From Treponema sp. J25 (GTDB lineage: Bacteria; Spirochaetota; Spirochaetia; Treponematales; Breznakiellaceae), in the NCBI RefSeq assembly GCF_004343725.1, contig NZ_PTQW01000005.1, positions 62,001 through 126,000 of the forward strand: a stretch of 64,000 bases of DNA. The letters run 5' to 3'. The notes beneath the pieces were generated by a model. The model had not been told where the DNA came from and did no database searches. It worked only from the letters and a program-made list of their open reading frames with translations. The position numbers and the translations under genes are program-made. Positions 1 to 64,000 of this stretch are shown piece by piece (position 1 is the stretch's first letter; every line of letters begins with the position of its first letter).

Positions 1-621
1 TTTAAGTCCTCTACCAATCAGGCTCCCCGCAAAGCCCTGCCCGGTCAAAAGGGGCAAACCCGGCGGGTGCGGGTAGAACTCCATATCATAGCTGATATTG
101 GGTTGGTGGGATTCCCCAATGCGGGGAAATCAAGCCTTCTTGACCGTTGTACCAACGCCCGTCCCAAGATAGCCCCCTATCCGTTTACGACGAAAATCCC
201 GAATTTGGGGGTCCTCCACCTGGAAGAGCGGGATATTGTTCTCGCGGACATTCCTGGGCTTATAGAAGGGGCCTCCCGCGGTGCGGGCCTTGGTTTTCGT
301 TTTTTAAAGCATGTAGGGCGAGCCGCAGGACTTGCCTTTCTGATCGATCTCTCCGATGATAGCTATGAAACCGCTTTTGATGTACTTCTTACGGAGCTAA
401 GAAACTATTCTCCCCTTCTGGCAGAGAAAAAACGGATCCTGGTGGGTACCAAGTTGGATCTGCCAGAAACGGAAACACGGCTTCTCCGTTTGCAACAAAA
501 GTATCCCACTGAACGGGTCCTCGGGATTTCGGTGTTTTCAGGGGTAGGCTTGCCGGAGCTCTATCGAGAATTCCTTCGTCTGGTTCATGAATTAGAACGT
601 CCAAAGGGAGATCGGTGGTGA
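1..621 (+). CDS. obgE: Obg family GTPase, C-terminal part (5' end outside window)
   Basis: The reading frame is open from base 1, so the gene starts upstream of the window. Visible is the end of the glycine-rich Obg fold (QAPRKALPGQKG) followed by the G domain: G1 GFPNAGKSS, G3 DIPGLIEGA, and a G4 motif reading TKLD instead of the usual NKxD. Obg proteins are essential GTPases that bind the large ribosomal subunit and link ribosome assembly to growth and (p)ppGpp. No C-terminal OCT extension is seen; the protein stops shortly after the G domain at Arg-Trp. Its stop overlaps the start of the nadD-yqeK gene, so the two are probably translationally coupled. Identity is secure; the part upstream is not visible. 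Confidence 0.95.
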   Translation, partial: FKSSTNQAPRKALPGQKGQTRRVRVELHIIADIGLVGFPNAGKSSLLDRCTNARPKIAPYPFTTKIPNLGVLHLEERDIVLADIPGLIEGASRGAGLGFRFLKHVGRAAGLAFLIDLSDDSYETAFDVLLTELRNYSPLLAEKKRILVGTKLDLPETETRLLRLQQKYPTERVLGISVFSGVGLPELYREFLRLVHELERPKGDRW

Positions 622-1814
622 AACTGGCGGTGTACGGGGGAAGTTTTAACCCCTTTCACTATGGGCATCGTTCTCTTGTGGAGGGAGTCTTACGGCTCGG
701 CCGGTACGATCGAATCCTGGTCATTCCTACTTATCAATCCCCCTTAAAGGAACCTCATGGGGGTGCTTCCTGGGAGGATCGACTTGACATGCTTAATGCG
801 GCCCTGGTGGGATATCCCTCTGTGACGGTGGATCTCTGTGAAATTCGGCGAGGGGGAATTTCGTATACTATCGATACTATCCGGGACATTGAGGCCCGCT
901 ATCAGCCGGAAGGTCCGATTGGCCTTGTGATGGGAGATGATGCCCTGCTAGGTTTTCACCGCTGGAAGGAAGCATCGCTTCTGGCAGAAAAGGTGGAATT
1001 TTTAGTAGGCCGACGGGAAATAACAGAGGGAACACAGAATTTCCCGTATTCTGTCAGAATGCTTCCCACCGAGGTGGTCCCCATTGCTTCCCGGGACATC
1101 CGGGAGCGGATCGCCTCCGGGAAAAGCTGGAAACACCTTGTTCCCTGTCGGGTGGCCTCCATCATTGAACAGCGAGGCTTATATGGGGCCTCATCTTTGC
1201 AGGAAAGATCACGATATTATGGTAACCTCGATGAGACCCTTCTAGACTTCTTAGAAGATCTGCTCCGATCCTGGCTTGATGGGGAGCGGTATGTTCATTC
1301 AAAAAATGTGGCCCTTTTAGCCAGTGAAATGGCGGCCCATTTTGGGTTGGATGCCCCCAGGGCCTACCTTGCGGGGCTAAGTCATGATATGTGCAAGGCC
1401 TTCTCTACGGATCGGCTTATTTCGCTGGCCCAGGAAGACGGTTTTCCGGTGGGGGTCCTGGAACAGAAAAAGCCCCCCCTTCTTCATGGGCGGGCGGCGG
1501 CGGTGCTTCTGAGCAAAACCTTTGCTATTACCGATGAAGAAGTCCTGGATGCCATTCGTTCCCATACTTTTGGGAATCCTCGTATGGGGCCCCTGGCGCA
1601 GGTTCTTTACATAGCAGATAAGATAGAACCGTCCCGACCTTTTGTTTCTCCTTTTTCAAAAAGCTGGCGGTCTTTTTCTCATCTGGAGGACCTTTTTCGA
1701 TCCGTCTTTCTCGAAAACATCCAATATTTGCAACAAAAGAATCACATGATCCACGAGGATAGTATGGAATTGCTTGCTCAGCTTACGGGAGGGAAAACCT
1801 ATGTCCCACATTAA
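618..1814 (+). CDS. nadD: Nicotinate-nucleotide adenylyltransferase fused to YqeK-type HD phosphohydrolase
   Basis: The N-terminal half (about residues 1-190) is NadD: nucleotidyltransferase motif GSFNPFHYGH, the MGDD..GFHRWKEA segment, and a C-terminal motif reading IASRDIRERI where ISxTxIR is usual. It would adenylate nicotinate mononucleotide in NAD synthesis. The C-terminal half (about 200-398) is an HD domain of the YqeK family: HSKNVALLA, GLSHDMCK, LLHG, HTFGNPRMG, ADKIEPSR. YqeK proteins hydrolyse diadenosine tetraphosphate. In many bacteria nadD and yqeK are adjacent separate genes; here they form one 399-residue frame. Two tandem GTG codons (615 and 618) are possible starts; 618 is preferred because it lies 7 nt after GGGAG. 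It overlaps obg upstream and the LCP gene downstream. Confidence 0.9.
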   Translation: MKLAVYGGSFNPFHYGHRSLVEGVLRLGRYDRILVIPTYQSPLKEPHGGASWEDRLDMLNAALVGYPSVTVDLCEIRRGGISYTIDTIRDIEARYQPEGPIGLVMGDDALLGFHRWKEASLLAEKVEFLVGRREITEGTQNFPYSVRMLPTEVVPIASRDIRERIASGKSWKHLVPCRVASIIEQRGLYGASSLQERSRYYGNLDETLLDFLEDLLRSWLDGERYVHSKNVALLASEMAAHFGLDAPRAYLAGLSHDMCKAFSTDRLISLAQEDGFPVGVLEQKKPPLLHGRAAAVLLSKTFAITDEEVLDAIRSHTFGNPRMGPLAQVLYIADKIEPSRPFVSPFSKSWRSFSHLEDLFRSVFLENIQYLQQKNHMIHEDSMELLAQLTGGKTYVPH

Positions 1815-3012
1815 AATCGAAGGGAGTGTCCTGTTGCTTCTGCTGATTGTTTCTCTCGTTATTGGGGGCGTAGTCGTTGTTGTTCTTTCGAGCACTACCG
1901 ATCCGATGGAAAAAATAATAGGAGAGGAACAGGTTCTCAACGTTCTTTTCATCCTGGAAAAAGAAGCGGTAGAACAGGTGTTGTCTGCCTATGTATTGAT
2001 GTACTATCCTCCGACCCGCAAGGCTGCAATCATCGATATCCCCCCGGAAACAGGACTCATTATAAAAAACCTGAATCGGGTAGATAGTATTGATATTTTG
2101 TATAAGCGTTGGAATGTAGAACCTTTTACGAAAGAAGTGGCAAACCTTCTGGGAATTCCCCTTCATTTTACGCTGGTTTTCTCCCAGGATCGGCTCCTTA
2201 AATTGGTCGATCTTATGGATGGCCTTTCGGTTTTTATTCCTCAAGAGCTAGAATATGAAGAAGGAGGAAAAAAGAAAATCATACTTCCCACAGGAAGAGT
2301 CACCCTTGATGGGGCTAAAACCTTGCAATACCTCAATTATCGAATGCCAGAGGAAGAAATAGAAAGCCCAGAACAACGGAGTAGTAAAATATTCCTCGCC
2401 CTGCTACGCCGGTTGCAAGAACGATTTTCCTTTATGCAGCAACCAGAGGTATGGAAGGTAAGTAAAACCTGCTTTGTCACCCCTCTTTCTGACGAACATT
2501 TACAGCGTTTATTAACAGAGGTGCTCCGTTTAGATACCGAACGGGTGGCTATGCACCGAATTTCAGGTTTGTATCGGGAAGTGTCAGGAAAGAGGTTGCT
2601 TTTCCCTTCGTATGAAGGAGAATTAATCCGGGAGGTGGTACGGCAGAATGTGTCTCTTCTGGTGCGGCAACAGGAGGGTAACATTCCTGATCGGGTGTTT
2701 ACCCTGGAAATTCTTAACGGAACTCCCCTTTCGGGGTTAGCCCGTAGAACTGGAGAGCTCATGAAAGGGTTTGGCTATGATGTTATTTCCACAGGTAATG
2801 CGGAACGGAACGATTATGAAAAGACCCTTATTATTGATAGAACAAACTATCCGGATATGACCAAACAGCTTTCTGGTCTTCTTCGTTGTACGAATATTGT
2901 GCAGGAACGGCCTAACACAGAAGAAAACACTGAATTAAGCCTTGAAACGTATCGGGCTGATTATACTATAATACTGGGAAAGGATTTTAATGGAAGGTAT
3001 GTCGTTCGTTGA
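1801..3012 (+). CDS. LytR-CpsA-Psr (LCP) family protein with LytR C-terminal domain
   Basis: The 403-residue product begins with a short cytoplasmic stretch and one hydrophobic helix (residues about 8-28), then an extracytoplasmic LCP-like region (about 40-220: DIPPETGLII, ILPTGRVTLDGAKTLQYLNYR, EQRSSKIF) and a LytR_C-like domain near 295-390 (LEILNGTPLSGLARRTGELM). LCP enzymes attach undecaprenyl-linked glycopolymers to cell-wall acceptors; in this lineage the acceptor is unknown. ATG 1801 was chosen over an upstream TTG because GGGAGGG lies 6 nt before it. It overlaps the end of nadD-yqeK and the start of rsfS, as in an operon. The usual Arg-rich LCP active site is only partly recognisable, so catalytic activity is uncertain. 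Confidence 0.75.
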   Translation: MSHIKIEGSVLLLLLIVSLVIGGVVVVVLSSTTDPMEKIIGEEQVLNVLFILEKEAVEQVLSAYVLMYYPPTRKAAIIDIPPETGLIIKNLNRVDSIDILYKRWNVEPFTKEVANLLGIPLHFTLVFSQDRLLKLVDLMDGLSVFIPQELEYEEGGKKKIILPTGRVTLDGAKTLQYLNYRMPEEEIESPEQRSSKIFLALLRRLQERFSFMQQPEVWKVSKTCFVTPLSDEHLQRLLTEVLRLDTERVAMHRISGLYREVSGKRLLFPSYEGELIREVVRQNVSLLVRQQEGNIPDRVFTLEILNGTPLSGLARRTGELMKGFGYDVISTGNAERNDYEKTLIIDRTNYPDMTKQLSGLLRCTNIVQERPNTEENTELSLETYRADYTIILGKDFNGRYVVR

Positions 3013-3361
3013 TTATGAAGGGGCATCAAAAGAATTAGGGCAACTTCTTGTGGAACACAAGGGGCAGAAAGTGGTAGTCCTGGATTTACGATCCCTTAAC
3101 ACATGGACTGATTTTTTTATTATTGCCACCACCACAAGTTATACTCATCAGCAGGGGCTCCATAAATACATCAAGGAATATGCGGCAAATAAAAAGCTTA
3201 CCATTCTGCATCGCCATCGCCGCTCTCCGGCGGATGATGAATGGAGCCTTATCGATATGGGACCTATTGTGATTCATCTTATGAGTGATCGGGCCCGCTC
3301 TTTCTATGAACTTGAACGGTTGTGGAATGGTGCCCCAGTCATCTGGAAGGAAGAGGAGTGA
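2990..3361 (+). CDS. rsfS: Ribosomal silencing factor RsfS (YbeB/Iojap)
   Basis: A 123-residue protein of usual length for the DUF143/Iojap family. Motifs seen: DLRSLNTWTDFFIIATTTS, a central KEYAA segment, and the C-terminal signature WSLIDMGPIVIHLMSDRARSFYELERLW. RsfS binds ribosomal protein uL14 and blocks subunit joining in starvation. It overlaps the LCP gene by 23 nt; ATG 2990 follows AAGGA, and a second in-frame ATG at 2999 is an alternative. Position after nadD is a common bacterial arrangement, which supports the call. Confidence 0.93.
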   Translation: MEGMSFVDYEGASKELGQLLVEHKGQKVVVLDLRSLNTWTDFFIIATTTSYTHQQGLHKYIKEYAANKKLTILHRHRRSPADDEWSLIDMGPIVIHLMSDRARSFYELERLWNGAPVIWKEEE

Positions 3362-3431
3362 TAGCTTCTTCTCCCTTAGGGGGCTTTATCTTCGAAAAGG
3401 GCTTTCGTGGAGAGTAGCGGGGATTTTTGGG

Positions 3432-3460
3432 GGTACCTCTTACCAAAGGTAAGAGGTACC
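3432..3460. terminator. Perfect 13-bp inverted repeat with AAA loop between convergent genes
   Basis: The arms GGTACCTCTTACC and GGTAAGAGGTACC pair without mismatch around a three-base AAA loop, and a flanking G/T adds a wobble pair. It lies between the ends of rsfS (+) and the acidic-protein gene (-), so it could end transcription from both sides. Neither side has a clear T tract, so intrinsic termination is not proven; a protein-binding palindrome is the alternative. Confidence 0.55.
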
Positions 3461-3491
3461 TGACCAGTAGAAAAAGCGTTCTCAGGAGAGC

Positions 3492-3803
3492 TTATTCTTC
3501 AAAATCGTCGTAATCTACATCATCGTCGTAGTCGTAATCTTCGTCTTCGTCGTCAAAGTCCTCATCTTCTTCATCGTCGAAGTCTTCGTCGAAATCGTCC
3601 TCTTCGTCGTAATCTTCATCATCAAAATCATCATCCATATCATCGAAATCTTCGTCTTCGTCGAGATCTTCGTCCTCAAAATCTTCGTCGTAGTCGTCAT
3701 CATCAAATGCTGCCACTGGGAATGGCAGATCCGTTTCCTGCCCGAAGGTGACTGGCCATACTTCGAGCGTTTCCTCGGTATCAATGGTCTGGTAGGTACC
3801 CAT
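3492..3803 (-). CDS. Small, extremely acidic protein with Asp/Glu-aromatic tail
   Basis: No family is recognised. With start ATG at 3803 (GGAG 6 nt upstream) the protein has 103 residues. The first 33 residues look ordinary (MGTYQTIDTEETLEVWPVTF and on). The remaining 70 residues contain 55 Asp/Glu and 12 Phe/Tyr spaced every 3-10 residues, with no Lys or Arg at all. The tail resembles the acidic tail of the RNA polymerase delta subunit, but the HARE-HTH head of that family is missing. A role as a nucleic-acid mimic, basic-protein chaperone or cation binder is possible but unproved. The downstream side is convergent with rsfS. Codon repetition (GAT/GAC/GAA) makes the DNA low-complexity. Confidence 0.75.
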   Translation of the reverse strand: MGTYQTIDTEETLEVWPVTFGQETDLPFPVAAFDDDDYDEDFEDEDLDEDEDFDDMDDDFDDEDYDEEDDFDEDFDDEEDEDFDDEDEDYDYDDDVDYDDFEE

Positions 3804-3912
3804 ACGATTCTCCATATAAAAAAGATTTGGCTTGTTATAGCTCACTGGCTCTCTATCCTCATTGAAACATAAGGGAGAGATTTACTTCCTGTCAACAGGT
3901 TTTTATCTCAAT

Positions 3913-4395
3913 TTATGGATTTTTTATTCCCAGAATGCAATAAAAGTAACCAAATTCCCCTTGTATTTGATACCCCCATTCTTCAGATATATGGGGAAGT
4001 ACTGGGTCAATACCATTGCCCGCAATAAGCGTTGGAGGAGTAATAAGCACTTCAATGCCATTTATTGATTCTAATCCTGCCAATCTTCCTGCTATTTGGT
4101 TGGCCACTTCTGCTATGGCATGCCGTTGATAACTTACAGGATCAACTCCAGAAGGAGTTTCCATCTGGAGGTGGGCGTTAAGATAGGTTGTAAAAGAAGC
4201 TCCCATCGTTTCGGGCATTATGAGCAGAATATGCCCTTTCCATCCTCCTACGATTCCCACTAATACCACGACTTCGTTCTTTTTGTCTTTAAAGGAAATG
4301 GGTGATACTGGCGTATAAGTAAGATTTGTAAATCCAATTTCTTCCAATACTTCTTTTATGGCCTGTTTTAACAGAATTGCATATGACTGTTCCAT
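3913..4395 (-). CDS. cheX: CheX-type CheY-P phosphatase
   Basis: The 160-residue product matches the CheX/CheC fold: GIVGGWKGHILLIMPETMGASF, then the catalytic ExxN helix in AIAEVANQIAGRL, and the typical PPTLIAGNG segment near the end. In spirochaetes CheX removes phosphate from CheY-P and resets the flagellar motor signal. The gene stands alone, about 9.5 kb from the che cluster in this window. ATG 4395 is chosen over the upstream TTG 4431 because the protein alignment begins there and a strong promoter lies between the two. No Shine-Dalgarno precedes 4395; the mRNA may be leaderless. Confidence 0.85.
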   Translation of the reverse strand: MEQSYAILLKQAIKEVLEEIGFTNLTYTPVSPISFKDKKNEVVVLVGIVGGWKGHILLIMPETMGASFTTYLNAHLQMETPSGVDPVSYQRHAIAEVANQIAGRLAGLESINGIEVLITPPTLIAGNGIDPVLPHISEEWGYQIQGEFGYFYCILGIKNP

Positions 4396-4402
4396 AAAGA
4401 TG

Positions 4403-4431
4403 AGTATAGGGGGTGAAGAGCGGATGGTCAA
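4403..4431 (-). promoter_or_regulatory. Sigma-70-type promoter of cheX, -10 box 7 nt before the ATG
   Basis: On the minus strand TTGACC (4426-4431) and TATACT (4403-4408) are separated by 17 bp. The ATG is at 4395, so a start site 7-8 nt after the -10 box falls on or next to the start codon. This predicts a leaderless transcript. Confidence 0.7.
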
Positions 4432-4501
4432 TGTAATTTTAGATAAACTAGTGGTTGTTTAACAGACATGGTACTGGTCTCGTAAGATACAGGGGACCCC
4501 C

Positions 4502-4529
4502 TTTACAAAGAGCTTGATTTCTGTATAAT
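4502..4529 (+). promoter_or_regulatory. Sigma-70-type promoter of ispE, -10 box 10 nt before the ATG
   Basis: TTTACA (4502-4507), 16-bp spacer, perfect TATAAT (4524-4529), then TGCCCCTACC and the ATG at 4540. Expected 5' leader is 0-4 nt and there is no Shine-Dalgarno. Confidence 0.7.
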
Positions 4530-4539
4530 TGCCCCTACC

Positions 4540-5427
4540 ATGGAGTATGAAGTAGTAAGGAAGGCGCCGGCAAAAATCAACCTTCATCTCCATGTGGGAC
4601 CCCGCCGAGAGGATGGCTTTCACGAGATTGAAAGCCTTTTCCTGGCCCTGGAGTTGGGAGATACCATTCGATTAACGGTCGGTGCTAAGGAAGGTGCCTG
4701 CGATGTCGTTATGCCAGGGCCGGTAGCACCGGAGGATAACATTGTAAGCCGGGTAGTATCTCTTTTTAGAGCCGTTACGGGGTGGAAAGCGGGAGTCCGG
4801 ATTGAAATAGAAAAGCGTCTTCCCCTCGGTGCAGGCCTTGGGGGAGGGTCTTCCGATGCGGCTGCGGTGTTAAAAGGGCTAGAGAGCCTGAGTGGAAAGG
4901 TGCTTCCCCGGGAAGTGTTATGGGATATGGCGAGCCGACTGGGGAGTGATGTTCCCTTTTTTTTGGAGCCTGGCGCTGCATATGTACGGGGACGGGGAGA
5001 AATAGTAGAACCGCTTCCTTTTCCATACCATATGCCAATTGTGCTGGTGAATCCGGGTATTCACAGTGATACGGCCAGGGCGTACAGGATGTTAGATAGG
5101 GCTCGAGAAAGGGGGGATCTTCCCTGTTCTCAGCCCCTGGGAAAGCAGGCTTTAAAGGATGCCCTTGAAGGGAATGTAGAGGGCTGGCCATTTTATAATG
5201 ATTTTTTAAATCTTTTTTTGGGAGAAACGGAGGGAAGTTTCCAGGAAATATATCAAAGGCTTATAGGGGATCTAAAAACAACAGAAGCCCTGTTTGTAAG
5301 CATGAGCGGATCCGGGTCTACCTGTTTTGGGGTTTTTAAAGATACGGTGCATGCTCAGGAAGCGGCACGGTGGCTTTCTTCCCGATGGAATTTTGTGGAA
5401 TTAACATTTCCTCTTGCGCGCTTGTAA
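4540..5427 (+). CDS. ispE: 4-diphosphocytidyl-2-C-methyl-D-erythritol kinase
   Basis: GHMP kinase of 295 residues, normal for IspE. It phosphorylates the 2-hydroxyl of CDP-ME in the MEP isoprenoid pathway. Seen: N-terminal KAPAKINLHLHVGPRREDGFHEI, the glycine-rich ATP loop PLGAGLGGGSSDAAAVL, the SDVPFFLEPG motif, and the C-terminal MSGSGSTCFG. The family start matches the ATG at 4540, so the missing ribosome binding site is not due to a wrong start. It is divergent from cheX and followed by spoVG, an arrangement also seen in Gram-positive bacteria. Confidence 0.95.
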   Translation: MEYEVVRKAPAKINLHLHVGPRREDGFHEIESLFLALELGDTIRLTVGAKEGACDVVMPGPVAPEDNIVSRVVSLFRAVTGWKAGVRIEIEKRLPLGAGLGGGSSDAAAVLKGLESLSGKVLPREVLWDMASRLGSDVPFFLEPGAAYVRGRGEIVEPLPFPYHMPIVLVNPGIHSDTARAYRMLDRARERGDLPCSQPLGKQALKDALEGNVEGWPFYNDFLNLFLGETEGSFQEIYQRLIGDLKTTEALFVSMSGSGSTCFGVFKDTVHAQEAARWLSSRWNFVELTFPLARL

Positions 5428-5484
5428 GGTACAGTAGTACAATGGTACTACAGTATACCTGGGCCAAAAAAGGGGAGATGCGCC

Positions 5485-5766
5485 ATGGAGATCACCGACA
5501 TCAGAATTCGGAAGGTGGCCGGAGAAGGGAAGTTAAAGGCATACGTGACGGTTACATTTGACGATTGTTTTGTCGTTCACAATGTAAAAATCATTGAGGG
5601 CAAGAGCGGAGTGTTTATTGCGATGCCCAGTAGGAAAACCCGCTCAGGGGAATATAAGGATGTGGCTCATCCTATTCATCCTGAGTTTCGGGCGGAACTA
5701 CAGAAGAGAATCCTGGAGGTATATGATTCGGGGAACGTCCAGGATGATCCAACAGTAGAATTATGA
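5485..5766 (+). CDS. spoVG: SpoVG family regulator
   Basis: A 93-residue protein starting MEITDIRIRKV, with the family signature SGVFIAMPSRKTRSGEYKDVAHPI. SpoVG proteins are small site-specific DNA- and RNA-binding regulators found in Firmicutes and spirochaetes. ATG 5485 follows GGGGAG with 7 nt spacing. It sits 57 nt after ispE and directly before tRNA-Gln, so the three may share a transcript. Regulatory targets cannot be read from the sequence. Confidence 0.95.
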   Translation: MEITDIRIRKVAGEGKLKAYVTVTFDDCFVVHNVKIIEGKSGVFIAMPSRKTRSGEYKDVAHPIHPEFRAELQKRILEVYDSGNVQDDPTVEL

Positions 5767-5772
5767 AATCTT

Positions 5773-5844
5773 TGGGACGTCGGCAAGCGGTAAGCCACCG
5801 GGTTTTGGTTCCGGCATTCGCAGGTTCGAATCCTGCCGTCCCAG
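5773..5844 (+). tRNA. tRNA-Gln (anticodon TTG)
   Basis: Acceptor arms TGGGACG and CGTCCCA pair fully, discriminator G. The anticodon stem CCGGG/TCCGG (last pair G-T) encloses TTTTGGT, giving anticodon TTG. The T arm GCAGG TTCGAAT CCTGC is perfect. CCA is not encoded. The gene lies 6 nt after the spoVG stop codon. Confidence 0.95.
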
Positions 5845-5890
5845 GTATTTTCCTGTTTTACAGGATGCGGATGGAGCGAAGGAGAGAAGA

Positions 5891-6499
5891 ATGGAACACG
5901 TGGTGCTTACAGCCCAGAAAAGAACCGGTCTCGGATCCGGCTATGCGGCTCGTCTTCGGCGGAATGGTCGGCTTCCAGCGGTAGTGTATGGGGCAGAAGG
6001 GAAGGCTTTCCCTATTGAACTCAATACCTTGGAATTTGCCAAAGGAATAAAGGGAATTTCTGAAAGTACACTTATCAATTTGTCCATTGATGGGGTTTCG
6101 CATGAGGTTTTTATTAAGGACCTGCAACGGGATATCCTGACGGGCAAATTTGTTCACGTGGATTTTTACGAAGTGGAAAAGAGTAAGGCCCTCCATGCAA
6201 AAGTGCCGGTACGTATTCTCGGTACCGCTGAAGGGGTTCGTCAGGGAGGAATTCTGGAAGTTCCCATCCATGAAGTGGAGGTGGAATGTCTTCCTAAAGA
6301 CTTACCTGAACATATTGATGTGGATGTTTCTAGGCTGGGTGCAAACCAGTCTCTCCATGTACGAGATTTGGTTCCCCCTCAGGGTGTGAAGTTCTTATCC
6401 AGTCCTGACATGGTAGTGGCGACGGTAAAATTTGCTAAGGTAGAAGGAACCGCTGCTCCTGAAGCTGCTGCTGTCTCGGAAACTGCTCCAAAAGCGTAA
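5891..6499 (+). CDS. rplY: 50S ribosomal protein L25, long CTC/TL5 type
   Basis: A 202-residue protein with the L25 5S-rRNA-binding domain (VVLTAQKRTGLGSGYAARLRRNGRLPAVVYG, then IKDLQRDILTGKFVHVDFYEV) and the beta-rich C-terminal domain of CTC/TL5 proteins (PVRILGTAEGVRQGGILE, IEVECLPKDLP-like). It binds the 5S rRNA on the large subunit. An Ala/Glu-rich tail ends the protein. GGAGAG precedes ATG 5891. A pth gene, often next to rplY, is not here; tilS follows after about 200 nt. Confidence 0.95.
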   Translation: MEHVVLTAQKRTGLGSGYAARLRRNGRLPAVVYGAEGKAFPIELNTLEFAKGIKGISESTLINLSIDGVSHEVFIKDLQRDILTGKFVHVDFYEVEKSKALHAKVPVRILGTAEGVRQGGILEVPIHEVEVECLPKDLPEHIDVDVSRLGANQSLHVRDLVPPQGVKFLSSPDMVVATVKFAKVEGTAAPEAAAVSETAPKA

Positions 6500-6699
6500 T
6501 TCTCTATGAGGAGGGAATTATCAAGTTTTCAGAGAGTACAAAATGCGGATAGGGGCGGGCCTGTACGTTAAAGGATAAGGGTTGTTGTCCTAAGAAAATA
6601 GATATGTAAAAGGAAGAAGTTTTTCCCTTTTGCGGTGTTACAGGCTACTGTGTTTCTGTGAGGGGCTTCTTAAAAAAGTCTGAAAAAGGTAGCCATGAC

Positions 6700-8232
6700 A
6701 TGAAAGTAAAGAACCTGGAGGAGAACGTTGGCCGCTTTGAGCGGATTGTGAAAGACAATCTCCTCCAGAGTAGTGTTTCCTTTGAAAAAACAACTTTTCT
6801 TGTGGGAGTTTCGGGGGGCGCTGACTCAATGGCGCTCCTCGTGGCTCTCCAGCACCTTCAAGTAAAACTAGGATATACGCTCCATTGTGTTCATGTGAAT
6901 CACAACCTGCGGGGCGAAGAAAGTAGGGCGGATGCTCTCTTCGTGAAGGAATTTTGTGCACGCCGAGAGATTCCCTGCACGGTGGTACAGATCCAGGCTG
7001 GAAGTATAGAACGGTGGGCCCGAGAAAAAAGATCTGGTATAGAAGCCGCGGCCCGGCATTTTCGGTATAGGGTTTTTAAAAAAATTTTCCACCGTGTCCG
7101 GGCAAATTTTCTGGTGTTAGGCCACACCAAGAGTGATGCCTTGGAAACGCTCTTGATGCGGATCCTCCGGGGCTCAGGACCGGCAGGCCTTTCGACTATG
7201 CCCCTGCGGCGGGGCGTCATTGTTCGTCCCTTGCTTACCTTTGAACGGAACGAAATAGAGCAATATCTTGCTAGTCAGAAAATTCCCTATCGAACTGATA
7301 GCACCAACCAGGATATCCATTATTTACGAAACGCGATTCGACATCTCTTGGTGCCGGTTTTAGAGAGCCACTTCCCTTCCTGGAAGAATAACCTTCTTTC
7401 CCTCGGAGAAACCCAGCGAATGGTGTATGATTACCTGTCGCAAGAGGTACATCGCCAGCTTTCCTGGGAAGAAAATCCAGCACCGGCGCTACCGTTCCTC
7501 CCTGAAACGCCGGCATGTCGGGGATGGGACCGGCGAACAAGGGTGGACGTATTCTGGAATTTACCTCCCCTGTTGCAGGAAGAGGCCCTCTTCCAGGGGA
7601 TCGATGGGATCCTGCGGAAAGAAAAAAGAAAAAGGGCCCGTTTTTTTTCTCCTGATCCCCTGTTGTCCCCTGGGGCAGTTCCACGGCGAAAGGGAATTCG
7701 GGCCTTTCTTAAAGAAAAACCCTCCCGTGCCATGGTTGGGCCCTGTATGGTATGGCAAGAGGGACCCTATGTGTATCTCCAGACTGCCTGGGGTTCCCAA
7801 TGGAGCAGAGGGGGAGCCCTCTCTCTTGATGCGCCGGGATCGTATGCTTTCGAAGGAATGATCATTACCCTTTCTTTACTCTCTGCTGAAGGGTCTTTGA
7901 TGGCTAGTGGTACCCCTGGTATTCCAAAAGGAGAATCGAAAAGAGGGGATCCAGAGATTTTTGTGGGGTATCTACCCCTTCTTATTCGTTCCCCCTATCC
8001 GGAAGATCGTCTTGTGTATCGGGGGAAAAAACGTACTATTCGGGAACTCCTGGGAAAGAAAAAAGATGAAGCCCTTCGTTTGTTTGTACTTGAAGACCTT
8101 GAGGGTATTGCAGGATATCTGGTATTAGATATACATTCAAAGGTACATGTCTGGCAGCGGGATGCTTCTTTTACTGAAGGAAAAGAAGCGATGCCAGTAC
8201 TGATACACGTTCGGGGGTCCTATGTCGGATGA
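6700..8232 (+). CDS. tilS: tRNA(Ile)-lysidine synthase
   Basis: N-type ATP pyrophosphatase with the PP-loop VSGGADSMALL. It converts C34 of the CAT-anticodon tRNA-Ile to lysidine, changing it from Met to Ile identity. Further motifs: HVNHNLRGEESRADA, GIEAAARHFRYRVF, LGHTKSDALETLLMRILRGSG, and RPLLTFERNEIEQYL. The extra C-terminal domains make it 510 residues, at the long end of the family. ATG 6700 is chosen over GTG 6658 because the extra 14 residues have no family counterpart; AAAGG lies 10 nt upstream. The end overlaps ftsH by 11 nt, the common tilS-ftsH order of bacteria. Confidence 0.93.
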   Translation: MKVKNLEENVGRFERIVKDNLLQSSVSFEKTTFLVGVSGGADSMALLVALQHLQVKLGYTLHCVHVNHNLRGEESRADALFVKEFCARREIPCTVVQIQAGSIERWAREKRSGIEAAARHFRYRVFKKIFHRVRANFLVLGHTKSDALETLLMRILRGSGPAGLSTMPLRRGVIVRPLLTFERNEIEQYLASQKIPYRTDSTNQDIHYLRNAIRHLLVPVLESHFPSWKNNLLSLGETQRMVYDYLSQEVHRQLSWEENPAPALPFLPETPACRGWDRRTRVDVFWNLPPLLQEEALFQGIDGILRKEKRKRARFFSPDPLLSPGAVPRRKGIRAFLKEKPSRAMVGPCMVWQEGPYVYLQTAWGSQWSRGGALSLDAPGSYAFEGMIITLSLLSAEGSLMASGTPGIPKGESKRGDPEIFVGYLPLLIRSPYPEDRLVYRGKKRTIRELLGKKKDEALRLFVLEDLEGIAGYLVLDIHSKVHVWQRDASFTEGKEAMPVLIHVRGSYVG

Positions 8233-10102
8233 CAATAAAAATCCACTTCCTCCCCAGAGTCCTTTGCAGGGGGGAAAGGGAAATCGGTTTGCCCTGGTGT
8301 TTTTTATTATTACCCTGGGGCTTTTTGCTTTCTATTTTTTACGAGACGATAAACCTATAGTTCAGGAAATTTCCTATTCTTCCTTTCTTACCTATGTGGG
8401 GCGTAATGAGGTTGATGCGGTAAAAATTACCGATAAAGCGCTTATCGAAGGATCTCTTCGTAGTGCCGATGGAACCCTCACTCGCTTTAAAACCCTTATT
8501 CCCTATGATGATCCCCAATTATTGCCCCTTCTTCGGGAGAATGGCGTTAAAGTGACCGGGGCGGTAAGCGGTGTTTCTCCTCTGGCTATTGTCATGGAAT
8601 TACTCCCCTGGATTATTGGCTTTACCTTTATATGGCTCATGTACCGGAATGCCCAAGGCGCAGGAAATAAGGCCTTCCAGTTCGGGAAAAGCCGGGCAAA
8701 GCGGTATCTGGACATGGGAAAGCGGGTCACCTTTGCGGATGTGGCAGGTCAGGAAGAGGCAAAATACGAACTGCAGGAGGTGGTCTCTTTCTTAAAGAAT
8801 CCCCAGAAATTTACCCGTATGGGGGCCCGTATCCCCAAGGGGGTGCTCCTGGTGGGTATGCCGGGTACGGGTAAAACCCTCCTTGCGAAGGCGGTGGCAG
8901 GCGAAGCGGGGGTGCCCTTTTTTCATATGTCGGGCTCTGATTTTGTGGAGATGTTTGTAGGAGTGGGGGCGAGTCGCGTACGGGACCTGTTTGAACAGGG
9001 GCGGAAGAATGCTCCCTGCATCATTTTTATAGATGAACTGGATGCGGTGGGTCGTACCCGAGGGGCCGGCTATGGGGGAGGCCACGATGAGCGGGAACAG
9101 ACCCTGAACCAAATGCTTGTCGAGATGGATGGCTTTGATTCAAAAGATGGGATTATTATCCTTGCGGCCACTAATCGGCCGGACGTTCTGGACCCGGCCC
9201 TCCTCCGACCCGGCCGATTCGATCGACAGGTGGTGGTGGCCATGCCGGATATAAAGGAACGGGAGGCGATTTTCCGCATCCATGCGAGTAAGGTTCCCCT
9301 CGGCTCCGACGTCGACTTTGCCCGGCTTGCCCGGGCTACGCCGGGGACAAGTGGCGCCGATATTGCAAACCTGGTGAACGAGGCGGCCCTGTTTGCGGCC
9401 CGTAAAGACAAATCTTATGTGGAAATGAGCGATTTTGAAGAAGCCCGGGATAAAATTCTCATGGGTATCGCCCGCAAGTCCCTGGTGATGTCAGAGAAGG
9501 AGCGCCGGATGACCGCCATTCATGAAGGGGGACATGCGCTGCTCCACTATTACCTGAAAAATGCGGATCCCCTGCATAAGGTAACGATCGTTCCCCATGG
9601 ACGGGCCCTGGGTATGGCCATGTCTCTCCCCGAAGAGGATAGCTATAGCCGAAGCCGTTCCTGGATCGAAGACCGGATTGTCATCATGTATGGAGGCTGG
9701 GCCGCAGAAAAGATTTTTTATAACGATACGACTACCGGTGCAAAGCAGGATATTGAGCAAGCTACCGATTTGGCCCGGCGCATGGTCTGTGAATGGGGTA
9801 TGTCGGAAGAATTGGGGCCTGTAGCCTATGGCCAGGAGGAAGAACCTATCTTCCTGGGAAAAGAAATAGCACGACACAAGGATTATTCTGAACAGACCGC
9901 TGAAAAGATAGATAAGGCGGTGCGTCAGATCCTTGAGAAAGGCCTGAACAAGGCCCTTGCCCTTCTTACGGAGCATCGGCAGGAACTTGAAAAATTAAGC
10001 GAAGAGCTTATCCGTCGGGAAACTCTTACCGATGATGAAGTACGGGAATTACTTGGGTTGCCCCCCCGTAGCTCTGGCCAGGAATCCGACGAAGGGAGGT
10101 AA
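8222..10102 (+). CDS. ftsH: ATP-dependent zinc metalloprotease FtsH
   Basis: 626 residues: N-terminal helix (about 25-42), periplasmic part, second helix (about 120-140), AAA ATPase (Walker A GMPGTGKT, Walker [27 protein letters not shown]) and M41 peptidase with zinc site HEGGH (the usual form is HEAGH; both fit HExxH). It degrades misfolded membrane proteins and selected cytosolic regulators at the inner membrane. It overlaps tilS, so translation is likely coupled; GGGGG precedes the ATG. A low-complexity charged tail ends the protein, as is usual. Confidence 0.97.
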
Positions 10103-10139
10103 GCCCCCAAAGGTTCTGTTTCTGTAGGATGGAAAAACC

Positions 10140-11867
10140 ATGAGGTCTCCGGTTCGTGTCATTTTTATCATGACTCTTTTGGGATGGGGGGGCCTCGGGG
10201 TCTATGTTCCTGCCCAGAGCTTTGAAAATTCCCTTGCCATGGTATATGTTCAGCACGCCCTCAGGGAAATTGAAGCAGGACGATGGAACGAAGCTCGGGT
10301 AATTTTTGAACAGGGCGCTGCCTTTGGGGAAGTCTCTTCCGATTTTAACTACCTTTCTGCGCTCCTCTTTTTGAAAATGGGCGAGCCGGTAGGTAAGGTG
10401 CTGACCTATCTTGAGAAGGCACAGCAAATTCAGCGCTGGGCCTTGTATACTCCGGAGGAGGCCCTTCTTTTACATGCCCAGGTGTGGATACGTCTGCGAA
10501 ATTACGCGGCGGCCCTTACCATACTGCGAAGGCTCCCTTCTACGGCAGATACCCTGTATTTTTCCGGTCAGGCCCTTTTTTTAAATGGAAATTCCCGGGA
10601 AGCTTTTTCTCTTTTGGATCAAGCTCTGCAACGGTATCCTCAGGACGTGCGTTTTGTCTATCTTGCCGCTCAGAGGATAAACAAACAAAATCCTTCTCCC
10701 TTGGAGCGGCAAATACTGGAACGGATCTATCAGCGTCGTCGTGTCCTGTGGGATCTTGATGCCGAACTGTTATGGCGTCTGGTCCCCTTTCTCTCTCAGC
10801 GTTCTGAACAAATTCAGGCCCTAGAACGTTATCGGGTTCAGCAAAGACTTACGGCGGAAGCCCTTCCTCTGTTGGTCCTCTATGGAGCAATAGATGAAAC
10901 CATCGGCATTGAACAGTTGTTTACTAGCGAGAGGATAGAAAAAAAGGTGCTCGAATCTCTGTGGAGTGCTCTCCGTGGAGAAACTTCTCGGAGCCTCTTC
11001 TTAGAAAGGCTACAGAGTTTTTCCGGAGTGATAACGGAAGATCTTGATGGAGATGGGTGGTCAGAGATTCAGCTTACCTATACGAAGGGGATGCTGAGCA
11101 TCTATTCCTATGATGCAGATCAGGATGGAATAGCTGAACTTATCGTGTGGAGTGACGAAGACATCCCCCAGCGAGCCCGAGTGAGGTTTGAGGGGAAAGG
11201 CACGGAAAAGCCGGAACGAGAAAAAACGCGGCTAGAAGCCTTTGCTCTGCCCTTTAGCGAGACAGAACAAACCTGGGTAGAACTGGAATGGCAGACGTAC
11301 CCCCGCATTGGACAGGCAAAGGTGGAGAACAGGGGATACCTATTCAATCCTGAGGAGTTTCAATGGGCCCCACTTCAGTTTATGCCTCTTTTTAGGGATG
11401 CAAAAGGGACGGTTTTCCGTTACCCCTCCTTAGAAAACCCTCTCCCGAGGATTACGGAGCGGAGCCTCTGGTCTTTTGCGGTTACAGTTGTTCGACCGGG
11501 GAGCCTTATGCCAGGTTCATGGGAGAAACTTGAGGTCCAGGTTGGGGTGATTCAACGGAGCACCGAGACCTACGAGGGGAAAATTCTCCGGGAGACCTTT
11601 TATGAGAGGGGGCTGCCGGTACGAGAAACCCTTGATACTGATCAGGATGGGCGGATGGAAACGAAAAAGCGGTATTTTTATAACAGCCCCGCCAGCGATC
11701 AATCAGAGAGACGGGAAAGTCTTCTAGAAGCCGATTTTGATGGGGATGGCCTGTATGAATATGGGGAAGAGTTTTTCCGTGATGGGTGGCTTATAAAATC
11801 CTGGGATCTGGATCGAGATGGGTACCGAGAAACAACGTATGTTGAAACAATACCGATGGGAAAATAA
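10140..11867 (+). CDS. Exported TPR protein with DxDxDG calcium-type repeats
   Basis: No named family is recognised. The 575-residue protein starts with a hydrophobic signal-like segment ending VPAQS. Residues about 30-250 are helical and TPR-like (AGRWNEARVIFEQGAA; LFLNGNSREAFSLLDQALQR). The second half holds five short acidic loops with the DxDxDG pattern of dockerin or EF-hand-like calcium sites: near 301 (DLDGDG), 323 (DADQDG), 499 (DTDQDG), 531 (DFDGDG) and 555 (DLDRDG). In other proteins such loops bind Ca2+. It lies 37 nt after ftsH and 2 nt before the lipoprotein protease, so it probably works with that protein in the periplasm or at the surface. Confidence 0.7.
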   Translation: MRSPVRVIFIMTLLGWGGLGVYVPAQSFENSLAMVYVQHALREIEAGRWNEARVIFEQGAAFGEVSSDFNYLSALLFLKMGEPVGKVLTYLEKAQQIQRWALYTPEEALLLHAQVWIRLRNYAAALTILRRLPSTADTLYFSGQALFLNGNSREAFSLLDQALQRYPQDVRFVYLAAQRINKQNPSPLERQILERIYQRRRVLWDLDAELLWRLVPFLSQRSEQIQALERYRVQQRLTAEALPLLVLYGAIDETIGIEQLFTSERIEKKVLESLWSALRGETSRSLFLERLQSFSGVITEDLDGDGWSEIQLTYTKGMLSIYSYDADQDGIAELIVWSDEDIPQRARVRFEGKGTEKPEREKTRLEAFALPFSETEQTWVELEWQTYPRIGQAKVENRGYLFNPEEFQWAPLQFMPLFRDAKGTVFRYPSLENPLPRITERSLWSFAVTVVRPGSLMPGSWEKLEVQVGVIQRSTETYEGKILRETFYERGLPVRETLDTDQDGRMETKKRYFYNSPASDQSERRESLLEADFDGDGLYEYGEEFFRDGWLIKSWDLDRDGYRETTYVETIPMGK

Positions 11868-11869
11868 GA

Positions 11870-13687
11870 ATGGATAAAAGACGAGTTCAAAACATAGTTC
11901 TTATTCTTATAGGAATACTTCTTCTTGTGTATGGCAGTTGTACCTCTTCTCCTCCCTCCGAGCCTGCTTCCCCTGTCTGGGAATTACGGCTCCAGGAACT
12001 GCGGAATATGGTAGAAAGGGATCCGCAGAGAGCCATCTACCTCCTGGGAGCAGTGCGGTATCAATATAACCTTTCTCAGGAAGACCTCGATGAGGTTTCG
12101 GCCCTTTCCGAAAAAGCGATACAAGGCTTACAGCAGGCCCTTATGACGGCTTTTCAGGAAGAGCGCTGGCAAGAGGCTCTTTCGTATTATCGATCCCTGT
12201 CAGAAATCAAGAGGCTTCCTAAAGATTTTCCCGAAATAGTTATCCTTTCTTTGAAAAAGGCCCGGGCAGAACTCGCCAAGGGTAAAAACCTCGAAGCTTT
12301 CCTTACGTTGGTGACGATTCTGGATCAATCTGAGGGAAATACTTCGATACCAACCGAAGAAATAGAGCCCTTCTTTACTAAAGCCCTGGAAGAAAAGCGT
12401 CGGTCCCTTGCCCGGTATCTGTATTCCTGGATGGAATCAAAGGGGAAGGGGCCCGTCATATCGAAAGAAGAAAAGGCTTCCCTTTTTCTCCCTGAATCTC
12501 CCCCTGAGATGATCCAGGGGGTGGCCACGGTTATTGTCGATCGGGGTATCCGCTTTGAAAAGGGCCGGGGAGTCCCCGAGTGGGTGGTCGGTTCTGCTTT
12601 CTTTATCGATCCTTCAGGACTTTTGGTTACCAATTACCATGTAATAGAAAGCGAGGTAGATCCCTCGTATAAGGGGTATTCCCGCCTGTATATCCGTCTG
12701 GGAGATGCATCGACTCCCCGCATTCCTGCCCGGGTCGTGGGGTACGATTATTTCCTTGACCTTGCGGTGATCAAGGCGGAGGTTACTCCTTCCTATGTGT
12801 TTTCCATTCTTCCTGCTAAAGATCCTGTTGTGGGGGATCGGGTGTACGCCATAGGATCCCCGGCGGGACTCGAGAAAACCGTGACCTCCGGCATTATTTC
12901 CTCTACCAGCCGGCGTTTGCTGCAGATAGGAACGGTCTATCAGCTTGATGCGGCAATTAACCATGGGAATTCAGGGGGCCCTGTGGTGGATGAAAAGGGG
13001 AACCTCCTGGGGGTCGTCTTTGCAGGAATTGAACAGTTTGAGGGAATTAACTTTATGATCCCCCTCCGTTGGCTACGGTATGCCCTTCCCGCTATGCTCC
13101 AGGGGGGGATGGCGGAACGCCCCTGGCTTGGTTTTTCGGTAGAAGAAAGTCGCGAGGGATTACGACTCCAGTATCTATTTCCTGCTTCTTCGGGACGGGA
13201 CTATCGCTTTACGGAAGATACGATGATTCGGCATATTTCGACGGCGGACTTGTCAGGTGCAGAAAACCGAATAGGACGAACCCAGGAAATCCTCTATGAA
13301 CGACAGCCGGGGGAGCTAATACGTGTAGAAGACATAAAAGGAGAGTCTTATATACTCCAGCTTTCTAAAAGACCGAAGACACCTTTCCTGGAAGCCCTGG
13401 AGAAGGACATAAAAGAGCGGGTGATAGCCCCCCTCTTTGGGTTTAATCTTGAATATATTGGTCAGGAATTGTTTGTAAAAAGATATACCGTAAAACGGGT
13501 TGTTCGGGGGTCGGTGGCCGATGAAATGGGCCTTACGCCTCAAGACAGCCTTGCTATTCATGGCCTTGAAGTAGATAAGGAAAACAAGGTGGCCTATCTT
13601 GATGTGACGGTGAAAAAGAAAAAGATGGGCTATTTAGAGTCTTCCATGCGCATTCCCGTGTATCTTGAGACCACCGATACATTATAA
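11870..13687 (+). CDS. Lipoprotein trypsin-like (HtrA/Do-related) serine protease
   Basis: 605 residues. The N-terminus has a hydrophobic signal with lipobox-like LVYGSC (Cys24), so it is probably a lipoprotein. A helical region (30-210) precedes an S1C protease domain with the triad His257 (NYHVIE), Asp297 (DYFLDLAVIKAE) and Ser368 (NHGNSGGPV). A PDZ-like stretch (RGSVADEMGLTPQDSL) is near the C-terminus. It resembles DegP/HtrA envelope quality-control proteases but has an unusual helical front. Start 11870 follows the upstream stop by 2 nt, so coupling is likely. Confidence 0.85.
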   Translation: MDKRRVQNIVLILIGILLLVYGSCTSSPPSEPASPVWELRLQELRNMVERDPQRAIYLLGAVRYQYNLSQEDLDEVSALSEKAIQGLQQALMTAFQEERWQEALSYYRSLSEIKRLPKDFPEIVILSLKKARAELAKGKNLEAFLTLVTILDQSEGNTSIPTEEIEPFFTKALEEKRRSLARYLYSWMESKGKGPVISKEEKASLFLPESPPEMIQGVATVIVDRGIRFEKGRGVPEWVVGSAFFIDPSGLLVTNYHVIESEVDPSYKGYSRLYIRLGDASTPRIPARVVGYDYFLDLAVIKAEVTPSYVFSILPAKDPVVGDRVYAIGSPAGLEKTVTSGIISSTSRRLLQIGTVYQLDAAINHGNSGGPVVDEKGNLLGVVFAGIEQFEGINFMIPLRWLRYALPAMLQGGMAERPWLGFSVEESREGLRLQYLFPASSGRDYRFTEDTMIRHISTADLSGAENRIGRTQEILYERQPGELIRVEDIKGESYILQLSKRPKTPFLEALEKDIKERVIAPLFGFNLEYIGQELFVKRYTVKRVVRGSVADEMGLTPQDSLAIHGLEVDKENKVAYLDVTVKKKKMGYLESSMRIPVYLETTDTL

Positions 13688-13779
13688 GGCTCATACTCCT
13701 GGGAAGCCCGCTGAAAAGCACATATTTATAAACAACCATGGGGCTCCTCTTTAAGGGGAAGATACCTTTCTCTTTTCCC

Positions 13780-13807
13780 TTGCACTTTCTTCGGTATCCC
13801 TTATACT
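13780..13807 (+). promoter_or_regulatory. Promoter of the STAS gene/che operon, -10 box 7 nt before the ATG
   Basis: TTGCAC (13780-13785), 16-bp spacer, TATACT (13802-13807), then TATTTCT and ATG 13815. A leaderless transcript is predicted; no Shine-Dalgarno is present. Confidence 0.65.
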
Positions 13808-13814
13808 TATTTCT

Positions 13815-14138
13815 ATGAATACCAACGAGGAAGTGGAAATGCTACAATGGGAAGGGAGCCTTGATATCTCCCGGGCCCGGCACTGTAAGGAGTCCTTGCT
13901 CGAAGCCTTTGATTCCTTTCAGAACATAACCGTAGATCTGACGCTGGTAGAAGAAATCGATATTCCCATCATTCAACTTTTATATGCGGCCCATAAAGAG
14001 GCTCAATCCCGGGGTATTCGTTTTACCATCACGGGGAAGGTATCCCCCGGTTGTTATCGGAACATCGAACTCAGTGGATTTCTCTGTGATCCACTCACCG
14101 AAGAATCGAAGGCCTGGTGTGCGATCCAGAAAGGATAA
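13815..14138 (+). CDS. STAS-domain protein of a chemotaxis operon
   Basis: A 107-residue stand-alone STAS domain, the fold of anti-sigma-factor antagonists. The core DLTLVEEIDIPIIQLLYAAHKEA aligns with the family's D-S/T-x-G-LQLL region, but the Ser/Thr that is phosphorylated in SpoIIAA-like proteins is replaced by Ile/Pro. It therefore probably does not act by phospho-switching. It is the first gene of the che cluster, 11 nt before cheA, and likely a signalling partner or scaffold there. Confidence 0.8.
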   Translation: MNTNEEVEMLQWEGSLDISRARHCKESLLEAFDSFQNITVDLTLVEEIDIPIIQLLYAAHKEAQSRGIRFTITGKVSPGCYRNIELSGFLCDPLTEESKAWCAIQKG

Positions 14139-14149
14139 AGGGGATTTCT

Positions 14150-16228
14150 ATGATAGAGAAATTTAAGGAGGCCTTTAAAGAGGAGGCCGTAGAATTACTC
14201 TCCCAACTGGAAGACACCCTTTTGGAATTGGAACAGGACCCCACAAACGCAGAGGTAATTGCTAGTATTTTTAGGACCATGCACACTATTAAAGGCTCGG
14301 CCTCCATGTTTGGTTTTGAAAAAATAGCCCATTTTACCCACGAAATGGAATCCCTCATGGAGCTTCTTCGGCAGGGTGCCTTCGTGCCCGATAAGACCTT
14401 TATTTCCATGACCCTAGAGGCCCGGGATTTTATCGAGGAACTGCTTAAGGAAGAAAAGCAGGAGGTGCTGGAACAGGCCCTGGCCTTTGCAGAGCGATTC
14501 AAACAGCATATAGAAGAGCTTTCACAAAAGAAAGGTGGGGAAAAAACAACAGTTCTAAACGTCCCTCCCACGGAAGGGAATGTCCAGTCTGCAGAAGGCC
14601 CCGGTGGGGCTTCTGCTGTAGTCGATACCAGCCATGCTTCTTCTGCCGTCGCCGGTAACACCCCGTCTCTTTCTGAAACCGGTACTGTCCCGGGGGGTAC
14701 TCCTCATGGTTCTATAGAAACCTATCGGATCCAGTTCCTTCCCCATCGGGATATTTTTAAAAGCGGGGTTCATCTGCTTTTGATTCTCGATGAGTTAAGT
14801 CGTCTGGGAACCATGTCGCTTATAGCCCGGAAGCAGAACATTCCTCCCCTATCATCATTGAATGAAGAAGAATGTTTTGTGGGCTGGGATATTACGTTGA
14901 CCACCGATAAAGGGGAAGATGCCATCCGGGATGTGTTTATCTTTGTAGAAGATCGGGCGGACATCAAGATTGAAAGGGTCCCCGTACCCGAAAAAGAGAA
15001 AGAAGGAGAAGGGAATGTAAAACGGCTCGGGGAAATTCTAGTGGAACGGGGAGTAACGTCCCCCACCACTATAGAATCTTTAGAGGCTGAAAAGAAACGC
15101 CTAGGGGAACTCTTGGTAGAAAAAAATCTTGTTTCCGAGGAGGATGTGCGCAGCGCCCTTCTGGAACAGGAACACCTTAAACAGGTAAGGGAACGGCAAG
15201 AACTGGTTACCAATAGCATCCGGGTTTCGAGCGAGCGCCTCGATACCCTCGTAGACCTGGTGGGAGAACTCGTTACCCTCCAGGCCCGCCTGGCAAGCCT
15301 TTCCTCAGGAATTCGGGATGCGAACCTCCTATCCCTTTCGGAGCAGATGGAACGCCTGGTTGCTCAGTTGCGGGATACGGCCATGGGAATTCGGATGCTC
15401 CCCATTGGTACTACCTTTAGCCGGTTCCGGCGGCTTGTGCGGGACCTTTCTCAGGAACTGGGTAAGGAGATCGATCTTGTTACCGAAGGGGGCGATACGG
15501 AACTTGATAAAACGGTAATAGAAAAATTGAACGATCCCCTGGTACATATTATTCGCAACAGTGTGGATCATGGTATTGAAAAGCCCCAGGATCGCCAGGC
15601 CCGAGGAAAGCCCCTCCGGGGAACCATTCGGCTTTCGGCCTTTCATTCGGGGGCCTATGTGCTTATTCAGGTAAGTGACGATGGGGCAGGCCTTAATCGG
15701 GAAAGGATCCTTGAAAAGGCTATTGAAAAGGGGCTTTTGAATGGGGGGGCCAATTATTCGGATGAGGAAATTTTCCAGTGTATCTTTGCCCCTGGTTTTT
15801 CTACCGCTTCCCAGGTCACGAGCGTTTCGGGCCGGGGTGTGGGTATGGATGTGGTAAAGCGCCATATCGAATCCCTGGGCGGTATGGTGAGTATTGAGTC
15901 CTCCCAGGGTAAGGGGACCACTGTAACGTTACGGATCCCCCTTACCCTCGCCATTATTGACGGGCTTCTGGTTCGCATAGGGCGGGAGAATTTTGTCATT
16001 CCCCTTTCGGCGGTAGATGGATGTATTGAAATTGCCTCCGTTGAGCGGAGTAATCTGGAAAAACATCGGGCCATGCTCAGTTATCGAAATATGATCCTGC
16101 CCTTTATTACCCTCAGGACAGTGCTGGATATCGAGGGCGAGGTGCCCGACATTGAACAGATAGTGGTGGTAACCTTGATGGAAAAACGAATTGGCTTTGT
16201 GGTGGATCAGGTTATTGGGGATAATTAG
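14150..16228 (+). CDS. cheA: Chemotaxis histidine kinase CheA, ended early by an in-frame amber codon
   Basis: Domains: Hpt/P1 with phospho-accepting His45 (MHTIKGSASMFGF), an Ala/Gly-rich linker, a P2-like part (about 185-285), two tandem LGE-LVE motifs (292-340), dimerisation helices (TLVDLVGELVTLQARL), HATPase (HIIRNSVDHGIE, SDDGAGL, GRGVGMDVV) and the CheW-like P5 domain. The frame stops at TAG 16226-16228 after VDQVIGDN, inside P5. The next 47 codons continue the P5 sequence in the same frame (TVIKPLGPLFKN to KMEEAK), so CAG has apparently become TAG. The normal product would be 740 residues, this one 692. ATG 14150 follows AAGGGG. It may be a point mutation, a sequencing error, or read-through. 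Confidence 0.9.
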   Translation: MIEKFKEAFKEEAVELLSQLEDTLLELEQDPTNAEVIASIFRTMHTIKGSASMFGFEKIAHFTHEMESLMELLRQGAFVPDKTFISMTLEARDFIEELLKEEKQEVLEQALAFAERFKQHIEELSQKKGGEKTTVLNVPPTEGNVQSAEGPGGASAVVDTSHASSAVAGNTPSLSETGTVPGGTPHGSIETYRIQFLPHRDIFKSGVHLLLILDELSRLGTMSLIARKQNIPPLSSLNEEECFVGWDITLTTDKGEDAIRDVFIFVEDRADIKIERVPVPEKEKEGEGNVKRLGEILVERGVTSPTTIESLEAEKKRLGELLVEKNLVSEEDVRSALLEQEHLKQVRERQELVTNSIRVSSERLDTLVDLVGELVTLQARLASLSSGIRDANLLSLSEQMERLVAQLRDTAMGIRMLPIGTTFSRFRRLVRDLSQELGKEIDLVTEGGDTELDKTVIEKLNDPLVHIIRNSVDHGIEKPQDRQARGKPLRGTIRLSAFHSGAYVLIQVSDDGAGLNRERILEKAIEKGLLNGGANYSDEEIFQCIFAPGFSTASQVTSVSGRGVGMDVVKRHIESLGGMVSIESSQGKGTTVTLRIPLTLAIIDGLLVRIGRENFVIPLSAVDGCIEIASVERSNLEKHRAMLSYRNMILPFITLRTVLDIEGEVPDIEQIVVVTLMEKRIGFVVDQVIGDN

Positions 16229-16372
16229 ACGGTTATTAAACCCCTCGGTCCCCTTTTTAAAAATGTACCGATTTTTTCAGGGGCAAGTATTCTGGGGGAT
16301 GGCAGTATTGCCCTTATTATCGATATTCCCCGCTTGTGCCAGTATTCTCAAAAAATGGAGGAAGCTAAATAA
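16229..16372 (+). pseudogene. cheA: In-frame remainder of the CheA P5 (CheW-like) domain after the amber codon
   Basis: Same frame as cheA, 47 codons then TAA at 16370-16372. It reads TVIKPLGPLFKNVP and then SGASILGDGSIALIIDI, the standard last strands of the CheA regulatory domain. It has no start codon or ribosome binding site of its own, so it is made only if the amber codon is read through. Confidence 0.85.
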
Positions 16373-16380
16373 CGAATTCT

Positions 16381-17256
16381 ATGGTGGCGCAGGACACAAA
16401 TTCGGGGACCTTTTCTATTTTTGATGTTTCTCCGGTCGTTCCCATGACCAAAGAAGAATTCAGGATATTAAGTTCTTTTGTGGAAAAGGAACTGGGGATT
16501 CGCATGCCCCCGGCGAAAAAGATTATGCTCGAAAGTCGTTTGTATAAACGCCTTCGGCTCCATCAATTTACTTCCTATGGAGAATATATTGACTTTGTTT
16601 TTAGCGAGGAAGGGAAACAAAAGGAACTTCCCCACATGATCGATGCGGTTACTACCAATAAAACCGATTTTTTTCGGGAGGCAGACCATTTTGATGTTTT
16701 ACTACAAAACTGTCTACCGGAACTCTGTGAAAACCTCCGGCGTCCCCTCAGAGTCTGGTCTGCCGGTTGTGCCACGGGAGAAGAACCCTATACGATTGCG
16801 ATTGTAATGGAAGAATATCGCCGAAGTAGCCCGGCTTTTTCCTATGAGATTGTAGCTTCGGATATTTCAAATAGGGCCATAGAACAGGCTATTGAAGGCA
16901 TTTATGAGGCTGAACGCATTGATTTTCTCCCCTATGAGTATAAAAAGCGGTATTTCCTTAAAAGCAAGGATCCCAGCCAGGCCCTGGTGCGGGTTAAAAA
17001 GGAACTGCGGGAAAAGGTTCGCTTTGAGCGACTTAATTTGATGGAACAACGATATCCCTGGAAAGCCTATTTTGATATTGTGTTTTGTCGAAATGTGATC
17101 ATTTATTTTGAACGAAAGGTGCAGGAGGATATCCTTAAGAAAATCTGTGAAACCCTTGTGCCGGGGGGATTCCTTTTTTTAGGGCACTCGGAAACTATTA
17201 CGGGCTTTGATCTACCGTTGGTAGCTCTGTTCCCCACGGTTTACCAGAAGAGGTAA
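16381..17256 (+). CDS. cheR: Chemotaxis protein methyltransferase CheR
   Basis: 291 residues. CheR_N-like helical part, then the substrate loop DAVTTNKTDFFREADHF and the SAM-binding motif VWSAGCATGEEPYTIAI, followed by FDIVFCRNVIIYFE and FLFLGHSET, all standard for CheR. It methylates glutamates of chemoreceptors. It has about 25 extra residues at the N-terminus if ATG 16381 is used; ATG 16444 (MTKEEFRIL) is a shorter alternative. Neither has a strong Shine-Dalgarno; GGAGG lies 19 nt before 16381. It lies 8 nt after the CheA remainder. Confidence 0.93.
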   Translation: MVAQDTNSGTFSIFDVSPVVPMTKEEFRILSSFVEKELGIRMPPAKKIMLESRLYKRLRLHQFTSYGEYIDFVFSEEGKQKELPHMIDAVTTNKTDFFREADHFDVLLQNCLPELCENLRRPLRVWSAGCATGEEPYTIAIVMEEYRRSSPAFSYEIVASDISNRAIEQAIEGIYEAERIDFLPYEYKKRYFLKSKDPSQALVRVKKELREKVRFERLNLMEQRYPWKAYFDIVFCRNVIIYFERKVQEDILKKICETLVPGGFLFLGHSETITGFDLPLVALFPTVYQKR

Positions 17257-17262
17257 TAACGA

Positions 17263-18348
17263 ATGAATGCTCCTATCATTAAAGTATTGATTGTGGATGA
17301 TTCAGCTATTGTGCGGGAAACCCTCCGAGAAGTCCTGGAATCGGATCCTCACATAAAGGTAAGTGGGGTGGCTTCGGATCCCATCTTCGCCTTAAAAAAG
17401 ATTGAAGAAGAACGGCCCGATGTGATTATCACGGATGTCGAAATGCCCCGAATGGATGGAATTACCTTTCTCAAAGAAATCATGTCCCGACCAGATCCCA
17501 TTCCCACGGTAATTTGTTCTTCTAAAACCGAAGAGGGCAGTGAGAATGCCCTTAAGGCTCTGGAGTTTGGGGCCATCGATATCATTCAGAAACCTAAACT
17601 GGGGACAAAGCAATTCCTGGAAGAATCGAAGATTCGTTTCTGTGATGTGGTTAAAGCGGCCTACCGGGCCCGGCTCCGCAAGCTTCCTTTAGGAATGACG
17701 GCGGTTCCGCCGGTCCAGCCCAAATTAACGGCCGATGTGATGCTTCCTAGGCCAGATCGGGGACATCTTTTTATAGAAACCACCGAAAAAGTGGTGGTGG
17801 TAGGAGCCTCAACAGGGGGAACGGAAGCATTGCGGGAATTTCTTTCTATGTTTCCCCAGGATGGCCCCGCCATGGTTATCGTTCAGCATATGCCTGAGCA
17901 TTTCACCCGGGCCTTTGCTAACCGGTTGGATGGTCTCTGCAAAATTACCGTGAAAGAAGCGGAAGATAACGATACGGTGCTGCGAGGGCGGGTCCTGATT
18001 GCACCGGGGAATCGTCATACCCTGTTAAAACGGGCCGGTTCCCGCTATTATGTAGAAGTAAAAGACGGGCCCCTTGTTTGTCGGCACCGGCCCAGTGTGG
18101 ATGTATTGTTTCGGTCCGCCGCCCGCTACGCGGGGAAAAACGCGATCGGGGTAATTATGACCGGCATGGGGGACGATGGCGCCCGGGGTATGAAGGAACT
18201 CCATGATGCGGGGGCCTATACGATTGCCCAGGATGAGCAATCCTGTGTGGTCTTTGGGATGCCTAAGGAGGCGATTAAGGCAGGGGGAGTCGATGTGGTG
18301 CTTCCTCTCGAAAAAATTGCAGGAGAAGTGCTCCGTTTTACTCAGTAA
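17263..18348 (+). CDS. cheB: Chemotaxis-specific protein-glutamate methylesterase CheB
   Basis: 361 residues: receiver domain ([13 protein letters not shown], phosphorylatable Asp in [11 protein letters not shown], Lys in IIQKPK) joined to the methylesterase domain with the catalytic Ser in [12 protein letters not shown], His in QHMPEHFT and Asp in [10 protein letters not shown]. It demethylates or deamidates receptors when phosphorylated by CheA and counteracts CheR. The gene begins 6 nt after cheR. Confidence 0.96.
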
Positions 18349-18369
18349 TATCCAACAGGGAGGTCCGGT

Positions 18370-18738
18370 ATGGCAAAAAAGATTCTAATTGTGGATGATT
18401 CCACGGCGATACGCCAGAGTATTGTGTATATTCTTCAGCAGGATGGCTATGAGATTGCAGAGGCCACTGATGGCCTAGAGGGTCTGTCGGTGCTGGAAAA
18501 AATGGATAGGGTAGACCTGGTGATTACGGATATCAATATGCCCAACATGGATGGGATTACCCTTATTAAAAAGATTCGTCAGCATGAACGGTTCAAATTC
18601 CTTCCCATTATTGTGCTTACCACTGAATCTCAGGGAAGTAAAATGAATGAAGGAAAAGAAGCGGGCGCCACCGGCTGGATTGTAAAACCCTTTAATGCGG
18701 AAAAACTACTGGCGGTGGTAAAGAAGATTATAGGATAG
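18370..18738 (+). CDS. cheY: CheY-type single-domain response regulator
   Basis: 122 residues, receiver domain only: ILIVDDSTAIRQS (acidic pair), VITDINMPNMDG (phospho-Asp), IIVLTTES (switch Thr) and GWIVKPFN (Lys). Its place between cheB and cheW suggests it is the CheA output regulator. AGGGAGGT precedes the ATG. The flagellar motor is the expected target but another output is possible. Confidence 0.92.
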   Translation: MAKKILIVDDSTAIRQSIVYILQQDGYEIAEATDGLEGLSVLEKMDRVDLVITDINMPNMDGITLIKKIRQHERFKFLPIIVLTTESQGSKMNEGKEAGATGWIVKPFNAEKLLAVVKKIIG

Positions 18739-18823
18739 TTGAAGTTGTTCGGAGTTATTCGTGCCTTTGAGGGGGCCAGGGGAACCCCGATAAGATGGCC
18801 TTGGAGAGGGGGTGGAGGCTTTT

Positions 18824-19267
18824 ATGGCTCGAGAGATTACCTATGTTACGTTTGAATGCGAAGGGGAACAATACGGTATTCCTGTGGCTGGGGTCGAGGT
18901 AGTCCTGGAGGGTGCTACCATAACTCCGGTTCCTCATAGCCTCGATTTTATTCGAGGGGTTATGAATCACCGGGGGACCGTGGTGCCGGTACTGGATTTA
19001 CGGCGGATCCTGAGGATAGGAGAGACGGATCTTACAAAAGAGTTCGTGGTACTCATTGTGGAACTTTCTCTTAATAAAGAGATGGTTTCGGCGGGCCTTA
19101 TTACCGATAAGGTGTACGAAGTACTTACCCTGTCGGAAAATCAAATCGATAAACGTCCTTCTATTGGCCATAGAATAGATGGAACATTGATCGCTGGAAT
19201 TGGAAAGGGAGAAGGGGGCTTTATTATTCTTCTGGATTTGCAACGAGCCCTGGAACAGGCACTATAA
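18824..19267 (+). CDS. cheW: CheW coupling protein
   Basis: 147-residue CheW domain: EITYVTFECEGEQYGIPVAGVEVVLEG, then IRGVMNHRGTVVPVLDLRR and the last strands GGFIILLDLQRAL. It links chemoreceptors to CheA. ATG 18824 is chosen over ATG 18812 because GGTGGAGG lies just upstream. If the truncated CheA is really the only form made, a free CheW such as this could not fully replace the lost P5 part. Confidence 0.92.
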   Translation: MAREITYVTFECEGEQYGIPVAGVEVVLEGATITPVPHSLDFIRGVMNHRGTVVPVLDLRRILRIGETDLTKEFVVLIVELSLNKEMVSAGLITDKVYEVLTLSENQIDKRPSIGHRIDGTLIAGIGKGEGGFIILLDLQRALEQAL

Positions 19268-19354
19268 AGGATGTGTAAAAGTACAGGGAAAGGAAGAGGG
19301 GACCCTTGCTGATAGTCCTCAAGTAAAATAATAGGAAATGGAATACAAAAGGTT

Positions 19355-21253
19355 ATGGAGAATCACGAGATTTCTATTGTTATTTGCGAAGACGAACATA
19401 TTGTGGCCCTCGATATAAAACGTCATCTTGAACGGTATGGCTATCGGGTGGGAGGTATTTTTTCAAAGGCTGAAGAGGCCATCGAATTCTGTGAGCAGGA
19501 GAAACCCCAGCTTGTTCTGATGGATATCCAGTTGCAGGGATCCATGAATGGCCTTGAGGCTTCCCGTATTATTTATACCCGTTTCCATATTCCAGTGGTA
19601 ATTCTTACTGCCTATACGGATGACCCTTTCCTGAACCAGGTAAAAGAGAGTTTTCCCTTTGGGTACATCGTGAAACCCTTTGAGGATAGGGAACTGCGTA
19701 CTGTAATTGAACTGGCCCTGTACCGGCACGAGATGGAGTTGCGGCTCCAACGGAGTGAAGAACGGTATCGAAAATTGTTTGAAGAAGCCCCTACCGCTAA
19801 TTTTATTGCGACGAGCAAAGGGCTTATTGTGGATTGTAATGCCACTTTTATTAATCTTATCCGAAGTAGTAGTAAGGAAGAATTAAAGGGGACTTCGCTG
19901 TATGATTTCGTTCTTCAGAAGGGTACCCTTGGAAAAATGATAGAATCTTTAAAAAAAGAGGGAAATCCTTTAACTAAAGAAATGGAACTCATGCCAAAAG
20001 GCGGAGAACCGCTGTCGGTGCTTATGACCCTTTCGGTTTTTCGGGACCCTTTTACCGAAGAACAAACCATTCAGGGGTATGTGGTCGATATGACTGCCTA
20101 TAAAGAACTGGAAAGCCAACTTCTGCAGGCCCAGAAAATGGAAGCCCTGGGGCGCCTGGCCGGAGGGATCGCCCATGATTTTAACAATATCATTACCGCC
20201 ATCATGGGGTATAGTAATCTTCTTCTGGAGGAAGTCAAAGATAATCCCCTGCTCAAAGAAGAGGTAGATGGAATTGTGGCGGCTTCTCAGCGGGCCGTCA
20301 GCCTTACTCGACAGCTTTTAACCTTTTCACGGAAGCAGCCTGTGGAAAATCAGCTTATCAATGTGCATCACGCCCTGGAAACGGTACGGAAAATGATAGA
20401 TCGGCTTATCCCTGAAACCATCCGTCTTACCTATTACCTCGAAGCCCAATCTCCCTATATCTCTCTGGATCCTGGTCAATTTGAACAGGTTATTGTTAAC
20501 CTGGTGGTTAACGCTCGAGATGCGATTGATGGAGAAGGGGCTATTGTTATTGAAACCGCTAATATTCATTGTGATGGGACAGGCAGTCCCCTTTGCCTTT
20601 CACCGGGTGATTGGGTTCGTATTTCCGTAAAAGACAGCGGTTGCGGAATTCCCCGAGAAAATTTGTCCCATATTTTTGAGCCCTTTTTTACCACTAAAAA
20701 GAAAAACAATGGAACAGGGTTGGGTTTGTCTACGGTGTATGCCATTGTTACTAAAAATGGAGGGCATATCACCGTGGATAGCACCGTTGGAAGGGGTACT
20801 GTTTTTTCTTTATATTTCCCCCATGTTGCAAGTGGTGCTTCTCTGGTCCCGGAATCATCTCCTATCGAAAAGCCAGAAACCCATACGGGCACTATTTTAC
20901 TGGTGGAAGACGATGATTTCTTGCGGGCCCTTATTGCTCGCCTTCTGATAAAGTGGGGCTATCGAGTGGTAGAAGCTTCCAACGCTGGAGAAGCCCTCAT
21001 CCTGGCAGAAAAGGAAAAAGCCTTTATGTTAGTCACCGATGTGGTAATGCCCCATATGGGGGGCTATGAACTAGCGGACCGTCTTTTACAAAAAAACCCC
21101 GATCTTAAGGTTTTGTTCATTTCAGGTTATGAAAATGAAAACAAGCCGAAGGAACTTTCTCTTTTTACTCCCCCTAACCATTTTGATTTTTTGCAAAAAC
21201 CCTTTTCCCATGAAGAACTGTTAAAGCGGCTTTCCCAATTGGAAAAGGCCTAG
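19355..21253 (+). CDS. Hybrid sensor histidine kinase (REC-PAS-HisKA-HATPase-REC)
   Basis: 632 residues, all cytoplasmic with no membrane segment. Order: receiver (5-120, [13 protein letters not shown]), PAS (about 135-250, [18 protein letters not shown]), HisKA with His274 in GGIAHDFNN, HATPase ([34 protein letters not shown]) and a C-terminal receiver (510-625, [12 protein letters not shown]). The kinase core is the AHDFNN subtype. It probably takes part in a phosphorelay. It follows cheW after 87 nt; whether it belongs to the che operon is unclear. The signal is unknown. Confidence 0.9.
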
Positions 21254-21265
21254 ACTTGTGATATG

Positions 21266-21362
21266 AGGTCCCTCCTCACCCACAGTGCTGGTTACCTGGT
21301 TCAGGTGACGCATAAGAGGCTCCCGTTTTTCCTGACACATCGGTCGCTGGGAGGGAGGGCCT
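21266..21362 (+). ncRNA. Possible structured RNA between hybrid kinase and lepA
   Basis: The ends pair: AGG plus CCCTCCT (21266-21276, one bulged T) with GGGAGGG plus CCT (21353-21362). An inner stem CAGTG/CGCTG and an 8-bp hairpin GTTACCTG/CAGGTGAC (21291-21298/21302-21309) follow. A T-rich stretch comes right after. It lies upstream of the predicted lepA promoter, so it is not the lepA leader. The family is unknown; it could also be the kinase gene's terminator. Confidence 0.35.
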
Positions 21363-21398
21363 ATTTTAATTGTAGGAGGAGCTTTAGAGGCCGCTGGG

Positions 21399-21427
21399 TT
21401 GAGTAATCGCCAAAAGTACGCTATAGT
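21399..21427 (+). promoter_or_regulatory. Promoter of lepA, -10 box 8 nt before the ATG
   Basis: TTGAGT (21399-21404), 17-bp spacer, TATAGT (21422-21427), then CCGGCCAT and ATG 21436. A leaderless mRNA is predicted; there is no Shine-Dalgarno next to the ATG. Confidence 0.65.
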
Positions 21428-21435
21428 CCGGCCAT

Positions 21436-23241
21436 ATGAACGATATCAGTAGGATCCGCAATTTTTGTATTATCGCCCATATCGATCACGGGAAAAGCAC
21501 CCTGGCAGATCGGCTTATCCAGAAGGCCCGTATCGTGGATGAGCGCAATTTTCAAAACCAAATCCTGGATAATATGGATATTGAGCGGGAACGGGGAATC
21601 ACTATTAAGAGTCAGGCCGTGACCATTCCCTATACCGCCCTGGACGGAAAAGAGTATATCCTTAATTTTGTGGACACCCCTGGCCACGTGGACTTTACCT
21701 ACGAGGTTTCCCGGGCCATCAGTTCCTGCGAAGGGGCCCTGCTGGTTATCGATGCTACCCAGGGGGTGCAGGCCCAGACCTTGTCGAATATGTACCTGGC
21801 CCTGGAACATAACCTGGAAATTGTTCCGGTCATCAATAAGATCGATATGCCCGCCGCGGATATCGAAAACACGAAGCTTCAGATAGATCATGACCTGGGG
21901 CTCGATTCCCGGGATGCCCTCCTGGTTTCTGCAAAACAGGGCATCGGGATAGATGAACTATTTGAAGCGATTGTGCATCGCATCCCGGCTCCGAAGGGGG
22001 CAGCGGAAAACCCTCTGCGGGCCCTTATTTTTGATTGTCACTATGATCCCTACCGGGGCGTGGTGGTGCATATCCGCCTGTTTGATGGGGAACTCCGGCG
22101 GGGTATGAAGATCCGGCTTATGTCCAGCGGCGCCGAATACGAGGTGGAAAACCTGGGGATCTTTAAGATTGTGCTGGAAGAACGGGATATGCTGAGTGCG
22201 GGAGAGGTGGGCTACGTTATTGCGGGTATTAAAACCGTGAGCGACGTTCGGGTGGGAGATACCATCACCAATGCGGAACGCCCCTGCGCGGAGCCTTTGC
22301 CGGGGTTTAAAGAGGTAAAGCCGGTGGTGTTCTCGTCGATATACCCCGTGGATTCCAACGATTACGAGGAACTTAAGGATAGCCTGGAAAAATTAAAGTT
22401 AAACGACGCATCTCTGGTGTTTGAAAAGGACTCTTCGGTGGCCCTGGGCTTTGGGTTCCGCTGTGGGTTCCTTGGCCTTTTGCACCTGGAAGTAGTCCAG
22501 GAACGGCTTGAACGGGAATTCGGCCAGTCCATCATCTTTACTGCCCCGTCGGTACGTTACAAAATTCATCTTAAGAACGGCCAGGAACTCTATATCGATA
22601 ACCCCAGTGAGTATCCCGATGAGGCCCAGATCGAAGCTACCGAAGAACCCTATATTCGGGCTTCTATCATTACGCCCAGTACGTACCTCGGGGCGATTAT
22701 GACCCTCTGTACCGAAAAGCGGGGAATCCAGACCAATATGACCTACCTGGACGAAAAACGGGTAGAACTTATCTACGAGATGCCCCTGGCGGAGGTGCTC
22801 TTCGATTTTTACGATAAACTAAAGAGTATAAGCCGGGGCTATGCTTCCTTTGATTACGATATCATAGGGTATAAACCGACGGAACTGGTAAAACTGGACA
22901 TCCTTATCAATGGAAAGGCGGTAGACGCCCTTTCTCAACTTGTGTTTAAAGGAAACGCTTATGAACGGGCCCGGACTGTCTGTGAGCGGCTCCGGGATGA
23001 AATTCCCCGACATCAGTTTAAGATCCCTATCCAGGGGGCAATTGGAAGCCAGATTATCGCCCGAGAAACGGTGAATGCCTACCGAAAGGACGTACTCGCC
23101 AAATGCTATGGGGGAGACATCACCCGGAAACGAAAACTGCTGGAAAAACAAAAGGAAGGGAAAAAGCGCATGAAGATGGTGGGTGAGGTGGAACTCCCCC
23201 AGAGCGCCTTCCTCTCGGTTCTAAAATCGAAAGAGGAATAG
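21436..23241 (+). CDS. lepA: Elongation factor 4 (LepA)
   Basis: 601 residues, standard for LepA. GTPase motifs: G1 AHIDHGKS, G2 RGITIKSQ, G3 DTPGHVDF, G4 NKID. The C-terminal LepA-specific domain is present ([26 protein letters not shown], and [21 protein letters not shown] split around it). EF4 binds stalled or mistranslocated ribosomes and assists assembly and initiation. The start [19 protein letters not shown] is where the family begins, so the absent ribosome binding site is real. A good terminator follows. Confidence 0.97.
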
Positions 23242-23307
23242 AGGTAAGTCCGCTTCTTCCCTCTAATAATGCTCTCATCTTTAGGGATGGCCGGCCTAAG
23301 AATTTGT

Positions 23308-23334
23308 AGAGGAATTGGGTGTATCCTCTTTTGT
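23308..23334 (+). terminator. Intrinsic terminator of lepA
   Basis: AGAGGA (23308-23313) pairs with TCCTCT (23324-23329) over a 10-nt loop, followed by TTTTGT. It lies 67 nt after the lepA stop codon. A second GC-rich hairpin without T tract (GCCCCTT/AAGGGGC, 23360-23378) follows between the convergent genes. Confidence 0.6.
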
Positions 23335-23438
23335 ATATATATGAAAAGAGACGGCGGCGGCCCCTTTCCTGAAGGGGCTACCACATTGTGGAATGGCGCC
23401 AGCACACCCCCTTTTGTTTTATAGATGGCCCCCTGGCT

Positions 23439-24722
23439 CTACCCCTTTTTAGGGAGGGCCTCCGGTTTTTCTTCGGTGGAGGAACGGATCCTCACTTGGG
23501 CTCCCCGGACGTACCACCTCAGGGCAAGGGCCCCGCCGCCAAGGATAGCCCCCGTAGCGACAAAGACTCCGCGAAAGCCGATGCCAATGGCGATGACCGA
23601 ACCAAGGAGAGGGCCGACCGCCGCTCCTATGGAAGCAACGGAACTGCGGATCCCATAGAGGCTGCCCTGTTTTTCCGGCGGACTATATACCGTAAGGAGG
23701 GCATTTACCGTCGGCATGGTCCCCCCCAGAAAGAAGTTGCTTAACGCCCGAAGAACAAGGAGTTGACCGCGGTTGGTGACAAGGGCCTGGGGAATGGTGG
23801 TACAGGCGGCCCCGAGAAGGCAGCCCAACAGAAGCCGCTGATATCCTACCTGGTAACTTATTTTTCCGATCCATACGGCCGCAATGGAACTGGTGAGGGC
23901 CCCCACACCCAGGATAAGACCCGTATCGGAAGCCACCCGGGTTCCATCAGGGGATAGGTTTTTGATGAACAAGGGGAGAAAGGGGGCGGTAATACTCCCT
24001 GCAATCTGATCAATGGCCACGATGGCAAGCAGGGTGATGATGGTGAATAGGGTCGGCGCTGGCAGGGAACGGAGAGAAAAGAACCTTTTTCCCTTAGGGG
24101 CGCTTTGCTGTTTTTGAGGGGGTATAAAGGGGTCCTCGGTTCCCCAAAGGACGATGCATCCTCCGAGGAAGAGTAAAAAGGCGGTAATAAAGAAATTTAT
24201 CCGGTGTCCAAAACTATCGGATATATATCCTCCAAGGAGGGGGCCCAGGGAGTTACCGAGAAACACGGCCATCTGGAGGAGCCCCAACGCGTAGGCCCGT
24301 TCTTTCTCGGGACTAATGGATGCTACGAGTACCATGGCTGCCGCGATGGTTCCTGTTACCGCCCCCTGCAGGGTTTTAAAAACCAGGAGTTGTTCGGGGG
24401 TCTGGGAAAGCCCCTGCAAGGCAACGAGGATGGTCCCCCCAAACATGGCCCTAAGGAGCATCAGTTTACGGCCCTTCCGGTCCGCCAGGGCGCCCCAGAG
24501 GGGAGCCATTACTGCCATTGCTATCGCGGGCAGGGACTGGACCATGCCGGTGTAAAATTTCAACTGCCCTGAGTCCTTGACTCCCAGATCTTCTAGAAAG
24601 AAGGGGATAATAGGACTCGAGGTAGAAAAACCGGTAAGGGCCAGCAGTTCGGCTATCCAGGTGGCGTATAAGGTCTGTTTCCACCGAGGAGAAGGGAAAG
24701 ACCATTTTTTGTGTTGTTGCAT
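23439..24722 (-). CDS. Major facilitator superfamily transporter, drug-efflux type
   Basis: 427 residues with about 12 hydrophobic segments. MFS signature between helices 2 and 3: PLWGALADRKGRKLMLLRAM; motif C-like GNSLGPLLGGYISDSFGHR; repeat signature in the second half (AAVWIGKISYQVGYQRLLL). It looks like Bmr/TetA(P)-type proton-coupled efflux pumps, but the substrate cannot be told. AAAGG is found a little upstream of the ATG. Convergent with lepA and divergent from the outer-membrane-like gene; not obviously part of an operon. Confidence 0.85.
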   Translation of the reverse strand: MQQHKKWSFPSPRWKQTLYATWIAELLALTGFSTSSPIIPFFLEDLGVKDSGQLKFYTGMVQSLPAIAMAVMAPLWGALADRKGRKLMLLRAMFGGTILVALQGLSQTPEQLLVFKTLQGAVTGTIAAAMVLVASISPEKERAYALGLLQMAVFLGNSLGPLLGGYISDSFGHRINFFITAFLLFLGGCIVLWGTEDPFIPPQKQQSAPKGKRFFSLRSLPAPTLFTIITLLAIVAIDQIAGSITAPFLPLFIKNLSPDGTRVASDTGLILGVGALTSSIAAVWIGKISYQVGYQRLLLGCLLGAACTTIPQALVTNRGQLLVLRALSNFFLGGTMPTVNALLTVYSPPEKQGSLYGIRSSVASIGAAVGPLLGSVIAIGIGFRGVFVATGAILGGGALALRWYVRGAQVRIRSSTEEKPEALPKKG

Positions 24723-25050
24723 GATGTTTTGTGCCTTTTTTCAAACTGTTGTAAAAAGGTATGCTTGTCTTTAGAGATAGATTAACTGTATCATAACCAG
24801 ATTTAAATAATTGTGAAAGCCCTTTCTTTAAGGCCTTTTTATTTCAAAATAAAGACATGGTAAAACTTGTTTTTTTTATAAAATGTGTTATAAAAATTTT
24901 ACAAAATCTCCATAAAGAAAGAGATCTCTCTGTGATGGTTACCAGGGGGACGTCTAAGCTAGCATTTAAAAATAATCGTAGTATCGTGAAAAAAGATACC
25001 GATTTTTTTATGAAGCAAGAACCTTAAGGGTAATAAAGAAGGAGGTGGCG

Positions 25051-25086
25051 ATGAACCATATCAGACTGGGGGCTCATGGCCTTTAG
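25051..25086 (+). CDS. Possible 11-residue leader peptide
   Basis: A very short frame (MNHIRLGAHGL) with an optimal GGAGGTGG Shine-Dalgarno 2-4 nt before the ATG, ending in TAG. Its stop codon lies inside a small hairpin (TAGC/GCTA), and the gene for the outer-membrane-like protein starts 48 nt further on. It may control that gene by translation. The surrounding 390 nt (24745-25134) are otherwise AT-rich and show no gene. Confidence 0.35.
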   Translation: MNHIRLGAHGL

Positions 25087-25134
25087 CTATTCGCTAGGGG
25101 CAAACGATACCCTTTGGCCCTGGAGGTTGAATCT

Positions 25135-26226
25135 ATGCCTCGAAGCAGCCGTGTTGTTTTTTCAGTTCTCTTATTAATGGGTTTCTTCTTAACGGCCCTT
25201 CCTTCGCTTCATGCCCAGATTTCAGGGGCGGTAACAGGGAGTGCCAATTTTCTCATATGGTACCGGGATGACTTGAGCCAGTCGGGACTTACGGACACAA
25301 TAACGGAACGGGACAATCCCTTCTTTTTTCGGACCCAGCTAGAGATCAATAACATCTTTGGATGGAGGGGAATTTTCTCTATCTTTACTGATAAGCTCCT
25401 CGACCCATGGGGGATTTTTGCCCGGGATCTTTCGGTAAAGACCGGCGTCACCTATGGGGGGGTGGAACTGGATTTGTATGGGAGTCCCCTCAATTCCCAT
25501 GTGGAACGATGGTTTGGCTGGAATCTGCCTATACCTTTGTATCCCGAGTTTCACTACAAATACCGGACCATGCGGTGGACCGTGAAAATAGATGATTCTG
25601 ATCCGTGGATGTATGCTCTTGAGCCTCCGGAGATTTATTATTTTGATGAACAAGGGGACTATACTATCTTAAAGATTGGCAACTCCATCACCACGGGGGC
25701 TCGGGTGCATGATTTCCAGCTTGGCCTTGTGGCTCCTCTGGTGGATACCCCCTCCACGTTGAGTGGTGGTTATTTCCTCTCCCTCCACGGAGTGCACTAT
25801 GTGGCCCCCTCTCAGCTGTATCTTCAGGATCCAAATACCTATGACTCACTCGAAGTTCTCATGGTGCTTCCTACGACTTATATGGGACTTCTCTTTGGGG
25901 GTGAAGTGTATAATGGAAATGCCTTTGGGGACCCCTTGCAAAATTGCTGGAAAATCGGCCTTGGTATGGGTTCCGTGTTTCAGGAGAACCAGTTCCTTTC
26001 CAATTCCGCCGGCGCCTTTGAACTCTATGGCCTGTATCAACAGCTTTTTCCCTTTGATGATGAAATGAAAAGTGGCCTTGTCCTCGGCGTGGAAGCCTTT
26101 TCTCTTATAATAGTGGATGTAGGAGGCGGAGGGGATAGGTTGAGCGATGGCACCCCCTTGTATATTACCTATACTAGCACCGATAGCTATGTGATTCCTT
26201 ATGTAAAGTTGGTGTGGCGGTTTTAA
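25135..26226 (+). CDS. Secreted, probable outer-membrane beta-barrel protein
   Basis: No family recognised. 363 residues with a Sec signal peptide (residues 1-28, cleavage after LHAQ likely). The rest is rich in aromatic and Gly residues in alternating pattern and ends in VKLVWRF; a C-terminal Phe is the usual signal for barrel insertion by BAM. ATG 25135 follows GGAGG with 8 nt spacing and is preferred over TTG 25114. It stands alone, with a long AT-rich leader and a possible leader peptide upstream. Confidence 0.65.
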   Translation: MPRSSRVVFSVLLLMGFFLTALPSLHAQISGAVTGSANFLIWYRDDLSQSGLTDTITERDNPFFFRTQLEINNIFGWRGIFSIFTDKLLDPWGIFARDLSVKTGVTYGGVELDLYGSPLNSHVERWFGWNLPIPLYPEFHYKYRTMRWTVKIDDSDPWMYALEPPEIYYFDEQGDYTILKIGNSITTGARVHDFQLGLVAPLVDTPSTLSGGYFLSLHGVHYVAPSQLYLQDPNTYDSLEVLMVLPTTYMGLLFGGEVYNGNAFGDPLQNCWKIGLGMGSVFQENQFLSNSAGAFELYGLYQQLFPFDDEMKSGLVLGVEAFSLIIVDVGGGGDRLSDGTPLYITYTSTDSYVIPYVKLVWRF

Positions 26227-26384
26227 TAACAGGATGCTCGACATATACCCCGCAAGAAGTAAGATCTGTTATTGTGTCGAATAATATGGTAGTGGATAGG
26301 GGGACAATAAAAATTTAGAGAAGCTATGGTTTTTCCCAGGGACTCCACATGATGCTGGGTAGTCGCTGGTATTGGGCTCCCTAA

Positions 26385-26412
26385 TTGACAGGTCGCTCTC
26401 TTTTGTCATACT
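26385..26412 (+). promoter_or_regulatory. Sigma-70-type promoter of the ECF transporter gene group
   Basis: Perfect TTGACA (26385-26390), 16-bp spacer, CATACT (26407-26412). It lies 43 nt before ATG 26456. Confidence 0.55.
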
Positions 26413-26455
26413 ATAGTTTTGCGCCTGGATCCGTAGGGACCGGGACGTGGAGTAT

Positions 26456-29392
26456 ATGGAACATATCACTATTCCTTCTCAATTAACCGGAATGAACGGC
26501 ACGGTCCGTATCGAGATCCGGAATCTAAGTTTTTCTTATTCCCGTGAGAATTCCCCTGATGTAAGGGAGGAAAATGAAGGCCCCTGGCAACTGCGGGGAA
26601 TACGCTGTAGTATTGGGCCGGGAGAACGGATTGCCCTGCTGGGCGCTAATGGATCGGGGAAAAGCACCCTCTTGCGGTGCCTTACCGGTCTCCTTTCGCC
26701 ACCTCCGGGGACGGTGCACATCCATGGGCTCAGTCCTGAACCGTTAGATCCTGCTCGAGAGACGGATCGCCCCCCTATCCATAGAGGGGTGGGGATGATT
26801 TCCCAGGATCCGGATGAACAGATTGTGGGGGCCGTAGTAGAAGAAGACATAGCCTATGGACCTCGAAATCTGGGACTTGCCGAGGCGGAGGTCCGGCGGC
26901 GGGTGCAGAGTGCTTTGGATCTGGTGGGTTTAGAAAAACTTAAAGCGAGGCCGCCCCAATTCCTTTCCGGCGGAGAACGCCAGCGGCTTGCTATTGCGGC
27001 GGTCCTCGCCATGGATCCCGCGGTTCTTATTCTTGATGAAGCGACCTCTATGCTGGATGGTCTCCATCAGGAACGGATCGACGGAATCCTCGCGGCCCTT
27101 GTGCAACAGGGAAGGACGGTGATCCAGGTAACCCATCGCTTAGAAGAGGCCCTGCGGTGTACCCGGTGCCTGGTTCTATCCGCAGGTCAGTTAGTGTTTG
27201 ATGGAGATCCCTGGGACCTGGTTGGTCACCCCTCTTTGTACGACTGGGGCTTTCGACCGGGACACGCCCTTTCGATGGTGCGCTCTTTGCAACGGCTATT
27301 TCCCGGTTTTTCGACTTCTTCCCTTGCACCTTCTGACGTGGCCCATGCCCTGGTGCCCTATCTTGATGATGTAGAAGCCTGGAGTACTGCCCGGGAACGG
27401 TGGTCCCGCTTTCGCTCTACCCCGGGGAAAGAATCCCTGTCCTTCAGTAAAAAAGGCCCCCTTTCTGAGAATATCCCTTCCCCCTGTGTCGAAGTTCAGC
27501 ACCTGGGGCATCACTATGGTGAAGGAACACCCTTTGCAACCGCTGGTCTTGTAGACTGTAGTGTATCAGTCTATCCCGGGGAAAGCCTTGCCCTTATTGG
27601 GCCCAGCGGAGCCGGAAAAACCACCTTTTTAAAACATCTGAACGCTATTCTGCTTCCCACTACCGGGACCCTTAGGGTTTTGAATCAAAATCCTCTGGAT
27701 CCCGGCGTCTCTTTACGAAGGCTGCGGCAAAAGGTGATTCTCGCGGTTCAACATCCCGAACGGGCCCTATTTGAACCCTACGTGGCTGATGATATAGCTT
27801 ATGGTCCCCAAAATCTGGGGTTCCAGGGAAAGGCCCTTCTGGAGCGGGTTGCCCATGCAATGAAACAGGTGGGACTTAATTTTAATCTGTATAAGGATCG
27901 GCGGTGTCGAGAACTTTCGGGAGGGGAAAAGCGCCGAGTTGCCCTCGCGGGGGTGCTGGCGATGGATGGGGCGGTGTATCTTCTGGATGAGCCCACCGCC
28001 GCTTTGGATGGAAGGGGAACCGAGGAGGTGCTTTCTTTATTACGAACATTGCAAGAAAAGGGGAAAACCCTGATCGTAAGCACCCACTCGTTGGAAGAGG
28101 CCCTTCAGTTTGATAAGGTGGCTGTGGTGGTGGCTGGCCGCCTAGTACAAATAGGAGCTCCCCGACAACTGTTTTATCGGCTTTGGGACCCCTCCTGGCA
28201 ACTTGAACGGCCCTGGATTGTTCGGTTTGCCGAAGAACTTTCTTCCTTTTTTTCTAGAACAGGGGAAAAAGGCCCCAACCCAGGGGAACCATTGATCCAT
28301 GATTCACCCTGGCATGCCCAGGTGCCACACATCTTTGAACCCTGTTCGATAGAAGAATGTCTAGATATGCTCCTGGGAGATTACTCGTCGGAAAAAGAAA
28401 GGGAGATCCCGGCTGTTTCCCCCGCCATTTCTCCGGTGGAGGGGATGCGCCCCCCTCAAGGGGATGATGCTCCGGCTCTAATGACGTATCCTTTGGCGGA
28501 AAAGGATCTATCCTATCACGCCGGGGCTAAGGCTGGAGATGCCGGTGATGCTGGTCAGGAAAGAAACACCTCCCCTGAGGGGAGTTCTGCACCCAGAAAA
28601 AAGAGAAGCCGCACAACCACGGGAATTGAATTTTTCCGTACCATCACTATGGGGCTCTTTGTGGATCGGCCTTCCCGTCTCAGAAGCCTTTCTCCTTCCC
28701 TCCGGCTTATCCTTACGGTGCTCAGTTTTATTTTTATTCTGGCCAGTTCCCGGCCCCTTTATCCCCTCATCTGTATCGCCATTTTCTTGGTGGCAGGGGC
28801 CTTATTGGGAAATATAAGGCCCTCCTATCTCCTTAAGAATATTCGGCCCATGATTCCCTATCTTCTTTTTATGGTTCTATTGCAACTTCTTTTTTCCTGG
28901 CCCGAAGATACGAGCGCTGTCCTCTGGCGCTGGTGGCTCCTGGATGTTACCACCTTTGAACTGGAGCGTTCCCTCCTTATGGTGGGGCGCTTTGTGGCCT
29001 TTGTGGTGCTCCTGAGTCTTTTTACCGCCCTTACTTCTCCCGATGAGATGCTGCGTTCCCTTTCAAAACTGTTACGCCCCCTGGGATATCTAGGAATCCC
29101 CGTCCCCCTCATCCTCGTGGTGCTTCAGATAACCTTTAATTTTATTCCTATTCTGGTGGAAGAGGCTGAGCGGATTGTGGTAGCCCAGTATTCGCGGGGT
29201 GGGGGCTACGAGGGGCGCTGGAAACTGGCCGGACGGATCAGAGCGGCCCTGGCGTTGACGGTTCCCCTTTTTATCAGGGCCCTCGATCGGGCCGAAGCCC
29301 TTTCCCGGGCCATGGAACTGCGCTTGTTTGAAAACATCCTCCGTGGGAGGAATAAAAAGAATGGCCCATCCCCCTCTAAAGAGATATACTAG
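26456..29392 (+). CDS. ECF transporter: two ATPase domains and the T subunit in one protein
   Basis: 978 residues. First ABC domain (about 18-265): Walker A GANGSGKST at 63, QDPDEQ Q-loop, LSGGERQRLAIAAVLAMDP, LILDEAT. Second ABC domain (about 345-590): Walker A GPSGAGKTT at 382, LSGGEKRRVALAGVLAMD, LLDEPT. A charged linker of about 130 residues leads to an EcfT membrane domain (about 725-965) with four to six helices and the coupling motifs AQYSRGGGY and RAMELRLF. In energy-coupling-factor importers EcfA, EcfA' and EcfT are normally three proteins; here all are one. The S component follows at 29457. ATG 26456 has GGAG 5 nt upstream. Substrate inferred from coaX nearby: possibly pantothenate. 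Confidence 0.88.
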   Translation: MEHITIPSQLTGMNGTVRIEIRNLSFSYSRENSPDVREENEGPWQLRGIRCSIGPGERIALLGANGSGKSTLLRCLTGLLSPPPGTVHIHGLSPEPLDPARETDRPPIHRGVGMISQDPDEQIVGAVVEEDIAYGPRNLGLAEAEVRRRVQSALDLVGLEKLKARPPQFLSGGERQRLAIAAVLAMDPAVLILDEATSMLDGLHQERIDGILAALVQQGRTVIQVTHRLEEALRCTRCLVLSAGQLVFDGDPWDLVGHPSLYDWGFRPGHALSMVRSLQRLFPGFSTSSLAPSDVAHALVPYLDDVEAWSTARERWSRFRSTPGKESLSFSKKGPLSENIPSPCVEVQHLGHHYGEGTPFATAGLVDCSVSVYPGESLALIGPSGAGKTTFLKHLNAILLPTTGTLRVLNQNPLDPGVSLRRLRQKVILAVQHPERALFEPYVADDIAYGPQNLGFQGKALLERVAHAMKQVGLNFNLYKDRRCRELSGGEKRRVALAGVLAMDGAVYLLDEPTAALDGRGTEEVLSLLRTLQEKGKTLIVSTHSLEEALQFDKVAVVVAGRLVQIGAPRQLFYRLWDPSWQLERPWIVRFAEELSSFFSRTGEKGPNPGEPLIHDSPWHAQVPHIFEPCSIEECLDMLLGDYSSEKEREIPAVSPAISPVEGMRPPQGDDAPALMTYPLAEKDLSYHAGAKAGDAGDAGQERNTSPEGSSAPRKKRSRTTTGIEFFRTITMGLFVDRPSRLRSLSPSLRLILTVLSFIFILASSRPLYPLICIAIFLVAGALLGNIRPSYLLKNIRPMIPYLLFMVLLQLLFSWPEDTSAVLWRWWLLDVTTFELERSLLMVGRFVAFVVLLSLFTALTSPDEMLRSLSKLLRPLGYLGIPVPLILVVLQITFNFIPILVEEAERIVVAQYSRGGGYEGRWKLAGRIRAALALTVPLFIRALDRAEALSRAMELRLFENILRGRNKKNGPSPSKEIY

Positions 29393-29456
29393 AGCGAGGG
29401 GTGTACCATTGCCTGCCAGAGGGCAGGACCAATTCTATGTGTGGAGGTAAGCTTAT

Positions 29457-30056
29457 ATGGCACGCCTACCGATTCGTAAAATTGCCGTGACAGGGGTTCT
29501 CTCTGCCCTGGCAATCGTCTTGGGACTCACCCGACTGGGATTTATCCCCTGGTTTTCCGGTGCATCCCTTACCATTATGCATGTGCCGGCTATCATCGGT
29601 GCGATTCTGGAAGGACCGGTGGTGGGGATCTTAATTGGGGGACTCTTTGGCCTTTTTAGCCTGCTCCAGGCAGCGCTGGCCCCCACGGGGCCAGTGGATG
29701 TGGCCTTTACCAATCCCCTTATATCGATAGTTCCCCGGCTTATGATAGGGCTCTTTGCTTTTCTGGTATACCGCGGAATTGTTGGTTCCGGGGAGAGTGA
29801 AAAAAAGGCAGGGAACCTTCGAAAATTCCTTGCCATTGGGGCCGCAGGAATGGTCGGAAGCCTTACCAATACGGTGCTTGTGTTGGGGGCCCTGGGCCTT
29901 TTTGGGTTCTTCCCCTGGCAGGTGATCTGGACCGTGGCGGTGGGTAATGGGCCAGCAGAAGCGTTGGTTGCGGCGCTTCTTACGGTGGCGGTGGTTTCTG
30001 CCTATTGGGCTATTGACCGGGGTGGGGGAAAGGCCCGGCTTTCCCGGGAAGCATAG
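29457..30056 (+). CDS. ECF transporter S component (substrate-binding membrane subunit)
   Basis: 199 residues with about six hydrophobic helices. The segments IMHVPAIIGAILEGPVVGIL, GGLFGLFSLLQAAL and NPLISIVPRLMIGLFAFL are typical of vitamin-type ECF S components. Such proteins bind a vitamin at high affinity and topple in the membrane with the EcfAA'T module. GGAGGT precedes the ATG. A 6-bp hairpin (CCTGCC/GGCAGG, 29412-29427) lies in the gap after the fused ECF gene and may set the ratio of the two products. Pantothenate is the best guess for substrate because coaX comes next. Confidence 0.8.
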   Translation: MARLPIRKIAVTGVLSALAIVLGLTRLGFIPWFSGASLTIMHVPAIIGAILEGPVVGILIGGLFGLFSLLQAALAPTGPVDVAFTNPLISIVPRLMIGLFAFLVYRGIVGSGESEKKAGNLRKFLAIGAAGMVGSLTNTVLVLGALGLFGFFPWQVIWTVAVGNGPAEALVAALLTVAVVSAYWAIDRGGGKARLSREA

Positions 30057-30107
30057 CATACCCACTGGTAATGAACCTGAAAACCTATGACTAAGGGAGG
30101 TGGCGGG

Positions 30108-31025
30108 ATGATACTGGCGGTGGATCTTCGGAATGGCGGGCTCCATGTGGGGGTCTGCACCCCTGACGGACAATGGAAGGCCCGGTTTCGACTTGCCATG
30201 GTGGAGCGGAGTGCCGATGAATGGGCCTTTGTTCTCCGGGGCATGTTCCAGGAACGGCATCTTGATACGATTTCCTGTTCTCAGGCGATTCTTTCGTCGG
30301 TAGTCCCCGCCGCTACCCCCATATTGCTTCAGGCTTTGCGGGAAATCCTTCAGGGGCGAGGGGAGCCCCTCCTGGTGGGGCCGGGAATCAAGACGGGCCT
30401 GCGTATCCGAACGGATAACCCCGCAGAAGTGGGGAGCGACCTGGTCTGTAACGCCGTAGCGGCCCTCACTCTGGTGGGAGCTCCCTGTATTGTGGTGGAT
30501 TTTAGCACGGTCCTTTCGTTTACGGTGCTTAACCCGCAGGGAGACCTGGTGGGGGTTGCCCTCGCTCCCGGGCTTGAGGCGGCAGTGGCGGATCTCCGCC
30601 TCCGGGCGGCCCAGATTCCCCAGGTGCGGCTTGATACCCCCCACACGGCGATTAATAAAAATACGGCCGAATCAATCCGGGCGGGTATCCTTATTGGCTG
30701 GGCAGGGCTTGTGGACCGGATTATCGAAGCGATAGCCCGGGAGCTTGTAGAAGGCCCTAACGACGACAGGGAGCCAAGGGAAGTAAAAAAAGAATTCCGC
30801 CCCCCCCTCTCTTCACCGCAGTCACGACAGGATATGAGGATAGACAAATCCACAACCCCTTTCCCGTATCTTGTGGGAACCGGCTGTTACGAAGACATTC
30901 CGGTGAGGGGAACCTATACTTTTGATCGATGGGAGCCCTATCTTGCTCTCCAGGGGCTGTATCTCATTGCCCGAAAAAATGCCCTTGAAGAGACAGGAGT
31001 ATCGGACAGGGGAACGTCTCGATGA
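30108..31025 (+). CDS. coaX: CoaX-like type III pantothenate kinase, divergent motifs
   Basis: 305 residues, clearly of the CoaX family: SSVVPAATPILLQAL, VGPGIKTGLRIRTDNPAEVGSD, CNAVAALTLVGAPCIVVDF, LAPGLEAAV, INKNTAESIRAGILIGW. CoaX phosphorylates pantothenate in the first step of CoA synthesis. Two motifs differ from the usual: the phosphate loop D-x-G-N-T reads DLRNGG, and D-F-G-T-A-T-T-F reads DFSTVLSF. The catalytic Asp equivalent in GSDL remains. About 50 extra residues sit near 225-270. ATG 30108 follows GGGAGGTGG, preferred over 30087. It may be a weak kinase or a regulator rather than the main CoaX. Confidence 0.8.
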   Translation: MILAVDLRNGGLHVGVCTPDGQWKARFRLAMVERSADEWAFVLRGMFQERHLDTISCSQAILSSVVPAATPILLQALREILQGRGEPLLVGPGIKTGLRIRTDNPAEVGSDLVCNAVAALTLVGAPCIVVDFSTVLSFTVLNPQGDLVGVALAPGLEAAVADLRLRAAQIPQVRLDTPHTAINKNTAESIRAGILIGWAGLVDRIIEAIARELVEGPNDDREPREVKKEFRPPLSSPQSRQDMRIDKSTTPFPYLVGTGCYEDIPVRGTYTFDRWEPYLALQGLYLIARKNALEETGVSDRGTSR

Positions 31026-31470
31026 GAGGGTTACCCTTTCAATCGGGCAGCGTTTGCCGCGTGTTTTAACGTAATACCGGTGGCGCCTGCCCTGAATTTT
31101 AAAAGACCAGCAACGCCCGCCATTCTCTGCCTCATCTATACCTCATAAAAGCAATTTTAAACCAGTTAAAATTTTTGTTATTTTCCTTTTTTTGTATTGC
31201 CTTTTTGTTTCTCCCTGGCCTATAGTCTCTCCTAGTAAAAAGCTTTTTAAGGGTGGAGCGAGACGGGGAAAGACGGTAAAGCTCTTTTCAGGCTTTCCCC
31301 CGGACCATGGGGCCTGGTAAAAAATAGTTTTTCCGGTTCGTTACCCTAAAGAAGAGGATAAACTCCGGCGTCATTCTTCGGGAAATGCCCGGGAGGAGAA
31401 ACTCTGGTACGCCCCTCTTTTTAGGGAGGGGATGTTTTTTATTAAGAAGCGAAAAGGAGCAAAACCACAC
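31026..31470. other. 445-nt gap between coaX and the ABC exporter genes
   Basis: No gene seen. It holds an inverted repeat GGGCAG/CTGCCC (31041-31097) soon after coaX that may act in termination, an AT-rich stretch (31150-31200), a promoter (31197-31226) and a stem GGGGAAAG/CTTTCCCC around 31266-31301 in the exporter leader. Confidence 0.5.
31197..31226 (+). promoter_or_regulatory. Promoter of the heterodimeric ABC exporter genes
   Basis: TTGCCT (31197-31202), 18-bp spacer, TATAGT (31221-31226), with T-rich DNA upstream. The expected leader is about 240 nt long. Confidence 0.5.
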
Positions 31471-33270
31471 ATGAGGGTGATACTTCGCTATCTAAAGCCC
31501 TACTGGTTTACGGCGATGCTTGCGGTCTTACTCATGGCAGGGGAGGTTGCGGCGGATCTCAGCCAACCTGCCCTGATGTCTCAAATTGTGGACCAGGGGA
31601 TTAAAAATCGAGACCTAGAGATGGTGCTTCACAAAGGTCTTGTTATGGTGGCCCTTGCCTTTTTGGGGGTGCTTGGTGGGGTAGGTTGTGCTGTTTTTTC
31701 AAGCTATAGTTCCCAGGCAATGGGCTGTGATATGCGACAAGCAGCCTTTCGGCGTATCCAGTCCTTTAGTTTTACGACCCTGGATCGCTTTTCTCCGGCT
31801 TCGCTCATTACCCGCTTAACCAGCGATGTGACCCAAATTCAAAACTTTGTGATGATGATGCTCCGTATGATGGTTCGGGCCCCTCTCCTTGTGGTGGGGG
31901 GAACCTATATGATTATTCATATTGATGGAAAGTTGGCCCGGATTCTGTTAGTGGTTTTCCCGCTGTTGATTGGAGGCACCGCGCTTATCATCGGAAAAGG
32001 TTTTCCCCTTTTTACGAAGGTTCAGGAAAAACTGGATGGCCTTAATCGGATTGTTCGGGAGAATCTGGCCGGGGTCCGGGTAGTGAAGGCCTTTGTTCGA
32101 GCCGATTATGAAAAAGCCCGTTTTGATCGGGCAAACCAGGACCTGACGGAGCAAACGGTATGGGCTTCTACATTGATAAGTCTTACCATCCCCCTCCTTT
32201 TTTTAATGATGAATGTGACCATCGTGGCGCTCCTGTGGTTCGGAGGGATAGAGGTGCAGACGGGACATCTTTCGCTGGGAGAGATAATTGCGGCGGTTAC
32301 CTACATGACCCAGATTCTTATGAGCCTTACCATGATTGCTTTTACGATAATGGCCGTTTCTCGGACCAAGGCCTCGGCGGATCGTATACAGGAGATATTC
32401 CAGGCCCCGGTAGAGGAATATCTGGGGGAAAAAGAACCATTCCGTGGCGCACTCCCCGGCGGAGTGGGCCCCCGAAGGCTTGAAAAAGCCCTTCCTCCTC
32501 AAAAAGAAAATGTCCCTGCGGCGGTTTCCCTTAGGTTTGATGGAGTTTCGTTCCGCTATCGAAAGGAAGGGGGAGAAGCGGTACTTAAAAATGTTTCTTT
32601 CAATCTGGACGCAGGAAAGACCCTGGGAATTCTGGGTTCCACCGGGGCGGGAAAATCCACTCTTCTACATCTTATCCCCCGTTTTTATGAAATAGAGTCA
32701 GGCCAAATTCTTTTGGATGGAAAGGATATCCGCTCCTATCCACTGGATGAACTGCGTTCCCGGTGCGGCATGGTGTTTCAGCAGAGCATCCTGTTTAGTG
32801 GTACCATTCGGGATAATCTCCGCTGGGGGAAAGAGGATGCCACCGACGAAGAAATTATTGAAGCCGCCAGGATAGCCCAGGCCCACGACTTTATTATGTC
32901 CTTTCCCGCAGGATACGATACCCTTCTCGAAGAGCGGGGGGTAAACCTTTCGGGGGGGCAGAAGCAGCGGCTTGCCCTTGCCCGGGCCCTTGTTCGGCGG
33001 CCGGCGCTTCTCTTACTGGATGATACGACCAGCGCGGTAGATATGGCCACCGAGGCGCGTATCCAGGAAGGCCTTAAGGGGCTTTCTTCCACGGTGATCA
33101 TCGTGGCCCAGCGGATTAGTTCTGTTATCGGGGCCGATCAGATTATCATTCTGGAGCATGGATCTATTGTGGGTATAGGAACCCATCAAGAACTCCTGAA
33201 AGAAAATCCGGTGTATCAAGACATGTATCAGTCCCAGTTGGGAAATGGTGAGGAGGCCCTGTATGGCTGA
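31471..33270 (+). CDS. Heterodimeric ABC exporter subunit with degenerate ATPase site
   Basis: 599 residues: six-helix exporter membrane domain (about 1-315) and an ABC domain (about 350-590). Walker A GSTGAGKST and signature LSGGQKQRLALARAL are normal, but the catalytic Glu after Walker B is Asp (LLLLDDTTSAVD) and the switch His is Gln (VIIVAQRISS). This is the pattern of the inactive-site half of exporters such as TM287/288. ATG 31471 has AAGGAG 11 nt upstream and gives the usual family start MRVILRYLKPYW; ATG 31432 directly behind GGGAGGGG is the alternative. Overlaps its partner gene. The substrate is unknown; lipids or drugs are possible. Confidence 0.9.
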   Translation: MRVILRYLKPYWFTAMLAVLLMAGEVAADLSQPALMSQIVDQGIKNRDLEMVLHKGLVMVALAFLGVLGGVGCAVFSSYSSQAMGCDMRQAAFRRIQSFSFTTLDRFSPASLITRLTSDVTQIQNFVMMMLRMMVRAPLLVVGGTYMIIHIDGKLARILLVVFPLLIGGTALIIGKGFPLFTKVQEKLDGLNRIVRENLAGVRVVKAFVRADYEKARFDRANQDLTEQTVWASTLISLTIPLLFLMMNVTIVALLWFGGIEVQTGHLSLGEIIAAVTYMTQILMSLTMIAFTIMAVSRTKASADRIQEIFQAPVEEYLGEKEPFRGALPGGVGPRRLEKALPPQKENVPAAVSLRFDGVSFRYRKEGGEAVLKNVSFNLDAGKTLGILGSTGAGKSTLLHLIPRFYEIESGQILLDGKDIRSYPLDELRSRCGMVFQQSILFSGTIRDNLRWGKEDATDEEIIEAARIAQAHDFIMSFPAGYDTLLEERGVNLSGGQKQRLALARALVRRPALLLLDDTTSAVDMATEARIQEGLKGLSSTVIIVAQRISSVIGADQIIILEHGSIVGIGTHQELLKENPVYQDMYQSQLGNGEEALYG

Positions 33271-35164
33271 AAAAACGAGGGATGGTGCTTCTCTGGCTCC
33301 TGGGCCATTCCCCATGGGAGGTCCCCGACCAGGAAGAGGTGGGCCCGGTCCTGGCCCGGGGCCCCTCTATCTGGGCCCAAAAGAAAAACCTAAGAATCTT
33401 AGGAAGACCCTGTTCTTCCTTTTGCGCTATCTGGGGCGATATAAGGGGCTGCTTTCTCTTATCTTTGTCCTTGTTCTCGTAAGTTCTGTCATCACCCTTC
33501 TTGGCCCCTATCTTATCGGAAAAGCGGTGGATACGATGGCGGGGGGAGCCGGTCAGGTCCAGATGGATCGACTGCGGGTTCTGCTCTTTTTGATGCTGGG
33601 CCTGTACCTTCTCGGAGGATTGCTTACCTTTCTTCAAAACTACTGGATGATCCGGATCTCCCAGAATACGGTGCGGAATATCCGGCAGGATCTGTTTTAT
33701 CATCTTCAAAATCTACCCCTCCGTTTTTTTGACACCCGCCCCCACGGGGAAATCATGAGTCGCCTTACCAACGATGTGGAAAACATCAACACCACCTTGA
33801 GTCAGAGTGTGATTCAGGTTTTCTCCAGTATTATTACCCTGGCGGGATCCGTGGGGATGATGCTCTATTTAAGTCCCCTCCTTACGTTGCTTACCCTTTT
33901 GACGGTTCCTCTGGGGTTCTGGATTACTTCGATAGTTTCAAGATATACCCGGCAGGTGTTTTCTGCCCAACAAAAGGAATTAGGAAACCTGAATGCCCTG
34001 GTAGAGGAAAGCATTTCCGGTGAACGGGTGATAAAGGCCTATGGACGGGAAAGGCCGGTGGTGCTTCAATTTGAAACAATCAATAAAAAACTGAGGCGGG
34101 CGGGTATTCTTTCCCAGATCTTCTCTGGCCTTATGGGCCCCCTCATGAACATGATAAACAACCTGAGTTTTGTCATTGTTTCTGCCGTGGGAGGTTATTT
34201 TGCACTGCAGGGATACCTTGGACTTGGTTTAATAGCCAGTTTTATCCAGTATTCCCGGCACTTTATGCGGCCCCTTAACGAGGTGGCAAGTCAGATCAAT
34301 ATGATTCAGGCGGCCATTGCCGGGGCTGAGCGGGTCCTGGAAATTCTAGAAGTAGCCCCTGAATCGGATGGCGAAAAGCTCCTTCGGCCGGAGACTGTTC
34401 AGGGGTTTGTAACCTTTGATAAGGTAGTTTTTGGGTATGAACGGGATCGGCCGGTTCTCCAGGATGTGTCTCTTGAGGCCCGGCCAGGTAAGACCATCGC
34501 CCTCGTGGGTCCTACCGGCGCAGGAAAAACCACGATTATTAACCTCCTCGCCCGGTTTTACGATATTGATGGGGGAACCATTTATGTGGATGGCATACCC
34601 CTTTCTACTATAGAACGGGAAACTATTCGCCGTTCCCTGGGAATTGTGCTCCAGGATACCTATCTGTTTTCTGCTTCGATCCGTGAAAATATTCGCTATG
34701 GTCGGCTTTCTGCCACCGACGCAGAGGTAGAAGAAGCAGCCCGAATCGCCGAAGCGGACCCCTTTATTCGTCAATTGCCGCAGGGGTATGAGACGGTCCT
34801 GACAGATGACGCCACGAACATCAGTCAGGGACAGCGGCAGTTGCTTACCATTGCCCGGGCAATCTTAGCGGATCCGGCGATCCTTATCCTTGATGAAGCG
34901 ACGAGTAACGTAGATACCAGGACGGAACTCCATATTCAGCGGGCCCTGCAACGCCTCAGAACGGGTCGAACCAGTTTTATCATTGCCCATCGGCTTTCTA
35001 CGATACGGGATGCCGATGAGATTGTGGTCATTAACCAGGGACGCATTGTGGAACGGGGTACCCACGAGGAATTACTCTCCCAGAAGGGGTTCTATTTTAA
35101 CCTGTATGCGGCCCAGTTCCGGAGGGAGGCAGAACTCAGGGAATCGGAAAACCTGGTGGTGTAG
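33263..35164 (+). CDS. Heterodimeric ABC exporter subunit with canonical Walker B
   Basis: 633 residues. A Pro/Gly-rich cytoplasmic N-terminus (APGPFPMGGPRPGRGGPG) precedes the membrane domain (about 50-350) and ABC domain. Walker A GPTGAGKTT, Walker B with catalytic Glu (LILDEATSNVD) and switch His (IIAHRLST) are intact, but the signature reads ISQGQ instead of LSGGQ. It thus complements the preceding subunit: one ATP site is consensus, the other degenerate. GAGGAGG precedes ATG 33263, which overlaps the upstream stop by 8 nt. Confidence 0.92.
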   Translation: MAEKTRDGASLAPGPFPMGGPRPGRGGPGPGPGPLYLGPKEKPKNLRKTLFFLLRYLGRYKGLLSLIFVLVLVSSVITLLGPYLIGKAVDTMAGGAGQVQMDRLRVLLFLMLGLYLLGGLLTFLQNYWMIRISQNTVRNIRQDLFYHLQNLPLRFFDTRPHGEIMSRLTNDVENINTTLSQSVIQVFSSIITLAGSVGMMLYLSPLLTLLTLLTVPLGFWITSIVSRYTRQVFSAQQKELGNLNALVEESISGERVIKAYGRERPVVLQFETINKKLRRAGILSQIFSGLMGPLMNMINNLSFVIVSAVGGYFALQGYLGLGLIASFIQYSRHFMRPLNEVASQINMIQAAIAGAERVLEILEVAPESDGEKLLRPETVQGFVTFDKVVFGYERDRPVLQDVSLEARPGKTIALVGPTGAGKTTIINLLARFYDIDGGTIYVDGIPLSTIERETIRRSLGIVLQDTYLFSASIRENIRYGRLSATDAEVEEAARIAEADPFIRQLPQGYETVLTDDATNISQGQRQLLTIARAILADPAILILDEATSNVDTRTELHIQRALQRLRTGRTSFIIAHRLSTIRDADEIVVINQGRIVERGTHEELLSQKGFYFNLYAAQFRREAELRESENLVV

Positions 35165-35280
35165 TAAGTAATAGGCGGGCCCCTTCGATCTTCTATACGA
35201 TTTCTCTTAGAAAAGTGCGAAAAAAGGTGTTCCTCTTTTGCCGGCCGACAGGGGGTGCTCAATAAAAAAGCTCCCCTTCG

Positions 35281-35354
35281 TCGGGCAAGGCGGACTTGAA
35301 CCGCCGACCCCAAGTCCCCCAGACTTGTACGCTAACCACCTGCGCTATTGCCCG
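35281..35354 (-). tRNA. tRNA-Pro (anticodon GGG)
   Basis: Read on the minus strand: acceptor CGGGCAA pairs with TTGCCCG, discriminator A. Anticodon stem CAAGT/ACTTG encloses CTGGGGG, giving anticodon GGG. T arm GGCGG TTCAAGT CCGCC. CCA is not encoded. A run of six T follows GGGGAGC on the minus strand (35266-35278), a likely transcript end. Confidence 0.95.
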
Positions 35355-35464
35355 ACGAATGAGAGCTATCACACCCCGCTGCGGTGCCGTTTCGGCAACA
35401 TATCAGGGTGAACGGGGGAGAGCATACCATAAAAAGGCCTGTCGTGTCAATGAAAGCATACCAT

Positions 35465-35493
35465 TTGATTTTACTGCTCCCTTCTTCTATAGT
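35465..35493 (+). promoter_or_regulatory. Sigma-70-type promoter of the MCP gene
   Basis: TTGATT (35465-35470), 17-bp spacer, TATAGT (35488-35493). It lies 41 nt before the MCP ATG at 35535, which has AAGGAGG. Confidence 0.55.
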
Positions 35494-35534
35494 TTAGTTA
35501 TATATAGCCCCTGCGAAATAAGGAGGCCCTTGGT

Positions 35535-37667
35535 ATGAAACTAAAACCTAAAATGCTTCTGTGGCTCGTAGTCCCTACCGCTCTTGGGATGATCCTCCTG
35601 GTAGCTCAGGTGACTTTTATGGTCTCCAATAACTCTTATAAGAACATCCTTGAACTTTCTTCCCTGGTTACTCAGGCCCGGGCCGCAGAAATAGGCCGAT
35701 GGCTGTATGGACACCTTCAAAATGTACGTCGAACCGCGGGAAACGCCGAAATGGTAAGTGGCGATCTGGATCGGATAAAAAAATATATCCTTTCCCGGAA
35801 CCCGAACCTTCCTCAAGATGTCTCCTTTGAATATTATGGGAGTACAACTGGTAAATTTTTTACTTCTGGAGGAGTAAGTGGAGATCTTTCAGGTCGAGAA
35901 TATTTTAAAAAAATAATGGCTGGAGCTGAATATGTAGTATCGGAAGGTCTTGTTTCTCTTGCCACAGGGAAGAATGAAACATTTATCGTGGTTTCTCAAA
36001 AAGATAGTACGGGTAAACTTCTTGGGCTTACAGGAGCGGCAGTGGCACTCACGACCCTTTCGGATATAGTTGCCCAGATTCGTTTTGGAGAAGCCTATGC
36101 GGCAATTGTGGATAGCAAGTTAAATGTTATTGCCCATCCAAATAAAGAGTTGGTCCTCAAGGCGAATTTGCAGGAACCTCAAAAACTTGGGTATCGGAAT
36201 TTGGAAGGTGCCCTGGAAGTAATGAAAAAAGGTGGTCGGGGATACCAACGGTATTGGAACGAAAAGGGGCAAGAGGAATTTATGGTATTTGAACCTATCC
36301 CTTATTCGCAGGGGTGGTATATGGTGATGATGATACCTGCCCAGCAGGTGTATGCCTTTGGGCAAAATCTAGCTCGGAATATCATTTTCCTTTCTTTTGG
36401 TATCCTTGCGATTTTAATTGGGATCGTGATTTTTTCTATTAATGCGATTATCAAACCCATTACACTTCAGTCTACAGTGGTTCTATCTATTTCTCGGGGA
36501 GAACTCTCTATCGACTCAACTCTTCAGGGCCAATTCAAAAAGTACCTTTCTTTAAAAGACGAAGTAGGAGATTCTCTGCGAGCTACGAATATGCTCCTGC
36601 ATAGCCTTTCTGAAACGGTGCAAACGATTCAAAGTTCAGCCTTTGAATTGGACCGGGGGGCAGGGGCCATTAGCTCTACGAGCCAAATGCTGAGCCAGGG
36701 AGCTACTGAACAAGCTGCAAATGCGGAAGAAGTTTCTTCAATGGTAGAAGAAATGAGTGGTACTATTCGGCAAACCGCGGAAAATGCCGCTGCTACCGAA
36801 GTTTATGCAAATAAAGCCATAGAAGATGCGAAGGCCGGGGCGGAAGTTGTCTTTAAGTCGGTGGAAGCCATGAAAACTATCGCCTCTAAAATTGGAGTAA
36901 TAGAAGAAATTGCCCGCCAGACGAACCTCCTTGCGCTTAATGCGGCTATAGAAGCTGCCCGCGCAGGGGAGGCCGGTAAGGGGTTTGCGGTGGTGGCCAG
37001 TGAGGTCCGTAAATTGGCCGAACGGAGTCAGGGGGCTGCCACGGAGATCCTTAAGATTTCTACCCAGAGTGTGGAAACCGTGGAAGAAGCGGGCCGAAAG
37101 ATAGCGGCCTTCTTGCCGGATATCCAAAAGACCGCCGAACTTGTCCAGGAGATGAACGCGGCCACCCGGGAACAGCATATTGGAATTGATCAGATTGTAA
37201 AGGCGATTACCCAACTTGATACGGTGGTCCAGCAGAATGCAAGTTCCAGCGAAGAGCTAGCATCCATGGCTGAGGAGCTTTCTGCTCAGGCAACAACCCT
37301 CAAAGATGCGGTAAGCTACTTTAAAATTGCTGAGGAAGCTCAGGCCTTAGAAAAAACGGAAAAGAAAGCCGATTTTGTGCGGAGTCCAGAAAGGGAGCCA
37401 AAAAAGGTGGTAGGGCAAGGGCTCGGGCCACAGATGAAAAAAATACCCATGCCTGAGCATCATCCCGATAAAGGAGAACCCCCAAAGGTTGAGGAATCGC
37501 ATAAAAAAGATGTTCGCCTTAGTTCTTTGTCTCCTGTGAAAGGGCGGTTAAAAGCAGGAACGGCTGAATCCCTGCGAAACGAAACCAAAAGAGAGCTCAA
37601 AGGTGAACCATCCAGTCCTGCTCGAAAAGGAGAAAAGCTAGAGGATAGCGATTTTGAAGAGTTCTAA
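35535..37667 (+). CDS. Methyl-accepting chemotaxis protein with periplasmic dCache-like sensor
   Basis: 710 residues. Helix 1 at about 8-30, periplasmic Cache-like sensor (about 35-280: [59 protein letters not shown]), helix 2 at about 285-308, weak HAMP, and a methyl-accepting signalling domain with the conserved hairpin tip [21 protein letters not shown] basic and Pro-rich tail of about 100 residues follows instead of a CheR-docking pentapeptide. It would feed a CheA/CheW complex. The ligand is unknown; Cache domains often bind amino or organic acids. Promoter and AAGGAGG are clear. Confidence 0.92.
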
Positions 37668-37815
37668 GAACGGGAAGAAAGAAGCGGTATTTTACGAGGG
37701 GGAAAGACGGTGAAAACCCCTCACTAAGGATCTGGTGGGGCCCCGGGGCGGGGGCCTCAGTTTTCTGTGTCCGGTGATTTCAAGGGCCCCGCGGCTCCCC
37801 TTCTTTTTCCCGTTC
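37668..37815 (+). ncRNA. Candidate structured RNA closed by a 16-bp stem after the MCP gene
   Basis: Starting at the base after the MCP stop, 37668-37684 pairs with 37800-37815: 16 pairs with one bulged A and one G-T. Inside are a hairpin GAGGGG/CCCCTC (37696-37722) and a GC-rich hairpin (37736-37759, core GGCCCC/GGGGCC). A further hairpin GGGCCCG/CGGGCCC follows at 37828-37849. No T tract, so it does not look like a plain terminator. It could also act on the minus strand in the gpmI 3' region. Family unknown. Confidence 0.4.
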
Positions 37816-37878
37816 CGTAACTTCGAAGGGCCCGGCGGGAAACGGGCCCGGTGAAACTTCTCTATGTTTGAAAAACTC

Positions 37879-39549
37879 CTATTTCCACGTAAGCACCGAA
37901 GGATCGTAGTCCTCCGGCGGAAGATATCCCAACAGTTCGATACAAGTTGCTGCCAGGGAACTGATCCCGAGGCCGGCTTTCAGGCTTTCCTTGCCGGGGA
38001 TATATTCATATTCACCCTGATAGGCGGGATCGAATACGATGCAGGGCACGGGGTTGAGGCTATGGCTTGTTTTTGCCTTCGGTGTGCCATCACTCTTATA
38101 AATAACGGCCCCGGTTTTCTTGTCGTGTTCAAACATGTCGTCCGAGTTCCCATGGTCGGCGGAAACCACCATGATACCCCCCGCCTTTTCTACGGCCTTT
38201 GTGAGCCTGCCCAGTTGAATGTCCATGGCTTCCATGGCACAGACCACTGCCTGGTAGATACCGGTGTGACCCACCATGTCTCCATTAGGATAGTTAAGCC
38301 GGATGAACTGGTACTTGCCTGACTCAATCGCTTCAATAACCTTGTCGGTAATTTCGGCGCACTTCATCCAGGGACGCTGTTCAAAGGGGACCACGTCGCT
38401 GGGGATTTCCACGTAATCCTCCAGTTCTTCGCTGAATTTCCCTGTCCGGTTTCCATTGAAGAAGTAGGTCACGTGGCCGTACTTTTGGGTTTCCGAAATA
38501 GCCAGCGTCTTAACGCCCGTGGCCGCAAGGAATTCACCCATGGTTCTATCGATGGCAGGGGGGCTTACCAGGTACCGTGCAGGCACGTGGAGGTCCCCAT
38601 CGTATTCCATCATCCCCGCATAACAAACCTGGGGCCAGCGGATTCTATCGAATTTATCAAAGTCCTTTTGCTCAAAGGCCGCGGTCATTTCCAGAGCCCG
38701 GTCCCCGCGGAAGTTGAAAAAGATAACCGAGTCGCCATCTTCGATGGTTCCGATGGGCTTACCGTTTTCGGCGATCACAAATTCTTTAAGATCCTGATCG
38801 ATGATACCGGGGATTTCTTTGCGATAGGTTTCAACCGCTTCTCGGGCGCTCTTAAACTGGCGGGCCTGTCCCAATACGTGGGTTTTCCATCCCCGTTCTA
38901 CCATGGACCAGTCGGCCCCGTAACGGTCCATGGTGATCCACATGCGGCCTCCGCCGGAAGCAATGCGGGCATCGAAATTGGTATCCCGCAGGTTTGCAAG
39001 GAATTCCTCGAAGGGATCCACATATTCAAGGGCGCTGGTTTCTCCCACGTCCCGCCCATCAAACAGAACGTGGATACGAACCCGCTGGACCCCTTCGGTT
39101 TTAGCTTGGCGAATCATGGCCTTAAGGTGATCCAAGTGGCTATGGACATTTCCATCAGAGAAAAGACCGATGAAGTGCAGGGTACTGTGGTGACCCTTTA
39201 CGTTTTCGATAATTTCTTTCCAGGCCTTCCCCTGAAACATGGCCCCCGATTCGATCGATTTGGAGACAAGGGCCGCCCCCTGGGAAAACACCCGACCACA
39301 GCCGATAGCATTGTGACCCACCTCACTGTTTCCCATGTCCTCGTCACTGGGAAGTCCTACGGCAGTCCCATGGGCCTTAAGACGGGTGTGGGGACAGCGC
39401 TCCTTAAGGGCCTGTAGGTTATACATTTTGGAATCCGCTACCGCGTCTCCCTCTTTGTATTTTCCGTAACCAACGCCATCCATGATGACCAGCACCACGG
39501 GACCTTTCCGACCTTTCCATTTAGGATTTTTTTTAAGAACCTCTACCAT
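37879..39549 (-). CDS. gpmI: 2,3-bisphosphoglycerate-independent phosphoglycerate mutase
   Basis: 556 residues, alkaline-phosphatase-type iPGM using two Mn2+. Seen: VVLVIMDGVGYG (metal Asp), catalytic Ser in PSDEDMGNSEVGHNAIG, HFIGLFSDGNVHSH, HVLFDGRDV, the RWPQVCYAGMMEYDGD segment, and metal ligands in NGDMVGHTG and VSADHGNSDDM. It interconverts 3- and 2-phosphoglycerate in glycolysis. AAGGAG precedes the ATG. It is slightly longer than the usual 510-residue form because of an insert near 290-320 and an N-terminal extension. It stands alone. Confidence 0.96.
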   Translation of the reverse strand: MVEVLKKNPKWKGRKGPVVLVIMDGVGYGKYKEGDAVADSKMYNLQALKERCPHTRLKAHGTAVGLPSDEDMGNSEVGHNAIGCGRVFSQGAALVSKSIESGAMFQGKAWKEIIENVKGHHSTLHFIGLFSDGNVHSHLDHLKAMIRQAKTEGVQRVRIHVLFDGRDVGETSALEYVDPFEEFLANLRDTNFDARIASGGGRMWITMDRYGADWSMVERGWKTHVLGQARQFKSAREAVETYRKEIPGIIDQDLKEFVIAENGKPIGTIEDGDSVIFFNFRGDRALEMTAAFEQKDFDKFDRIRWPQVCYAGMMEYDGDLHVPARYLVSPPAIDRTMGEFLAATGVKTLAISETQKYGHVTYFFNGNRTGKFSEELEDYVEIPSDVVPFEQRPWMKCAEITDKVIEAIESGKYQFIRLNYPNGDMVGHTGIYQAVVCAMEAMDIQLGRLTKAVEKAGGIMVVSADHGNSDDMFEHDKKTGAVIYKSDGTPKAKTSHSLNPVPCIVFDPAYQGEYEYIPGKESLKAGLGISSLAATCIELLGYLPPEDYDPSVLTWK

Positions 39550-39685
39550 ATAAAAACTCCTTGGTATACAACGTGCCTTTTACCGGCCGGAGCGGATCTT
39601 ACCCCACGACTCCTGGCCACTCATAGTACGCCTAATATACCAAAAAAAGCTTGACAAGTCTAACCATGCGGAGGAAACTGGGCAT

Positions 39686-40048
39686 ATGAAACTCTTAGTT
39701 TTTGTCCTCAATAATGAAGAATTCCTTGAAGAAGTCCTTGAGGCCTACGTAGAGGCGGGTATTGAGGGGGCCACAATCCTTGATTCAGAGGGAATGGGAC
39801 GGTTTCTTACCTATGAGGTTCCCCTTTTTGCGGACTTCCGTGAATTTATGAAGGGAAATAAACCCTACAATAAAACGATCCTTTCGGTAGTTCGGGATGA
39901 GTCGTGTATCGAACGGCTTGTTCCTTTAGTAGAACATGTGGTAGGTTCCCTTTCGGAAAGGGGCAGGGGTATCATGTTTACGGTGCCCGTCGATTGGGCT
40001 ACGGGGCTTTCCCCGACGATTCCTCCTTCGGGGGAGCAACCTTCATAA
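39686..40048 (+). CDS. P-II-like small protein
   Basis: A 120-residue protein with a ferredoxin-like pattern similar to nitrogen-regulatory P-II proteins: KLLVFVLNNEEFLEEVLEAYVEAGIEGATILDSEG at the front (given here in two parts as it runs from residue 2 to 36) and RGIMFTVPVDWATGL near the end, where P-II has its last strand. The T-loop Tyr51 region and ATP-binding B loop of classical GlnB are not recognised, so it is at most P-II-like. It is 64 nt before an EIIA-like gene and in line with the Mrp antiporter genes, which suggests a role in sensing for ion transport. GGAGG precedes the ATG. Confidence 0.5.
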   Translation: MKLLVFVLNNEEFLEEVLEAYVEAGIEGATILDSEGMGRFLTYEVPLFADFREFMKGNKPYNKTILSVVRDESCIERLVPLVEHVVGSLSERGRGIMFTVPVDWATGLSPTIPPSGEQPS

Positions 40049-40112
40049 TGAGGTATAATACCGGCAAGGAGGGTGCAGCGGCGGAGTGTAATAATCCAGG
40101 AGGGAGAGACAT

Positions 40113-40568
40113 ATGGTAGAACTAAAACAGGTGTTTTCACCAGAAGATGTGGAAGTTGATTTTGTGTGTAACAATAAAGAAGAGGCCATTTCCTATTCAG
40201 TAGAGGTAATGGCAAGAAATCATCATATTCCAGATCCCCAGCGCGTGGTTGCTACGATGCTGGATCGGGAAAAACTCACTTCTACCGGTATTGGAGAGGG
40301 AATTGCCGTCCCCCATGGTCTGTGTGATGGCCTTTCTCAAACCATGATGGTAGTTATTCGCCTAAAGAACCCCATAGAGTACGGGGCTCCCGATGAGAAA
40401 CCGGTGGATCTGCTTTTTTGTATTGCCGGTCCCCGGGATAATACGGCCTATCATTTACAGCTTCTGTCTAAACTTGCTCGAATTCTCCACAATGAACAAT
40501 TTCGCACGGCCCTTCGAGAAGCCTCCGACAGGGAATCCCTTTGGAAGCTTATTGTTTCCCGGGAGTAA
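40113..40568 (+). CDS. PTS EIIA (fructose/Ntr type) domain protein
   Basis: 151 residues, PTS_EIIA_2 fold. The phosphorylatable His is in GIGEGIAVPHG; KNPIEYGAPDEKPVDLLFCI and HLQLLSKLARIL are also typical. No HPr, EI or sugar permease is nearby, so a regulatory EIIA-Ntr-like role is more likely than sugar uptake. In enterobacteria EIIA-Ntr controls potassium transport. Here the gene ends 2 nt before mrpE, so it is almost certainly cotranscribed with the cation antiporter. GGAGGGAG precedes the ATG. Confidence 0.8.
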   Translation: MVELKQVFSPEDVEVDFVCNNKEEAISYSVEVMARNHHIPDPQRVVATMLDREKLTSTGIGEGIAVPHGLCDGLSQTMMVVIRLKNPIEYGAPDEKPVDLLFCIAGPRDNTAYHLQLLSKLARILHNEQFRTALREASDRESLWKLIVSRE

Positions 40569-40570
40569 CG

Positions 40571-41089
40571 ATGAACAAATTGGTTCGCCTCCGATGGAAC
40601 ATCATTCGTGTGACGATAACGACTATCTTTTTGTTTTCTCTCTGGCTTTTGTTTTCCGCATCCCTTGAGCCCTACCATATGATAGTGGGTTTTGCCGGTT
40701 CCAGTGTGGTAGCCCTGTTTACCTATCGGGTGTTTATTGAAGACTGGGAAGCGGGTAAACACAGCGTGGTTCCCCGGGGGATACCTCTCTTAGGGTATCT
40801 TTTTTGTATGGTGTGGTGGTTATATACGGCAAGTTTCGCTGTGGCCCGGGCGGTGATAACGGGGAAGGTACAACCCCGGATCGTTTATTTTCGGTCGAAG
40901 TTACGCTCCGATCTTGCCCGGGTGGTGCTTGCCCACTCGATTACCTTTACTCCGGGTACCATGGTTCTAGAGCTGGATGAGGACCATTATGTTGTCCATT
41001 GGCTCTTTGCTACCAGCCGTCACTCGAAGGAAGCGGGGGATCAGATTAAAGGAAAGATGGAAGGTCTTCTGCGAAGGGTATGGGTATGA
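40571..41089 (+). CDS. mrpE: Mrp/Mnh antiporter subunit E
   Basis: 172 residues with two N-terminal and one middle hydrophobic segment (LFSLWLLFSASLEPYHMIVG; LLGYLFCMVWWLYTASFAVA), then the family motif LARVVLAHSITFTPGTMVLEL. MrpE is a small membrane subunit of the multi-subunit cation/proton antiporter. GGGAG precedes ATG 40571, preferred over the upstream in-frame start at 40541. It starts 2 nt after the EIIA-like gene and overlaps mrpF. Confidence 0.88.
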   Translation: MNKLVRLRWNIIRVTITTIFLFSLWLLFSASLEPYHMIVGFAGSSVVALFTYRVFIEDWEAGKHSVVPRGIPLLGYLFCMVWWLYTASFAVARAVITGKVQPRIVYFRSKLRSDLARVVLAHSITFTPGTMVLELDEDHYVVHWLFATSRHSKEAGDQIKGKMEGLLRRVWV

Positions 41090-41352
41090 AAGAAATGGTG
41101 CTCCTTATTTCTGAGGGATGTCTCGCCGTGGGGATCCTTATAGCGATAGTTCGTGTCCTGCGAGGCCCCCGGGGCTCTGACCGTCTTGCGGCTCTTTCGG
41201 TGATTTCTTCATTTGTTCTGGCCCTTCTGGTGTTGTTTGGTGTATATGATGGGCGGGTCCTCTATCTGGATGTGGCCCTGGTATACGATATTTTTGGATT
41301 TCTGGGCATCCTTGCTATTTCCCGCATAATAGGGGAAAAGCAAAAGGAATAA
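41080..41352 (+). CDS. mrpF: Mrp/Mnh antiporter subunit F
   Basis: 90 residues, three helices, motif RVLRGPRGSDRLAALSVISSF and LDVALVYDIFGFLGILAISR, as in MrpF/PhaF. It overlaps mrpE by 10 nt. Two close ATG codons (41080, 41086) are possible starts. Confidence 0.88.
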   Translation: MGMKEMVLLISEGCLAVGILIAIVRVLRGPRGSDRLAALSVISSFVLALLVLFGVYDGRVLYLDVALVYDIFGFLGILAISRIIGEKQKE

Positions 41353-41365
41353 ACAGGAGTGGACC

Positions 41366-41413
41366 ATGAAATGGAACCGATTGCTCCTTTGTCCGGGAAC
41401 CTTCTATTTCTAA
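41366..41413 (+). CDS. Possible 15-residue small protein between mrpF and mrpG
   Basis: AGGAG lies 6 nt before the ATG of a 15-codon frame (MKWNRLLLCPGTFYF, then TAA). It is in the 74-nt gap of an otherwise tightly overlapping operon. It may be a translated coupling peptide or a real small membrane subunit; chance is also possible. Confidence 0.3.
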   Translation: MKWNRLLLCPGTFYF

Positions 41414-41426
41414 TGAGGTCGATATC

Positions 41427-41729
41427 ATGGTTGAAATACTATGGACCATAGGGGTGATTCTATTAACGGTAGTTGGCGGAGTGTTTACCCTGCTTGGTGC
41501 CCTGGGGCTCCATCGCTTTAAAGATCCCTACGTTCGGCTCCAGGTTTCGTCTCTCGGGTCTACCACAGCGCCCTTTACCTATTTCCTTTTGGCCCTGTTA
41601 CTAGCGGAGGACTGGCAAAGCAGGTTACGGGTACTCATTATCCTTTTATTTTTTCTGGTTTCTTCTCCTACCACCACCCATATTATTGGCCGCTATGCCT
41701 GGAAATCAGAAGGGAAAATAGGCCGATGA
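41427..41729 (+). CDS. mrpG: Mrp/Mnh antiporter subunit G
   Basis: 100 residues, three helices, motif GGVFTLLGALGLHRFKDPYVRLQ followed by APFTYFLLALLL, typical of MrpG/PhaG. It overlaps the next gene by 4 nt (ATGA). Confidence 0.88.
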   Translation: MVEILWTIGVILLTVVGGVFTLLGALGLHRFKDPYVRLQVSSLGSTTAPFTYFLLALLLAEDWQSRLRVLIILLFFLVSSPTTTHIIGRYAWKSEGKIGR

Positions 41730-41959
41730 CGGTTATACTCCTTGTTGCGATTCTGGGGCTTTCGATATATGCGCTGATATGCAAAGATCTTCTGTATGGG
41801 ACTATTGCCCTTTCGGTGGTAAGTGTCCTTACGGCCCTGCTTCTGTATATCCTTCATGCCCCTGATGTGGCAATTACAGAAGCCGCCGTTGGGGCGGGAG
41901 TTTCGACGGTGATATTTGTATGGGTGATTCGAAAAACCCAGCGAAGGGAGGAGACATGA
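41726..41959 (+). CDS. MbhD-like (MrpA C-terminal, DUF4040) subunit
   Basis: 77 residues, three helices, ALICKDLLYGTIALSVVSVL and HAPDVAITEAAVGAGVSTV. The PDVAxTEAAVGAG motif is the hallmark of the MbhD segment, which in MrpA forms part of the C-terminal region. Here it is a separate protein, as in archaeal Mbh and in simple Mrp modules. It overlaps both neighbours. Confidence 0.85.
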   Translation: MTVILLVAILGLSIYALICKDLLYGTIALSVVSVLTALLLYILHAPDVAITEAAVGAGVSTVIFVWVIRKTQRREET

Positions 41960-42723
41960 AGCGATATATCATCGGTGTGGCTTCCCTCGTGATGATAGGG
42001 GTGGTGGTATTCCCCATCGTGCTTTTTTCGGCGGAGTGGCCTGGTAGTGCCCGGGATTTTCTTGCTCAGTCCGCGGTCCCTGAGACGGGGGCTACCAATG
42101 TGGTGGCTTCTATTTACTTAGGCTATCGCTTATACGATACCCTGGGAGAGACCATGGTATTACTGGCAGCTCTTGTCGGGTCGGTATACCTTATGACTGA
42201 TCATGGAAAAAAGAAAGAACATTTCCCGGGGACCGCTCATGATTCTTTTTCTTTGTCCGTCCCGGGGGAAAATATCCGTAAACAGTATAAAAGGGTCCAG
42301 CGGACAGAGGTTCTTTCTCTTACGGTAGGGAAATTGAGCCCCGTAGTACTTCTTTTTGGGTGGTACGTTATGTTTTTTGGGCATCAATCGCCGGGAGGCG
42401 GTTTCCAGGGCGGCGTGGTGGTGGCTTCAGGTATTACCTTTTTACTCATGGGGCGCCGACTTTCACAGGAGATAGGGGTGCTCTTTCAAAATACGGTTCC
42501 CATTCAAAGGATAGAAGTGGGAGCCCTTGTGGCTATTCTTCTTCTTATAGGAAGTGGCCTCCTGCGGGGTCAGGGATTTTTTTCCAACCCCTTTGTAGGG
42601 GCAGAAATGTCGATGCCCGTTACCTACATCGTTCTTTTTAATATAGCCATCGGTATAAAGGTAGGAGCTGGTCTTGCGATCCTGATGATACTGATGCTCC
42701 GGGGGACGGTACGTGATACTTGA
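41956..42723 (+). CDS. mrpB: MbhE-like and MrpB domains fused
   Basis: 255 residues. N-terminal part (1-100) resembles MbhE: ETGATNVVASIYLGYRLYDTLGETMVLLAALVG. The C-terminal part (about 120-255) is MnhB/MrpB: VLLFGWYVMFFGHQSPGGGFQGGVVVASG, and NIAIGIKVGAGLA. In many genomes these are two genes. GGGAGGAG precedes ATG 41956. It overlaps mrpC by 11 nt. Confidence 0.87.
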   Translation: MKRYIIGVASLVMIGVVVFPIVLFSAEWPGSARDFLAQSAVPETGATNVVASIYLGYRLYDTLGETMVLLAALVGSVYLMTDHGKKKEHFPGTAHDSFSLSVPGENIRKQYKRVQRTEVLSLTVGKLSPVVLLFGWYVMFFGHQSPGGGFQGGVVVASGITFLLMGRRLSQEIGVLFQNTVPIQRIEVGALVAILLLIGSGLLRGQGFFSNPFVGAEMSMPVTYIVLFNIAIGIKVGAGLAILMILMLRGTVRDT

Positions 42724-43075
42724 GCAACTTCTTTTAGGGATGTTTTTTTTAGCAGGGTTTGGGGGCCTTATCTTTTGTAAGAACCTGATAAAAAAGGTCT
42801 TTGCCCTTTCTGTTATGAATTCGGCGGTTATTTTGCTTTTTATGGTAGCAGGGGATCGAATTGGGAAGCGGGCTCCCCTGGTACTCGATCCACAGGAAAT
42901 ACTTCTCTTACAGGAGATGGTGGATCCCCTTCCCCAGGCCCTCATGCTCACCGCCGTAGTTGTGGGGCTCTGTGTCACCGCCTTTGCCCTGGTCCTGGTG
43001 TATCGTCTCTATCGGGAGTACGGTACCCTCAATATCGATATCATCTATGAAAGGATACGGGATGCATCCCATTGA
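42713..43075 (+). CDS. mrpC: Mrp/Mnh antiporter subunit C (NuoK-like)
   Basis: 120 residues, three helices: NLIKKVFALSVMNSAVILLFMVAG, then VDPLPQALMLTAVVVGLCVTAFALVL, the conserved MrpC/NuoK region including the PQALMLTAIVI-type motif. Starts with GTG 42713 inside the end of mrpB and overlaps mrpD by 14 nt. Confidence 0.9.
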   Translation: MILEQLLLGMFFLAGFGGLIFCKNLIKKVFALSVMNSAVILLFMVAGDRIGKRAPLVLDPQEILLLQEMVDPLPQALMLTAVVVGLCVTAFALVLVYRLYREYGTLNIDIIYERIRDASH

Positions 43076-44888
43076 TTGGAATATTGCTCTCCTTATGTTG
43101 CCCCTCGGAGGGTTGAGCATCGCTCTTTTTGCAAAAACCCTGGGGAATAGCAGAGTTCGCGATGGATTAGATTTTCTTGCAGGAATAGGGGGCATTGTTC
43201 TCCCCCTGGTACTTCTTGGTCCCCTCTATGTGGTAATAAAAGAAAAACCCTGGTATCCCTTTGTGGGACAGCAACCAGACCTCTTAGGGATTCAGCTTTC
43301 CTTTGATGGTCTTTTTTGGCTTTTAAGTCTTCTGGGGCTCATAGGTTCCTTTCTTTCCTGGCTCTATACCCGTTCTACGGCATTAAAGGGGCCGGTTTTT
43401 ACTGCCCTTTTGTGTCTCCAAACCTTTGGCCTTATAGCAACGGCGGCCTCGGCGGACCTTTTCAACCTGTTTGTCTGTTTTGAGATTCTCGGCATTGCTT
43501 CGTACGTGCTGGTAGCCCTGGCAGGGAAAGGAAGGGCCTTTTTAGCAAGCTTTAGTTACATGATGGTAAGTTCTGCCAGCATGTTGTTCTTTCTTCTGGG
43601 GGTCTTTGGGCTCTATAAAGTAACGGGTCGTCTTTCCTATAGCGGGATAAGTCAGGTCCTTGCGGGGGGAATAAGCGCCGAATCGGTGTGGATGGTGCGA
43701 CTTTCGGTGATCTGTATTGTAGGGGCTACGGCGGTGCGGATTGCCGTTCTGCCGGTCTATGGGTGGCTGCCTGAGGCCCATGCCTCGGCTCCCCATGGGG
43801 TTTCGGCAGTTCTCTCGGGGGTACTCATTAAGGTGCCCCTTTTTGCGTTGGGGCGCTTTTTGTTCACCCTGCAACAGGATGTGCCATTCCTTGCCCCTGA
43901 TGTGCAGCGGCTTACCCAGATTCTCGGTACCGCTGGAACCTTTACTTCCCTGGTGGCCACGGTGCTTTCCCTTTGTCAGCGGGATGCGAAGCTTATATTA
44001 GCCTATTCCTCTATCAGCCACATTGGGTATATCGTCGCTGCCTGGTCCCTCGCTTCCCCCCTTGGGTTTGTAGTGGCCTATCTCCATGCCTTTTCCCATG
44101 CCATGGCAAAGGGTATCCTCTTCCTTACCGTAGGAACCGTCTCAGACAGGCTTGGAGAACGGAATGTGGATAAGGCCCGTGGGGGGCTTAGCCAGGGTTG
44201 GTTTTTGTTTGGGGCTTTCCTTGTGGGGGTCCTTTCCCTCGCGGCCCTTCCACCCCTTGGAGGATGGGTAAGTAAGGGGGCGGTTGCGGAGCTCTACAAA
44301 GGGGGGTGGCAATATACGATTCTTTTTATAAGTTCCTGGGGAACGATGGCGGCCATGCTTCGTCTCTCCCAATTGTTCTGGCATCCCTTTTCTGGAAAGT
44401 CTTTTTTCCCCTCTTTTCTTAAAAAACCTTTTCCAGCTTTATCTTCTCTGGAACCTGTTTTCCCCTCTTCCTCAGGGGGGGCATCGATTTCGGGGGGTAA
44501 ATCGGCTTCTGGTGAAGTTTCCCAGGATGCTGATGCTTCCCAGGGGAACGGGAAACAACGCTTACCCCGGGGGACACTATTTTCAATAACTCTATATGGA
44601 CTCCTTTGTATCGCGAGCGGTGTTTTTGCCCACCCCTGGATTTCATTGGTTACATCCCTTTTATCTCCTACCCCCGCGGCCCATGAAAAGGGCATAACCA
44701 TCCCGCAGCCCTCTGGTTCTGCTTTTATTACGATAGTTGCGGGGGCCCTCCTGTTTGGACTATCCCGCACCAGAAGGGGAGGGCAACTCCTGCAGCTTAT
44801 CCGAAACCGTCCCCAGAGCTTTGAAGGCCTTGTGGGGGCCTTCAGTGTGGCCATAGGCGCTCTCGCAGCCCTCTTACTTATTCCCTGA
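43062..44888 (+). CDS. mrpD: Mrp/Mnh antiporter subunit D (NuoL/M/N family)
   Basis: 608 residues, about 14 helices, proton-channel family shared with complex I. The key Glu helix reads DLFNLFVCFEILGIASYVLVAL; the Lys helix is in LPVYGWLPEAHASAPHGVSAVLSGVLIK; the broken helix region is YSSISHIGYIVAAWS. A Ser/Gly-rich insert (about 465-510) is unlike most relatives. It is the only large antiporter-like subunit in this operon; the MrpA N-terminal half is missing. AAGGA precedes ATG 43062. Confidence 0.92.
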   Translation: MHPIDWNIALLMLPLGGLSIALFAKTLGNSRVRDGLDFLAGIGGIVLPLVLLGPLYVVIKEKPWYPFVGQQPDLLGIQLSFDGLFWLLSLLGLIGSFLSWLYTRSTALKGPVFTALLCLQTFGLIATAASADLFNLFVCFEILGIASYVLVALAGKGRAFLASFSYMMVSSASMLFFLLGVFGLYKVTGRLSYSGISQVLAGGISAESVWMVRLSVICIVGATAVRIAVLPVYGWLPEAHASAPHGVSAVLSGVLIKVPLFALGRFLFTLQQDVPFLAPDVQRLTQILGTAGTFTSLVATVLSLCQRDAKLILAYSSISHIGYIVAAWSLASPLGFVVAYLHAFSHAMAKGILFLTVGTVSDRLGERNVDKARGGLSQGWFLFGAFLVGVLSLAALPPLGGWVSKGAVAELYKGGWQYTILFISSWGTMAAMLRLSQLFWHPFSGKSFFPSFLKKPFPALSSLEPVFPSSSGGASISGGKSASGEVSQDADASQGNGKQRLPRGTLFSITLYGLLCIASGVFAHPWISLVTSLLSPTPAAHEKGITIPQPSGSAFITIVAGALLFGLSRTRRGGQLLQLIRNRPQSFEGLVGAFSVAIGALAALLLIP

Positions 44889-44937
44889 TTAGAGGGGGAT
44901 TCATACAGGAGAAAAGGAGGGGCTGGCTTTCTCTGGG

Positions 44938-46116
44938 TTACGGTTCCATAATGCGAATGTCTACCAGGGTGATATCATCGGCCAGGTGGGATTCGCCAAT
45001 CCAGGAGGTAATGGTTTCGTTGAGTCGGTCCTGGAGAGCTGCAGGCGAAAGCCGGTGGATGTCCCGGACTAATTCCAGGGCCTTATCGTCGCCATAGCGT
45101 TCTCCAAAGGGGTCGGTCATGTCGGTGAGTCCATCCGAAAAGGCCACAAGCCGCATCCCCTTCAACATAGGAAGCAGGATAGGAGCATCGATGTCGATCT
45201 CCGGAGCAATCCCTAAAGGAGGCATGGTGGGCTTGGCCATTTTGCAGGCTAATTTCTTTTCCTGTTCCTGGGGCATAAAAATAACCACCGGTGAAAAACC
45301 GCAATTGTGAAGTTCAATGGTTTTTTCCTTAAAATTGAGGTAAAACAGAACCGCCGCCACAAAGACATCCTCGGGATTTAGATCCCGGATCATGCCGTTG
45401 AGGAGCTTGGTAGTCTCTACAGGGGTCCCTGAATGATGGAATAGGGCCAGGGCAGAAAAGAAGGCCCCCAGGGCAGTGGTGGTTAAGGATCCAGAAAGGT
45501 TTTTCCCTGCCACATCAAAACACCCTACCAGATACTGGTCCCCATCGAACCGGTAGGCCCGGTAAAAGTCGCCTCCCACCTCGTGGGCCATGCGATTAAA
45601 AAAAGTAATCCTTACGCGGGGATCTTCGGGAAGACTTCGAGAAAGCAGGTACCGCTGGATTTCTCCCGCCCGCCGCAGATCCTGGGCCCGCAGTTCATTC
45701 AGATATACCAGCATATCCTGAAGGCTTACGATGCCCAAATAACTGCGGTGATGCTGGACGATAAACCAACTGGTCTGTTCATTCTGTTGTTCTTTTAAGG
45801 CCTCGGCGACAATACGATCCACGTAATCAGTGGCCTCTACTGTTTTACGGGCCGGTATCATGTAGGCATCAAGGTCTTTTTGCCAGAACCGTTTCCATGC
45901 CGATTCTACGAGTTCCTCAAGGACGTGGCGCGGAACTACTCCTAACACGGCTCCATCCCGTTCTACCGGAATCACCTTAAGCTCTGGTCGATCCTGAATC
46001 ATCTCCAGGGCCCACCCCGCTTCGGAACCCGCGCTCAATGGTTCAATACAGTCGGCGATAAAACCAACCTGGAGGGGTGAAAACATCCGCCCTATTTGTC
46101 GTGCTGTAATTGCCAT
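44938..46116 (-). CDS. CBS-domain PP2C-type (SpoIIE/RsbU-like) serine phosphatase
   Basis: 392 residues. N-terminal half: two CBS-like repeats (about 10-75 and 80-145; PVERDGAVLGVVPRHVL, IVQHHRSYLGIVSLQDML). C-terminal half: SpoIIE/PP2C domain with metal-binding Asp in EVGGDFYRAY, GCFDVAGKN, VAFSDGLTDM and LADDITLVDIRI. Such phosphatases act on anti-sigma antagonists; the STAS protein at 13815 is not a likely substrate because it lacks the Ser. The CBS part may bind adenine nucleotides. It has a TTTAAA-17-TATAAT promoter. Confidence 0.88.
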   Translation of the reverse strand: MAITARQIGRMFSPLQVGFIADCIEPLSAGSEAGWALEMIQDRPELKVIPVERDGAVLGVVPRHVLEELVESAWKRFWQKDLDAYMIPARKTVEATDYVDRIVAEALKEQQNEQTSWFIVQHHRSYLGIVSLQDMLVYLNELRAQDLRRAGEIQRYLLSRSLPEDPRVRITFFNRMAHEVGGDFYRAYRFDGDQYLVGCFDVAGKNLSGSLTTTALGAFFSALALFHHSGTPVETTKLLNGMIRDLNPEDVFVAAVLFYLNFKEKTIELHNCGFSPVVIFMPQEQEKKLACKMAKPTMPPLGIAPEIDIDAPILLPMLKGMRLVAFSDGLTDMTDPFGERYGDDKALELVRDIHRLSPAALQDRLNETITSWIGESHLADDITLVDIRIMEP

Positions 46117-46155
46117 AGCCTTCCTCTTGCGATTACTTTTGCGATGATGGGGATC

Positions 46156-46184
46156 ATTATATGACGAAAATGGCGAATTTTAAA
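46156..46184 (-). promoter_or_regulatory. Sigma-70-type promoter of the CBS-PP2C gene
   Basis: On the minus strand TTTAAA (46179-46184), 17-bp spacer, perfect TATAAT (46156-46161), 40 nt before the ATG at 46116. Confidence 0.6.
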
Positions 46185-46398
46185 GTTTTTTTATTCCTTT
46201 TTCTTTGAAATATGACAAATATCCAGTATACTAATGCTGTTATAAAACGAGAGGGAAAATCTCTTTTTTCAGGGAGGTTTGGTAAAGGCCCTCGGTGCTT
46301 CACAGGTTTTCTCCCTGCGAATTTTGATTCTTCAGGAATTGGTTTCCCCCAAAAATAGGGCGGGATAGGAATACACAACACGAAAGGAGAGATATCGG

Positions 46399-47637
46399 TT
46401 GTTTAATGGGTTAAAGAAATGGTTTTCTTCTATTCTCTCGGGGGTACAGCAGGGGGTCAAAACTATCCTTGGCTCACTGAGAAAAACCCCGAGTCCCCTG
46501 GTAGATCGAATTATGGCGGATGCCCTACGGCTTGCGGAGTTACCCTCTCCTACAGAGGGTGAAACAGAACGGATCCGTTTTATAAAAGAACGGCTTGATG
46601 CCCTGGGTGTACAAAGCTTGCTTGATGAAGGGGGCTTTTTATGGGCCCGTCTGGCGGGGGAACGGCAAAGGGAAGGGGATCCCTTGCTTCTGTATACCAA
46701 TGTGGGAACTGCCCATTGGCATCAAACCTATAGTCTCGGTCGAGTAACCACTGAAAAAGCCTATGGTTCGGGCCTGTCGGATGCCCTGGGCCCGGCGCTC
46801 CTTATTTCTCTAGCGGAGGCCCGGGAGACGGGGGCCCTGCCGTTGCATACTGATGTGGTGCTCCTGTTTGCGGCCCAACACTCGGAGGCCCTTGATGAGG
46901 CTCTTTTTTCTCGTCTAGCCCGGGACCGTCTGTTACGCCCTCAGGTGGCTCTTATAGTGCAGGGGTTTCTTTTGGGCAGGGTTACCACAAAGACCCTGGG
47001 AACTCACCGATTAGAGGTGATTGTGGGCGGGGCCCCCGGAACTCTCGCTGGCGGACCTGCAGGAAGCGGAACCATCGGTGGGGGACCGGCAGGAAGTGGT
47101 GGCGCAAAAAGCTCCGATGCGGTGAAGGCCACCGTGGAGATTGCCCAAAAGTTAGCGGGCCTTTCCTGGGATACCTCTGGATCTACCCGCTGTTGGATCC
47201 GACGGATTGAAGCAGGTTCTGGTTTTGGAAAAGAAGCTACCGAGGGAGTTCTCGAGATAGAGCTTGAATCTGCCGCAGAGGACCTACTCAAAATGGCGGT
47301 CCAGGTTGCTAGTGCCACCGCCCAGACGACGGCAACCGCCCTTGGTGTGGGAGCAACAATCCATAATCGGGGATCTATTCCGGTGGGGCAGGACCGATTG
47401 ATGGAACCGGTAACAAAAAAAATTACTTCCCTCTGTCGGGATCATCATATCAAGGTCCAGGAAACATCCTCTCCAGATATGTCGGCCTTTTTTACGGTCC
47501 ATGGTGTTCCTGCGGCTACCCTGGGGGTGGCGCAGGGGAAAGAGGGGCTTACCCAGGATGAAATTGATATTGCCTCGTTAGAAAAAGGACGGGAACTCCT
47601 TTTTGCTCTTCTCTCTTCGCTGGATAAGGAGGGATAA
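46399..47637 (+). CDS. M20-like peptidase homologue with missing metal ligands
   Basis: 412 residues. The outline is M20: LAELPSPTEGETERIRFIKERL at the front, a GSGLSDALGPALLISLAEA segment like the GxGxxDMK region, and TSSPDMSAFFTVHGVPAATLGV near the end. Most zinc ligands are changed: the HxD site reads YTNVGT, the DEE site reads AQHSE, and the last His region reads GLTQDEIDI. A Gly-rich insert with a doubled GGPAGSG lies near 215-235, where the lid domain begins. It is probably inactive as a peptidase. Start is TTG 46399 with AGGAGA upstream. Its stop overlaps the gpgS ATG (TAATG), so the two are coupled. Confidence 0.65.
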   Translation: MFNGLKKWFSSILSGVQQGVKTILGSLRKTPSPLVDRIMADALRLAELPSPTEGETERIRFIKERLDALGVQSLLDEGGFLWARLAGERQREGDPLLLYTNVGTAHWHQTYSLGRVTTEKAYGSGLSDALGPALLISLAEARETGALPLHTDVVLLFAAQHSEALDEALFSRLARDRLLRPQVALIVQGFLLGRVTTKTLGTHRLEVIVGGAPGTLAGGPAGSGTIGGGPAGSGGAKSSDAVKATVEIAQKLAGLSWDTSGSTRCWIRRIEAGSGFGKEATEGVLEIELESAAEDLLKMAVQVASATAQTTATALGVGATIHNRGSIPVGQDRLMEPVTKKITSLCRDHHIKVQETSSPDMSAFFTVHGVPAATLGVAQGKEGLTQDEIDIASLEKGRELLFALLSSLDKEG

Positions 47638-48620
47638 TGGAACTCCAAGGGAATCTTTTAGAGCGTACCTGGCACCATTCTCGCTTTCAGGATGTAGCCC
47701 ATCTTGTGACATTAAAACAGAAAAAGGGGCTTTCTATTTCTCTTGCTTTTCCTACGTTAAATGAAGAAGCCACTATTGGGAAGGAAATCCTGGTCATAAA
47801 AACAGAACTTATGGATCGCTATCCTCTGCTCGATGAGATTGTGGTGATCGATTCTTCTTCGCAGGATAAGACCCGGGAAATTGCTCAGCGCTTTGGGGCC
47901 CGGGTATATGAATCAAAAACGATTCTTACTTCTTATGGTTCATATAAAGGGAAGGGTGAAAATCTCTGGAAAAGTCTCTATGTCCTTAAAGGAGACATTA
48001 TTGTCTGGGTTGATGCGGATATTTCTAATATTTCTCCCAAATTCGTCTATGCCCTGGTGGGGCCCCTTCTGGAATATGATTCCATTGGGTATGTAAAGGC
48101 CTTTTATGAACGGCCCATGCAATCTGCCAAGGGAATCATGCCCTCTGGGGGTGGTCGGGTCACCGAAATTTTGGTGCGCCCCCTCTTTTCTCTCTATTAC
48201 CCCGAATTGGCCTATTTTATTCAGCCCCTCTCAGGGGAATATGCGGGGCGCCGCACTATCCTTGAGCGCCTGTCCTTTTCGGTCGGGTATGGGGTAGAAC
48301 TGGGGCACCTCCTCGATCTGTACCATGAGTATGGGATGGGCATCTTCGCCCAGGTAGACCTGGATATTCGGGTGCATCGGAATCAAAGTACCGAAGCCCT
48401 GGGGAAAATGGCCTACGGGATTCTCAGGACCTTTTTTAATCGGGCCCAGCGCTATGGGGAAGCTCAGATCCTCAGGGACCTCCATCCCTATCATCTTACC
48501 CTCCAGGTAGAAGGGGACCAGCACCGAATTCAGCGACATGAAATTCCTGCCACCGAACGGCCCCCGATGATAGAAATTCCTGAATATCAAAATCGCTTTA
48601 AGAGAGAATCGAACCCCTAA
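47637..48620 (+). CDS. gpgS: Glucosyl-3-phosphoglycerate synthase-like glycosyltransferase
   Basis: 327 residues, GT-A fold of family GT81. Seen: SLAFPTLNEEATIGKEI, the VVIDSSSQDKT nucleotide site, the DxD-type motif WVDADISN, and the segments PSGGGRVTEILVRPLFS, PLSGEYAGRR and VGYGVELGHLLDLY that typify GpgS. GpgS joins glucose from an NDP-glucose to 3-phosphoglycerate, the first step to the compatible solute glucosylglycerate. No GpgP phosphatase gene is nearby. Coupled to the M20-like gene. Confidence 0.85.
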   Translation: MELQGNLLERTWHHSRFQDVAHLVTLKQKKGLSISLAFPTLNEEATIGKEILVIKTELMDRYPLLDEIVVIDSSSQDKTREIAQRFGARVYESKTILTSYGSYKGKGENLWKSLYVLKGDIIVWVDADISNISPKFVYALVGPLLEYDSIGYVKAFYERPMQSAKGIMPSGGGRVTEILVRPLFSLYYPELAYFIQPLSGEYAGRRTILERLSFSVGYGVELGHLLDLYHEYGMGIFAQVDLDIRVHRNQSTEALGKMAYGILRTFFNRAQRYGEAQILRDLHPYHLTLQVEGDQHRIQRHEIPATERPPMIEIPEYQNRFKRESNP

Positions 48621-48654
48621 GAGCCCGACAGAGAGAGCCTCAAAAAGGATTGGT

Positions 48655-48690
48655 AAAAAGGGGTAAAAAGGGCTCCGCGGGTAAAAGCCC
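48655..48690 (-). terminator. Intrinsic terminator downstream of carB
   Basis: On the minus strand GGGCT (48686-48690) pairs with AGCCC (48670-48674), followed by TTTTT and, after ACCCC, a second TTTTT. It lies after a further region of strong hairpins (48727-48782). Confidence 0.5.
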
Positions 48691-48708
48691 ACCGGCGAGG
48701 GTTCTTGT

Positions 48709-48786
48709 GGGCAGGACGCTGGAAAACCACCGGAAAATCCTCTTTTCGGTGGAAGCTGGTCCCTCAAGAGGGGACCGCTTCCTGCC
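48709..48786. other. Strongly structured region between gpgS and carB
   Basis: Hairpin A CCACCG-G-AAAA/TTTTCGGTGG (48727-48752) with one bulged G, hairpin B GGAAGC-T-GGTCCC/GGGACCGCTTCC (48751-48782), and a competing long-range stem GGCAGGA/TCCTGCC (48710-48716/48780-48786). A and B share two bases and the outer stem competes with B, so the folds exclude each other. On the minus strand hairpin A is followed by TTTT and may be a first terminator for carAB. Confidence 0.45.
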
Positions 48787-48811
48787 GGAGGGTTCTGTTT
48801 CGTTGTAAAAA

Positions 48812-51800
48812 TTACTGATAGTCTTCCCAGGCCTTTATCTCAAGGCCCCGTTTGTTTTTGTATTCCAGGGCTTCGATAAATTGCCGGGCCACCTTGATGT
48901 TGGTAAAGAGGGGAATATCAAAATCAATGGCCATACGTCGAATCAGGTAGTCATTCTTGAGTTCCGTCTGGCGATTGTTTTTAGGAATATTGATAACCAG
49001 GTCGATTTCTCGCCGTTTGAGCATGCCCGCAATGTTGGGTTCCTTTGATTCCAGGGGCCAGTTCAGGGCTTTTACGGGCACCCCCCGGCTTTCCAGGAAT
49101 TTTGCGGTTCCCCGGGATGCATAGAGAGTATAACCCATGGCAACGAGTTTTTGCGCCGAATCGAGGAAGTCCACCTTATCTTCCAGGGGCCCGGTAGAAA
49201 GGAGGATGTTCTTTTTGGGAACCCGGTAACCCACCGAAAGCAGGGCCTTCATAAAGGCATCGTCTAACTCACTGCCAATACAGCCCACCTCGCCGGTGGA
49301 AGCCATTTCTACCCCCAGAATGGGATCTGCCCCATGGAGGCGGGAAAAACTGAACTGAGCCGCCTTTACGCCCACCCACTCTAGGTCCAGGGCGGAAGTG
49401 CCGGGGTGTTGGACCGGTTCGTCCAGCATGGCCCGGGTGGCCAGGTCTATCATGTTGACCCGACTCACCTTGGAACAGAAGGGGAAACTCCGGCTTGCCC
49501 GGAGGTTGCATTCGATGACCCGGACGTGGTTCCGCTGGGCAAGGAACTGAATGTTAAAGGGTCCGGTAATGTCCAGGGCCCGGGCAATCTGGGCGGTGAT
49601 TTTTCGGATCTTCCGGACCGTTTCGATGTAGAGCCGCTGGGCAGGGAGCACCACCGTGGCATCCCCCGAATGGACCCCCGCATTCTCGATGTGTTCCGTA
49701 ATGGCATCATAGAGGATTTCTCCCCGTTTGGCCACCGCATCGATTTCAATTTCCTTAGAGTTTTCGATGAATTTGGAGATAACCACCGGGTGTTCGGGAG
49801 ACACGTCTGCCGCCAGAGCAAGAAACCGTTCCAGGCTTTCATCGTCCCAGGCCACATTCATGGCGGCCCCCGAAAGGACGTAACTTGGTCGGATAAGCAC
49901 GGGGTACCCCACCTCGTGGGCAAAATTTCGGGCCGCCTCTATGCTGCTGAGCTCCTTCCATGCGGGCTGGTCAATCCCGAGCTTGTCCAGCAGGGCCGAA
50001 AACTTGTGGCGATCCTCGGCGGTGTCGATTGCGGTGGGATGGGTGCCGTATATTACCACCCCCGCTTTGAAAAGTTTCATGGCCAGGTTGTTGGGGATCT
50101 GGCCCCCCATGGAAAGGATTACCCCATCGGGCCGTTCTCGCTCATAAATGTCCAGGACCCGTTCAAGGGTAAGCTCTTCAAAATAAAGCCGATCACACAC
50201 ATCGTAGTCGGTGGAAACCGTTTCGGGGTTACAGTTCACCATGATGGTGTATCGCCCCGCTTTTCGGGCCGTCTGAATGGCATTGACGCAGCACCAGTCA
50301 AATTCGACGCTACTACCGATCCGGTAGGCCCCCGAACCGAGGACCATGACCCCCCGATTAGCGGGCACCACATCGTCGATGGTGGCGGCCCCGCTGGACG
50401 CGCCGGTTGCCGCCCCGTAGGTCATGTACAAGTAATTGGTCTTAGCTGGATATTCGGCTGCGAGGGTATCGATTTGTTTGATGGCCGGTCGAATTCGATA
50501 TTCTTCCCGGAGGCTGCGGATCCGATCTTCAGAAAAGCCTAGAATCGCACCAATCCGAGCATCGGAAAAGCCCATCCGCTTTGCCTGGGCAAGGAGTTCC
50601 CGGTCCGGGAGTTTGCCTTTATGGTCCCGTAACCTTCGTTCTACCCCCAGCACCCGCTGAAGGCTGTATAAAAACCAGCGGTCTATTTTGGTAAGCCGAT
50701 AGATCCGTTCCACCGACCATCCTTCGTCCAGGGCTTTATAAATGGCAAAGATCCGCCGATCCGTGGGTTTTGCCAGGGCTTCCTTAAGGTTAGTAAAGCC
50801 GCTGCCTAGAAGGGCCTCGTCCGCCGCAAGGCCGGGGGCCCCAATGCCCAGCATCCGCAGGGCCTTTTGGATTGCCTCCTCAAAGGTGCGGGCAATGGAC
50901 ATCACTTCGCCCACTGACTTCATCTCCGAACCAATCCGCTGGTCCACATTTTTGAATTTGGTAAGATCCCACCGGGGAACCTTAACGACACAATAATCCA
51001 GAGCAGGCTCAAAACAGCTCTTTGTAACCCGGGTAATGCGGTTTTCTATTTCTGTTAAGGAATACCCCAGGGCGAGTTTGGCAGCCACGAACGCAAGGGG
51101 ATAGCCCGTAGCCTTAGATGCGAGGGCTGAACTTCGGGAAAGTCGGGCGTTTACTTCGATGATCCGGTAGTCCTCCGAGTGAGGATCCAGGGCGTACTGG
51201 ATATTGCATTCTCCAACTATCCCCAGGTGTCGGATGACATCGATGGCGATGCGGCGCAACTTGTGGTATTCCGAATCAGTAAGGGTCTGAGAGGGCGCTA
51301 CGACAATGCTTTCGCCGGTGTGAATCCCCAGGGGATCGAAGTTTTCCATGTTACACACGGTGATGCAGTTATCAAATTGATCCCGGACCACCTCATACTC
51401 AATCTCTTTCCAGCCCCCCAGCCATTCTTCTACCAGTACCTGGGGAGAGTGGGCAAAGGCCCGGTCGCAGCGACGGACCAGTTCTTCCTCGTTTTTGCAG
51501 ATCCCCGAACCGGAGCCCCCTAAGGCATAGGCCACCCGGATCATCACGGGGTAGCCGATTTTCTGGGCCGCCTCTCGGGCTTCGTCGGTGCTGGTGGTGG
51601 CGATGCTCCGGGGCGTCTTGGCCCCAATTTCGTTGAGCCGTTGCACAAAGAGTTCCCGATCTTCCGTGTCTTCGATGGCCCGAACCGGCGTACCGAGTAC
51701 CTGAACCCCATACTTGTACAGGATTCCCTCTTTTTCCAGGGCGACGCCACAATTTAATGCCGTTTGTCCGCCGAAGGAAAGGAGAATCCCATCGGGCCGT

Positions 51801-52039
51801 TCCTTTTCTATTACCTGGCGGACATACTCCGGTGTGACCGGCAGAAAGTAGGTTCTATCCGCCATGCCTTCGCTGGTTTGAATGGTGGCGATATTCGGAT
51901 TGATGAGGACGGTGGTGATTCCTTCTTCTTTCAGGGCCTTCAGAGCCTGGGATCCGGAGTAATCGAATTCCCCGGCCTGCCCGATTTTAAGGGCCCCCGA
52001 GCCTAACACCAGAACCTTTTGTACGGGTACCCGTTTCAT
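48812..52039 (-). CDS. carB: Carbamoyl-phosphate synthase large subunit
   Basis: 1075 residues, the standard length. Two homologous ATP-grasp halves (first: VLGSGALKIGQAGEFDYSGSQ; second: VLGSGAYRIGSSVEFDWCCV) and a C-terminal MGS-like allosteric domain (GYTLYASRGTAKFLESRGV, KNNRQTE). It makes carbamoyl phosphate from bicarbonate, ammonia from CarA, and two ATP for pyrimidine and arginine synthesis. It overlaps carA by 4 nt (ATGA). Confidence 0.97.
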   Translation of the reverse strand: MKRVPVQKVLVLGSGALKIGQAGEFDYSGSQALKALKEEGITTVLINPNIATIQTSEGMADRTYFLPVTPEYVRQVIEKERPDGILLSFGGQTALNCGVALEKEGILYKYGVQVLGTPVRAIEDTEDRELFVQRLNEIGAKTPRSIATTSTDEAREAAQKIGYPVMIRVAYALGGSGSGICKNEEELVRRCDRAFAHSPQVLVEEWLGGWKEIEYEVVRDQFDNCITVCNMENFDPLGIHTGESIVVAPSQTLTDSEYHKLRRIAIDVIRHLGIVGECNIQYALDPHSEDYRIIEVNARLSRSSALASKATGYPLAFVAAKLALGYSLTEIENRITRVTKSCFEPALDYCVVKVPRWDLTKFKNVDQRIGSEMKSVGEVMSIARTFEEAIQKALRMLGIGAPGLAADEALLGSGFTNLKEALAKPTDRRIFAIYKALDEGWSVERIYRLTKIDRWFLYSLQRVLGVERRLRDHKGKLPDRELLAQAKRMGFSDARIGAILGFSEDRIRSLREEYRIRPAIKQIDTLAAEYPAKTNYLYMTYGAATGASSGAATIDDVVPANRGVMVLGSGAYRIGSSVEFDWCCVNAIQTARKAGRYTIMVNCNPETVSTDYDVCDRLYFEELTLERVLDIYERERPDGVILSMGGQIPNNLAMKLFKAGVVIYGTHPTAIDTAEDRHKFSALLDKLGIDQPAWKELSSIEAARNFAHEVGYPVLIRPSYVLSGAAMNVAWDDESLERFLALAADVSPEHPVVISKFIENSKEIEIDAVAKRGEILYDAITEHIENAGVHSGDATVVLPAQRLYIETVRKIRKITAQIARALDITGPFNIQFLAQRNHVRVIECNLRASRSFPFCSKVSRVNMIDLATRAMLDEPVQHPGTSALDLEWVGVKAAQFSFSRLHGADPILGVEMASTGEVGCIGSELDDAFMKALLSVGYRVPKKNILLSTGPLEDKVDFLDSAQKLVAMGYTLYASRGTAKFLESRGVPVKALNWPLESKEPNIAGMLKRREIDLVINIPKNNRQTELKNDYLIRRMAIDFDIPLFTNIKVARQFIEALEYKNKRGLEIKAWEDYQ

Positions 52040-53253
52040 GCGACGCCCTCCTTACTGTCTTCTTCGTGTCGGAGCATGCTTACCGGTGTTTCCCCCGCCG
52101 GAAGAACCCGTCGGGGTTCTTCGGGAAGCCCCGCGTGGTGTCGGACGGTGGCAAGAAATTCGTCGATAAGAAACTCCGTATCCCGGGGGCCGGGACATCC
52201 CTCTGGATGGAACTGAACCGCCCGGAAGGGGCCGGTGGTGCTTTTAATTCCTTCTACGGTTCCGTCGTTGGTATTGACAAACCAGCTTTCCCAGCCCCGG
52301 GGAAGGGTATCTTCCCGGACGGCGTACCCATGGTTCTGGCTTGTGATATAGCAGCGCTGGGTGCCCACTTCGGTACAGGGCTGGTTTTGGCCCCGGTGGC
52401 CGTAGGGAAGCTTGTAGGTATCGGCCCCTGCGGCCAGGGCCATGAGCTGGTTCCCCAGGCAAATACCGAAGATGGGCTTGGAATCGGTAAGGGCTTTGCG
52501 GAGCGTGGCAATGGTCTTTCCACAGGCTTTGGGATCCCCCGGACCGTTGGAAAGGAAAATCCCATCGTACTCGAGTTGAGAAATATCGTAATTCCATGGC
52601 ACCCGGATAAGCTCCACATTTCGGGCTATAAGGCAGCGAAGGATGTTTGCCTTTGCCCCACAGTCCACAAGAACAATCCGGGGCGCCCGCTTTGTTCCTG
52701 AGATAATGGGAGGATAGACCTGCACCTCCCGGGGAGAGACCTCTGCCACAGGATGGGCGATATCCCCCGATTCAAAGGTAACTTCCCGGCACCCTTCCAC
52801 CAGGATTTTCCCCCGCATGACCCCCTGTTCCCGAAGTCGTTCCGTAAGGGCCCGGGTGTCGATACCGTAGATTCCCGGGACATTGTTTTGTTCGAGCCAG
52901 GCGCTGAGGGTGCTGGTACTGGCAAAATGGCTTGGTTCTTCGCAGAGTTCGGCCACCACAAACCCGGCGACCTGGATGCGATCTGATTCAAAATGAACCG
53001 GAATGCCAAACCGATCGAAGTAGGGTTTCCCTGTTTTGGGTTGCAGGGGAACCCCATAGTTACCTATGAGGGGATAGGTGGCAACAAGAATTTGCCCCCG
53101 GAAACTGGGGTCCGTAAGGGATTGGGGGTAGCCAGTCATACCGGTGGTAAAAACCACCTCTCCTGCCTGGGACCGGGCCTTGCCAAAGGACCAGCCGATA
53201 TATTCTGACCCATCCTCCAGGACAAGCCGTGCCTGTAATCGCTTTTTCTTCAT
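52036..53253 (-). CDS. carA: Carbamoyl-phosphate synthase small subunit
   Basis: 405 residues. N-terminal CPSase domain (RLVLEDGSEYIGWSFG, MTGYPQSLTDPSFRGQ) and class I glutamine amidotransferase domain with nucleophile Cys in FGICLGNQLMAL and His/Glu in FHPEGCPGP. It supplies ammonia to CarB. GGAGG precedes the ATG with 8 nt spacing. The leader (about 85 nt from the predicted promoter) shows no PyrR box that I can recognise. Confidence 0.96.
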   Translation of the reverse strand: MKKKRLQARLVLEDGSEYIGWSFGKARSQAGEVVFTTGMTGYPQSLTDPSFRGQILVATYPLIGNYGVPLQPKTGKPYFDRFGIPVHFESDRIQVAGFVVAELCEEPSHFASTSTLSAWLEQNNVPGIYGIDTRALTERLREQGVMRGKILVEGCREVTFESGDIAHPVAEVSPREVQVYPPIISGTKRAPRIVLVDCGAKANILRCLIARNVELIRVPWNYDISQLEYDGIFLSNGPGDPKACGKTIATLRKALTDSKPIFGICLGNQLMALAAGADTYKLPYGHRGQNQPCTEVGTQRCYITSQNHGYAVREDTLPRGWESWFVNTNDGTVEGIKSTTGPFRAVQFHPEGCPGPRDTEFLIDEFLATVRHHAGLPEEPRRVLPAGETPVSMLRHEEDSKEGVA

Positions 53254-53348
53254 GGGGGTATCCTCCCAAGTATGCCGGGGCTGAACAATCCCTTGCCAAG
53301 GGAGATCCTTACGTAAGGGTTTGTTGCCCCAGGATAATCTGTAGTATG

Positions 53349-53377
53349 AGGATACGCTTTTATTCTTGAAAAATCAA
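53349..53377 (-). promoter_or_regulatory. Probable carAB promoter
   Basis: On the minus strand TTGATT (53372-53377), 17-bp spacer, TATCCT (53349-53354). The upstream flank is AT-rich. Confidence 0.4.
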
Positions 53378-53545
53378 GGGAGATGTCAAAAATTCAGAAT
53401 AAATTTTACAGAAAAAGCTAAAAATTGATATTTCTATTTTGGTTTTTATTGGAAAAATCAATTTTCTTTTCTTGAAATTGAGAGTGAAGGGGTGAAAAAT
53501 GATGGCGATCTTCTGGCTGTGATGGCGATGATACCTTCTTCCTAG

Positions 53546-53577
53546 AAGAAAAAATCTGCGGCGGTACGCTTCGCAGA
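53546..53577 (-). terminator. Intrinsic terminator of the flavodiiron-ybaK pair
   Basis: On the minus strand TCTGCG (53572-53577) pairs with CGCAGA (53555-53560), loop of 11 nt, followed by TTTTTTC. It is 15 nt after the ybaK stop codon. Confidence 0.7.
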
Positions 53578-53592
53578 AAAGCAGACGGGGAG

Positions 53593-54060
53593 TTATACCA
53601 GCGAGGCAAAGTGGGCTCCGATAAGCCGGGCCAGATCCTGGGCCGCCAGTTGGACCTGGAGTCCCCGCTTACCCGCGCTTACGGTGATAGCATCAAACAA
53701 CAGGGCGAGCTCTTCGATGTAGGTGGGAAACAGTTTTTTCATCCCGATGGGAGAACAGCCCCCCCGAATGTAGCCGGTAAGGCCTTCCAGTTCCCGGAGG
53801 GGAAGGGGATCTATTGCCTTGTTGCCCGACGCCCGGGCGGCCTTTTTCAAGTCTACTTCGTAGGGGCCGGGAACCACACATACGAGGGGTCCGCTACGGT
53901 CCCCTACTAACACGATGGTTTTGAATACCTGTTCTGGGGGTATTTGTAAGATCTCGGCCGCATGGACCGCGGAAAGATCCGATTCGTCCACCGGATACGA
54001 CAGAACCCGGTGGGCAATCTTGTGGCCTTCGAGGATCCGTATCACGTTAGTTTTTTCCAT
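53593..54060 (-). CDS. ybaK: YbaK/EbsC family aminoacyl-tRNA deacylase
   Basis: 155 residues. Family marks: FKTIVLVGDRSGPLVCVVPG with the conserved Lys, GYIRGGCSPIGMKKLFPTYI and SAGKRGLQVQLAAQDL. YbaK hydrolyses Cys-tRNA(Pro) made in error by prolyl-tRNA synthetase. It follows the flavodiiron gene after 16 nt and very likely shares its transcript; a terminator comes right after. Confidence 0.92.
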   Translation of the reverse strand: MEKTNVIRILEGHKIAHRVLSYPVDESDLSAVHAAEILQIPPEQVFKTIVLVGDRSGPLVCVVPGPYEVDLKKAARASGNKAIDPLPLRELEGLTGYIRGGCSPIGMKKLFPTYIEELALLFDAITVSAGKRGLQVQLAAQDLARLIGAHFASLV

Positions 54061-54076
54061 GGCTCCTGATTTTTTC

Positions 54077-55291
54077 TTAAACCCCTTTTATCTTTTGGGC
54101 AAGGAGTTTCCCCGCTTCTTCGAGGCGCTTGATGTCCCCTTCCTTGGGGATTCCCGCCCATTCAACGGAAGCCAGGCTTTCCCATTTGAGGGGTTCGATG
54201 GCTGCTTCATATTCCTTTTGTGCTCCTCCGACCCATCCCCAGGAACCGATGCGGACCACCTTTTTGTGATAGATGTGTTTTCGGCGAAAAATATCGAGCA
54301 CATACGCCATGGGTGGAAACATGGCATATTCATAAGTAGGCATGGCAAGGAGAATTCCCTCTGCCCGGTATGCGTCGGCCAGCACATACGAAACATCTTC
54401 GTTGGGTACCCGATGTATCCGGTAGGGAACCCCTTCGCTTTCGATACCCCGCAGAACCGCCTCAAGCCCCAGCCGGGTGTTATCATACATGGAACCCCAG
54501 ATGACACAAACTTCCTTTTCTGCGGGCCCTTTGCTATAAGATGCGTACCGAAGGTACCGTTCGATGATTTCGGCCGGCCGCGTTCGCCACACAATCCCAT
54601 GGCTTGGGGCCACACAACGAATGGGAAGACCGGAAAGTTTTTGAATGCCCCGTTCTACAAAGGTGGAAAAGGAGGCCACAATGTTGGCGTAGTACCGGAG
54701 ACTTTCTTCTTCATAAAACCGGTGTTCCTCCGGGGTAAATTGATCATCAAATACCCGGTCTCCCAGTTTCCCAAAGGACCCAAAGGCGTCGCACGAGAAG
54801 AGGGTCCCCGAGGTCTCTTCCCAGGTCATCATCGTTTCGGGCCAATGGATATTAGGGGTCTCGAAAAACCGGAGTATCACCCCATTACCAAGGTCAAGCT
54901 GGTCGCCATCTTTTACTGCCCGTACCCCCTCTGTGATATTGTAAAAAGATTCTACCAATTTGATGCCCTTGGCGGTGGAGATAATTTCAAGGCGGGGATT
55001 AATGTTTCGCAGTTCTGCCAGATACCCCGTGTGATCCGGCTCAAGGTGGTTCAAAATGATATAGTCAATCTGTTCAAAGGATGTCCCGAGAGAATCGAGT
55101 TGCCTTCGCAACTGATCCGCCGCATTAGTCCAGTCCCGTACCAGATCGATGAGGGCGGTTTTTGTTCCCCTTACCAGGTAGGTGTTCAGGGAAACCCCTT
55201 CGGGAATAGGCCAGATCCCTTCGAATCGGTCATCCGTTTCGATATCTGCATGCAGACAGTATACATGGTCTGCGATACGGTGGGCTTTCAT
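54077..55291 (-). CDS. Flavodiiron protein (A-type flavoprotein)
   Basis: 404 residues. Metallo-beta-lactamase-like domain with diiron ligands in NHLEPDHTG, TPNIHWPETM and FSCDAFGSFG, then a flavodoxin domain with the FMN loop IWGSMYDNT. It reduces O2 to water (or NO to N2O) with electrons from rubredoxin or NADH-linked partners, protecting anaerobes. No rubredoxin gene is beside it. AAGGAG precedes the ATG. A palindrome overlaps its likely -10 region, suggesting control by a redox- or NO-responsive repressor. Confidence 0.93.
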   Translation of the reverse strand: MKAHRIADHVYCLHADIETDDRFEGIWPIPEGVSLNTYLVRGTKTALIDLVRDWTNAADQLRRQLDSLGTSFEQIDYIILNHLEPDHTGYLAELRNINPRLEIISTAKGIKLVESFYNITEGVRAVKDGDQLDLGNGVILRFFETPNIHWPETMMTWEETSGTLFSCDAFGSFGKLGDRVFDDQFTPEEHRFYEEESLRYYANIVASFSTFVERGIQKLSGLPIRCVAPSHGIVWRTRPAEIIERYLRYASYSKGPAEKEVCVIWGSMYDNTRLGLEAVLRGIESEGVPYRIHRVPNEDVSYVLADAYRAEGILLAMPTYEYAMFPPMAYVLDIFRRKHIYHKKVVRIGSWGWVGGAQKEYEAAIEPLKWESLASVEWAGIPKEGDIKRLEEAGKLLAQKIKGV

Positions 55292-55324
55292 AAAACTGCT
55301 CCTTTCAGGGTAATCGTAGTAATC

Positions 55325-55343
55325 TTACATTGATACAAGGTAA
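55325..55343. promoter_or_regulatory. 19-bp near-perfect palindrome in the flavodiiron promoter
   Basis: TTAC-A-TTG-ATA-CAA-G-GTAA: 14 of 16 arm positions outside the centre are symmetric when the two single mismatched positions are set aside. It lies 34-52 nt before the ATG at 55291 and covers the -10 region (TACCTT, minus) that follows TTGAGA (55360-55365) at 17 bp. Position and form fit a repressor operator. Confidence 0.5.
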
Positions 55344-55490
55344 CGGATTTTTTGTATTCTCTCAATATGGGTGCTTCGGAAAAAAGAAAGCCTTTTTATA
55401 ATGGGCTGGCCCACCGGTTTTCCCCAAAGGTGAAAAAAGAGGAATGGGGCGCCCTTTGATAAGGGTGTACTACAAGGATACCGATCCGAT

Positions 55491-55519
55491 TTGAAAGATC
55501 CTTATGGTTGTAGTATAGT
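55491..55519 (+). promoter_or_regulatory. Promoter of the TPR-GAF-GGDEF gene
   Basis: TTGAAA (55491-55496), 17-bp spacer, TATAGT (55514-55519), ATG 10 nt later at 55530. The leader is about 0-4 nt if the start site is normal; an AAGG in between could act only if transcription starts earlier. Confidence 0.55.
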
Positions 55520-55529
55520 TAAGGCGGTA

Positions 55530-57725
55530 ATGAGTGGTCCCATGAAAAATGCTTCTTCTGGCATGTCTGATTTTTATCCTTCTTTTTTGTTGCCCATGAC
55601 GGAGTGGGAAGAAAGTCCGGGAGAAGGCGAACCCCTGATTGAAGAGCGTCCCTCGACAGATCCTATCCAGCTTGCCTGGAGTTACATCCGTAAGGCCCGT
55701 TCGGTACTCCTCTTATCTCGAACAAAGGAAGCCCAGGAATGGGCCATGAAGGCCCTGGAACTGTTTAAGGCCCATCAACATACCCGGGGCCTTGTGCATG
55801 TGTTTCTGTTTTTGGGTATCCTTTTTCTTGAACAAGGGGCCTTAGAAAAATCTCTGGAAAATACGACCCTGGCCATTGAGCTTGCTCAAAATATGAAAAG
55901 CCCTGAATTAGAAATTCTGGGGTTCCATACGGTGGGTCAGGTTTTGCTTAAAACAGGAGAGGTTCATGAGGCGCTCCAGTATTTCCTCCAGGCCGATAAG
56001 AAGATAAAAGAGGCTACCAGCCTGCAGGGGAGCAAGGTTTTCTATGAGCTAGAAACCCTCCTTTTTATCAACCTGGGAGAGGCCTTTATTGCCCTGGGAG
56101 AGACGGACAATGGGGCGGAGTATTTTGCCCTTGCCCAGGAAGCGGCGACCCATTTGAACAATGTGACCGTAGAGATACGGATCTTAAAGGGCCTTGCGAT
56201 TATTCAAAAGAGAAGGGGCTTCCGAAAAGAGGCCATGGAGATGTTAGAGCGGGCTATCGAAGAGGCCCAGCGCTATTCCCTTCGTCTCTATCTTATCGAA
56301 CTGTGGCTTGAGCTAGGAGTGATTCATATTGAGCTCAATGAATATGATCGGGCTATTCAGATATTTACTGATGTTGTAACCGAATCAGAAAAGAATGGGC
56401 TTTTCCCGTATGTGGCAGAGGGATATCGAAATCGATCCCTTGCCTACGAAGCATCCCTGAATTTTCGGGAGGCCCTTTCAGATTTTAAACGATTCCATGA
56501 AACCCTGGAACATATTTCTCTTGAGCAAAGTGTGAGCCGCCGTCGAGATGCGGAGATTCTCTTCGAACTTGAAAAGGCCCAACGAGAAGCAGAGATATTC
56601 CGCTTACGAAATGTAGAATTACGGGAGCATAAGGATGCCCTGGAGCGTTCTAATCGGCAAATTCAGGCTGTTGCAGAGGCTGGTAAGGCAATTACTTCTT
56701 CCCTGGATATCCAAGAGATAGCCCGTTTAGTTCAGGAAAATCTTAAGACCCTGATGGAGATAGAGGGCTTTTCTTTGGCCATGTATGAGGAAGCACAAGA
56801 ACAACTGCAGTTTGTGTTCTGTGTGGAAAAAAACGAGCCCCAGTCCTTGCCCCCTCTATCTTTAGACGATTCCTGTCATCTGCTGGTATGGGTGGTACAA
56901 CATCAGCAAAGTATCCGCATTGATGATCTGGAAAAGTCATTAGCCGAGGGAGTTAGTCCTTTAAGATATCTGGAGGGAGTCTCGGCCCGATCGGTGATTG
57001 GAATTCCCCTGACGCTGGGGGGGACAATTATTGGAACCCTCAGCATCCATTCTCAAAAAAGAAAGGCCTACTCCGAAGAGGATGTGCGTCTTCTGGAATC
57101 GATCGGTACCTTTGTGGCCATAGCGATCCAGAATTCCCAGCATCGCCAGGAATTGCTTCGTCTTAATGAAGCCCTACGGGCAGAAAAAGAAGCCCTTGAA
57201 CAACTTACCCGTAAGGTTTCTCGCCTAGCAAACCATGATGGCCTTACGGGCCTTCCGAACCGTTTGCTCCTGGCGGAACTTCTAGAGCGGGCGATTCAGC
57301 GGAGTAAGCGGCAAAAGACGCTGTTAGCAGTCTTGTTTATGGATCTGGATAATTTTAAACCCATCAATGATACCTTTGGACATCAGGAAGGGGATCGTGC
57401 CCTGGTAGAAGTGGCCCACAGAATAAAAGGGGCTCTCCGCGCTTCTGATGTGATAGCCCGTGTGGGAGGCGATGAATTTGTGGTGCTCCTGATGGATATG
57501 GACAACGAGGAGGGGGCGCGACTTGTGGCGGAGAAAATCATAAAGACCCTGGAACACCCCCTGTACATTGAAGGGCAACTGTGTCAGCTGGGGGTATCTA
57601 TTGGAATTGCCCTGTATCCCCACGATGGGGGCTCTGGGGACGAACTAATCCGGCATGCCGACGAAGCGATGTACCGAATAAAACGGGCAGGGAAGAATGG
57701 GTATACCTTTTATTCTGTTCGTTAG
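55530..57725 (+). CDS. TPR-GAF-GGDEF diguanylate cyclase
   Basis: 731 residues. TPR-like helices (about 45-350), a coiled coil (about 350-385), a GAF domain (about 400-545: LKTLMEIEGFSLAMYEEAQ, VIGIPLTLGGTIIGTLSIHS) and GGDEF (about 570-730) with active site RVGGDEFVVLL and an RxxD inhibition site (RASD) five residues before it. It should make cyclic di-GMP, with product feedback. No membrane segment. ATG 55530 is the first ATG behind the promoter; ATG 55542 is an alternative. Confidence 0.9.
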   Translation: MSGPMKNASSGMSDFYPSFLLPMTEWEESPGEGEPLIEERPSTDPIQLAWSYIRKARSVLLLSRTKEAQEWAMKALELFKAHQHTRGLVHVFLFLGILFLEQGALEKSLENTTLAIELAQNMKSPELEILGFHTVGQVLLKTGEVHEALQYFLQADKKIKEATSLQGSKVFYELETLLFINLGEAFIALGETDNGAEYFALAQEAATHLNNVTVEIRILKGLAIIQKRRGFRKEAMEMLERAIEEAQRYSLRLYLIELWLELGVIHIELNEYDRAIQIFTDVVTESEKNGLFPYVAEGYRNRSLAYEASLNFREALSDFKRFHETLEHISLEQSVSRRRDAEILFELEKAQREAEIFRLRNVELREHKDALERSNRQIQAVAEAGKAITSSLDIQEIARLVQENLKTLMEIEGFSLAMYEEAQEQLQFVFCVEKNEPQSLPPLSLDDSCHLLVWVVQHQQSIRIDDLEKSLAEGVSPLRYLEGVSARSVIGIPLTLGGTIIGTLSIHSQKRKAYSEEDVRLLESIGTFVAIAIQNSQHRQELLRLNEALRAEKEALEQLTRKVSRLANHDGLTGLPNRLLLAELLERAIQRSKRQKTLLAVLFMDLDNFKPINDTFGHQEGDRALVEVAHRIKGALRASDVIARVGGDEFVVLLMDMDNEEGARLVAEKIIKTLEHPLYIEGQLCQLGVSIGIALYPHDGGSGDELIRHADEAMYRIKRAGKNGYTFYSVR

Positions 57726-57795
57726 GATGGGTCGCCGCCGACGCAGATCGGCAGCTTTGATTTATCTATTGTGTCACCCGTGAGGAGTCGTTGTA

Positions 57796-58233
57796 TTATT
57801 TTTTAAGAACCGCTACAACCCGCTCTAGAACCTTTTTTCGGTCCAGGGGTTTTACAATGTAACTTTTAGCGCCGAGAAGAAGGGACTTCTTGACCACATC
57901 TTCCTTTCCAAGGGCACTTACCATTATAACGGTAGCATTTTTGTCAAATTCCAGTATTTTCTCCAGGGCCGTTACCCCATCGAGGACGGGCATGGTAATA
58001 TCAAGCGTTACAAGATCCACATTTGGGTAGAGTTCTTTGTATTTTTCAATCCCCTGCATACCGTCGGTAGCGGTAGCCACTACTTCGAATCCTTCTGAGG
58101 TCAGGATCTGGCCCAGTTGCTTGGCAATGAACATAGAATCATCGATGATGAGGACCCGATAGGGAGTGCCATCGGGTTTTATCCCATCGGGCTTTTTCTC
58201 GTTGATACTGGGCATGTCGGTTTTTGCAATCAT
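57796..58233 (-). CDS. CheY-like response regulator
   Basis: 145 residues: a 24-residue polar N-terminal extension with a Lys-Pro-Asp-Gly repeat, then one receiver domain (VLIIDDSMFIAKQ, phospho-Asp in VTLDITMPVLDG, MVSALGK, YIVKPLD). No output domain. It is convergent with the cyclase gene. GAAGGAGG precedes ATG 58233, preferred over the upstream frame start. Its partner kinase is unknown; the hybrid kinase at 19355 or CheA are candidates. Confidence 0.9.
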   Translation of the reverse strand: MIAKTDMPSINEKKPDGIKPDGTPYRVLIIDDSMFIAKQLGQILTSEGFEVVATATDGMQGIEKYKELYPNVDLVTLDITMPVLDGVTALEKILEFDKNATVIMVSALGKEDVVKKSLLLGAKSYIVKPLDRKKVLERVVAVLKK

Positions 58234-58252
58234 GGGGTATCCTCCTTCTTCT

Positions 58253-58281
58253 TTTATAGCGTAACTTAGAGGATATTGCAA
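58253..58281 (-). promoter_or_regulatory. Promoter of the response regulator gene
   Basis: On the minus strand TTGCAA (58276-58281), 17-bp spacer, TATAAA (58253-58258), 20 nt before the ATG with GAAGGAGG between. Confidence 0.6.
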
Positions 58282-58346
58282 GCATCAGTGGGTATGGTTC
58301 TGGATCTCCTTTTCATAAAAAGATCCCTATGGTAGGATAAAACCCC

Positions 58347-59324
58347 ATGTCAGTGCCCTATCTTCTTGCCCCCATGGCATCCTTGAGTAATCGGGTTCTC
58401 CGGGAACTAATAGAAAGCTTTGGTGGGTGTGATGAGTATTTTACCGAAATGATCAGTGCCCCCGCTCTGCTTGCCGGAGGCCCCTACGAAAAATTCTATA
58501 TCGATGGGGAGCCCGTTCCCTCTAAGATAGTCTACCAATTGGTTGGCTCTGATCCCGAGGCCTTGGCCCGGGCCGCGGCCTTGCTCGATGGGCGGGAATG
58601 TAAGGGGATCGATATCAACATGGGCTGTTCCGCGCCGGAAATCAAGAAGCGAGGTGCCGGGGTATGGTGGATGGCCCATCCGGAAGCGGCATGGAATATG
58701 GTAGACCAGGTCCGCAAACAGGTGCGGCGTCGGCGACTGAGTGTAAAGATCCGGCTTGGTTTTGAGCTGAACCCGGAGGAACTCCTTCGTTTTTGTAAAG
58801 GCCTTGAAGCGGTCGGGGTCGATATGATTACCCTTCATCCCCGAACGGCCAGTGAAAAGTTTAAGCGTTCTTCCCGCTGGGAATATGTGGGACTGGTACA
58901 TTCGTCCCTGCGGATTGCGGTCATAGGAAACGGAGACATCGAGACTGCTTTCCATCTTTTGGAACGGGGCCAGTCAGGTCTGTGTGATGGGGTTATGGTT
59001 GGACGGGCGGCGGTCCGACAGCCCTGGATTTTTGCGCACGCAAGGGCCCTGGAAAAGCAGGAGCCCTTTTCTCCGGTGGATCTCCTCGAGGTGGGGCTCC
59101 GTTTCCTCAACTTCCTTGCTCAGTACCAGCCGGAAGAGTTTCATCCTTCTCGGGCGGAAAAGTTTTTTCTCTATTTTTGCGACAATGTACGCTGGGGCCA
59201 CTATCTTCGAACCCTCTTGAATCGGGCGGCAAGCCTCAGAGAGAAGGCCCAGGTCCTGGAGCAGTACTTTCAGGACCATCCTGAAGAACGATGGATTCCT
59301 CGTCCTTCGACCCTTAACCCTTAG
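58347..59324 (+). CDS. dus: tRNA-dihydrouridine synthase family protein
   Basis: 325 residues, FMN TIM barrel. Seen: LAPMASLSNRVLRELIESFGG, GIDINMGCSAPEIKKRGAG (the usual GCP reads GCS), SVKIRLGF, ITLHPRTASEKFKR, VIGNGDI and DGVMVGRAAVRQPWIF. It reduces uridine to dihydrouridine in tRNA D loops. The -10-like TAGGAT (58333-58338) is 8 nt before the ATG, so the leader is very short. The stop codon overlaps that of the convergent CBM9-like gene. Confidence 0.9.
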   Translation: MSVPYLLAPMASLSNRVLRELIESFGGCDEYFTEMISAPALLAGGPYEKFYIDGEPVPSKIVYQLVGSDPEALARAAALLDGRECKGIDINMGCSAPEIKKRGAGVWWMAHPEAAWNMVDQVRKQVRRRRLSVKIRLGFELNPEELLRFCKGLEAVGVDMITLHPRTASEKFKRSSRWEYVGLVHSSLRIAVIGNGDIETAFHLLERGQSGLCDGVMVGRAAVRQPWIFAHARALEKQEPFSPVDLLEVGLRFLNFLAQYQPEEFHPSRAEKFFLYFCDNVRWGHYLRTLLNRAASLREKAQVLEQYFQDHPEERWIPRPSTLNP

Positions 59325-59950
59325 ACAAACTCGAGGATCCCAAAATATTCTGGTTGATGGAAACTTACTTTTTCTTTGGGGAAGGAGCTCCAGCTGCCGT
59401 AGGAGGGCTTTTCTTCTTCGTTCAATATGATTCGATTAAGACTTATCCGCCACTGAGTTCCTGGTAATGGGGGCTCGGTACGCTCAAAATCATGCCAGGG
59501 AAGGGCTAGTTCCAGGACCAGCGTCTTTTCTTGGGAATAATACTGGACGGTATATTGGGCGGTGCTTTTCCAGGGGTACTCAAATTCGATTTCCTTGCCT
59601 TCCTGGGTATAGGCCTGGTAATCAAGTAGCGTACCAAGGGCGTTTATTTCCCAGGCCCAGTAGCGGCATCCCGGTGGCATAAGGAAAACTTCAAGGCAGT
59701 CATCCCGAAAAACATCCGACTTCGGTTCGGTTCTCCGGGCTCGAAGAGTAGGGGCATACGCGTCAAACCGAACGTAGAGGAATTGGTCCGTATATCCTAT
59801 TCGTACGCAGGTGGAATATTGCAGGGTATCATAACCCGCCCAGGGAAAATGGAACTCCTCTATGGCGGGTTTATCTTCTAGTTCCTTTCGAAGTTCCGGG
59901 GCATCGGGAGAGAAATCCCGGCCAAGGCGGTACGTACGGTAGTGCTTCAC
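59321..59950 (-). CDS. Carbohydrate-binding family 9-like protein
   Basis: 209 residues, no signal peptide. The pattern of a CBM9-like/DOMON beta sandwich is visible: LYVRFDAYAPTLRA, SDVFRDDCLEVFLMPPG, YWAWEINALGTLLDYQAY, LELALPWHDF, WRISLNRI. Such domains bind sugars, but stand-alone cytoplasmic forms have no known function. Its ATG overlaps the adk stop (ATGA), so it is cotranscribed with adk. Confidence 0.75.
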   Translation of the reverse strand: MKHYRTYRLGRDFSPDAPELRKELEDKPAIEEFHFPWAGYDTLQYSTCVRIGYTDQFLYVRFDAYAPTLRARRTEPKSDVFRDDCLEVFLMPPGCRYWAWEINALGTLLDYQAYTQEGKEIEFEYPWKSTAQYTVQYYSQEKTLVLELALPWHDFERTEPPLPGTQWRISLNRIILNEEEKPSYGSWSSFPKEKVSFHQPEYFGILEFV

Positions 59951-60579
59951 CGTAAACCCAGGGCTTTTTTGAAGTTTTCTTCCACCACTTCTACCGCAGG
60001 ACGGGCATCCACATCGACCAGGAGACCTTTTTGACGATAGTACTCGATAAGAGGAGCCGTCTGGGCCCGATATACCTCGAGGCGTTTCTGGATGGCCTCG
60101 CTCCGATCATCATCACGAATGTAGAGCTCTCCTCCACAGCTATCGCAGATCCCCTCTTTTTTGGGTTTCTGAAACAGGACGTGGTAATTGGCTCCGCAGT
60201 TTTTACATACCCGCCGACCCGAAAGCCGCTCGATTACCGCCGCATCGGGAATATCAAAATTGACGACCTTATCAATTTTAGAAAAGGTGGCAAGGGCCTC
60301 TGCCTGGGCAATGGTCCGGGGAAACCCATCGAGGATATACCCTTTTTTCGTATCCTCCTGACTGAGCCGTTCCCGCACGAGGGCCACGGTTGTCTCATCG
60401 TCTACGAGTTTCCCCTCATCGATAATCGCCTTTACCTTAAGTCCCAGGGGTGTTTTGGCTGCAATGGCGGCCCGAAAGATCGCTCCTGTAGAGATTTGGG
60501 GGATCCCCAAAATTTCTACCGCCCGGGCGGCTAATGTTCCTTTTCCTGCCCCCGGGGGACCTAAAAATATAAGATTCAT
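59947..60579 (-). CDS. adk: Adenylate kinase
   Basis: 210 residues, long form with a zinc-finger lid (CKNCGANYH and CDSCGGELY). P-loop GPPGAGKGT, GFPRTIAQAEAL, and the RLSGRRVC hinge. It converts ATP and AMP to two ADP. AAGGAG precedes the ATG. A possible TTGCTC-17-CATTAT promoter lies about 65 nt upstream on the minus strand. Confidence 0.97.
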   Translation of the reverse strand: MNLIFLGPPGAGKGTLAARAVEILGIPQISTGAIFRAAIAAKTPLGLKVKAIIDEGKLVDDETTVALVRERLSQEDTKKGYILDGFPRTIAQAEALATFSKIDKVVNFDIPDAAVIERLSGRRVCKNCGANYHVLFQKPKKEGICDSCGGELYIRDDDRSEAIQKRLEVYRAQTAPLIEYYRQKGLLVDVDARPAVEVVEENFKKALGLR

Positions 60580-60792
60580 GGACTGCTCCTTACTGACATG
60601 AAGATACCAGGTCTTTTGTGGGACCCTTTGAATGCGTTCATAATGGAATAAAATTTCACTTTGAGCAAGGTGGCCCTTTGAAAATTCTGTAGTTCTAAAA
60701 GCGGTCCAAAGGGCGTAATGGTGAGTGGTATGGGTTTTCTCAAAGAATCGACTATGGGGGATGTAACCCTAAAAGATACAATAACAAAACCC

Positions 60793-60821
60793 TTGACGGT
60801 TCCCTCCTTTTTTGCTATGGT
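60793..60821 (+). promoter_or_regulatory. Promoter of the ABC importer operon
   Basis: TTGACG (60793-60798), 17-bp spacer, TATGGT (60816-60821), 34 nt before ATG 60855, which has TAGGAGG. The rest of the 275-nt gap shows no T-box or riboswitch I can recognise. Confidence 0.6.
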
Positions 60822-60854
60822 TGTTTCTGTTTATAGAAACGTAGGAGGAAAATA

Positions 60855-61859
60855 ATGAAACAAATCGATGGGTCCCTGCACAAAGGACTGACTATTCTTT
60901 TTTTAGGATTAGGTCTCCTCATGGTCGAGGCTTGTACGCAGCGTGAAGGTCGGGCTCCTTCCGAACCCCGCATTGGAATTGCTAAGATTGTTTCCCATCC
61001 CGCTCTGGATGCTTTGGAAAAGGGTGTTGTTGAAGAAATATCTGCCGCCTTCCCGAAGGCCCAGCTTGATGTGCAAAATGCTAACGGAGAGCCCGCCACG
61101 GCTACCCAGATTGCTCAAAAATTCAAGATGGATAAGGTGGATGTGGCTGTCGGTATTGCTACTCCTACCGCCATGGCCTTGGCAAATGTGATAAAGGACC
61201 GGCCTGTTATCTATTCAGCCGTTACTGACCCCGTGGCGGCGGGCCTCGTAGAAAGTTTTGATAAGGGAGGGGAGCATATCACGGGAACCTCCGATCTACC
61301 CCCCTTGGAAGCCCAGATTGATACGCTTCTTGCCATTGCCCCGAATGTTAAGCGAATCGGTCATATCTACAATGCCGGCGAAGCCAATTCGGTAACCACC
61401 GCAGAGCGCTCCCGGGCCTACTGTGAAAAAAAGGGCATCGACTTTGTGACCGCCACGGTTTCCAATTCAGCCGAAGTATCCCAGGCCTTGCAGTCCCTTA
61501 TAGGAAGGGTCGATGGAATTTATCTTTCTACGGATAATACGGTCTTCTCTGCCATTTCCACCGTGGCGGATATCTGTTTAAAAAATAAGCTGCCCCTGGT
61601 TTCCGCCGATCCCAGTTCGGCAGAACAGGTCCCTGTTCTCGCGGCGGTGGGCTTTAATTATTATGAAATGGGAAAAGCTACTGGTCGCATCGTGGTAGAG
61701 GTGCTACGGGGTAAAAAACCCAGCGAGATCCCCACCTATTTTGCCCGGGACCCTAAAGAGCAGGCCCTGGTTCTTAATCTTGATGTGGCAAAAGCCCTGG
61801 GACTTACTATCCCGGAGGATCTGGTACAACGGGCTTCTCTTGTGCTAGGCTCCCGGTAA
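60855..61859 (+). CDS. ABC importer substrate-binding lipoprotein (TrpX-like)
   Basis: 334 residues. Lipoprotein signal ending VEAC (Cys27). Two-lobed periplasmic binding fold of the ABC_sub_bind type: RIGIAKIVSHPALDALEKGV, ATPTAMALANVIKDRPVIYSAVTDP, ITGTSDLPPLEAQIDTLL, GIYLSTDNTVFSA, GFNYYEMGKATGRIV. Relatives bind tryptophan or other aromatic amino acids, so this is a likely but untested substrate. It begins a three-gene operon. Confidence 0.88.
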   Translation: MKQIDGSLHKGLTILFLGLGLLMVEACTQREGRAPSEPRIGIAKIVSHPALDALEKGVVEEISAAFPKAQLDVQNANGEPATATQIAQKFKMDKVDVAVGIATPTAMALANVIKDRPVIYSAVTDPVAAGLVESFDKGGEHITGTSDLPPLEAQIDTLLAIAPNVKRIGHIYNAGEANSVTTAERSRAYCEKKGIDFVTATVSNSAEVSQALQSLIGRVDGIYLSTDNTVFSAISTVADICLKNKLPLVSADPSSAEQVPVLAAVGFNYYEMGKATGRIVVEVLRGKKPSEIPTYFARDPKEQALVLNLDVAKALGLTIPEDLVQRASLVLGSR

Positions 61860-61860
61860 G

Positions 61861-62889
61861 ATGATTGAGGCTATTATTGTCGAAGGACTCGTATACGGCA
61901 TTCTTGCGATTGGTGTTTTTATTAGCTTTCGGGTGCTGGACTTCCCCGATCTCACCGTAGAAGGTTCCTTTCCTCTCGGCGCGGCGGTTGCCGCTGCCGC
62001 AGTGGTGGGAAAGACCCCCTTTTTTATGGCGGCGGCCCTTGCTCTTCTTGCAGGGGCCCTGGCAGGTATAGGGACAGCGCTCATCCATACCCGCTTTCGG
62101 GTGCCCCCTCTTTTGGCGGGTATTGTTATGATGACGGCCCTCTATTCTGTCAATTTGAGAGTGATGGGGGGCCGATCTAACATTCAGTTGATTGGCCATC
62201 GTCCCTTGATAGAGTTTAGTACTACGTGGATCCCTGGGCTTCCTGCTGACGTAGGGGAGGCCCTCTTTTTCGTGGTGGTGGTAGGGCTTTTCATTGGGCT
62301 CCTTGACCTGTTTTTTCATACCGAACTCGGACTTACCATGGGGGCCCTGGGAGATAATGAGCAGATGGTCATTGCCTCCGCCTCGAATCCCGACACGATA
62401 AAACTCATTGGGGTTGCCCTTTCGAATTCCCTGGTGGCCTTTGCGGGCGCCCTGGCAAGCCAGCATCACGGCTTTGCCGATGTAAACCTGGGAGCAGGGG
62501 TGGTTGCCCTGGGGCTTGCCTCGGTGATGCTGGGGGAGATTCTTTTTCGGAGTAACCGAATCGGAGCCCAGCTAGTACGGGTAGTGCTGGGAGCCCTCTT
62601 GTTTAAGGCCATCATGTTTGCCGCCCGTTACTATGGGTATGTGGCGGGGATCACCCCCAATGACCTAAGACTTCTGACGGCTCTGATGATTATTCTTTCG
62701 CTGGCGATTGGTAGATGGAAAAACCGTTCTCTTGACCGCCGGAGTTATCGCCGCAGTCGGAGCGGGTTTGTCCCATTGCTCCGGGAGGAGGGAAATATAT
62801 CTTTGGGGCGAGAGCCAGGTAAATCCGGCGAAGGTCCATTCATGCGGAAAGGTTCTTCCTCTGGAACAAAGGGAGCCCAGGATGATTGA
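61861..62889 (+). CDS. ABC importer permease (TrpY-like)
   Basis: 342 residues, about eight helices, family BPD_transp_2: ILAIGVFISFRVLDFPDLTVEGSF, GGRSNIQLIGH, GALGDNEQMVIASASNPDTIKLIGVALSNSLVAF and GVVALGLASVMLGEILF (each a separate stretch). The C-terminal 60 residues form an unusual Arg/Ser/Gly-rich tail with no helix. It starts 1 nt after the binding-protein stop and overlaps the ATPase gene by 8 nt. Confidence 0.9.
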   Translation: MIEAIIVEGLVYGILAIGVFISFRVLDFPDLTVEGSFPLGAAVAAAAVVGKTPFFMAAALALLAGALAGIGTALIHTRFRVPPLLAGIVMMTALYSVNLRVMGGRSNIQLIGHRPLIEFSTTWIPGLPADVGEALFFVVVVGLFIGLLDLFFHTELGLTMGALGDNEQMVIASASNPDTIKLIGVALSNSLVAFAGALASQHHGFADVNLGAGVVALGLASVMLGEILFRSNRIGAQLVRVVLGALLFKAIMFAARYYGYVAGITPNDLRLLTALMIILSLAIGRWKNRSLDRRSYRRSRSGFVPLLREEGNISLGREPGKSGEGPFMRKGSSSGTKGAQDD

Positions 62890-63673
62890 GTTACAGCAGG
62901 TTTCGGTGATTTTTAATCCGGGGACCCAGGATGAACGGCGGGCCCTTCAGGAGGTGAATCTTACCATTCAAAAAGGGGACTTTCTCACCGTTATTGGATC
63001 AAATGGGGCGGGAAAAAGTACGCTCCTTAACGTGATTGCCGGTTCCATCAGTCCGGTAAAGGGGCGCATCTTAATAGAAGGGAAGGACCGCACGGGGGAA
63101 GCCGAATTTCGTCGGGCCCGAGTGATTGGCCGGGTGTATCAGAATCCCCTGGCGGGAACCGCCGCGGAGATGACCGTGGAAGACAACTTGGCAATTGCGC
63201 TCAAAAAAGGAAGAAAAACCCTCAGGCTTGGGTTAAACACGAAGATCCGTAGTCGTCTTCGGGATGCCCTTGCCCAGCTTGATATGGGGCTAGAGCATCG
63301 CATGAAGGAAAATGTGAGTCGCCTCTCCGGCGGCCAACGCCAGGCCTTGACCCTCCTTATGGCGGTTCTCTCCTCGCCGGCCATCCTTCTCTTAGATGAA
63401 CATACCGCTGCCCTGGATCCGGCGAATGCTGAGAAAGTGATGTCCTTAACCCAACATTTTGCCCGGGAGTATAATCTCTCGGTGCTCATGGTAACCCACG
63501 ATATGGCAGAGGCCCTTGCTATTGGAAACCGGCTTATCATGATGGACCGGGGAGAAATCATTTACGAATGCCAGGGTGAAGAAAAACAGCACCTTACGGT
63601 GGATATGCTGGTAGAACGGTTTCGTCGCCTCCGTCACCGGGACTTTGCGGGGGACGCGGCCCTCCTGGGATAA
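62882..63673 (+). CDS. ABC importer ATPase (TrpZ-like)
   Basis: 263 residues: Walker A GSNGAGKST, Q-loop VYQNPLAGT, signature LSGGQRQALTLLMAVLSSP, Walker B ILLLDEHTAALDP, switch His VTHDMAEA. It drives the importer formed with the two preceding genes. ATG 62882 is where the family starts and overlaps the permease stop. Confidence 0.93.
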   Translation: MIELQQVSVIFNPGTQDERRALQEVNLTIQKGDFLTVIGSNGAGKSTLLNVIAGSISPVKGRILIEGKDRTGEAEFRRARVIGRVYQNPLAGTAAEMTVEDNLAIALKKGRKTLRLGLNTKIRSRLRDALAQLDMGLEHRMKENVSRLSGGQRQALTLLMAVLSSPAILLLDEHTAALDPANAEKVMSLTQHFAREYNLSVLMVTHDMAEALAIGNRLIMMDRGEIIYECQGEEKQHLTVDMLVERFRRLRHRDFAGDAALLG

Positions 63674-63677
63674 AAGA

Positions 63678-64000
63678 TTATCGGAGGTTTCCTAGCTCAG
63701 CACAGGCAAAAAGAAAGGCCCCTACACCATGGAGATCATTTACCTGTCGGGGCCGATTGACATAGTGGGTGTAATCTCCCACGCCGGTGCCGATGCAAAT
63801 ATCGGGTATCTGAACCATGCCGCGGGAGTCAATAGTGACCCTTCCTGAAATCCCTTCCCAGCTTTTTTTAAGAACTTCCTGGTAAGAGGGTGAAAGGTAG
63901 CCAAGACGAATGGCCTTGGCAATACCGTAAGTAAACAAGCAAGAACAGGAGAGTTCTATCCAGTTGTCTGTTCTATCCCCTTTATCAAGAACCTGATACC
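63678..64000 (-). CDS. GH88/GH105 family unsaturated glycuronyl hydrolase, C-terminal part
   Basis: The gene enters from the right edge; only the last 107 codons are visible, open to base 64000. The read YQVLDKGDRTDNWIELSCSC, then LFTYGIAKAIRLGYL and the ending HGVGAFLFACAELG match the C-terminal alpha/alpha barrel of YteR/YesR-like hydrolases, which remove unsaturated uronic acid from pectin or rhamnogalacturonan fragments. Convergent with the ABC importer; the stops are 4 nt apart. It suggests use of plant polysaccharide. Confidence 0.8.
   Translation of the reverse strand, partial: YQVLDKGDRTDNWIELSCSCLFTYGIAKAIRLGYLSPSYQEVLKKSWEGISGRVTIDSRGMVQIPDICIGTGVGDYTHYVNRPRQVNDLHGVGAFLFACAELGNLR

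Follow-up and report, generated by a model that had tools for sequence, protein, structure and literature searches.

Genes for two known signalling families, a PII-like protein and a PTS EIIA protein, are associated with cation/proton antiporters, and this association is real, conserved and widely reused. Its meaning is likely regulatory; the mechanism is one that we infer from better-known systems. We describe the association in a window of 64,000 nucleotides from Treponema sp. J25 (contig NZ_PTQW01000005.1, positions 62,001 to 126,000). Here the PII-like and EIIA genes precede a seven-gene Mrp operon (40571-44888, + strand). On balance, we favor the view that the two proteins form a dedicated two-input, post-translational regulator of the Mrp antiporter encoded downstream.

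The operon and its proteins

The locus consists of the following genes:

39686..40048, + strand: PII-like protein, 120 aa (Pfam P-II 6e-5, homologues, AF2 model)
40113..40568, + strand: EIIA (PTS_EIIA_2, PtsN/fructose-type), 151 aa (Pfam 1e-38; 1a6j match)
40571..41089, + strand: mrpE (Pfam MNHE 3.6e-33)
41080..41352, + strand: mrpF (Pfam MrpF_PhaF 5.1e-13)
41427..41729, + strand: mrpG (Pfam PhaG_MnhG_YufB 1.6e-17)
41726..41959, + strand: MbhD-like subunit, counterpart of the C-terminal region of MrpA (Pfam MbhD 5.5e-19)
41956..42723, + strand: MbhE-like and MrpB fusion subunit (Pfam MbhE 4.4e-7, MnhB 1.5e-18)
42713..43075, + strand: mrpC, GTG start (Pfam Oxidored_q2 1.5e-22; NCBIfam subunit C models)
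43059..44888, + strand: mrpD, the sole antiporter-type (Proton_antipo_M) subunit of the genome (Pfam 1.3e-44)

The EIIA stop codon (40566-40568) lies 2 nt before the mrpE ATG at 40571. The PII-like stop codon (40046-40048) and the EIIA ATG at 40113 are separated by 64 nt, a gap that contains the SD-like GGAGGGAG. These positions and gaps are as given in the preliminary description of this DNA. The operon is flanked upstream by gpmI and downstream by a gene for a SpoIIE-type phosphatase, both on the - strand. A promoter and terminator scan gave nothing in excess of shuffles, and Rfam matched two tRNAs in the window and nothing else.

Taken alone, the match of the PII-like protein to Pfam P-II (PF00543) is marginal (23.8 bits with a cut-off of 25; E 6e-5). 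Its homologues match the same family in 70/70 cases (E<=0.1; best 4.6e-8). The AlphaFold (AF2) model (pLDDT 83, pTM 0.71) has the b-a-b-b-a-b ferredoxin-like fold with a T-loop between b2 and b3, and it matches PII structures (Foldseek probability 1.00, E 3e-5; VIA-align Z 10.6). AlphaFold and Foldseek thus confirm a PII fold for the predicted structure. Residues 34-62, the T-loop region, are the best-conserved part of the protein (mean 0.91 versus 0.58 for b3-a2), as would be expected of a region with a constant partner or ligand. The YRGxEY T-loop stretch typical of canonical GlnB/GlnK, with its uridylylation tyrosine, is absent: in the alignment to 2eg1, the region ltyevPlfadfkefmkGnkpynk stands opposite IYRGTEYVIDFLPK.

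The EIIA protein matches Pfam PTS_EIIA_2 clearly (E 1e-38, 133 bits with a cut-off of 27), and among PDB entries it matches PtsN (1a6j, E 1.7e-22). Against the PtsN equivalog TIGR01419 it scores 104.5 bits, under the cut-off of 138.7, and hence falls outside that equivalog. The phospho-acceptor His68 is present in 75 of 76 orthologues and His114 in all 75 that align there, even though the orthologues average just 35% identity to the window protein. The genome also encodes EI and HPr, and therefore the relay to EIIA can run. It contains eight EIIA_2 copies, so other partners are possible, which casts some doubt on the dedication of this EIIA to Mrp.

Two other EIIA genes of the same genome also lie close to ion transport. 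One encodes a 711-aa protein that combines Na_H_Exchanger with an EIIA domain at its C-terminus (L200:3228-5360, G000:C14). The other is a stand-alone EIIA gene (L203:3323-3796, G000:C19) directly upstream of V-type-ATPase-like genes, among which a V_ATPase_I protein was confirmed. The latter looks like another EIIA adjoining an ion pump, in this case a putative V-type ATPase operon.

All Mrp subunits (E, F, G, MbhD, MbhE+B, C and D) score above their Pfam cut-offs. MrpA is absent: a search of the whole genome finds one Proton_antipo_M (PF00361) protein, the MrpD of the window. With B, C, D, E, F and G present and MrpA absent, the antiporter is a Group 3 Mrp (CPA3) of A-less layout, a predicted Na+(K+)/H+ antiporter. 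Its subunit set and order are the same as in the stand-alone Mrp of Pyrococcus furiosus (mrpEFGBB'CD, PMC8415708), which is likewise Group 3, without mrpA and with an energy input that the paper terms unknown. PII and EIIA genes accompany the window's Mrp, whereas the passages on the P. furiosus Mrp mention none. The window MrpD (43059-44888) is about 610 aa long overall and has a long C-terminus with extra hydrophobic segments and, in the window's species, a low-complexity insert. We considered this extension as a mark of regulated pumps and rejected it, because two MrpDs from loci without the PII and EIIA genes have a similar one.

Conservation of the gene order

We scanned a PII alignment against 84,980 species genomes and obtained 103 relatives, of which 80 were kept as public loci. 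Three of these (L034, L079, L105) were excluded because their contigs end too early, leaving 77 informative loci. In 71 of them the order is PII, EIIA, mrpE, followed by the later Mrp genes as far as the contigs reach. In two more (L062 and L081) PII stands directly upstream of mrpE with no EIIA between, which is a reason to doubt the two-input reading. The remaining four (L071, L101, L102, L103) have PII and EIIA without mrpE. Overall, mrpE lies about 1 kb downstream of PII in 73 of the 77 loci and, in a sample of 393 Spirochaetota genomes, adjoins it in 23 of the 25 that carry this PII type; the two sets share several assemblies, and hence the counts are not independent.

The preliminary description had proposed such a neighborhood survey as a check on its reading. 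The survey did not refute it: the gene order recurs throughout Spirochaetota and is found in several other phyla. Among its cultured carriers are Gracilinema caldarium, Alkalispirochaeta alkalica and Breznakiella homolactica. Chance adjacency can be rejected on these counts. The gaps between PII and EIIA, with starts taken mechanically, are mostly -8 to 18 nt across loci, which is consistent with translational coupling of the two genes; the 64 nt of the window are at the long end.

In a tree of MrpE, 70 PII-linked rows and the unlinked L207 form one clade (SH-aLRT 95), and the linkage labels need 2 changes versus 23 in shuffles. PII-linked MrpE is thus one clade with one loss, a single origin that holds for the Spirochaetota sample, the source of all unlinked rows. 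The loss is L207 (5571-9800), whose Mrp alone in this clade has neither PII nor EIIA beside it and whose MrpE branch is 1.59 long versus a median of 0.25. An Mrp that exists without both genes is a reason to doubt the regulator reading. We also considered that every spirochaete Mrp might carry the pair. This was rejected, as MrpE copies outside the clade lack it; in these unlinked loci, a pair of MrpD-type subunits or a single reading frame of double length is common. Within the PII-linked clade lie rows labelled Aerophobetes, Fermentibacterota, Fibrobacterota and Myxococcota, which suggests that the operon may have been transferred as a whole.

Alternatively, the gene order could be a chance or frozen neighborhood without functional meaning. 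The data come largely from one phylum, and in close relatives gpmI and the SpoIIE-type gene still flank the locus. However, the flanking genes vary between loci while PII-EIIA-Mrp persists, bins labelled as the four other phyla carry it too, and a second architecture exists with CPA2-type antiporters. The survey already contradicts a frozen neighborhood, and we regard it as extremely improbable.

A few relatives are arranged differently. In Myxococcota, most PII-like matches of this type have no adjoining EIIA or antiporter (L295-L300); two of these genes have a protein-kinase-like gene on one side and a gene for a membrane protein on the other. At L218:6452-17166, PII and EIIA are followed by an HTH_17-EIIA fusion and then by MrpD-like subunits that resemble a membrane hydrogenase-type complex.

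Pairs and fusions with CPA2-type antiporters

We considered that the pair might be exclusive to Mrp and rejected this, because related pairs adjoin CPA2-type antiporters. Profile-profile comparison relates the Mrp-linked and CPA2-linked PII alignments (E 9.6e-37). Searching Spirochaetota with the CPA2-linked alignment, together with a check of neighborhoods, gave 31 non-Mrp PII-like matches (E<=1e-9). A CPA2-type gene adjoins the PII-like gene in 26 of these 31 loci, where CPA2 means a match to Pfam Na_H_Exchanger and a purpose-built HMM, a label that does not rigorously separate CPA1 from CPA2. Among the 26 are three-gene EIIA-CPA2-PII operons (for example L154, L156 and L250-L257), EIIA-PII fusions (L139-L144, L146, L150, L258-L263) and PII-CPA2 gene pairs (L151, L152). 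Four of the 31 loci have EIIA and PII genes with no antiporter beside them (L147-L149, L264), and one (L145) is broken.

Eight of the spirochaete proteins are fusions of about 275 aa each, in which EIIA forms the N-terminal and a PII-like domain the C-terminal part. An antiporter gene adjoins each of these eight fusions (Pfam Na_H_Exchanger, as checked in a subset). In the AlphaFold model of one (pLDDT 83), a linker of low confidence connects the EIIA part to a part with the b-a-b-b-a-b order.

The pair may have joined Mrp twice. In bacterium UASB270, a second Mrp operon (L288:2239-7231) contains an EIIA-PII pair between MbhE and MrpB, and its PII falls outside the main Mrp-linked PII group in a short, long-branched tree. 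Here the pair was apparently joined to Mrp independently. In other treponemes, a 215-aa distant PII-like protein adjoins a 493-aa membrane protein (L016:12402-14527), a further pair of a PII-like and a membrane protein.

The same observations allow a variant of our reading, in which the signal runs along a chain from the PTS through EIIA and PII to the antiporter. PII alone would act on the antiporter, and EIIA would modulate PII by phosphorylation. PII is far better conserved than EIIA (most orthologues 65-75% identical versus the EIIA mean of 35%), two loci retain PII with Mrp and no EIIA between, and the fusions place both domains on one chain. The CPA2-EIIA fusion of the window's genome, with no PII in the same protein, points the other way, since it makes a direct tie between EIIA and an antiporter possible. 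We think the chain rather doubtful, though of the alternatives the one most worth considering.

PII-EIIA pairs without an adjoining Mrp (L013/G028, L014/G016, L071, L101, L102, L147-L149) are a reason to doubt that the pair regulates Mrp. At L014/G016 the pair lies between gpmI and a SpoIIE gene as in the window, with no Mrp genes at the site. Such pairs without a transporter would also be expected if the two proteins controlled expression or another shared process, such as the PTS or K+ balance, and the antiporter genes belonged to the same physiological regulon; EIIA-Ntr proteins do have several targets (PMC13104625). However, Pfam scans show no DNA-binding domain in the EIIA-PII proteins, and EIIA is covalently fused to CPA2 antiporters. 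A shared regulon is also hard to square with two unrelated antiporter families and a separate insertion inside an Mrp operon. We consider it unlikely.

A proposed two-input model and its precedents

The regulator reading is supported by the conserved order, the MrpE clade, the short gaps, His68 and His114, and the presence of EI and HPr. It is further supported by T-loop conservation, the EIIA-PII fusions, the CPA2 operons, the UASB270 insertion and the CPA2-EIIA fusion. We propose that the PII-like protein and EIIA act on the assembled Mrp complex, after translation. EIIA would receive phosphate from EI through HPr at His68 and so report PTS phosphorylation, that is, the PEP/pyruvate and sugar-uptake state. 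A putative PII-like trimer would sense a small metabolite, with an adenine nucleotide as the likeliest candidate, via its conserved T-loop region. Jointly the two would determine how fast Na+(K+)/H+ exchange runs. Unphosphorylated EIIA would most likely be inhibitory, as E. coli PtsN is for YcgO. CPA2-type antiporters would be served by this pair too, whether it is encoded by two genes or fused into an EIIA-PII polypeptide; hence the pair would be a reusable module and not a part of Mrp. Binding to the antiporter, the identity of the ligand, the direction of control and the role in the cell are all inferred.

The preliminary description had proposed a regulatory module that couples energy or nitrogen state to Na+/H+ exchange. 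Its regulatory link to cation/proton exchange finds good support in the conserved order and in the CPA2 pairs and fusions. Nitrogen state as the signal finds no support: the EIIA does not reach the PtsN equivalog cut-off, and the YRGxEY stretch is missing from the PII-like protein.

In E. coli, ptsN is not known to lie in an operon with the gene of its antiporter target. Unlike E. coli PtsN, the present EIIA scores under the equivalog cut-off, and its gene lies with those of Mrp. In its unphosphorylated form, PtsN binds the K+/H+ antiporter YcgO and inhibits it (PMC11808508). As in the present pair, this is an EIIA with a phosphorylatable His and a monovalent cation/proton antiporter as target, and control is at the protein level, as we propose here. 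However, that system has no described PII partner, and YcgO is a CPA1 antiporter with a C-terminal RCK/CorC region. The kdpABCDE operons of alphaproteobacteria that contain a ptsN copy likewise place an EIIA-Ntr gene in an ion-transport operon, but with a K+-ATPase and no PII (PMC13104625).

We know of no trimeric Mrp complex. PII-regulated transporters are described as trimers (PMC10710835), and thus PII control of Mrp should be viewed with caution. GlnK and SbtB plug their transporters by T-loop insertion (PMC10710835, PMC8352866). GlnK-AmtB and SbtB-SbtA resemble the present locus in that a PII-fold protein is encoded with a transporter and the T-loop is the expected contact. Their targets are trimeric ammonium or bicarbonate transporters, and no EIIA is involved; the present PII-like protein has a different T-loop sequence and a multi-subunit antiporter as its putative target. 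From the precedents of PtsN-YcgO, GlnK and SbtB, EIIA would carry the PTS state and PII the metabolite state to the antiporter.

Control of transporters by PII and by PtsN is known already. We found no description of EIIA and PII with Mrp or CPA2 in the open-access literature searched, and the Mrp papers searched name no protein that regulates the activity of Mrp. The pair has the look of a reusable and, as far as we know, undescribed controller of the pumps for cell pH and salt. Whether it is a general, transferable two-sensor cassette of spirochaetes and some other bacteria that couples the PTS and a nucleotide signal to structurally unrelated antiporters seems to us evenly balanced. If it is, this would be the first case in which PII controls antiporters that are not trimers, and PTS phosphorylation and PII, two classical signalling systems, would meet at one target. 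Mrp complexes are related to complex I, and a conserved cytoplasmic sensor pair in the same operon would offer a handle on how Mrp is switched. The cassette is carried by cultured, non-model spirochaetes.
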